Source: a virus
Length of the DNA stretch: 24,303 nt
Direction: 5' to 3' (one strand)
Virus record (IMG/VR): IMGVR_UViG_3300046371_000150
Location: 1-24,303 of that record
A program made the position numbers and the translations under genes. Under the pieces are notes generated by a model that saw only the letters and a list, made by a program, of their open reading frames with translations, was not told where the DNA came from and searched no databases. Positions 1 to 24,303 of this stretch are shown here, in pieces (position 1 is the stretch's first letter; each line of letters starts with the position of its first letter).

Positions 1-66
1 CGCAACGGCTGTCTCGGTTTCGATCTCGCCTTCGCCAAAGCACTCTGGGCATTCTTTGTACTGCAT
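1..66 (-). CDS. Small CxxC protein, 3' part cut by window edge
   Basis: The reading frame starts with ATG at 66 on the minus strand and is still open at base 1, giving 22 visible residues. It begins MQYKECPECFGEGEIE, so it carries a CPxCxGxG motif of the type seen in zinc-binding DnaJ-like or zinc-ribbon proteins; the partner cysteines would lie beyond the window. A GGGGAAG ribosome-binding site lies just upstream of the start. It is the last visible gene of the minus-strand unit, downstream of the 93-residue gene and its stop-codon hairpin. Function is unknown beyond likely metal binding. Confidence 0.6.
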   Translation of the reverse strand, partial: MQYKECPECFGEGEIETETAVA

Positions 67-70
67 ATCA

Positions 71-106
71 CTTCCCCTTTCGGGCGGTGGCTGTTAAGCC
101 ACCACC
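71..106 (-). repeat. Intercistronic stop-codon hairpin, copy 1
   Basis: On the minus strand this reads GGTGGCT-TAAC-AGCCACC (86-103), a perfect 7-bp stem with a 4-base loop. The TAA stop of the 93-residue gene lies inside the loop, and the ribosome-binding site of the next gene follows at once. Near-identical sequence occurs at 2951-2984 and a related copy at 391-420. Confidence 0.8.
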
Positions 107-375
107 TTTTGCATTTTATTATAATGTTCAGCCCAATGCACCAGAGCATCGTGGCACTGATTAATTTGATCGTCAGTCATGCCAATTTTACGAGCAATCT
201 CGACAGCCTTACTGGCGTGGCTATAACTCAAATCAATTTGTGCGTTAAACACACCCCAATCAATATTATCAGAGCCAGCTTGCTCGTAAGCCCATTTGTT
301 GTACTGCTCTGCGCGGTGCTGATGCGCCGCAAAATCAACAAGCATTTCCATTTGATCTTTAGTAAATTCAACCAT
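94..375 (-). CDS. Hypothetical 93-residue protein
   Basis: This is a complete small gene with a strong AAGGGAG site about 8 bases before ATG at 375. The protein is predicted largely helical and acidic/aromatic, rich in His, Gln and Tyr (for example HQHRAEQYNKWAYEQAG, residues 18-34). I do not recognise the family and see no membrane segment or catalytic motif. It lies between two copies of the stop-codon hairpin; the C-terminal residues VVA are encoded by the hairpin arm itself, as in the preceding gene. It probably belongs to the short operon driven by the promoter near 759-789. Confidence 0.7.
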   Translation of the reverse strand: MVEFTKDQMEMLVDFAAHQHRAEQYNKWAYEQAGSDNIDWGVFNAQIDLSYSHASKAVEIARKIGMTDDQINQCHDALVHWAEHYNKMQKVVA

Positions 376-390
376 TTTTAAGTCTCCCTT

Positions 391-420
391 GGTTAGGGCG
401 GTGGCTGTTAAGCCACCACC
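391..420 (-). repeat. Intercistronic stop-codon hairpin, copy 2
   Basis: On the minus strand GGTGGCT (417-411), loop TAAC and AGCCACC (406-400) form the same 7-bp hairpin as copy 1, again with the TAA stop of the upstream gene in the loop. It is followed by CTAACCAAGGGAG, which provides the ribosome-binding site of the 93-residue gene. Confidence 0.8.
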
Positions 421-731
421 TTTTTATCTTCTAACGTAATACAAAGTTTCTTTTGACGCTCAACAGTTTTGAAAAAACACCAAACTTTCATCCATTTGTT
501 TTTAGCGTTCTTGTCAAATTTGTAAAACATATCAAGCAGATCACTATATTGGCCATATCTAACACCACCGCGCTTGCCAACAATCACGAATAAGCTAGCG
601 GAACATGAACTGCCATTATAATGCACATCAATTAATGCAGTGCCATAATCTGAATATTCGACCTCAACTCTTGCACCAATTTTAGCGGCGCGGTCGATGA
701 TGAGATTAATCAGTCTGTTTTGATAAGTCAT
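408..731 (-). CDS. Hypothetical 107-residue protein
   Basis: I place the start at ATG 731 (MTYQNRLINL), preceded by an AAGGGAG site; a longer in-frame start at 758 would overlap the promoter -10 element and is rejected. The protein has a helical N-terminus, a beta-rich middle with many Tyr/Val/Ser residues (about 21-60) and a basic Trp/Lys-rich stretch near 75-90. No family is recognised. It is the first gene downstream of a sigma70-like promoter and a terminator that separates it from the LexA-like gene, so it probably heads its own transcript of at least three genes (this one, the 93-residue gene and the CxxC gene). Confidence 0.7.
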   Translation of the reverse strand: MTYQNRLINLIIDRAAKIGARVEVEYSDYGTALIDVHYNGSSCSASLFVIVGKRGGVRYGQYSDLLDMFYKFDKNAKNKWMKVWCFFKTVERQKKLCITLEDKKVVA

Positions 732-758
732 TTTATTCTCCCTTGTTTCGTTATACAT

Positions 759-789
759 ATTATATAATCATATATCACACCGATATCAA
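759..789 (-). promoter_or_regulatory. Sigma70-like promoter, minus strand
   Basis: On the minus strand TTGATA (789-784) is followed after 17 bases by TATATA (766-761), and two bases further on TATAAT is present (764-759). The predicted transcript would start near 752, about 20 bases before the ATG at 731. The surrounding sequence is clearly more AT-rich than the neighbouring genes. The motif match is direct; promoter activity is inferred. Confidence 0.65.
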
Positions 790-806
790 CCCCTAATATT
801 TATCAG

Positions 807-840
807 GAAAATAATAGGGGCGGTTTCCCGCCCCTTTTTT
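807..840. terminator. Bidirectional intrinsic terminator
   Basis: AGGGGCGG (816-823) and CCGCCCCT (828-835) form a perfect 8-bp stem with a 4-base loop (GAAA on the minus strand). The plus strand continues into six T residues (835-840); the minus strand continues into TATTATTTT (815-807). It lies immediately after the stop of the LexA-like gene, so its main role is probably ending the upstream minus-strand operon. Confidence 0.8.
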
Positions 841-1045
841 ACTGTATCTCAATAGACCGATGCACTCCGGCTGGTTTCTTGATTGCGCCACGATCAACCA
901 GATTGTGGATGTGGTACTGAATGGTCGTGACGCCTTTACCCATTCCCGCCGCAACCTCGCGCACTGAGGGCGTGAAGCCGTACCTGCGCTGGTGTCGTGC
1001 AATCCAGCGCAACACCTCGCTCTGTGCCTTTGTAAGATTAGCCAT
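839..1045 (-). CDS. LexA-type winged-helix DNA-binding protein lacking the protease domain
   Basis: The 68-residue protein aligns along almost its whole length with the N-terminal winged-helix domain of LexA: LTKAQSEVLRWIARHQRRYG (4-23), then FTPSVREVAAGMGKGVTTIQ (24-43) as helix-turn-helix, then HIHNLVDRGAIKK and a short wing ending in HRSIEIQ. Full LexA is about 200 residues and has a C-terminal Ser/Lys self-cleavage (S24) domain; none is present here. The start ATG overlaps the end of the exonuclease gene by 8 bases, so the two are co-translated. A terminator follows. It probably represses or modulates phage or host promoters; without a cleavage domain it should not respond to RecA directly. 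A generic MarR/GntR-like wHTH is the alternative reading. Confidence 0.8.
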   Translation of the reverse strand: MANLTKAQSEVLRWIARHQRRYGFTPSVREVAAGMGKGVTTIQYHIHNLVDRGAIKKPAGVHRSIEIQ

Positions 1046-2003
1046 TTGGCACCTCTTTCACCGTCAGGGTTTTCTGCCGGACAATCGACTCTGGTTTTGC
1101 GGCAACCGTCTTAGCTGGTTGTGCGCGGGTTTTACGCATCGGCCACTTGATGTAATAACGCGAGCCGTCATAAGTCACTACGCCTTCCTCATGATTGCCC
1201 AGCATCTCTTTAAGGTTTGCCTCGGCAATGTCGATTTCCTGATCCAAGGCTTTCTTTTGCGCCTTGGCGTCAATCAGGATGCCAGCCCAGTAGTCTGCGG
1301 CCACCACGCCATCCAGATCAAGCGGCGGCGCACCATCGTCCACGTTATTCCACGCGGCGTTTGCGTCTGCTGACGTAATCGCCGGATACCAGTCGCCCAT
1401 CTCGATGTTACGCTCAAACTCGCGGATCGCGTTGGCAATCTCACCCTGCACCACAAGGTCGGCCTGATACATGAACAGGCGCAACTCACCGCCGCGATAC
1501 AGAACGGCAACGCAACCCCACTCATATCCGGCGCACATCATCTGCGCCTGTATCTGTAGGACGCCCCTGTGCGGCGCCGGAGCATCTTCGGCTATGACGC
1601 TGGTGTTCTTCGCCTCAAGGACGCCCACGCCGCTTATATCGACAGGCTGACCCTGTGGGCAGTAGATACCGTTGGCCGGATCGTGCGCGACCATCTGGGT
1701 GCCAGTGCCTTTGCCATCCAGCGATGCGGCAAGTGGTAGCGATGGGTGATGGATCGCCGCGTCAAAGTCGATGACCACATCGGTCAGGTTCAGACGCTTG
1801 GCGGCCTCGGTCAATATGACTGGCTCCAGCGTGTCGCCCCAGAACATCGGCTCGTTCTGCTCCAGCGACTGACGAGGCTTACCCTGACGCGCATCCAAGA
1901 TGGAACGCATCAGTTCGTTGGGTGTCTCGTATGGGCTGACGCCCATTAGCACAGGTATTCGTGATGCTGAAATAAGTGTATCAGGCGTAAGTTTACCGAC
2001 CAT
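1038..2003 (-). CDS. YqaJ-family (lambda exonuclease-like) recombinase nuclease
   Basis: The 321-residue protein is a PD-(D/E)XK exonuclease of the YqaJ type. The N-terminus shows the characteristic ISASRIPVLMGVSPYETPNEL (12-32) segment and WGDTLEPVI with Glu60. The catalytic core is Asp96 in AASLDGK, Glu130-Ala-Lys132 (VLEAK) and the QIQAQ motif (150-154). Members degrade one strand of duplex DNA to make ssDNA for annealing, normally with a RecT/Beta-type annealase; I see no such annealase here, and the ssDNA-binding-like protein at 4408-5052 is the likely partner. Length is usual for the family, with a lysine-rich C-terminal extension. Start ATG overlaps the previous stop as TAATG. Confidence 0.9.
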   Translation of the reverse strand: MVGKLTPDTLISASRIPVLMGVSPYETPNELMRSILDARQGKPRQSLEQNEPMFWGDTLEPVILTEAAKRLNLTDVVIDFDAAIHHPSLPLAASLDGKGTGTQMVAHDPANGIYCPQGQPVDISGVGVLEAKNTSVIAEDAPAPHRGVLQIQAQMMCAGYEWGCVAVLYRGGELRLFMYQADLVVQGEIANAIREFERNIEMGDWYPAITSADANAAWNNVDDGAPPLDLDGVVAADYWAGILIDAKAQKKALDQEIDIAEANLKEMLGNHEEGVVTYDGSRYYIKWPMRKTRAQPAKTVAAKPESIVRQKTLTVKEVPNG

Positions 2004-2218
2004 TAGTCTCTCCTATTTTCTGTAATTACAAACCAGTCACGCGTCATATTGGATATTTCTGTAAGAACGCGCTGTTGATTAGCTGGTAAATGTTTCCAAT
2101 CTTGATCAATGAAGGTGCCACTATCCATAAATTCGTGACGCATTTCACCACTAAGCAAATTGTATTCGCTGTCAGACAGGTTTATGCGATAACCTTTTTT
2201 CAATTTAGTTACTTTCAT
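2003..2218 (-). CDS. Hypothetical 71-residue protein
   Basis: This short gene is translationally coupled at both ends: its ATG overlaps the stop of the HNH gene (TAATG) and its stop overlaps the ATG of the exonuclease (TAATG). The product starts MKVTKLKKGYRINLSDSEYN and is predicted mixed alpha/beta with many charged residues. No family is recognised. Fixed position directly before the exonuclease suggests it belongs to the same nuclease/recombination operon, but this says little about its function. Confidence 0.65.
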   Translation of the reverse strand: MKVTKLKKGYRINLSDSEYNLLSGEMRHEFMDSGTFIDQDWKHLPANQQRVLTEISNMTRDWFVITENRRD

Positions 2219-2532
2219 TATTTTGTTCCCTTCACAGTTAAAAAATCTTTGTTATTGTGCGTTTTTACTTTGTGACAATTCGCGCACAGGAGTTGAAATA
2301 GTTCGTTTGGGTCGTGGCCAGCCTTAATCATTCGGTTGATCTGGTTTGTATTTTGCTGGCCATTCATTTTGACCAAACCATTTGACCGCCACTTGATCGG
2401 GTCAATGTGGTCAAACTCAAGGACAACGTGGTAGTCCTCGCCGCAAACAGAGCAAGCCCCGCCCAGATGATCGATAGCCTGACGCCTCAGTTTCATTCTG
2501 GACTTGCGCTGAGTCTCTGGATTGTGTCCCAT
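2218..2532 (-). CDS. HNH endonuclease
   Basis: The protein has a clear HNH core: CSVCGED, then LEFDHIDP with the catalytic His of the first motif, a central NQINRM segment, and CANCHKVKTH supplying the second zinc cysteine pair and final His. I choose ATG 2532 (MGHNPETQ), which overlaps the stop of the membrane miniprotein as TGATG, giving 104 residues; a start at 2574 would lengthen it by 14 residues without matching the family. Small phage HNH proteins either are homing-type nicking enzymes or assist terminase cutting. The position far from terminase, inside the exonuclease operon, favours a mobile or recombination-associated role. Confidence 0.88.
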   Translation of the reverse strand: MGHNPETQRKSRMKLRRQAIDHLGGACSVCGEDYHVVLEFDHIDPIKWRSNGLVKMNGQQNTNQINRMIKAGHDPNELFQLLCANCHKVKTHNNKDFLTVKGTK

Positions 2533-2678
2533 CACGATGCCCCCCAAATCGACATGAGATACCACCACGTCCAAGAGCGTGACGACTCGATGCCGAATAT
2601 CCAGAGCCAGTCGAACCAGCCCAAAAAAAAGATCAGGATAATAATCCCACCGATAATATCATCTACGCGTGATGTCAT
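2532..2678 (-). CDS. Trp-rich membrane miniprotein, 48 residues
   Basis: The ATG at 2678 has a good AAAAGGGAG site upstream. The product has one strong hydrophobic segment, IIGGIIILIFFLGWFDWLWI (residues 8-27), followed by a polar SSRS and a second, shorter aromatic stretch WTWWYLMSIW. Seven of 48 residues are tryptophan. It starts inside the end of the 95-residue gene (20-base overlap) and ends in the start of the HNH gene. It should sit in the inner membrane. Candidates are a superinfection-exclusion or holin-like peptide; nothing in the sequence decides this. Confidence 0.65.
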   Translation of the reverse strand: MTSRVDDIIGGIIILIFFLGWFDWLWIFGIESSRSWTWWYLMSIWGAS

Positions 2679-2946
2679 GTTTCTTTCTCCCTTTTGCGTA
2701 ATTGGATTTCTTCTCAGGCTTGGTGTACCAGCCATTCATTTTGAGGCGGGACTCGGACATGACCACGGCACGACCCACCCAGATTTCGCCATCGTGGATG
2801 CGAGTCTTGGGCATCCACAGCCTGTCATGTAAAGCGTAGGCCGCGTCAAGCGCGTCCCACTTGTCGAGGTACGGCTTGCTGACCTGTGCGCCGCGTGGCG
2901 TGAAGGCGTGTTCGACAACGTACCAATATGGTTTTTGTTCTGGCAT
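2659..2946 (-). CDS. Hypothetical 95-residue protein
   Basis: ATG 2946 (MPEQKPYWYVVEHAFTPRGA) has a GAAAGGGGA site upstream, directly after the third stop-codon hairpin. The N-terminal half looks like a compact alpha/beta fold with DKWDALDAAYALHDRLWMP as an amphipathic helix; the C-terminus is very basic (KPEKKSNYAKGRKKH). No named family is recognised. The basic tail could bind nucleic acid. It overlaps the membrane miniprotein by 20 bases. Confidence 0.65.
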   Translation of the reverse strand: MPEQKPYWYVVEHAFTPRGAQVSKPYLDKWDALDAAYALHDRLWMPKTRIHDGEIWVGRAVVMSESRLKMNGWYTKPEKKSNYAKGRKKHDITRR

Positions 2947-2950
2947 TTAT

Positions 2951-2984
2951 TTTCCCCTTTCGGGCGGGGCTGTTAAGCCGCCGC
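2951..2984 (-). repeat. Intercistronic stop-codon hairpin, degenerate copy 3
   Basis: The sequence is nearly identical to 71-106, including the downstream GAAAGGGGA ribosome-binding region, but base changes shorten the perfect stem to GGCT/AGCC (4 bp) around the TAAC loop. The TAA in the loop is again the stop of the upstream gene (2973-3209), whose C-terminal AAA matches VVA at copies 1 and 2. Confidence 0.75.
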
Positions 2985-3209
2985 CATAAGTTTACGCTTG
3001 CACTCATCAACAAACTCATGTGCGTCAGTGATAACGCTCTGCGGGTCATACCCAGCTTCGAGGCAATACCCGCAAGCACGAACCGCACAGAACGCGGCAA
3101 TGTCCGCATTTGTCTGGGTTTGAGGGCGATTAACATAATCTCTGAACGTGTTGTATTCACCAATCATGCTAATCATTGCGTGATGATTTTTTGTGTCTTG
3201 CTTAGTCAT
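2973..3209 (-). CDS. Hypothetical 78-residue protein, first gene of leftward operon
   Basis: ATG 3209 (MTKQDTKNHHAMISMIGEYN) is preceded by CTAACCAAAGGAG, the same leader word as before the 93-residue gene. Longer in-frame starts would run into the divergent promoter region. The product is predicted helical with cysteines at residues 46, 51 and 69 (mid and C-terminal half). No family is recognised. As the first gene leaving the divergent control region it may be an early regulator or host-takeover protein, by position only. Confidence 0.65.
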   Translation of the reverse strand: MTKQDTKNHHAMISMIGEYNTFRDYVNRPQTQTNADIAAFCAVRACGYCLEAGYDPQSVITDAHEFVDECKRKLMAAA

Positions 3210-3331
3210 TCTATATTCTCCTTTGGTTAGTGCTGGTATGTTCCAGCGATGTACTATAGATAAGATATATATTGATGTGATACAAGGGCTATAGTACATA
3301 AATATGCAATTATTTTTACAGGAGACGCTAA
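3210..3331. promoter_or_regulatory. Divergent control region
   Basis: This AT-rich gap separates the leftward and rightward transcription units. It holds an 11-bp inverted repeat (3249-3299), a small hairpin GCTGG/CCAGC (3232-3247), a GTTC-N7-GTAC site (3240-3254) resembling the alphaproteobacterial LexA box GTTC-N7-GTTC, and a plausible rightward promoter TTGATG (3272-3277) with TACATA (3295-3300) after 17 bases. A leftward promoter is expected but I see only weak matches. GGAG at 3321-3324 is the ribosome-binding site of the rightward gene. Confidence 0.65.
3249..3299. repeat. 11-bp inverted repeat, operator candidate
   Basis: ATGTACTATAG (3249-3259) and CTATAGTACAT (3289-3299) are exact reverse complements separated by 29 bp. 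Each arm also contains the palindrome CTATAG, so each could be a binding site by itself. The right arm overlaps the proposed rightward -10 element. Likely ligands are the adjacent ribbon-helix-helix protein or the LexA-like protein. Confidence 0.75.
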
Positions 3332-3520
3332 GTGTCTGAAATTAAAGCAACCCTGCTCCGGCTCAGAACCAGCACAACATCTGGTTTGAAGGCAGAATTG
3401 GAGCATTCGGCGCACAGATCGATGGCCAGTCTGGCCGATGAGTTGATCGAAAAGGGCTTGGATGAACTGCGTAACGAGCGACTCAAAGATGTGGCAAGAG
3501 CCGCCGGAGAGGTCTGTTAA
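3332..3520 (+). CDS. Ribbon-helix-helix (Arc/MetJ-type) regulator
   Basis: The 62-residue product starts with GTG at 3332, eight bases after GGAG. The pattern TLLRLRTSTTSGLKAELEHS (7-26) followed by SMASLADELIEKGLDEL fits an Arc-like fold: a short beta strand with alternating side chains (LRLR), helix A, a turn at RSMAS and helix B. Such proteins dimerise and insert the paired strands into the DNA major groove. It is the first gene of the rightward operon and lies next to an inverted repeat, the normal arrangement for an autoregulated repressor. The downstream nuclease starts immediately after its stop codon. Confidence 0.65.
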   Translation: MSEIKATLLRLRTSTTSGLKAELEHSAHRSMASLADELIEKGLDELRNERLKDVARAAGEVC

Positions 3521-3973
3521 ATGAAAGCGGGTGGTGGACGCCAGAAAGGCGCACAGTTTGAGCGTGACATTGCCAAGGCTCTTGACGAGGCACTGGGCAT
3601 CAAGTTTCACCGGAACCTTCGGCAGTATCAGAAGGCTGGGCTGGACGACCTTACCCGCGAGGATGGCAAGGCGTTCCCATTTATGCTGGAGTTAAAGCGG
3701 TATGGTCAGGGAACCAACAGCCAGCCAGCGTGGTGGGATCAGATTTGCGCGGCGGCTAGGTCTGCCGACAACGAACACGACAGCTATCCGGCTCTGATCT
3801 ATAAGTATGACCGCCAGCCCATCAGATGCCGTGTGCCGCTACAGGCCGTGGCTGATCTGGGTCAGTTCGGGGTTCAGCAGGGCGAAGATAAGTATGACTG
3901 GCGGTACGCTGTCGAGATGGACTGGGACACATTCATGATGGTTTGTCGGGAGTTGCTGGCTGATGCGGCCTAA
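3521..3973 (+). CDS. PD-(D/E)XK nuclease, Holliday-junction-resolvase-like
   Basis: The 150-residue protein has KGAQFERDIAKALDEALG (9-26) as the N-terminal helix with a conserved Glu, RNLRQYQKAGLDD (31-43) supplying the Asp, and FMLELKRYG with Glu57-x-Lys59 as the catalytic pair. The following helix contains AWWDQICAAA, and the strand YPALIYKYDRQPIRC fits the core of the fold. Similar small phage nucleases are annotated as resolvases or VRR-NUC-like endonucleases. It overlaps the next nuclease gene by 11 bases. Resolution of branched DNA before packaging is the likely role; a restriction-like function is the alternative. Confidence 0.72.
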   Translation: MKAGGGRQKGAQFERDIAKALDEALGIKFHRNLRQYQKAGLDDLTREDGKAFPFMLELKRYGQGTNSQPAWWDQICAAARSADNEHDSYPALIYKYDRQPIRCRVPLQAVADLGQFGVQQGEDKYDWRYAVEMDWDTFMMVCRELLADAA

Positions 3974-4385
3974 GTACGAGACAAGCAAAGACCTGCAAAA
4001 CGAGCAGGAAGTCGCCGACATCGTGTCGGGCTTGGGCTACAGCCTTCGCAAGCTACCTATGCAGTATCGGCTCGACTTTGCGATATTCAGGGACGCCGAG
4101 TGCCTTGGTTTTGCCGAAGTCAAGACGCGCAGTTTTCATATGAATAAGTATCCGACAGTGATGATTTCGCTGTCGAAGGTGTTGGCGGCTGACGCGCTGA
4201 CACGCAAGACCGGATTGCCTTGTTACCTGATTTGTAAATACACAGATTGTGTCGCAAGGCTTGACTTCGCCCATCCGCTTGATCTAAGGATGGGTGGACG
4301 GACAGATCGCAACGACCCACAGGATGTGGACATCTGCGCTTTTTATCCGATCAGTGGGTTCACAATCGTGAGCCAAAATCAATGA
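3963..4385 (+). CDS. Second PD-(D/E)XK nuclease
   Basis: The 140-residue protein contains YRLDFAIFRDAECLGFAEVKTR (35-56): Asp38 on the first core strand and Glu52-Val-Lys54 on the second, the standard D...ExK arrangement, preceded by an N-terminal helix with NEQEVA. It is not an obvious duplicate of the preceding nuclease, because spacing and flanking sequence differ. The C-terminus includes several Cys residues (CYLICKYTDC). Consecutive overlapping genes suggest a shared operon and perhaps a shared complex. The exact substrate is unknown. Confidence 0.65.
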   Translation: MRPKYETSKDLQNEQEVADIVSGLGYSLRKLPMQYRLDFAIFRDAECLGFAEVKTRSFHMNKYPTVMISLSKVLAADALTRKTGLPCYLICKYTDCVARLDFAHPLDLRMGGRTDRNDPQDVDICAFYPISGFTIVSQNQ

Positions 4386-4407
4386 CGTTACAGAAAAGGA
4401 AAATGTT

Positions 4408-5052
4408 ATGGCGTTAGGACTTCAAACAGAATCTTCAGGTGGTGGTGACATCACACCTATTGTTAAGTGGGATGCCAAGGCTGGTGATCTAATTAAGGTG
4501 GATCGTGAGAACGATGGCAGTGGCTGGGTTAAGAACGAAACGGAAATGACCCTGCCGATCAGCTTTGCGATGGACTTCGACAACATGCAGATCGGCTGGC
4601 TGTCCTTTGCGACAGGCGCACCAGATTTTCATATGGTCAATCTTGGCGAGCGTATGCCGCCAAAGCCATCGGATGACCACAAGCAGTGCTTCCGCGTGAA
4701 GATCGCAAGCGGCGACTTGGGACTGCGTGAGTTCTCTCACAGTGCCAAGACGGTCATGAGGGCTATGGATAAGTTGCACGATCAGTTTGTGGCTGGTCAG
4801 GCGGCAAATGCCGGCAAAACTCCGGTCGTCACCATCGGCGGCACAGAGACAGTAAAGATCGACACGCCACAGGGCGAGTTGAGATTTAAGGTTCCCGAAT
4901 GGTCAATCAATCAGTGGATTGATCGTCCGGCAATGTTTGACGGCGGGGTCGCTCCATCCCAGCCGTCAACCCAACCTGCACCGGAGGTGAGTTTTAGCGC
5001 ACCTGCGGGTTCACCACCACCCGCACAGGCGGCGGCTGACCCACTGTTCTAG
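4408..5052 (+). CDS. Probable ssDNA-binding protein
   Basis: The 214-residue protein has a beta-rich N-terminal domain (about 15-115) with aromatic and basic residues, a middle domain to about 178, then a low-complexity Pro/Ala/Ser linker (PSQPSTQPAP... SPPPAQAA) and a hydrophobic/acidic tip ADPLF. This plan (folded domain, disordered proline-rich linker, short acidic-hydrophobic C-terminus) is typical of SSB and T7 gp2.5-type proteins. Neighbours are recombination nucleases on one side and the primase-helicase on the other. The family itself is not firmly recognised; a conserved unknown recombination protein is the alternative. The start has an AGGAAAATGTT leader with AAGGAAA upstream. Confidence 0.5.
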   Translation: MALGLQTESSGGGDITPIVKWDAKAGDLIKVDRENDGSGWVKNETEMTLPISFAMDFDNMQIGWLSFATGAPDFHMVNLGERMPPKPSDDHKQCFRVKIASGDLGLREFSHSAKTVMRAMDKLHDQFVAGQAANAGKTPVVTIGGTETVKIDTPQGELRFKVPEWSINQWIDRPAMFDGGVAPSQPSTQPAPEVSFSAPAGSPPPAQAAADPLF

Positions 5053-5058
5053 TGCAGG

Positions 5059-5093
5059 GGTGCGGCGGGGGTTTCCCTTGCCCCTGCCGCACC
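5059..5093 (+). other. Strong GC hairpin after the ssDNA-binding-like gene
   Basis: GGTGCGGC (5059-5066) pairs with GCCGCACC (5086-5093), and GGGG (5067-5070) with CCCC (5081-5084), with one bulged T (5085) and a 10-base loop. No T tract follows, so this is not a standard intrinsic terminator. It lies between a highly expressed type of gene and the primase-helicase and could protect the 3' end of the upstream message or attenuate read-through. Confidence 0.65.
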
Positions 5094-5127
5094 ACTTACA
5101 AGGGAAAAGGGATAAGAGGGGTTAGCA

Positions 5128-6993
5128 ATGACAACAAATATATCTGCACACGCCGAGAGGGTAGCAAGGCACTTCTGGGGCGAGCCTAACGAAAAGATGT
5201 CGGTCAAAGGCCGGACACTTCGGTGGGGTACGCACGGCTCAAAAGAATTAGACTTACAAAAATCAACTTATTACGACTTTGAACTGGGTGAAGGCGGCGG
5301 TGTGGTGGACATCGTGCGCAACTACGGCAAGGTCACAATATCTGGATCGGTTGCCGAGACGCTGGAAAAAGAGTTCGGCATCCAGCGACAGACGCAGAAG
5401 TCCCTAGTGCCTAAGCAGTACATCTCCAAGATATACGAATATTATAATGCGGACGGCGAACTGGGTTACCAGATTTTGCGGTATGAGCCTAAGACATTTC
5501 GCCAGCGCAGACCGGACGGTAAGGGCGGCTGGCTGAATTCTGTCAAGGATGTCGAGCCACTGCCGTACAATTTAATGGGCATGATGCAGAACCCAGACGC
5601 GCCTATATTCATAGTAGAAGGCGAGAAGGCGGCTGACGCACTTATCAAGATCGGGTTCGTTGCCACCACCAATTCAGGCGGCGCAGGTAACTTCAAGCCT
5701 GAACTGGCTGATTATTTTGTTGGCCGTAACGTGGTCATACTGCCCGATAATGATAATGCGGGTCAGCAACACGCGGATAAGGTAAAGCGCACCCTCTGGG
5801 GCAGGGCGTCAAAGATCAAGGTGGTGAGCCTCAGTGGTCTGCCGCCAAAGGGCGATGTCGTGGATTGGCTGGCGCAGGGCAATGATGCCGCAAGTCTCGG
5901 TGAGGCGGTTGCCAAGGCCAGCGCGGTCACTGAGGCGGACATCAGTGCGCCGGAGCCTGACGCACTGCCGGAGATCGTTGCGGACGCTGACGGCTCTGAA
6001 ATCGTGCCGTTTGAGGTAATGACGACCAACCAGTTGAAGGCGATGCCGCCTGTGACGTGGGCGGTGGATGGTCTGGTGACGTTGCACGGCTTTACCGTGA
6101 TGTACGGCGCGCCAGCAAGCGGTAAGTCGTTTCTGGCTATCGATATGGCTCTTTCTATTGCAAACGGCCTAGCGTGGCAAAATAGGGCGGTTAGACGCGG
6201 TTCTGTGCTTTACATAGCTGGCGAGGGTGTCGGCGGTATGGGCAAGCGCGTGAAGGCGTGGGAGGCGTGGCACGGCAAGCACGACACGGCGAACCTATAT
6301 GTGTTGCCAACGGCGGTGAACTTCCGCGATGAGGCGGACATTGCGCGGCTCAAGATGACGATTGACAGCATCGGCGAGCAGTTCACGATGGTTGTCGTGG
6401 ATACTGTGGCAAGGGCTTTGCTCGGCGGCGAGGAAAACAGCGCAACCGATATGGGGCTGTTCGTTGATGCATGCGACCAAATAAAGGCGCACACAGGCTC
6501 TGCGTTGCTCGCGGTGCATCATGCGGGTAAAGACAGCGCAAAGGGCATGAGAGGCTCATCTAGCCTCTTGGGCGGCGTTGATGCGGCTATGTCCATTACG
6601 AACTTCGATGGCATCGTGACCTTGAAGGTAGAAAAGCAGAAGGATGCAGAGGTTGTTCCCGACATGAACTTCGAGATGGTGCCAGTCGCCACAATCGATG
6701 ATCAGAGCATCGTTATGGTCGAGGTCGGCGAGCCGGACAAGAAGAAGAAGTCCGAGCAATTAACCGAGACTCAGAAACTTGCGCTGGAGTCGCTCCAGAA
6801 CCTGCTCATTGATAGGGGCGTCAGGGAGGTTCATGTCGATCAATGGCACGACGCACACAGGCTAAAATGTCCCGATTCCAAGGCTCCGGCACGGCGAGAT
6901 GCGCGAAATGCACTGCAAACCAAGCGTGTGATTGCCGTTGAAAATAATAAAGTGTGGATTGTCAGGGGGTTAGAAGAAAATGTGCGATCATAA
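5128..6993 (+). CDS. Primase-helicase (TOPRIM plus RecA-fold ATPase)
   Basis: The 621-residue protein joins a DnaG-type TOPRIM domain to an AAA_25/RepA-like SF4 ATPase. TOPRIM: FIVEGEKAADALI (161-173) with catalytic Glu165, and ILPDNDNAG (204-212) as the DxD-like acidic motif. ATPase: GAPASGKS (327-334) Walker A, MVVVDT (421-426) Walker B, and AVHHAGKD (462-469) near the sensor region. The N-terminal 90 residues lack the CxxC pairs of DnaG/T7 gp4 zinc domains, though GEGGGVVDIV resembles their flank. The C-terminus after 560 looks like a winged-helix (FxxxxRLKCPDSKAPARRDA-like) DNA-binding tail. It would prime and unwind at the fork. No DNA polymerase gene is in the window. Start ATG 5128 has GAGGGG upstream. 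Confidence 0.88.
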   Translation: MTTNISAHAERVARHFWGEPNEKMSVKGRTLRWGTHGSKELDLQKSTYYDFELGEGGGVVDIVRNYGKVTISGSVAETLEKEFGIQRQTQKSLVPKQYISKIYEYYNADGELGYQILRYEPKTFRQRRPDGKGGWLNSVKDVEPLPYNLMGMMQNPDAPIFIVEGEKAADALIKIGFVATTNSGGAGNFKPELADYFVGRNVVILPDNDNAGQQHADKVKRTLWGRASKIKVVSLSGLPPKGDVVDWLAQGNDAASLGEAVAKASAVTEADISAPEPDALPEIVADADGSEIVPFEVMTTNQLKAMPPVTWAVDGLVTLHGFTVMYGAPASGKSFLAIDMALSIANGLAWQNRAVRRGSVLYIAGEGVGGMGKRVKAWEAWHGKHDTANLYVLPTAVNFRDEADIARLKMTIDSIGEQFTMVVVDTVARALLGGEENSATDMGLFVDACDQIKAHTGSALLAVHHAGKDSAKGMRGSSSLLGGVDAAMSITNFDGIVTLKVEKQKDAEVVPDMNFEMVPVATIDDQSIVMVEVGEPDKKKKSEQLTETQKLALESLQNLLIDRGVREVHVDQWHDAHRLKCPDSKAPARRDARNALQTKRVIAVENNKVWIVRGLEENVRS

Positions 6994-7122
6994 TTGCTCA
7001 AATCACACGTGTGATTGATGGTGCGTCACACGTGTGTGCGATGCGACCCACCCTAGGGGGGCGCAATCGCATCGCACGGTGCATCGCATCGGTACGGTTT
7101 TAGGATAGGAAGGGAAAATGGA
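6994..7122. promoter_or_regulatory. Palindrome-rich non-coding region after primase-helicase
   Basis: The region contains a perfect 16-bp palindrome AATCACACGTGTGATT (7001-7016), a second CACACGTGTG (7027-7036; centres 23 bp apart), a 10-bp inverted pair GTGCGATGCG (7036-7045) / CGCATCGCAC (7068-7077) with a C/G-rich 22-base loop, and a further direct copy of GCATCGCA (7081-7088). TAGGAT (7101-7106) could be a -10 element; no good -35 is seen. AGGAAGGG (7107-7114) is the ribosome-binding site of the next gene. Origin or multi-operator control site are both possible. Confidence 0.75.
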
Positions 7123-7725
7123 ATGGCTTATCAGAGGAAAAGTAAGAGGGCTAAGAAGCCAGATAATATTGTGTTCAAGAAACACTTCGCGCCGACCGAC
7201 AGGGCGTACAAAAAAGTGCAGGAGTGGTTGATCCAATATGATCTGGTTATGAGCGAGGCGGAACTGCGGTGGGGTGTCGATAGATTGCCCTATCTTGTGT
7301 CGGCTGAATTGCGGGATCGCTTTCATGAGCAGATGGATAAGATGAATGCGGCGATTGACAGGGTTGACCCGATAGCTGTGGAAGAAGAAGTGCAGACGAC
7401 CATCAGGGGCATCAAGGCTCTGGAGAAGGCGGCAGTGCTTGCTGGGGCAAAAGAGTTGACCGGAGAGCATTGGGAGGCACCGATGAAGGATGGCACGGTG
7501 CTGGCGATTGCCAAGACCGATGCCGAGGTGTCGAGGGTGCAGAAAGATAACCGCGACATGATTGTTTACTCTGTGGCGGAGATCGGACGCATCATCGGGG
7601 CGTGGCGAGAGCATGAGGAAGCAAAGACGCTCGATGCCATCAAGCGCACTTTCGATGGTGCCATTGTTGAGGAAGTTAAACCCAAGATCACAGAGGCGAT
7701 GTTAAATGACGAAATCCCATTTTAG
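7123..7725 (+). CDS. Unknown 200-residue protein with SSB-like C-terminal tip
   Basis: The protein has a very basic N-terminus (AYQRKSKRAKKPDN), a mainly helical body with amphipathic helices (about 30-110 and 140-185) and ends NDEIPF. The final residues DEIPF closely resemble the DDDIPF tip by which bacterial SSB recruits repair and restart proteins. No OB-fold pattern is visible, so it is unlikely to be an SSB itself. It follows the palindromic region downstream of the primase-helicase, consistent with a replication role, such as a loader or a competitor for SSB partners. The family is not recognised. The next gene starts 20 bases inside its end. Confidence 0.75.
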   Translation: MAYQRKSKRAKKPDNIVFKKHFAPTDRAYKKVQEWLIQYDLVMSEAELRWGVDRLPYLVSAELRDRFHEQMDKMNAAIDRVDPIAVEEEVQTTIRGIKALEKAAVLAGAKELTGEHWEAPMKDGTVLAIAKTDAEVSRVQKDNRDMIVYSVAEIGRIIGAWREHEEAKTLDAIKRTFDGAIVEEVKPKITEAMLNDEIPF

Positions 7726-7999
7726 TGACGACTTGGTTTTACCTGAGCCGCAGGGTCGGGATAGCGAGACACGCGAATTGCTTTACGATGGCCGCGAGTA
7801 TGTGATGTACTCAAAGGAAGGCTGGATCGATGTGCGAAACATGACGGTGTGCATTAAGAAAACAAAGGGGGGTGTGGCTGTCGAGATTTGGCCGCTAGAG
7901 CATGACGGTGTGACCGAGCCTCTGTCGGTGGCGTTTGCCGAATGGGAGCGGGTGCCGGATGAAGCCGCACCGAGGATCAGATTTAAGAAGGGAAGGTAA
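7706..7999 (+). CDS. Hypothetical 97-residue protein
   Basis: ATG 7706 (MTKSHFSDDLVLPEPQGRDS) lies inside the end of the previous gene with GAGG upstream. The product is beta-rich with repeated strand-like patterns (REYVMYSKEGWIDVRNMTV, TKGGVAVEIWPLE) and a basic C-terminus (RIRFKKGR). No family is recognised; small phage proteins of this composition are often annotated hypothetical. It is followed after one base by the zinc-ribbon gene. Confidence 0.65.
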   Translation: MTKSHFSDDLVLPEPQGRDSETRELLYDGREYVMYSKEGWIDVRNMTVCIKKTKGGVAVEIWPLEHDGVTEPLSVAFAEWERVPDEAAPRIRFKKGR

Positions 8000-8000
8000 C

Positions 8001-8147
8001 ATGATTGAACAGGGTGACGGATCAATGGCTAGGCGATTGCAGGATGGAACTTGCCCGAAGTGCCACGCACAGTTAAAACGTGATGAAGAAGTTTTGTTGT
8101 GTGAAGTTTGTGAACTTGAAATTAAAGGCGTGAAAAAAGATGAATAG
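8001..8147 (+). CDS. Zinc-ribbon miniprotein, 48 residues
   Basis: I start the gene at ATG 8001 (MIEQGDGSMARR), one base after the previous stop and just downstream of GAAGGGAAGG; a longer frame from 7935 would overlap the previous gene by 65 bases. Two CxxC pairs, CPKC (18-21) and CEVC (34-37), separated by 12 residues make a typical zinc ribbon. Such miniproteins often bind nucleic acid or act as small transcription modifiers. The stop overlaps the start of the DUF6378 gene by 8 bases. Confidence 0.7.
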   Translation: MIEQGDGSMARRLQDGTCPKCHAQLKRDEEVLLCEVCELEIKGVKKDE

Positions 8148-8454
8148 ATTTGAAATGCTCGATGAGGCAAAGGCAACAGTCAGGGATCGTGGTGAGTCGT
8201 ATGGCTCGGTTTACGAGAACCACAAGCGTGTGGCCACAATGTGGTCGCTTGTCTTTGGGGTGAAGGTCAAGCCGACTCAGGTTGCGCTGGCTATGGCATG
8301 CCTAAAGGTTGCCAGACAGATTGAGGCGGTCAATCAGGGCGAAATGCCGCTTGATGAGGCGGGTAAGCCTGTCGGGTGGGATAGTTGGGTAGATTTGGCT
8401 GGCTATGCCGCCACAGGGGCAGAATGCGCCGTTAAAGAGGCAGTGAATGAGTAA
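8140..8454 (+). CDS. DUF6378 family phage protein
   Basis: The 104-residue protein carries the pattern I associate with DUF6378: RGESYGSVYENHKRVATMW (17-35), a segment VKPTQVALAMACLKVARQIE, and DSWVDLAGYAATGAE near the C-terminus. The domain is all-helical and is found in many phages, often between replication and packaging genes; no biochemical role is established to my knowledge. The conserved Glu/His/Asp pattern recalls nucleotide-handling helical proteins such as MazG, but that is only a suggestion. Confidence 0.75.
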   Translation: MNRFEMLDEAKATVRDRGESYGSVYENHKRVATMWSLVFGVKVKPTQVALAMACLKVARQIEAVNQGEMPLDEAGKPVGWDSWVDLAGYAATGAECAVKEAVNE

Positions 8455-8677
8455 CCTGCTAAAGTTTGACTTGAAGAAGCGTGACTTTGTGCGCTTCTTC
8501 GATGAATACGTCACCTGCCATTGGTGTGACAGGGAAACGCGCGGCAGGTGTTATGAGCAGACGCAAGCCGTGGTGTGTAGCAAATGTAACCAGCCGTTGT
8601 TCGTTGTTGATGACGAGGAGACGGCCTTCGGTATCAGTTTTGAGTTAGATGAGGACGATCCAGATGGCCGCGCATAA
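8447..8677 (+). CDS. Small zinc-finger protein, 76 residues
   Basis: The ATG lies in the last bases of the DUF6378 gene. The protein has CHWC (24-27) and CSKC (44-47) with an extra Cys (35) between, fitting a four-cysteine zinc site, and a very acidic C-terminus (FELDEDDPDG). The N-terminus is basic (KFDLKKRDFVRFF). Function is unknown. It ends 14 bases inside the small terminase gene. Confidence 0.68.
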   Translation: MSNLLKFDLKKRDFVRFFDEYVTCHWCDRETRGRCYEQTQAVVCSKCNQPLFVVDDEETAFGISFELDEDDPDGRA

Positions 8678-9167
8678 AACGCCGGAAGAAAAGTTTGTAA
8701 CATTTTTAGAGCGTGTCGCAACCGGACGTGCTGGCACTAATGTGGCGAAAGATAAGGATATGCCAAGCTGGACAACAGTGTGGCGAAAGATATGTGACGA
8801 TCCTGACTTTGAGCGGCGTTACATGACGGCTATGGCTTCAAGGGGTATGGTTTACGCTGACCAGCTAGACGAGATTAACAACAGTGTGCTGTCCGGTATG
8901 CTTGATCCGCAAGCCGCAAGGCTGGTGTCAGATAACAAGAAGTGGCAAGCGTCAAGGTTGATACCGAAAGTCTACGGCGACAGGATGGGCATCGAGTCCA
9001 AGGTTGAGGCGGGTGACTCATTTATCAAAGTATTACAACAAGTAAACGATGCGGCGCGATTGAAACACGCAGAGGTGATTGACGGAGAGAGCATACAACC
9101 GCAATCACTACGCGCGGGTGAGGATGTTAACCCGATTTCGGTTAACGATGAGATGCCTAAGAAATAG
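8664..9167 (+). CDS. terS: Terminase small subunit
   Basis: I choose ATG 8664 (MAAHKTPEEKFVTFLERVA), nine bases after GAGGACG; an upstream in-frame ATG at 8649 is less well placed. The protein (167 residues) has an N-terminal helix-turn-helix region including NVAKDKDMPSWTTVWRKICDDPDFERRY, then a long helical part with AARLVSDNKKWQASRLIPKVYGDRM, which is the signature stretch of phage small terminases of the Sf6-like type. It should recognise packaging DNA and form a ring that activates the large subunit, which lies next downstream. Confidence 0.8.
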   Translation: MAAHKTPEEKFVTFLERVATGRAGTNVAKDKDMPSWTTVWRKICDDPDFERRYMTAMASRGMVYADQLDEINNSVLSGMLDPQAARLVSDNKKWQASRLIPKVYGDRMGIESKVEAGDSFIKVLQQVNDAARLKHAEVIDGESIQPQSLRAGEDVNPISVNDEMPKK

Positions 9168-9381
9168 GCAAATAGGGCATATCGAGCATAAAGTTATCCA
9201 CAGGCAAACTAAGTGATTGAAAACAAACAAAACCCAATACGCATAAATACGGTTATGCGACAAAACCTAAAAATATGGCGGAAAATGCCCTGATCTGGCA
9301 CCCCCCCCATCAAATCACACGCGGGGGGCGGGTATAAATATATATACCCCTACCACCCCCCCCATATCGGAGAAAACACCA
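9168..9381. other. Structured non-coding region between terminase genes (origin or late-control candidate)
   Basis: In order: a perfect DnaA box TTATCCACA (9194-9202); an AT-rich stretch; a 7-bp hairpin CGCATAA/TTATGCG (9240-9246/9253-9259); the direct repeat CACCCCCCCCAT at 9299-9310 and 9354-9365; TCAAATCACACG (9310-9321), shared with the region after the primase-helicase; GGGGGG (9323-9328), able to pair with either C8 tract; and a 7-bp hairpin GGGTATA/TATACCC (9330-9336/9343-9349). GGAGA (9369-9373) is the ribosome-binding site of the large terminase. Only a 20-codon frame (9275-9337) without a ribosome-binding site is present. Confidence 0.75.
9194..9202 (+). promoter_or_regulatory. DnaA box
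   Basis: TTATCCACA is the exact high-affinity DnaA recognition sequence. It is the only perfect copy I found in the window and it lies outside genes, followed by AT-rich sequence, as expected if the phage borrows the host initiator. A single box can also be chance or act as a DnaA-controlled promoter site. Confidence 0.6.
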
Positions 9382-10782
9382 ATGCCCCCTACCAAGAGCG
9401 AAGTTGAATTATTAGCCGCCATACGCGAAAACCCTGTGCTGTTTGTGGAGCAGATACTCGGTGCCAAGCCGCAGAAGTGGCAACGCAAGGCGTTAGAGGC
9501 CATTGCGGCGCACGATAAGGTTGCGATCAAATCCGGTCACGGTGTCGGAAAGACGGCGTTTGAGGCGTGGGTGACGCTCTGGTGGCTGATGACGCACTAC
9601 CCCTGCAAGGTTGCCGTGACGGCGAACAGCGCACACCAGCTTTCGGACGTGCTGTGGACTGAGATTGATCGCTGGGCTAGGGACATGCCCCCCGCCTTCA
9701 AAAACTTGCTTGAGTTCAAATCCGACAAGATTGCCCTGAAAGGGGCGTCAGACTCTTTTGCGGTTGCGAGAACCAGTCGTAGGGAGAACCCAGAGGCGTT
9801 GGCTGGCTTTCACTCGCCGCATATGCTGTTTGTGGTCGAGGAAGCATCTGGTGTGCCGAATATCATCTTTGAGACGGCATCGGGTGCGCTGTCAACTGTC
9901 GGGGCGAAAATTGTCATGTGCGGTAACCCAACACGCTCTGATGGCTACTTCTATGACGCATTTCATTCTGACCGCGAGAACTGGCACTGCATAACCGTGT
10001 CGTGCCGCGAGGGTGAATATGTTGACCCCAAGTTCATCACCGATATGGCGAATAAGTACGGAGAGGAGAGTAACGTATTTTCTGTGCGTGTTTTGGGTGA
10101 GTTCCCCACGCAGTCCGATGACGTGCTTGTGCCGTTGCACTTGGTTGAGGATGCGGTCAAGCGCGACATTGAGATGGCTGAGACGACTCCGGTTGAGTGG
10201 GGGCTGGACGTGGCGCGTTTTGGCGGTGACAGGTCTGCGCTGTGCAAGCGGCAGGGTCAGGTGATGGTCGAGCCGATCAAGACGTGGCAGGGTAAGGATT
10301 TGATGGAGTTGGCGGGTATTGTGCTGGCCGAGCATGACGCGGTGCCGTACCGGATGCGGCCACAGGCGATATACATTGACGCTATTGGTCTGGGTGCGGG
10401 ACTTGCGGACAGGTTGCGCGAGTTGGGCTTGCCAGCCGTTGCGGTGTCTGTGTCGGAGTCCGCCAGCCTGAAGGATCGCTTTAATCGGTTGCGCGATGAA
10501 TTGTTCTGGAATGCGCGTGAGTGGTTTGAGGCGCGTGACTGCAAGGTGCCGCAGGATGACACGCTGATAGCGGAGATTACCGGAATACGGTATAAATACC
10601 TGTCGTCCGGCAAGTTGAAGGTTGAGTCGAAGGACGAGATGAAGAAGCGCGGCCAGAGGTCGCCTGACGTGGCGGATGCGTTTGTGCTGACCTTTGCTGG
10701 GCAGGGTGCGGTTGCGGGAGGTTACTCAAGGGGTTATAATTCCAATCGCAGTTTGAAACCGAACACTAATTGGGTAGTTTAG
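9382..10782 (+). CDS. terL: Terminase large subunit
   Basis: The 466-residue protein has both motor and nuclease domains. ATPase: SGHGVGKT (51-58) Walker A, MLFVVEEA (148-155) Walker B with the catalytic Glu, and CGNPTR (180-185) as coupling motif. RNase H-like nuclease: GLDVARFGGDRSA with Asp276, YIDAIGLG with Asp333, and SPDVADAF with Asp429/Asp432. It cuts concatemeric DNA and pumps it through the portal. Length is usual for the family. ATG 9382 follows GGAGA; the next gene begins immediately after its stop codon. Confidence 0.95.
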   Translation: MPPTKSEVELLAAIRENPVLFVEQILGAKPQKWQRKALEAIAAHDKVAIKSGHGVGKTAFEAWVTLWWLMTHYPCKVAVTANSAHQLSDVLWTEIDRWARDMPPAFKNLLEFKSDKIALKGASDSFAVARTSRRENPEALAGFHSPHMLFVVEEASGVPNIIFETASGALSTVGAKIVMCGNPTRSDGYFYDAFHSDRENWHCITVSCREGEYVDPKFITDMANKYGEESNVFSVRVLGEFPTQSDDVLVPLHLVEDAVKRDIEMAETTPVEWGLDVARFGGDRSALCKRQGQVMVEPIKTWQGKDLMELAGIVLAEHDAVPYRMRPQAIYIDAIGLGAGLADRLRELGLPAVAVSVSESASLKDRFNRLRDELFWNAREWFEARDCKVPQDDTLIAEITGIRYKYLSSGKLKVESKDEMKKRGQRSPDVADAFVLTFAGQGAVAGGYSRGYNSNRSLKPNTNWVV

Positions 10783-12279
10783 ATGGCACAGCAATACGAG
10801 TATGGGTTCCTGCCGGAAGATGAGAAATATCTCGGATTGCTTGGCAATATTTTCTCGCCTATGCGCCGCGAGGTGCTAGAAGCCCCCACAACCGAATATG
10901 TTGATGTTATTGACGCGCCAGTGGGAACGCAGGTTCCTGTCACCACCGAGGGCGTTTACGGCGACCCTGAGTTCGGCTTGCAGTATATGCCAGCCTATCA
11001 GGCGGTGTCCGGCTTGCTTGGCCTTGAGGCGGATCAGATAGTTGACGCCGCGAAGGCCGCGCCAGAGGCGTTGCGCCAGATGGCCAACCAGCAGGTGATG
11101 TCCGGCGTTGATATGGCGACTGGCGGCACCGGAGTTCTTGTTGACGATGAGGGCAACGAGTTCGGCTATGACTCCCTTCTTGTGGCCGCGCCACTAGCCC
11201 CCGCAGGTATAGCGGCCAGATCGGCTGGCGGTGCCACGCTCGGTGCTTTGGGTGGTAAGCTGACCAAAGCTGAAAAAGACCCTATGAAATACTCCGGCAT
11301 TGAAATGCCGTACCGCATTGAAGATACCCCGATGGAAATACAGGACACATCAGGGCTTCTAATGCCAAAAAGGCAGATTGACCTTGAGTCGCTTCAAGGC
11401 AAGTTGCTCATGCCATTTTTTACTGACCGTAGCGCAATCGGCGGCAAGGTTGAGTCAGTTGATGGCATTAAGTTGACAGAGCCAGTTGACTTGGAAGGTG
11501 GTTCAGGATTTATGCGTGGTCAGGCCGCGCAGGGTGAGGACGCCCTGTGGGCTAGTAAGCAGACCATTACTAGCAAGATGGTCAACAAAGCACAAAAGTC
11601 ATCTGATGAGGCTGGCGGCGCGGATGTTGTGGGCGTCAATGTTGTTATGGGCGTGGATGCCATAGATCATTCGACTATGCCGACAAAAATAGTTTCCAGA
11701 ATGTTGCCAAATATGGAAATTAAAAAAGCGGATAAAAAAGCGTTTGATGACGCTATGAAAAAGATAGACGAAGATTTTGTTGGCATAGACTCAAAAGATT
11801 TAGAAAATTATCTTGATAATTCCTCTGGCGATGTCAGAAAACAGTTTATCCGCTTGATGGATAAGTCCACCGCCAGAAAGGCTGGTTTCCCAAATATCGG
11901 CGCAGTAAGACGCGCTGTCACTGATCCGGAACTTTATGACACGCCTACTTTTTCGGAAGGTGTGTCATTCGGTCAAATGGATATAAACAACCCTATAATT
12001 GAAAATCCACAATTTCCGCACACGACTTACTCTGGGCAGATAAGAGGGTATTCGCCTGACCAACGCGGCGGTTACATTGGCGGCCTTTTGGGTGATCTTG
12101 CCCCGCAGGGTACTTTCTTCCCAGACTCATTCAATGCGCTTTCGTCTCAGTTAGATAAAAAGGGAAATCTGCTCACACCCCCGAACATAAAATATTCCCA
12201 AGAAAAACAGTTGCCAACACAGATGGTTGACCAGCAAGTGCTAGACACCCTCATGCAAAATTCACTCTTGGGAAGATAA
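10783..12279 (+). CDS. Probable virion protein with a module resembling large polyvalent phage proteins
   Basis: The 498-residue product starts directly after the terminase stop. Residues 1-60 are acidic/polar; 120-160 hold a small-residue, moderately hydrophobic stretch (LLVAAPLAPAGIAARSAGG). From about 196 the pattern LESLQGKLLMPFFTDRS (201-217), VDGIKLTEPVDLEGGSGFM and GEDALWASKQ resembles a module I know from very large polyvalent proteins carried in phage and plasmid particles; here it stands alone. From about base 11640 the DNA becomes more AT-rich than neighbours, suggesting a separate origin of the C-terminal half. Role (ejected effector or internal head protein) is inferred. A 57-residue gene overlaps its end on the other strand. 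Confidence 0.6.
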   Translation: MAQQYEYGFLPEDEKYLGLLGNIFSPMRREVLEAPTTEYVDVIDAPVGTQVPVTTEGVYGDPEFGLQYMPAYQAVSGLLGLEADQIVDAAKAAPEALRQMANQQVMSGVDMATGGTGVLVDDEGNEFGYDSLLVAAPLAPAGIAARSAGGATLGALGGKLTKAEKDPMKYSGIEMPYRIEDTPMEIQDTSGLLMPKRQIDLESLQGKLLMPFFTDRSAIGGKVESVDGIKLTEPVDLEGGSGFMRGQAAQGEDALWASKQTITSKMVNKAQKSSDEAGGADVVGVNVVMGVDAIDHSTMPTKIVSRMLPNMEIKKADKKAFDDAMKKIDEDFVGIDSKDLENYLDNSSGDVRKQFIRLMDKSTARKAGFPNIGAVRRAVTDPELYDTPTFSEGVSFGQMDINNPIIENPQFPHTTYSGQIRGYSPDQRGGYIGGLLGDLAPQGTFFPDSFNALSSQLDKKGNLLTPPNIKYSQEKQLPTQMVDQQVLDTLMQNSLLGR

Positions 12280-12435
12280 CAGATAGAAAGGCGGACTTTC
12301 GTTAGTATCAATGCCAACAGCCTCGCATATTATTTCGTCAAGGTCTTGTGCTTCCTCGATGCTTAAATGCTCTGTAAGCTGTTTTACGCGGCGCATTATG
12401 CGTTCACGGTGCATTTCTGGCGTTAGTGCAAACAT
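12262..12435 (-). CDS. Antisense 57-residue protein inside the structural operon
   Basis: On the minus strand an ATG at 12435, preceded by AAGGGAG, opens a frame of 57 residues starting MFALTPEMHRERIMRRVKQL and ending SPPFYLLSSQE. The product looks like a real, soluble, two-helix protein (basic helix, then EHLSIEEAQDLDEIICEAVG). Its last 18 bases overlap the 3' end of the preceding plus-strand gene. A perfect TATAAT is 26 bases upstream. It explains the otherwise empty 219-bp gap between plus-strand genes. No family is recognised; it behaves like an independently transcribed moron-type insertion and may be regulatory. Confidence 0.6.
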   Translation of the reverse strand: MFALTPEMHRERIMRRVKQLTEHLSIEEAQDLDEIICEAVGIDTNESPPFYLLSSQE

Positions 12436-12460
12436 ATTAAGGCTCCCTTGTTAAAAGCGC

Positions 12461-12466
12461 ATTATA
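12461..12466 (-). promoter_or_regulatory. Minus-strand -10 element TATAAT
   Basis: ATTATA on the plus strand gives a perfect TATAAT on the minus strand, 26 bases before the ATG of the antisense gene. The -35 position is AT-rich (TTTTAT) and matches poorly, so a full sigma70 promoter is uncertain. Confidence 0.4.
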
Positions 12467-12498
12467 GGATATATTAAAGCGATATAAAAGGAAAAATA

Positions 12499-12789
12499 AT
12501 GCCCCCACGCAAGACAAAAGACCCCCGACTAGCTAAAGCTGGCGTTAGCGGCTATAATAAGCCCAAGAGGACGCCATCGCATCCAACAAAGTCGCACGTT
12601 GTTGTGGCGAAGGAAGGTGACAAGGTGAAAACCATCCGCTTCGGCCAGCAGGGCGTTAGCGGTGCGGGTAAGTCACCAAAGACGGCATCCGAGAAGGCGA
12701 GGCGCAAGTCGTTCAAGGCTCGCCACGCAAAGAACATAGCCAAGGGCAAGATGTCTGCGGCTTTTTGGTCTAGCAAGGAGAAATGGTAA
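12499..12789 (+). CDS. Basic 96-residue phage protein
   Basis: The product is strongly basic and Gly/Ser/Lys rich: PPRKTKDPRLAKAGVSGYNK (2-21), TIRFGQQGVSGAG (45-57) and a C-terminal helix ARRKSFKARHAKNIAKGKMS. The motifs AGVSGYNKPKRTPSHPTKSH and RKSFKARHAKNI are familiar from conserved small proteins of marine and enteric phages, but no function is established to my knowledge. The charge suggests DNA binding, possibly inside the head. It begins the run of six small genes before the portal and has AAAGGAAA upstream of the start. The next gene starts on its stop codon (TAATG). Confidence 0.8.
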   Translation: MPPRKTKDPRLAKAGVSGYNKPKRTPSHPTKSHVVVAKEGDKVKTIRFGQQGVSGAGKSPKTASEKARRKSFKARHAKNIAKGKMSAAFWSSKEKW

Positions 12790-12854
12790 TGGCATACGGA
12801 AAAGGCAAAAAGAAAAAGGGCATGAACGTCAAGACTGGGAAATACTGCAAGTAA
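12789..12854 (+). CDS. 21-residue Lys-rich micro-protein
   Basis: ATG 12789 overlaps the previous stop (TAATG) and its own stop overlaps the next start in the same way. The product is MAYGKGKKKKGMNVKTGKYCK, with nine lysines among 21 residues. Perfect coupling at both ends argues that it is translated. Its N-terminus resembles that of the 63-residue protein at 13513 (MNYGKKKGM). It probably binds nucleic acid or phage protein; nothing more can be said. Confidence 0.55.
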   Translation: MAYGKGKKKKGMNVKTGKYCK

Positions 12855-13060
12855 TGTCGAGGAAGTTCCCGAAAGTGCCGAAGGATAAAAAGACAGGCGT
12901 TCCGAAGAAATATGTGGCGGGGTCGAAGTCTCCGAGCAAGAAGGCGGCTGAGATCAAGCGCACCGCCAAGGCTTACAAGCAGGGCAAGTCCATCGACATA
13001 AAGGCGGTAAGCGCATCACGCGCCGCGCAGTCAAAGAGGAAGAAACGTGCCAAAAGCTAA
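12854..13060 (+). CDS. Basic 68-residue protein
   Basis: The product is very basic throughout (SRKFPKVPKDKKTGVPKKYV at 2-21; AKAYKQGKSIDIKAV; ending SKRKKRAKS) and looks histone-tail-like with one central helix, SPSKKAAEIKRTAKAYKQG. It is coupled to the micro-protein upstream and overlaps the next gene by 14 bases. Likely roles are DNA compaction in the head or assembly; no family is recognised. Confidence 0.72.
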   Translation: MSRKFPKVPKDKKTGVPKKYVAGSKSPSKKAAEIKRTAKAYKQGKSIDIKAVSASRAAQSKRKKRAKS

Positions 13061-13307
13061 ACCTATTTCGGAGTCAACAAAAAAGACTCTCAAGGCCAAG
13101 GCGGAGAAGTCCGGCCTGACATATGGCGAGTTGTCAAAAGTTTACCGCAGGGGTCAGGGTGCGTATTTGTCGTCCGGCTCCAGAAACGTGCCGATGGCCG
13201 CTTGGTCTATGGGCAGGGTTAATAGTTATATTCGGGGCGACAAGGCTCGCACCGCCGATAAGGATATTTACAAGTCTGCGCGTAGCCGCAGTGGAAGGAA
13301 AAAATAA
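13047..13307 (+). CDS. DUF5824-like protein
   Basis: The start is GTG 13047 with GAGGAAG upstream, inside the end of the previous gene. The 86-residue product contains LTYGELSKVYRRGQGAYLSS (24-43), GSRNVPMAAWSMGRVNSYI and a basic tail ARSRSGRKK. The sequence KVYRRGxGAYxSSGSR followed by a Trp and RVNSYI is the pattern of DUF5824, a phage family of unknown function whose members often sit near structural genes. Stop and next ATG overlap as TAATG. Confidence 0.7.
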   Translation: MPKAKPISESTKKTLKAKAEKSGLTYGELSKVYRRGQGAYLSSGSRNVPMAAWSMGRVNSYIRGDKARTADKDIYKSARSRSGRKK

Positions 13308-13516
13308 TGTTTGTTTTGTGTGATATTTGCGCGCACCCTGTGCGCTGTTCTAATATGGAGCGTTGCTTGCAGGGCAAGGTTACGCCGTCCCCTAATCCCA
13401 GCCTAGATGTCAAGCCAAAGCCCCAGCACGTCAACACGTCTCAGGGTGACCGCATGACAGGCTCGGAGACTAAGCCAAAAATGAAATCCAAACTAAAGAA
13501 GGTTGTAAAAAAATGA
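13307..13516 (+). CDS. Small Cys-rich N-terminus, basic C-terminus protein
   Basis: The 69-residue product has Cys at 5, 8, 14 and 20 (CDICAHPVRCSNMERC), enough for one zinc site, then a Pro/Ser/Lys-rich disordered tail ending KMKSKLKKVVKK. It is coupled at both ends (TAATG upstream, ATGA downstream). Function is unknown; the layout recalls small zinc-binding nucleic-acid proteins. Confidence 0.62.
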   Translation: MFVLCDICAHPVRCSNMERCLQGKVTPSPNPSLDVKPKPQHVNTSQGDRMTGSETKPKMKSKLKKVVKK

Positions 13517-13704
13517 ACTACGGCAAGAAAAAGGGCATGCCCCTACCAAAATCAAAGCCAACTATGGGTGACATGAACGAGTCTATGGGTTCGGCTGGCA
13601 TCATGCGTCCCGCGCCAATGGGAAAGCCCGCGCCAATGGGAAAGCCAAAGCGCAAGCCTAGAGTGGGTCACAACACAACCTTGGGCAAGTACGCCGGAAA
13701 CTAA
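13513..13704 (+). CDS. Basic 63-residue protein with internal tandem repeat
   Basis: The product starts MNYGKKKGMPLPKSKPTMGD and contains two tandem copies of PAPMGK followed by PKRKPRVGH. An 18-bp unit (13609-13626, 13627-13644) is exactly duplicated in the DNA, indicating a recent in-frame duplication. The protein is probably disordered. It is the last small gene before the portal and probably virion-associated. Confidence 0.65.
   Translation: MNYGKKKGMPLPKSKPTMGDMNESMGSAGIMRPAPMGKPAPMGKPKRKPRVGHNTTLGKYAGN
13609..13644 (+). repeat. 18-bp tandem duplication
   Basis: CCCGCGCCAATGGGAAAG occurs twice without any difference, adding six codons (PAPMGK) in frame inside the 63-residue gene. The lack of divergence suggests a recent event or slippage-prone sequence. 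Confidence 0.9.
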
Positions 13705-13715
13705 AGGGGCATTCT

Positions 13716-15728
13716 ATGGCCGACCAGATGGACGACTATCAGTTAAGTAGCATCGTATCGAATGAGATAACCGATGCCCTTAACCATTTCGACAGCGAGT
13801 ACACCGAACAGCGTTTACGCGCTATGGACTTCTATCTGGGCGAGCCGTTAGGAAATGAGGTTGACGGCAAGTCGTCAGTCGTGGCCACAGAGGTTGCGGA
13901 CACCATCGAGTCGATGCTACCCAACATCATGCGCGTGTTCACGTCAAATGATGAATATGTCCGGTTCAAGCCGCGCACCGCAGAGGATGTGGAGAAGGCC
14001 GAACAGGCGTCAGATTACGTCAACCACGTCATTAACAATGACAATAACGGCTACCAGCTACTTCACACCTTCTTCAAGGATGCGCTTTTATTCCGGCTGG
14101 GTGTCGTGAAGTTCTACTGGGATGAGTCCGAGGAAGTAACCGAAGAAGAATATAACGGCCTGTCAGACGAAGAACTGGCGATGCTGATGGACGACCCTGA
14201 CGTTGAGATCGTCTCGCAGGAAGAAACCATCACCGAGACGTATGCAGATGAGGTGACAGGCGAACTGTTCCCAGTGTCGTCAACCTATGACCTGTCAGTC
14301 CGCGTCACACGCAAGTCCGGCAAGATTAAAGTCATCAACATACCGCCGGAAGAATTTCTGGTGTCACGCCGTGCTGTCTCACTGGATGAGGCGCACTTTA
14401 TGGCGCACCGCACGACTATGACCGTCAGCGACCTTGTGGCTATGGGCTATGACCGAGAGGAAGTGGAAGCACACGCGGGTGTCAGCGAGTTGGACATCGA
14501 CAGCGAGCGAACCCAACGTTTCCAAGACCTAGAGGCCGCGACAGGCACAGAGGCTTCCGATCCGGCACTGCGCGAGGTTGTGTATTACGAGTGCATCACC
14601 AACATCGATTATGACGGTGACGGCATTGCCGAGCGTAGACGTATCTGCGCCATCGGCTCGGAAGGCCAGCACATCCTGCACAATGAGCCGTTTGACCACG
14701 TCCCATTCGCGGCTGTCACGCCTATCATGATGCCGCACCGCCTGATTGGTCGCTCGATCTATGACATGACCGAGGACTTGCAGGTCATCAAGACGACCCT
14801 CATGCGCCAGTACCTAGACAGCGTGTACTCATCGACTCTGCCGCGTATGGCGGCTGTCGAGGGACAGGTTAATCTCGATGACTTGCTGGACGGCACGGCT
14901 GGCGGGGTTATCCGCGTCAGACAGGCTGGTATGTTACAGCAGATCACAGGCGCATCGGTTGGCGGAGAAATCCGGCCTCTAATGGATTACGTTGACACCG
15001 TGAAGCAACAGCGCACAGGCATGAGTGCCGCATCGCAGGGTCTGGACGCGGACGCACTGCAATCAAGCACCGCGTCAGCCGTGTCTGCCACGGTTCGCGG
15101 CGCACAGATAAAGCTAGAGTCAGTGGCGCGTACATTCGCCGAGACAGGCGTCAAGCAGTTGTTCAAGGGCATCCTGCACTTGGTAACCAAGTACGATAAC
15201 AAGGATCGCATCGTGCGCTTGCGTAACAAGTTTGTGCCGATCAACCCTGCCGAGTGGGAATCCGAGTTCGACTGCGTTGTGCAGGTCGGGCTTGGCACAT
15301 CTGACGATGAGACAAAGATTGCATTCCTGACGCAGATTGCGGCGAAGCAAGAGCAGATCATGATGCAGTTGGGTGCGAGCAACCCAATCGTGTCGATGCC
15401 TCAGTACGTTAATACACTGCGGTCTATTGCCGAGATTGGCGGATTTAAGGATGCGGATCAATTCTTCAACTCGCCGCAGATGATCCAGCAACAGATGGCC
15501 GCTATGCAAGCCCAGCCTGAACAGCCACAGCCTGATCCGAAGATGATCGAGATGCAACAGGATATGGCTATCAAGCGCGAGCGTATGCAGTTGGAGATAC
15601 AGCTAGAGCGTGAGAAGATGGCTATGGAGATGGAACTGCGTCAGCAGGAACTTCAAGCCGAGGCTGAACTTAGAGTGGCAAAGGCAGTGACCGATGCCGA
15701 AATTTCAACTAACTTGCCGAGGGTTTAG
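13716..15728 (+). CDS. Portal protein (P22-like)
   Basis: The 670-residue protein matches P22-type portals: an N-terminal part with LNHFDSEYTEQRLRAMDFYLGE (22-43), SSVVATEVADTIESMLPNIMRVF (52-75) and HTFFKDALLFRLGVVKFYWD, an acidic crown-like insertion about 135-185, then clip and stem elements such as DVQ/VIKTTLMRQYLDSVYSS and GGVIRVRQAGML. The last 120 residues are Gln/Glu/Met-rich coiled coil (MQAQPEQPQPDPKMIEMQQD and onward), forming the barrel or a disordered tail. Twelve copies form the channel for DNA packaging and exit and nucleate the head. Position after terminase and before scaffold and capsid is standard. Confidence 0.9.
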   Translation: MADQMDDYQLSSIVSNEITDALNHFDSEYTEQRLRAMDFYLGEPLGNEVDGKSSVVATEVADTIESMLPNIMRVFTSNDEYVRFKPRTAEDVEKAEQASDYVNHVINNDNNGYQLLHTFFKDALLFRLGVVKFYWDESEEVTEEEYNGLSDEELAMLMDDPDVEIVSQEETITETYADEVTGELFPVSSTYDLSVRVTRKSGKIKVINIPPEEFLVSRRAVSLDEAHFMAHRTTMTVSDLVAMGYDREEVEAHAGVSELDIDSERTQRFQDLEAATGTEASDPALREVVYYECITNIDYDGDGIAERRRICAIGSEGQHILHNEPFDHVPFAAVTPIMMPHRLIGRSIYDMTEDLQVIKTTLMRQYLDSVYSSTLPRMAAVEGQVNLDDLLDGTAGGVIRVRQAGMLQQITGASVGGEIRPLMDYVDTVKQQRTGMSAASQGLDADALQSSTASAVSATVRGAQIKLESVARTFAETGVKQLFKGILHLVTKYDNKDRIVRLRNKFVPINPAEWESEFDCVVQVGLGTSDDETKIAFLTQIAAKQEQIMMQLGASNPIVSMPQYVNTLRSIAEIGGFKDADQFFNSPQMIQQQMAAMQAQPEQPQPDPKMIEMQQDMAIKRERMQLEIQLEREKMAMEMELRQQELQAEAELRVAKAVTDAEISTNLPRV

Positions 15729-15730
15729 AT

Positions 15731-16702
15731 ATGAGGTTTGAGTCTGGACATTCTGGCGGAACTGGTCGACAGATTAGTCAGAGTTCCGATATTTACGGCG
15801 GTGGTCAAAGCAATGACCCCCAGCAACAGTTGGCTATGGCAAGAGAGCAGTCGTTCCGAGATCAGTCCGCCGCGATTGCCGCAGAACAGGCCGCCGCGCA
15901 GTTTGCGGAACAACAACGTCAGGATAATGTAGCCGCGCAAGTGTTAGCAAACGTACAACAGGCCGCCGCCGCAAGAGCCGCAGAACAGCAACTCCGAGAG
16001 CAACAGGCTAGGGATGAGATTGTTGGCAGGGCTTCTATGGGTTTCAACAATCTGGGCGGGTATAGCCCATCGCCTATAGACTTGGCGGCTCGGTATGGAT
16101 ACCGCGCACCGAGCGTTATGACGTACCTTGACGCTGGGAAGCCCTACAGTGGCTTGCTAGGCAGTCTGACAGGCAATGCCTACACGCAGTTACAGTCAGG
16201 TGTCGGACAGCCTGTGACAAGCGGTGTGGACGCATTTGGCAACCCCAGAGTGATTGGGTCATTTACAGAAACGCCATTCGGCGGAACCGTGTATTCCGGT
16301 AGGCAAGACCCAGAATACACAGGCGCATATGCAAACCTTGTGCGGCCTTATGACGACTCCGCAACCCGATACCGCGATGACCGCCCAGAGGTTGTCGGCT
16401 CAATAACAGACACCGCGACAGGCGAAGAAAAATGCCCGACCGGATATATGTTTGACGAAGATTTACAGGCTTGCCGCCTAGACACTGGTATGGGCGGAGA
16501 TCAGCGAGACGACAGGAATGACGGCACCGCCGCGTATGCCCGAATGGGGCTTCTCGATGTCGCGCCTGACTTCTCCGGCTCTGCATTTGGTGACGGTGCC
16601 GGATTCGGTGCGGCTAACTTGGCGTTCCGCCGCAGAAGCGCAACGCGGCCTGACATATTCAGAACACGGCCATCATTGGAAGGATACACGCTACTATCAT
16701 GA
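15731..16702 (+). CDS. Virion-region protein, 323 residues, unknown
   Basis: The N-terminal 100 residues are Gln/Ala-rich and predicted coiled coil (QQLAMAREQSFRDQSAAIAA and ARAAEQQLREQQARDE). The middle is Gly/Tyr/Pro-rich with turns like NLGGYSPSPIDL and NAYTQLQSGVGQ. Near residue 235 is KCPTGYMFDEDLQACRL, a two-Cys CPxGYxxDxxxxxC motif often seen once in phage structural proteins. The end is Gly/Phe-rich. No family is recognised. Between portal and scaffold it is probably a minor head or ejected protein. Its stop overlaps the next start as ATGA. Confidence 0.62.
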   Translation: MRFESGHSGGTGRQISQSSDIYGGGQSNDPQQQLAMAREQSFRDQSAAIAAEQAAAQFAEQQRQDNVAAQVLANVQQAAAARAAEQQLREQQARDEIVGRASMGFNNLGGYSPSPIDLAARYGYRAPSVMTYLDAGKPYSGLLGSLTGNAYTQLQSGVGQPVTSGVDAFGNPRVIGSFTETPFGGTVYSGRQDPEYTGAYANLVRPYDDSATRYRDDRPEVVGSITDTATGEEKCPTGYMFDEDLQACRLDTGMGGDQRDDRNDGTAAYARMGLLDVAPDFSGSAFGDGAGFGAANLAFRRRSATRPDIFRTRPSLEGYTLLS

Positions 16703-16989
16703 ACGAAGGAAAAGCAAGGGAAGCAATAAACCGCGCCTCAAAGGCCGAGGCGTTGTTAAAGAACGAATTGTTACAGGAAGGTTTTGACTACCTAGAGACG
16801 CAATTTATAGAGGCGTGGCGCAACAGCGAGGTCACTGACAACGAAAGCCGAGAACGCCTGTATCAGTTACTCAAGAATCTTGAGGCGTTGAAGGGGTACT
16901 TTAACACTGTAATTGAAGATGGTAAGATGGCGAATGCACAGCTTGAACAAGTCAAGATGCAAAACAATTTTAACACAAGGAAAAGGTGA
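16699..16989 (+). CDS. Small helical protein before scaffold
   Basis: The 96-residue product is almost entirely helical: MNEGKAREAINRASKAEALL (1-20), a second helix around FDYLETQFIEAWRNSEV, and a third with RERLYQLLKNLEALKGYFNTVI. Heptad-like spacing suggests oligomerisation. Short helical proteins immediately before the scaffold are common in related phages and may help head assembly; the function is unproven. The start overlaps the previous stop. Confidence 0.68.
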   Translation: MNEGKAREAINRASKAEALLKNELLQEGFDYLETQFIEAWRNSEVTDNESRERLYQLLKNLEALKGYFNTVIEDGKMANAQLEQVKMQNNFNTRKR

Positions 16990-16994
16990 TTTAT

Positions 16995-18017
16995 ATGTCC
17001 GACAATCCAGATGGAACCGGAGCAATTTCTTTTAACGATGCACTGAATCTTCTCAACACCCCATCAGAGGACAATGTAGTAGAAGAACGGTCAGAGGTAG
17101 AGGCACAGGATGCCGAACCTCAACAGCCTGAGATAGAGGCGGCTGACACATCAGAGGAAACGGCAGAATACGATGCCCCCGAAGATGACGATCAGGACGA
17201 TGATATTGATGACGGCGAAGATGCCTACGAGGACGAAGATCAAGACGAATACATTGAGGAACCTGAAACATACACCGTCAAAATTGATGGCGTAGAACAT
17301 CATGTCAGCCTAGATGAGCTTCGGAACGGTTATTCGCGCCAACAGGCATTTACAAAGCGTTCTATGGAACTGGCAGATCAACGCAAAGCCTTTGAAGCAG
17401 AGGCCGCCGAGACTAAGCAGTTGCGTGACGCTTACAAGCAACATCTCGATGTGTTGCAAGGTCAAATCCAGCAGACAACTCAGCAAGAGCCTGACTGGAG
17501 AGCATTAGCCGAAACAATGTCGGAACGTGATTTGTTTCTGTATAAGACTGAGTGGGATCAACAGAAAGAGTATTCCAAGCAGTTAGAGGCAGAGCAAAAC
17601 CGCATAGCCCAAGAGCAAGCACTTGAACAGCAAGAGCAAATGAAAAAGCACTTGGTTACGCAACGTGAAGATATGCTGAACCGCATACCTGACTGGAAAG
17701 ATGAAGATGTCCGCGACAGCGAGCGTCAGGAAGTCATCAAGTACGCTCAGAGGCGGATCGGGTTTTCTGAGGAAGAAATCGCAAATGCGTCTGACGCAAG
17801 GGCGATTGAACTTCTCTACAAGGCGTGGAAGTGGGACAATCTTCAAGGTAAGAAACCCGCCGCCAAGAAACGCACACAGAAAGCACCGAAGATGGCAAAG
17901 GCTGGGCAACCTCGCACTAAGAGTGATGTGCAAAACCGTTCGCGGAAGAAAGCACTTGATCGCCTCACTAAAGAGGGAAGTGTTGACGCCGCAGTCAACT
18001 ACTTGATGGGCAACTAG
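16995..18017 (+). CDS. Scaffolding protein
   Basis: ATG 16995 (MSDNPDGTGAISFNDALNLL) is preferred to an upstream GTG at 16986 because AAGG lies at the correct distance and the GTG overlaps the previous stop. The 340-residue protein is highly acidic at the start (EDDDQDDDIDDGEDAYEDED about 65-85), has a beta segment YTVKIDGVEHHVSLDELRNGY with RQQAFTKRSMELADQR (a pattern frequent in phage scaffolds), a long Gln/Glu coiled coil to about 240 and a basic C-terminus (KKPAAKKRTQKAPKMAKAG) that would contact the capsid protein. It lies directly upstream of the major capsid gene. Confidence 0.87.
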   Translation: MSDNPDGTGAISFNDALNLLNTPSEDNVVEERSEVEAQDAEPQQPEIEAADTSEETAEYDAPEDDDQDDDIDDGEDAYEDEDQDEYIEEPETYTVKIDGVEHHVSLDELRNGYSRQQAFTKRSMELADQRKAFEAEAAETKQLRDAYKQHLDVLQGQIQQTTQQEPDWRALAETMSERDLFLYKTEWDQQKEYSKQLEAEQNRIAQEQALEQQEQMKKHLVTQREDMLNRIPDWKDEDVRDSERQEVIKYAQRRIGFSEEEIANASDARAIELLYKAWKWDNLQGKKPAAKKRTQKAPKMAKAGQPRTKSDVQNRSRKKALDRLTKEGSVDAAVNYLMGN

Positions 18018-18034
18018 CCCAAGGAGAAACCAAA

Positions 18035-18985
18035 ATGACTACTTTTGCTACCAGTGCCGCAATCGGCCAAAAAGAAAGCCTTGCCGATATTATTTATCGG
18101 ATTGATCCTTCAGAAACACCCGCCTTCAGCAACATGAAGAAAAGCACTTCATCTGCTGTTTTTGTCGAGTGGCAGACCCAAAATCTTGCTAGCGCATCCG
18201 CTACCAATTTCGTGAACGAAGGAGCTGACGCCAGCACAGCGGCGGCCGTTCCGACAGTCCGCCTCGGTAACTATCATCAGATATCCGTTAAAAGTTTTGC
18301 CACATCAGGTACACTTGATTCAGTGGACACAGCAGGTAGGCAACGTGAACACAATTATCAAAAAGTGCTAAAAGCGATTGAGCTTCGTAGAGACATCGAG
18401 AAGTCAATCACCGACACAAATGTTGCACGTTCTGCATCAGACCCACGCAAATCTGCGTCCCTTGCGACTTGGATCACAAACGGTTCAGTCGGCGCGGGTG
18501 ATGGTGCTTTCTCAGCAGGTACAGGCACAGACACTGTGACTGACGGTACTGACCGTGCGTTGACTCTTGCACTCATAGAAGATGGAATGCAGGACGCTTG
18601 GACGCAGGGCGGAAACCCATCTATGATGCTGTCCAGTGCTGTAAATCGCGCTAATTTCAGTGACTTGAGTGCATCTGGCAACCTTGTCAGCAATGACGTG
18701 AACATGACTGCCGCGAAGGAAGTCGCCTACGTTGGTTCTACTTCTGTATTTCTCACAGATTTTGGCCAAGTTGAGGCAACACCATCACGCTTCATGTCAA
18801 ACGACAAGATGTTCCTGATCGACCCTGCATTTGTTGAACTTTGCACAATGAATGGCCGTAACTTTGCCGAAATCGAGTTGGCAAAGAACGGTGACGCAGA
18901 GCGTTCACAGATCATCTGTGAGTGGTCGTTAAAGCCGCTTGCTCCAAAAGCGCACGCTGGAATTTTCGATCTTTCTGGTTCATAA
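18035..18985 (+). CDS. Major capsid protein (DUF5309/SU10-type, HK97 fold)
   Basis: The 316-residue protein has the hallmark N-terminus IGQKESLADIIYRIDPSETP (10-29) followed by AFSNMKKSTSSAVFVEWQTQNL, and the conserved NYHQISVKSFATSGTLDSVDTAGR segment, then the RDIEKSIT helix and a C-terminal EWSLKPLAPKAHAGIFDL. These are features of the DUF5309 capsid family, which adopts the HK97 fold. A good AAGGAGAAA site precedes ATG 18035, consistent with high expression, and a terminator-like hairpin follows the stop. Confidence 0.93.
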   Translation: MTTFATSAAIGQKESLADIIYRIDPSETPAFSNMKKSTSSAVFVEWQTQNLASASATNFVNEGADASTAAAVPTVRLGNYHQISVKSFATSGTLDSVDTAGRQREHNYQKVLKAIELRRDIEKSITDTNVARSASDPRKSASLATWITNGSVGAGDGAFSAGTGTDTVTDGTDRALTLALIEDGMQDAWTQGGNPSMMLSSAVNRANFSDLSASGNLVSNDVNMTAAKEVAYVGSTSVFLTDFGQVEATPSRFMSNDKMFLIDPAFVELCTMNGRNFAEIELAKNGDAERSQIICEWSLKPLAPKAHAGIFDLSGS

Positions 18986-18998
18986 TCAATGACTTAGC

Positions 18999-19029
18999 GG
19001 GGGCGGCACAAGTCGCCCCTATTACTTTT
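18999..19029 (+). terminator. Terminator-like hairpin after the capsid gene
   Basis: GGGGCG (19000-19005) pairs with CGCCCC (19014-19019), extended by one G-T pair, with an 8-base loop. The following TATTACTTTTG has a broken T tract, so termination is probably partial; such sites after the capsid gene lower expression of downstream tail genes. Confidence 0.6.
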
Positions 19030-19043
19030 GTAAGGGATGTTAG

Positions 19044-19364
19044 ATGCAGAGAATTATTAAAAGCGATGCGGCGACAGGCACGGTGATGAAGATGCACCAA
19101 GACCACAGCGATACCGCAGTCGTTGAGACGATCCAGAACTTTGACAACCTGCTCAAGATCAATAAGCAGATGAGCAACGACTGGACTAACTCAAATTTCC
19201 ACGGCACACAGAAGCATATGCATCATGTGGCGGAAATACCAAACGTAGTTTATAATCATCTTCTGGAGACACTTGGCAGTCCGCGCGAAAACCCGAAGGC
19301 GTGGAAGGCTTGGTTAAACGATAGCCAAAACCGTGATTTTAGGACAGGCGGCGGAACACTATGA
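19044..19364 (+). CDS. Hypothetical 106-residue protein after capsid
   Basis: The product starts MQRIIKSDAATGTVMKMHQD and contains a His-rich stretch FHGTQKHMHHVAEIPNVVYN (53-72) followed by LLETLGSPRENPKAWKAWLND. It is mixed helical with a TGGGTL end. The pattern VAEIPNVVY...LG...P.AWK.WLND is familiar from similarly placed phage genes, but I know of no established function. It overlaps the adaptor gene by 4 bases and belongs to the head-tail gene set. Confidence 0.7.
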   Translation: MQRIIKSDAATGTVMKMHQDHSDTAVVETIQNFDNLLKINKQMSNDWTNSNFHGTQKHMHHVAEIPNVVYNHLLETLGSPRENPKAWKAWLNDSQNRDFRTGGGTL

Positions 19365-20005
19365 GCATCAGCACTTACACAGAGTTAAAGACGGCTGTCG
19401 CAAACTTCCTTGCGCGTGATGACCTGACTTCGCAGATACCAAACTTTATCCAGCTTGCCGAGTCGCGTATGTCGCGTGAACTTGAGACGCGAGATCAGGA
19501 AAAGCGAGCCACTGCGACTCTGACATCCGGCGATGAATATATTGCTTTGCCGACTGACTTGCGTGAAGTGCGAAGTGTAGCCCTGACGACCGACCCAAAG
19601 ACTGTGCTGACTTACTACAGCCCGACATCTTTGGACTCGACATATTCATCTGGCGGCTCCGGCAAGCCTCTCGGTTTCAGCATTGTCGGCGGTGAGATGA
19701 AACTGCGGCCAATCCCTGACTCCAGTTACACTGCCGAAATTATTTATGTCGGCGGTTTGTCGGCACTGTCTGACAGCAACCTGACTAATGTTGTCCTGAC
19801 CCGCCACCCTGACGCTTACCTTTATGGGGCTTTAGCCGAGTCCTACGCCTTTTTGCTAGATGAGACTAGGGCGGCGCAGTATATGCAACGCTTTAGTATG
19901 GCCATCGATGAGATTAAGGTCGATGAGCAACGCGCTCACTATGGCACCGGATCGCTCCAGATACAGTCTATCTACCAACGCCAAAACAATTCTGCGGAGA
20001 GTTAA
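19361..20005 (+). CDS. Head-tail adaptor protein (gp4/gp6-like)
   Basis: The 214-residue protein begins SISTYTELKTAVANFLARDD (2-21), then IPNFIQLAESRMSRELETRD, EYIALPTDLREVRSVALTTD, a hydrophobic turn KPLGFSIVGGEMKLRPIPD and the segment HPDAYLYGALAESYAFLLDETRAAQYMQRF near 148-177. This arrangement of N-terminal helices, LPxDLREVRS strand and YLYGALAE helix is typical of adaptor proteins that bind the portal ring and prolong the channel. The following small spacing to the Gp80-like gene fits the usual order. Confidence 0.82.
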   Translation: MSISTYTELKTAVANFLARDDLTSQIPNFIQLAESRMSRELETRDQEKRATATLTSGDEYIALPTDLREVRSVALTTDPKTVLTYYSPTSLDSTYSSGGSGKPLGFSIVGGEMKLRPIPDSSYTAEIIYVGGLSALSDSNLTNVVLTRHPDAYLYGALAESYAFLLDETRAAQYMQRFSMAIDEIKVDEQRAHYGTGSLQIQSIYQRQNNSAES

Positions 20006-20008
20006 AAA

Positions 20009-20395
20009 ATGTCAGCCCTTAGCGACTACCTAGAAGATGAACTGCTCGACCATATCCTTTCGGTTGGGTCTTACACAATGCCATCAAATGTCTATGTCGG
20101 CTTGTCAACCGGATCATTTGCGGATGACAATTCAGGCACCGAACTTAGCGGTAGCAACTACGCTCGCGTGGCGGCTACGTTCAGCGCGGCGTCAGGCGGC
20201 ACAACATCGAACAGTTCTGCCATCGAATTCGCGGCGGCCACTGGATCGTGGGGTAGCGTGTCACACTTCGGCATCTTTGACGCATCATCATCAGGCAACC
20301 TACTGATCCACGGCGCGTTCACCACTGCCAAGACAATCGCCTCTGGTGACATCCTAAAGATACCAACAGGCGACCTAGACATCACTGCGGCGTAG
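20009..20395 (+). CDS. Gp80-like tail protein
   Basis: The 128-residue protein fits a widespread phage tail-associated family often labelled Gp80 or tail fibre protein: LEDELLDHILSVGSYTMPSN (8-27), VYVGLSTGSFADDNSGTEL, YARVAATFSAASGGTTSN, and GSWGSVSHFGIFDASSSGNL, with a final ASGDILKIPTGDLDIT. The pattern of beta strands and WGxVxHFGIFDA is strongly conserved. It is likely a structural component of the tail or fibre attachment; the precise place in the particle is not known to me. Confidence 0.8.
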   Translation: MSALSDYLEDELLDHILSVGSYTMPSNVYVGLSTGSFADDNSGTELSGSNYARVAATFSAASGGTTSNSSAIEFAAATGSWGSVSHFGIFDASSSGNLLIHGAFTTAKTIASGDILKIPTGDLDITAA

Positions 20396-20405
20396 GTGAG
20401 CCGAT

Positions 20406-21134
20406 ATGGCCACAGGCACCCCGCACCTAGATAACTTTGTCACAAGCATTGACGCGCTACCATATTCACTGGATAGCGCGTTACTGCTAACAAAGGTTGA
20501 CTGGTCTAACCCTACCCTAGAGCAATTAGATAACTGGGGTACGCTGGAGCAGTTGGATGCGTATGGCCTGACGCTGGATCAGCTAGACCAGCTAGAGGTT
20601 ATCCACTTTGACGGTAGCGCGGCAGTAGCCGTAACGGCCACAGGTGCCGTGCAGTTTGCCATCGAGTTCGCCGGAACTGCGGCGGTTGCTGTATCCGCAA
20701 CAGCCACCCCGCAACACACGCAAGCAATGGCAGGAACCGCCGCAACAGCCGTCACATCCGCAGGTACGGCTAACAGGGTTCAGAACTTCGCGGCGTCAGT
20801 CACTGGTGCTGGCTCGGTCACTGCTAACGCTACATTCATTGCATCATACGCAGGTTCGGGCGGGTTTGCCTTCGCGGCATCTGCCTCGGCGTTTCTTGTT
20901 TACGCCTTTGACGGCACCGCAGACGCGGCGTTCACTGCCACAGGCGCAACGACAGTTGACTACGTTATGGCGGGATCGTCAAACATTGCGGCGAGTGCTA
21001 CAATGACAGGCAAGGTGCTTGGCGAAGATTGGACTAACGTTGACGAAGGCACCGAGACGTGGACAGAGATTGCGGCTGGCTCGGAGATATGGAGCCAAGT
21101 CAGCGCAGGTAGCGAGGTTTGGTTGCAACAATGA
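20406..21134 (+). CDS. Repetitive Ala/Thr-rich tail protein with 20- and 10-residue repeats
   Basis: The 242-residue protein is made of repeats. Residues 36-63 hold TLEQLDN/Y-type units (period 9-10). Residues 68-204 hold six full and one partial unit of exactly 20 residues, each beginning F/M/Y-x-G/A with small residues alternating with Val/Ala/Thr, and a more variable second half. Residues 209-242 show W at 209, 219, 229 and 239 with GSE/GTE between (period 10). The N-terminus has TSIDALPYSLDSAL (13-26), repeated in the next protein. A beta-solenoid or fibre-shaft architecture is likely; host contact is inferred. The stop overlaps the next ATG. Confidence 0.8.
   Translation: MATGTPHLDNFVTSIDALPYSLDSALLLTKVDWSNPTLEQLDNWGTLEQLDAYGLTLDQLDQLEVIHFDGSAAVAVTATGAVQFAIEFAGTAAVAVSATATPQHTQAMAGTAATAVTSAGTANRVQNFAASVTGAGSVTANATFIASYAGSGGFAFAASASAFLVYAFDGTADAAFTATGATTVDYVMAGSSNIAASATMTGKVLGEDWTNVDEGTETWTEIAAGSEIWSQVSAGSEVWLQQ
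20607..21017 (+). repeat. 60-bp period (20-residue) coding repeat
   Basis: Seven consecutive units begin at residues 68, 88, 108, 128, 148, 168 and 188 (the last is 17 residues), all in register, with F/M/Y then D/A then G/A at the start. At nucleotide level the units have diverged, so the array is old rather than a fresh tandem expansion. Confidence 0.85.
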
Positions 21135-22588
21135 TTAGTTTTAGTGGACAATGGCTACCGGATCAGCCCGATTATAACAACGCTGGCGTCACAGTCGCGG
21201 AGAACGTAATCCCCGCACTGAACGGATACCGCAGTCTCAACGACTTTGTGGCGTACAGCAACGCGGCCACAGGAACTATCCTGAACGTATTTGCGGCGAA
21301 GGAAGATGACGGCACGGTGCAGTTGTTCGCCGGAGACGCGACAAAGCTGTACAAGTTTAACGCCGGAACAAACAACCTAGATGATGTCAGCAAGGCTGGC
21401 GGGTACGACCTGACAGGCGCAGAGCGTTGGGAGTTCGTACAGTTTGGAAACAAGGTTATCGCCACAGGCGGCACAGGCGAGGAGCCGCAGGTCTGGACTC
21501 TAGGCACAAGCACCGCATTCGCCAACTTGGCCGGATCACCGCCAAAGGGTGACTTTCTGGCTGTTGTGCGTGACTTCGTGTGGATTGCTAACGCCGACAC
21601 TGGTTCAGGCCGTGTGCCGTACAAGGCATACTGGTCTGCATTCGATGACCCGACAAGCTGGACAGCCGGAACAGGTCAGAGTGACTTTCAGGACATCCCC
21701 GATGCAGGTAATATCGTAAAGATCATAGGCGGAGAGTATTGCACGATCCTGATGGAACGAGCCATCGTGCGAGCCACATACACTGGCCTTCCTCTGGTCT
21801 GGCAGTTTGACAAGGTGGAGACAGCGCGTGGCTGTCAGGTTTCTGGGTCGGTGTGTAATATCGGCCACACCATTTTCTATTTATCCGATGACGGCTTCTA
21901 TATGTTCGATGGGCAGAGTTCCAAGAACATCGGGGCGGAGAAGGTGGACAAGCACTTCTTCAAGGATGTCAACTTCTCTTACAAGGATAAGATTACGTCC
22001 AGCGTTGACCCGCAGAACCAGATTGCGGTCTGGTCTTATGTGTCAAACAGCGCAGTCGATGACACGCCGGACAAGCTGTTGATCTATAACTACGCCACAG
22101 GTGGATGGTCATACGCAAACGTGACAGCCGACCTTATTGCGCCGTTCTTCACGGCTGGCTACACGCTGGAGAACTTGGACAACCTATCGACCAGCATCGA
22201 TGCGCTTCCTGCGTCTCTGGACTCGGCACTGTACAAGGGCGGCCAGTTCCTATTCGGCGGCGCAGTCGGTAATAAGATTTTCGCATTCTCAGGCGACCCA
22301 TTGAACGCGGTCATCGAGACAGGCGAGACAGGGCTTGCCACTGGCAACTTCACAATCGTCACCCGCGTGTATCCATACCATCGGGGCGGGTCAGTCACGG
22401 TGCAGATCGGCACCCGCAGTCTGCACTCCGAGTCGGCCACATTCACTGACGCAGTTGCCCCCAACGCTGACGGCTTCGCGCCGTTCCGCGCACAGGACAG
22501 ATACCACCGCGCTAGGATGAACCTGACAGGAAACTGGGAGTTCGCTCAAGGTCTGGATATTGACGCCAGAAAGGTTGGCAGACGATGA
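21131..22588 (+). CDS. Beta-rich tail hub protein (P22 gp10-like)
   Basis: The start is ATG 21131 (MISFSGQWLPDQPDYNNAGV), overlapping the previous stop as ATGA; an upstream TTG is rejected. The 485-residue protein opens with a typical PDQPDYNNAGVTVAENVIPA stretch and continues as a series of beta-blade-like elements: TILNVFAAKEDDGTVQLFAG, YKFNAGTNN, ERWEFVQFGNKVIATGG, IFYLSDDGFYMFDGQ and QIAVWSYVS. These fit beta-propeller-type tail hub or stabilising proteins (gp10-like). Near residue 354 is TSIDALPASLDSALYKGG, a block shared with the preceding repeat protein. It would close the neck and bind tail appendages. Confidence 0.72.
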   Translation: MISFSGQWLPDQPDYNNAGVTVAENVIPALNGYRSLNDFVAYSNAATGTILNVFAAKEDDGTVQLFAGDATKLYKFNAGTNNLDDVSKAGGYDLTGAERWEFVQFGNKVIATGGTGEEPQVWTLGTSTAFANLAGSPPKGDFLAVVRDFVWIANADTGSGRVPYKAYWSAFDDPTSWTAGTGQSDFQDIPDAGNIVKIIGGEYCTILMERAIVRATYTGLPLVWQFDKVETARGCQVSGSVCNIGHTIFYLSDDGFYMFDGQSSKNIGAEKVDKHFFKDVNFSYKDKITSSVDPQNQIAVWSYVSNSAVDDTPDKLLIYNYATGGWSYANVTADLIAPFFTAGYTLENLDNLSTSIDALPASLDSALYKGGQFLFGGAVGNKIFAFSGDPLNAVIETGETGLATGNFTIVTRVYPYHRGGSVTVQIGTRSLHSESATFTDAVAPNADGFAPFRAQDRYHRARMNLTGNWEFAQGLDIDARKVGRR

Positions 22589-22908
22589 CCATAGCGCAAC
22601 GTCAGGCCAACTACCGCATCCTGAACCCAGTCACCGCCACAACGCGGGAAGTGTCAGAGGTGCTGAACAGGACTATTGACGGCGGACTAAACAGCGTTGG
22701 GTATGGGACTCTGGGTGCAAGCACAACCGAGACAACCATAACAGACCCACGTTATGGCGTTCAGAGTCTTGTGTTTTTCACTGGCTTCGGCGAGTCTCTG
22801 CACCACAGCACCCCATACGTCAAAACGACCAGCACCAACGGCAGTATTGTAGTAGGGCATCAGAACCACGGACATGACATTGACATCGCCTACCTTATTA
22901 TCGGCTGA
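22585..22908 (+). CDS. Small beta-rich tail protein
   Basis: The 107-residue product starts with ATG overlapping the hub stop codon and reads MTIAQRQANYRILNPVTATT. It is predicted beta-rich (TTETTITDPRYGVQSLVFFT and YVKTTSTNGSIVVGHQNHGH, residues 48-67 and 78-97) with a hydrophobic end DIAYLIIG. A small structural tail component is likely from position and composition; no family is firmly recognised. Its end overlaps the next gene by 35 bases. Confidence 0.65.
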   Translation: MTIAQRQANYRILNPVTATTREVSEVLNRTIDGGLNSVGYGTLGASTTETTITDPRYGVQSLVFFTGFGESLHHSTPYVKTTSTNGSIVVGHQNHGHDIDIAYLIIG

Positions 22909-23278
22909 CGACAGGTTCGGCCACGACTGGGATCGTTGCAAGCGTTACATAGTGGACGCGCTGGAATACGCTGGTGGGTCGCATAGTATTGACGATGTGC
23001 GCGATTTTGTGCTTGCTGGGAAAGCCCAGTTTCACCCTTTGCCGATATCGTGTATTATAACCGAGATAGTAGATTATCCGCAGAAGTCAATGTGCCGTAT
23101 ATGGCTCGCTGGCGGAAATCTTGAAGAATTAATGCAAGCCGAGAAATCTATCGCGCACTGGGCAAAATCAATAGGGTGCGATGGTATGGAAATAGTAGGC
23201 CGGAAGGGCTGGTCACGACAACTTAAAGATTACCGCGAGTCTGCGGTTGTGCTGATGAAGGATTTTGAAAATGAGTAA
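22874..23278 (+). CDS. GNAT-like small protein in tail region
   Basis: The 134-residue product has strand-like segments around CIITEIVDYPQKSMCRIWLA (60-79), a helix LEELMQAEKSIAHWAKSIGC and the sequence MEIVGRKGWSRQLKDYRES (105-123). The order strands, helix, G(R)xGWxRxL recalls the end of N-acetyltransferase folds and matches similarly placed marine phage proteins; acetyl-CoA-binding residues are not evident, so it may be a structural derivative. The start ATG 22874 lies 35 bases inside the previous gene and is uncertain; a GTG farther in is possible. Confidence 0.6.
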   Translation: MTLTSPTLLSADDRFGHDWDRCKRYIVDALEYAGGSHSIDDVRDFVLAGKAQFHPLPISCIITEIVDYPQKSMCRIWLAGGNLEELMQAEKSIAHWAKSIGCDGMEIVGRKGWSRQLKDYRESAVVLMKDFENE

Positions 23279-24014
23279 AGGCGGCGGACAGACCAGAACG
23301 GTCACACAGACAACAGGCGCACCAGAGTACGCCCAGCCATTTATCGAGTATGGCTTGTCAGAGGCGAAACGCCTGTACGGCGAACAGCCAGCCTACTACC
23401 CAGAGCAGACAACAGTCGGCTACAGCCCAGAAACTGAGATGGCACTGCAATCTGCGCGCCAGAAGGCTATCACCGGATCACCATTCATTCAGGCCACGCA
23501 GGACGTAGTCATGCAAAACCTGATGGGTACTAACCCGCTACAGTCTGCGGCGTTCCGCCCAGTGGTTGAGCAAATTCAGGGTCAGGCATCCAAGGCCGGA
23601 CGGTATGGCTCCGGCTACCAGCAAGCGGCAGTTGCACAGGCACTGGCACCTATGGCACTACGCGCACAAGAGGCGGCAATCTCACAGGCACCTGCGGCGC
23701 GTCAGTTCGGGTTTGCCGACATCCAGACGCTCGGCGAGGTCGGCGCGGCCAGAGAGACACAGGCACAGGCAGAACTGGCGGCTGACATCCAGCGTTTCCA
23801 GTTTGAGCAAGAACAGCCACTTACTTCTCTAGCCAACTATATGGCCGCAATTCAGGGCGGCACAGTCGGGAGTCAGCAGGTCACTCCGGTCTATCGCCAG
23901 CCTATTGCCTCTGCCCTTGGCGGCGCATTGGGTGGCGCACAGTTGGGTGCAACGGCTGGCTTTGATCCAATGACAGGCGCAGTGGCAGGTGGCCTCGCAG
24001 GTCTATTAGGTTAG
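23271..24014 (+). CDS. Probable internal or ejected virion protein
   Basis: I choose ATG 23271 (MSKGGGQTRTVTQTTGAPEY), inside the end of the previous gene; the in-frame TTG upstream is not needed. The 247-residue product has a conserved-looking APEYAQPFIEYGLSEAKRLY (17-36), an Ala/Gln-rich helical middle (GYQQAAVAQALAPMALRAQE) and a Gly/Ala-rich hydrophobic C-terminus with ALGGALGGAQLGATAGF and AGGLAGLLG. Such glycine-zipper ends occur in ejected proteins that insert into the cell envelope. Position late in the structural operon fits an internal virion protein; direct evidence is lacking. Confidence 0.7.
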   Translation: MSKGGGQTRTVTQTTGAPEYAQPFIEYGLSEAKRLYGEQPAYYPEQTTVGYSPETEMALQSARQKAITGSPFIQATQDVVMQNLMGTNPLQSAAFRPVVEQIQGQASKAGRYGSGYQQAAVAQALAPMALRAQEAAISQAPAARQFGFADIQTLGEVGAARETQAQAELAADIQRFQFEQEQPLTSLANYMAAIQGGTVGSQQVTPVYRQPIASALGGALGGAQLGATAGFDPMTGAVAGGLAGLLG

Positions 24015-24023
24015 GGGTAAGAG

Positions 24024-24303
24024 ATGGCATACACACCATACACACAAAGATTTGCACAAAACCAGCTTGCGCAATTTAACAGGCTTTTCCCTGTCCGTCC
24101 GGCGACACCGACTATGAGCCGCACCGACATTCGGACGGACAATATTCTTAGGCAACGCCCACCAGTGACCGCCCCTGCTCTATCCCCGATGATGCAGAGA
24201 GTCGCACGTCAGGCCGCACAGAGCCGCCTAGACATGCCTCGGATGCCGTTACCGTCAGTTACAGGCGAGACAGGCCAAACACCGCCACAGGAAGACGACA
24301 CAG
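24024..24303 (+). CDS. Structural-region gene, 3' end beyond window
   Basis: ATG 24024 follows a GGGGTAAGAG site, and the frame remains open to the last base, giving 93 visible residues. The start is MAYTPYTQRFAQNQLAQFNR, then a Pro/Arg-rich stretch (FPVRPATPTMSRTDIRTDNI, VTAPALSPMMQRVARQAAQS). It looks disordered and basic. From its place it is probably another internal or ejected virion protein, but no family can be assigned from this part. Confidence 0.75.
   Translation, partial: MAYTPYTQRFAQNQLAQFNRLFPVRPATPTMSRTDIRTDNILRQRPPVTAPALSPMMQRVARQAAQSRLDMPRMPLPSVTGETGQTPPQEDDT

What the first reader, a model, noticed from the sequence alone, without database searches (positions are those of the whole stretch)
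20406..21134. Tail protein built from three repeat types with strict periods 9-10, 20 and 10
The 242-residue protein has TLEQLD-type units, then six full plus one partial repeats of exactly 20 residues without a single insertion or deletion, then tryptophans exactly every 10 residues to the C-terminus (209, 219, 229, 239). Strict period with diverged sequence implies a repetitive fold such as a beta-solenoid or trimeric shaft ending in a Trp ladder that could bind sugars.
Basis: partly seen in the sequence, partly recalled or inferred. Interest (0 to 1): 0.62.

Follow-up and report, generated by a model that had tools for sequence, protein, structure and literature searches.

The report
Rope protein for phage bead fibres
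This repetitive phage protein is most likely the thread of a beads-on-a-string appendage on a short-tailed virus, with fibre-docking loops at its ends, and genes of the same design sit beside the bead gene in very different phages.

Summary
ORF 20406-21134 (242 aa) has LD units at residues 37, 46 and 56, seven 20-residue units at 67-206, and Trp at 209/219/229/239. The period is far above chance and kept in about 126 distinct homologues: 20-aa spacing dominates, 10-aa Trp spacing occurs in 438 of 470 intervals, and all four Trp are invariant in 31 aligned sequences.

The protein lies between a homologue of GP4 'fiber I' bead protein gp80 and the tail nozzle. Across 20 phages with gp80 (podo-, sipho- and myophages), a neighbouring gene has a significant ~20-aa period in 17. 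Six genomes with the nozzle but no gp80 lack one. Background is 3 of 433 ORFs.

The N-terminal LD motif copies a loop of the downstream nozzle. That loop aligns with SU10's fibre dock loop, where three Trp grip one trimeric fibre.

Best reading: a rope/linker protein of the gp80 bead fibre, with trimer-docking motifs at the ends. The fold stays unproven: AlphaFold2 monomers are low confidence (pLDDT 41-49), though both show two strands per unit. A sugar-binding Trp ladder has no support. No Pfam or PHROG family covers the protein.

The parts
20406..21134 (+). Repeat protein P0001 (242 aa), proposed rope/linker of the gp80 bead fibre
   Evidence: SD-like AGGTGA 6 nt upstream of ATG
20421..20483 (+). 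Residues 6-26, dock-loop-like set A (LDNF / SIDAL / SLDSAL), 76% identical to a nozzle loop
   Evidence: (E 8.7e-4 within the record); dN/dS 0.04 over residues 1-62
20514..20591 (+). Residues 37-62, second LD triplet (TLEQL / TLEQL / TLDQL, spacing 9 and 10)
20604..21023 (+). Residues 67-206, seven 20-residue units, each predicted as two beta-strands
   Evidence: period; strand pattern, low confidence; family consensus unit
21018..21131 (+). Residues 205-242, C-terminal W-x-x-V/I repeats, Trp every 10 residues, proposed trimer-docking tail
   Evidence: analogy with the SU10 gp17 loop
20009..20395 (+). gp80 homologue (bead protein of GP4 fiber I)
   Evidence: Pfam PF23140 E 7e-44; 8jou_a E 1.8e-12, 10 chains in that entry
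21131..22588 (+). Nozzle protein; likely start ATG 21131 overlapping the TGA of the repeat gene
   Evidence: 8zkk/8zkm nozzle E 1e-15 or better; 9nwi_Y by profile; ATGA overlap
22169..22231 (+). Nozzle fibre dock loop (ENLDNLSTSIDALPASLDSAL), source or twin of set A
   Evidence: hhalign places it on the SU10 gp17 dock loop
19361..20005 (+). Adaptor protein, SU10 type
   Evidence: PF24175 E 5e-37

Best explanation
P0001 is the linker ('rope') of a bead-chain appendage at the tail vertex of a SU10/GP4-like podophage. Its row of 20-residue, two-strand beta units is the segment along which gp80 beads are held (inferred), so unit number would set the length or bead number (inferred). Its ends carry repeated [T/S][W/L/I]xx[L/I/V] motifs of the kind that, in the nozzle fibre dock loop, grips one trimeric fibre with three quasi-equivalent contacts. 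Two LD triplets at the N-terminus and the Trp series at the C-terminus would therefore attach the rope to trimeric fibres or their sockets (inferred). Shown here: the repeats, their conservation, the gp80 association and the motif shared with the nozzle.
For: (1) The gene lies between gp80 and the nozzle in essentially all homologous loci. (2) In 17 of 20 gp80-bearing records a neighbouring gene has a significant 20-22 (or 40) residue period: 15/19 versus 3/433 other ORFs, Fisher p 8e-22. Six gp80-negative, nozzle-positive genomes have none of this type. (3) This holds in podophages, Gram-positive phages (PVJ1, Lietuvens, SP-15) and mycobacteriophages; in PVJ1 and Lietuvens the repeats are fused to the Mu Gp48 wedge protein, whose Mu counterpart bears the fibre docking loop. 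(4) P0001 6-26 is 76% identical to a nozzle loop; an independent phage shows the same rope/nozzle match (L059, E 2e-4). (5) That nozzle loop aligns with SU10's dock loop, whose three Trp each contact one subunit of a trimeric fibre, and with a three-Trp segment of the Pa223 nozzle 9nwi. (6) C72C1, Venkman and MW202481 encode fibres with a similar N-terminus (NTDI..I.I.EG..P..VNN..R). (7) N-terminal dN/dS is 0.04 against 0.30 in the repeats.
Against: No structure or experiment. That GP4 fiber I has gp80 dimers joined by a rope protein is recalled from the GP4 abstract; the paper is not held, and no PDB chain matches rope candidates from the closest relatives. Trp counts (3, 4, 6, 7) are not all multiples of three. 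GP4-like ropes and several others lack a regular Trp series. The neighbouring gene is strictly adjacent in only 14 of 20 records; in the others I chose it 2-8 genes away. The hhalign match to SU10 is weak (single-sequence template, probability 5%, E 0.009). phiM5, Itty13 and CRP-4 show weak or no period.
Confidence: 0.6

Rival explanations
1. It is a trimeric tail fibre: the N-terminus docks to the virion, the 20-residue repeats form a beta shaft, and the C-terminal Trp ladder is the receptor-binding (sugar-binding) tip.
For: Architecture N-anchor / repetitive shaft / conserved tip fits a fibre; gene in the fibre region; weak structural matches include DUF2807 adhesin-like solenoids.
Against: The C-terminus is strictly Trp-conserved with few other constraints and ends at the last Trp, unlike variable receptor tips; it is predicted without regular structure in L087; Trp in a similar pattern serve fibre docking in SU10. 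Separate fibres exist in related phages. Association with gp80 is unexplained.
Confidence: 0.17
2. It is a fibre-docking adaptor only: a monomer with dock loops at both ends that branches extra trimeric fibres off the nozzle, with the beta units as a passive spacer; gp80 does not bind it.
For: Nozzle-like loop duplicated at the N-terminus; Trp series at the C-terminus; Gp48 fusions in two myophages.
Against: Does not explain why the repeat gene and gp80 occur together in phages with unrelated tails, including ropes without dock motifs (BcepMigl, CSP3).
Confidence: 0.15
3. It is a head or neck decoration (whisker-like) protein, with gp80 as a capsid-edge protein, unrelated to host attachment.
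For: PHROG labels gp80 relatives 'head protein'.
Against: The label is annotation only; the nozzle dock motif and Gp48 fusions place the family at the tail.
Confidence: 0.08

Closest known systems
Podophage GP4 fiber I (gp80 beads plus rope protein; 8JOU, PF23140)
   Same: gp80 homologue next door; in GP4 relatives (BcepMigl gp57, CSP3) the gene after gp80 is also a 20-residue repeat protein
   Different: No BLAST-level similarity between those ropes and P0001 was seen; different N-termini; no LD triplets or Trp series in them
SU10 nozzle gp17 short-tail-fibre dock loop (PMC9509320)
   Same: Three short repeats W/L-x-x-hydrophobic about 7-10 residues apart; the window's own nozzle loop aligns to it
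   Different: In P0001 the motif sits in a separate protein, in several copies; L/I replaces W at the N-terminus; the Trp series has 3-7 members in the family
Mu Gp48 (BW3) baseplate wedge with fibre docking loop (PMC11915804)
   Same: In PVJ1 and Lietuvens the 20-residue repeats are fused to Gp48; PVJ1 ends in [W/F]xx[L/I/V] repeats
   Different: P0001 has no Gp48 domain
A-1(L) cyanophage bead-chain neck fibre gp82-gp81-gp80 (PMC10966104)
   Same: Beads-on-a-string appendage at the neck, five per virion
   Different: Its beads are globular trimers of gp81; its 'gp80' shares only the number with GP4 gp80 as far as known (homology not tested); no rope protein described
DUF2807 / DUF4097 beta-solenoid proteins
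   Same: Repetitive beta coils; weak matches
   Different: No significant sequence or structure match

Membership tests
GP4-type fiber I rope protein | Gene paired with a gp80 bead gene | tested here: met
GP4-type fiber I rope protein | Repetitive chain able to be elongated | tested here: met
   Strict 20-residue repeat; elongation itself only inferred
GP4-type fiber I rope protein | Sequence homology to the GP4 rope protein | tested here: inconclusive
GP4-type fiber I rope protein | Physical binding of gp80 dimers along the chain | not testable with these tools
   Needs complex prediction or experiment
SU10-type trimeric-fibre dock loop | Three short repeats with Trp (or Leu/Ile) about 7-10 residues apart | tested here: met
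SU10-type trimeric-fibre dock loop | Each repeat contacts one subunit of a fibre trimer | not testable with these tools
   Known for SU10, not tested for P0001
Trimeric beta-shaft tail fibre | Confident regular beta fold | tested here: inconclusive
   AF2 monomers pLDDT 41.5 and 49.3 with two strands per unit; no trimer run possible
Trimeric beta-shaft tail fibre | Homology to known fibre families | tested here: not met
   No significant Pfam, PHROG or PDB match
Carbohydrate-binding Trp ladder | Glycan binding | not testable with these tools
   No carbohydrate-binding family matched

The most novel reading that the evidence does not exclude
A phage-wide modular rope family: a 20-residue beta unit threads gp80 beads in podo-, sipho- and myophages, and its ends carry copies of the nozzle/baseplate trimer-docking loop, so that one protein chain organises both a bead string and extra trimeric fibres, with unit number acting as a length ruler.
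Probability: 0.3. Interest if true: 0.72.

Novelty: new variant of a known kind. Interest (0 to 1): 0.55.

Why it matters
These genes are annotated with chance names (serine-rich adhesin, HERC6, portal protein, ribonuclease E) and have no curated family. Recognising them with gp80 as a two-gene bead-fibre module would annotate an appendage in many environmental phages. The shared dock motif would give a sequence rule for where trimeric fibres attach, which matters for understanding host range and how fibres are exchanged between phages.

Tried and rejected
Direct family search (Pfam, PHROGs) and PDB sequence search of P0001: nothing significant. AlphaFold2 with 30 and then 83 homologues: low confidence; used only for the strand pattern. 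Foldseek: no significant match. GP4 record and paper: not in the collections. PDB search with the ropes of GP4 relatives: nothing. Chance repeat rejected by shuffles and homologues. Sugar-binding ladder judged less likely than docking. The idea that each three Trp dock exactly one trimer fits SU10 but not the observed counts of 4 and 7, so it is not claimed. The A-1(L) neck fibre was considered and set aside. In one search two Burkholderia rows used an antisense ORF; the direct test of those genes is.

Full report
Observation. ORF 20406-21134 encodes 242 aa. Residues 67-206 are seven consecutive 20-residue units; the lag-20 score is 1.12 against -0.18 +/- 0.17 in shuffles. The C-terminus has Trp at 209/219/229/239 and a lag-10 score that no shuffle reaches. 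The N-terminus has TLEQL, TLEQL and TLDQL at 37, 46 and 56. The short LD repeats alone are only modestly above chance, but they are the most conserved part of the protein: 93% identity and dN/dS 0.04 in residues 1-62, against 52% identity and 0.30 in the repeats.

Relatives. 55 IMG/VR loci hold close homologues, nearly all 241-245 aa; three have one extra unit (264 aa, one unit of 22 residues) and one starts at the LD repeats. About 160 further members came from two distant seeds. In 126 distinct proteins the consensus unit is about ASIxAxATVTAxAxRVxxGS. The commonest spacing is 20 (564 intervals), with 1-10 units detected per protein; the Trp series has 3, 4, 6 or 7 members, spaced 10 in 438 of 470 intervals. 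Some close relatives share several units and differ in others, as if units were exchanged. All four Trp are invariant in 31 sequences although neighbouring columns vary.

Surroundings. The window is a 24.3 kb virus fragment with SU10-type portal, major capsid protein and adaptor, then a gp80 homologue (PF23140, 'Podophage GP4 fiber I protein gp80'; 8jou_a E 1.8e-12), then P0001, then a nozzle homologue. The nozzle ATG overlaps the P0001 stop (ATGA). Almost every homologous locus long enough to tell keeps gp80 - P0001 - nozzle.

The gp80 link. From memory of the GP4 abstract (paper not held), fiber I is five gp80 dimers joined by an elongated rope protein; 8JOU does hold ten gp80 chains. In GP4 relatives BcepMigl and CSP3 the gene after gp80 is also a 20-residue repeat protein. 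Of 20 gp80-bearing records, 17 have a near gene with a significant period of 20-22 or 40. They include Psychrobacillus phage PVJ1, Sporosarcina phage Lietuvens, Bacillus phage SP-15 and two mycobacteriophages. Automated comparison: 15/19 versus 3/433 other ORFs, p 8e-22. This overstates the case somewhat, since in six genomes the gene was chosen from within a few genes and two rows picked an antisense ORF. Six genomes with the nozzle but without gp80 have no such gene; in MW202710 the nozzle follows the adaptor directly. P0001 itself is joined to the other families by shared architecture and by BLAST chains, not by one alignment to all of them.

The dock motif. A search of the window with P0001 found residues 6-26 again inside the nozzle (76%, E 8.7e-4). 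The nozzle segment is conserved as YTLExLDN-SIDALPASLDSALY. hhalign places it on the SU10 gp17 segment PIWSDFQEITWDDPSIKELVW (weak by score but at the matching point of the chain, after the propeller and before the C-terminal domain). That is the SU10 fibre dock loop: Trp 839, 847 and 857 form a quasi-threefold star and each contacts one subunit of the trimeric short tail fibre (PMC9509320). The Pa223 nozzle has three Trp at the aligned place. P0001 thus carries the nozzle motif once, a second LD triplet, and a Trp series of W-x-x-V/I at its end. In PVJ1 and Lietuvens the repeats are fused to a Mu Gp48 wedge domain; Mu gp48 bears the fibre docking loop (PMC11915804), and PVJ1 ends in PWREL/PWSEV/SFAEI/KWRDL/RWKQL/TFKQI. 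Fibres with a fitting N-terminus are encoded by C72C1, Venkman and MW202481.

Structure. AlphaFold2 (monomer) gives two strands per unit but pLDDT 41.5 (P0001) and 49.3 (regular member L087); the Trp tail is unstructured in the latter. Foldseek finds only insignificant matches, mostly beta-solenoids and left-handed beta-helices. The fold is therefore undecided.

Verdict. I favour a rope for gp80 beads with docking ends (0.6 for the rope role; the docking role of the ends about 0.45).

Noticed in passing
L233:8500-9525 and L236:5385-6308: In two Gram-positive myophages the 20-residue repeats are fused to the Mu Gp48 wedge protein directly after gp80; PVJ1 ends in six [W/F]xx[L/I/V] repeats.
   Followed up: partly
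L235:7875-9029 and L238:3726-4934: Mycobacteriophage minor tail proteins near gp80 homologues combine about 20-residue repeats with a Gly_rich_2 domain.
   Followed up: partly
L060:5187-5903, L234:7065-8591, L059:6108-6938: Members are misnamed in public records (HERC6 ubiquitin ligase, ribonuclease E, serine-rich adhesin).
   Followed up: no
L026:197-922 versus L028:3086-3811; L004/L005/L008: Close relatives differ by whole blocks of units, and one lineage has an extra unit, which suggests unit exchange by recombination.
   Followed up: no
window 10783-12279: 498-aa ORF after the terminase large subunit with no Pfam or PHROG match (C72C1 has an unnamed ORF at a similar place).
   Followed up: no
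L230:37561-38322 and L237:5503-6318: Zobellviridae members start with repeated E-x-GDSRI-T/S-E motifs instead of LD triplets, another possible docking module.
   Followed up: no
window 1038-2003 (-): YqaJ/RecE-like exonuclease on the opposite strand to the structural genes.
   Followed up: no
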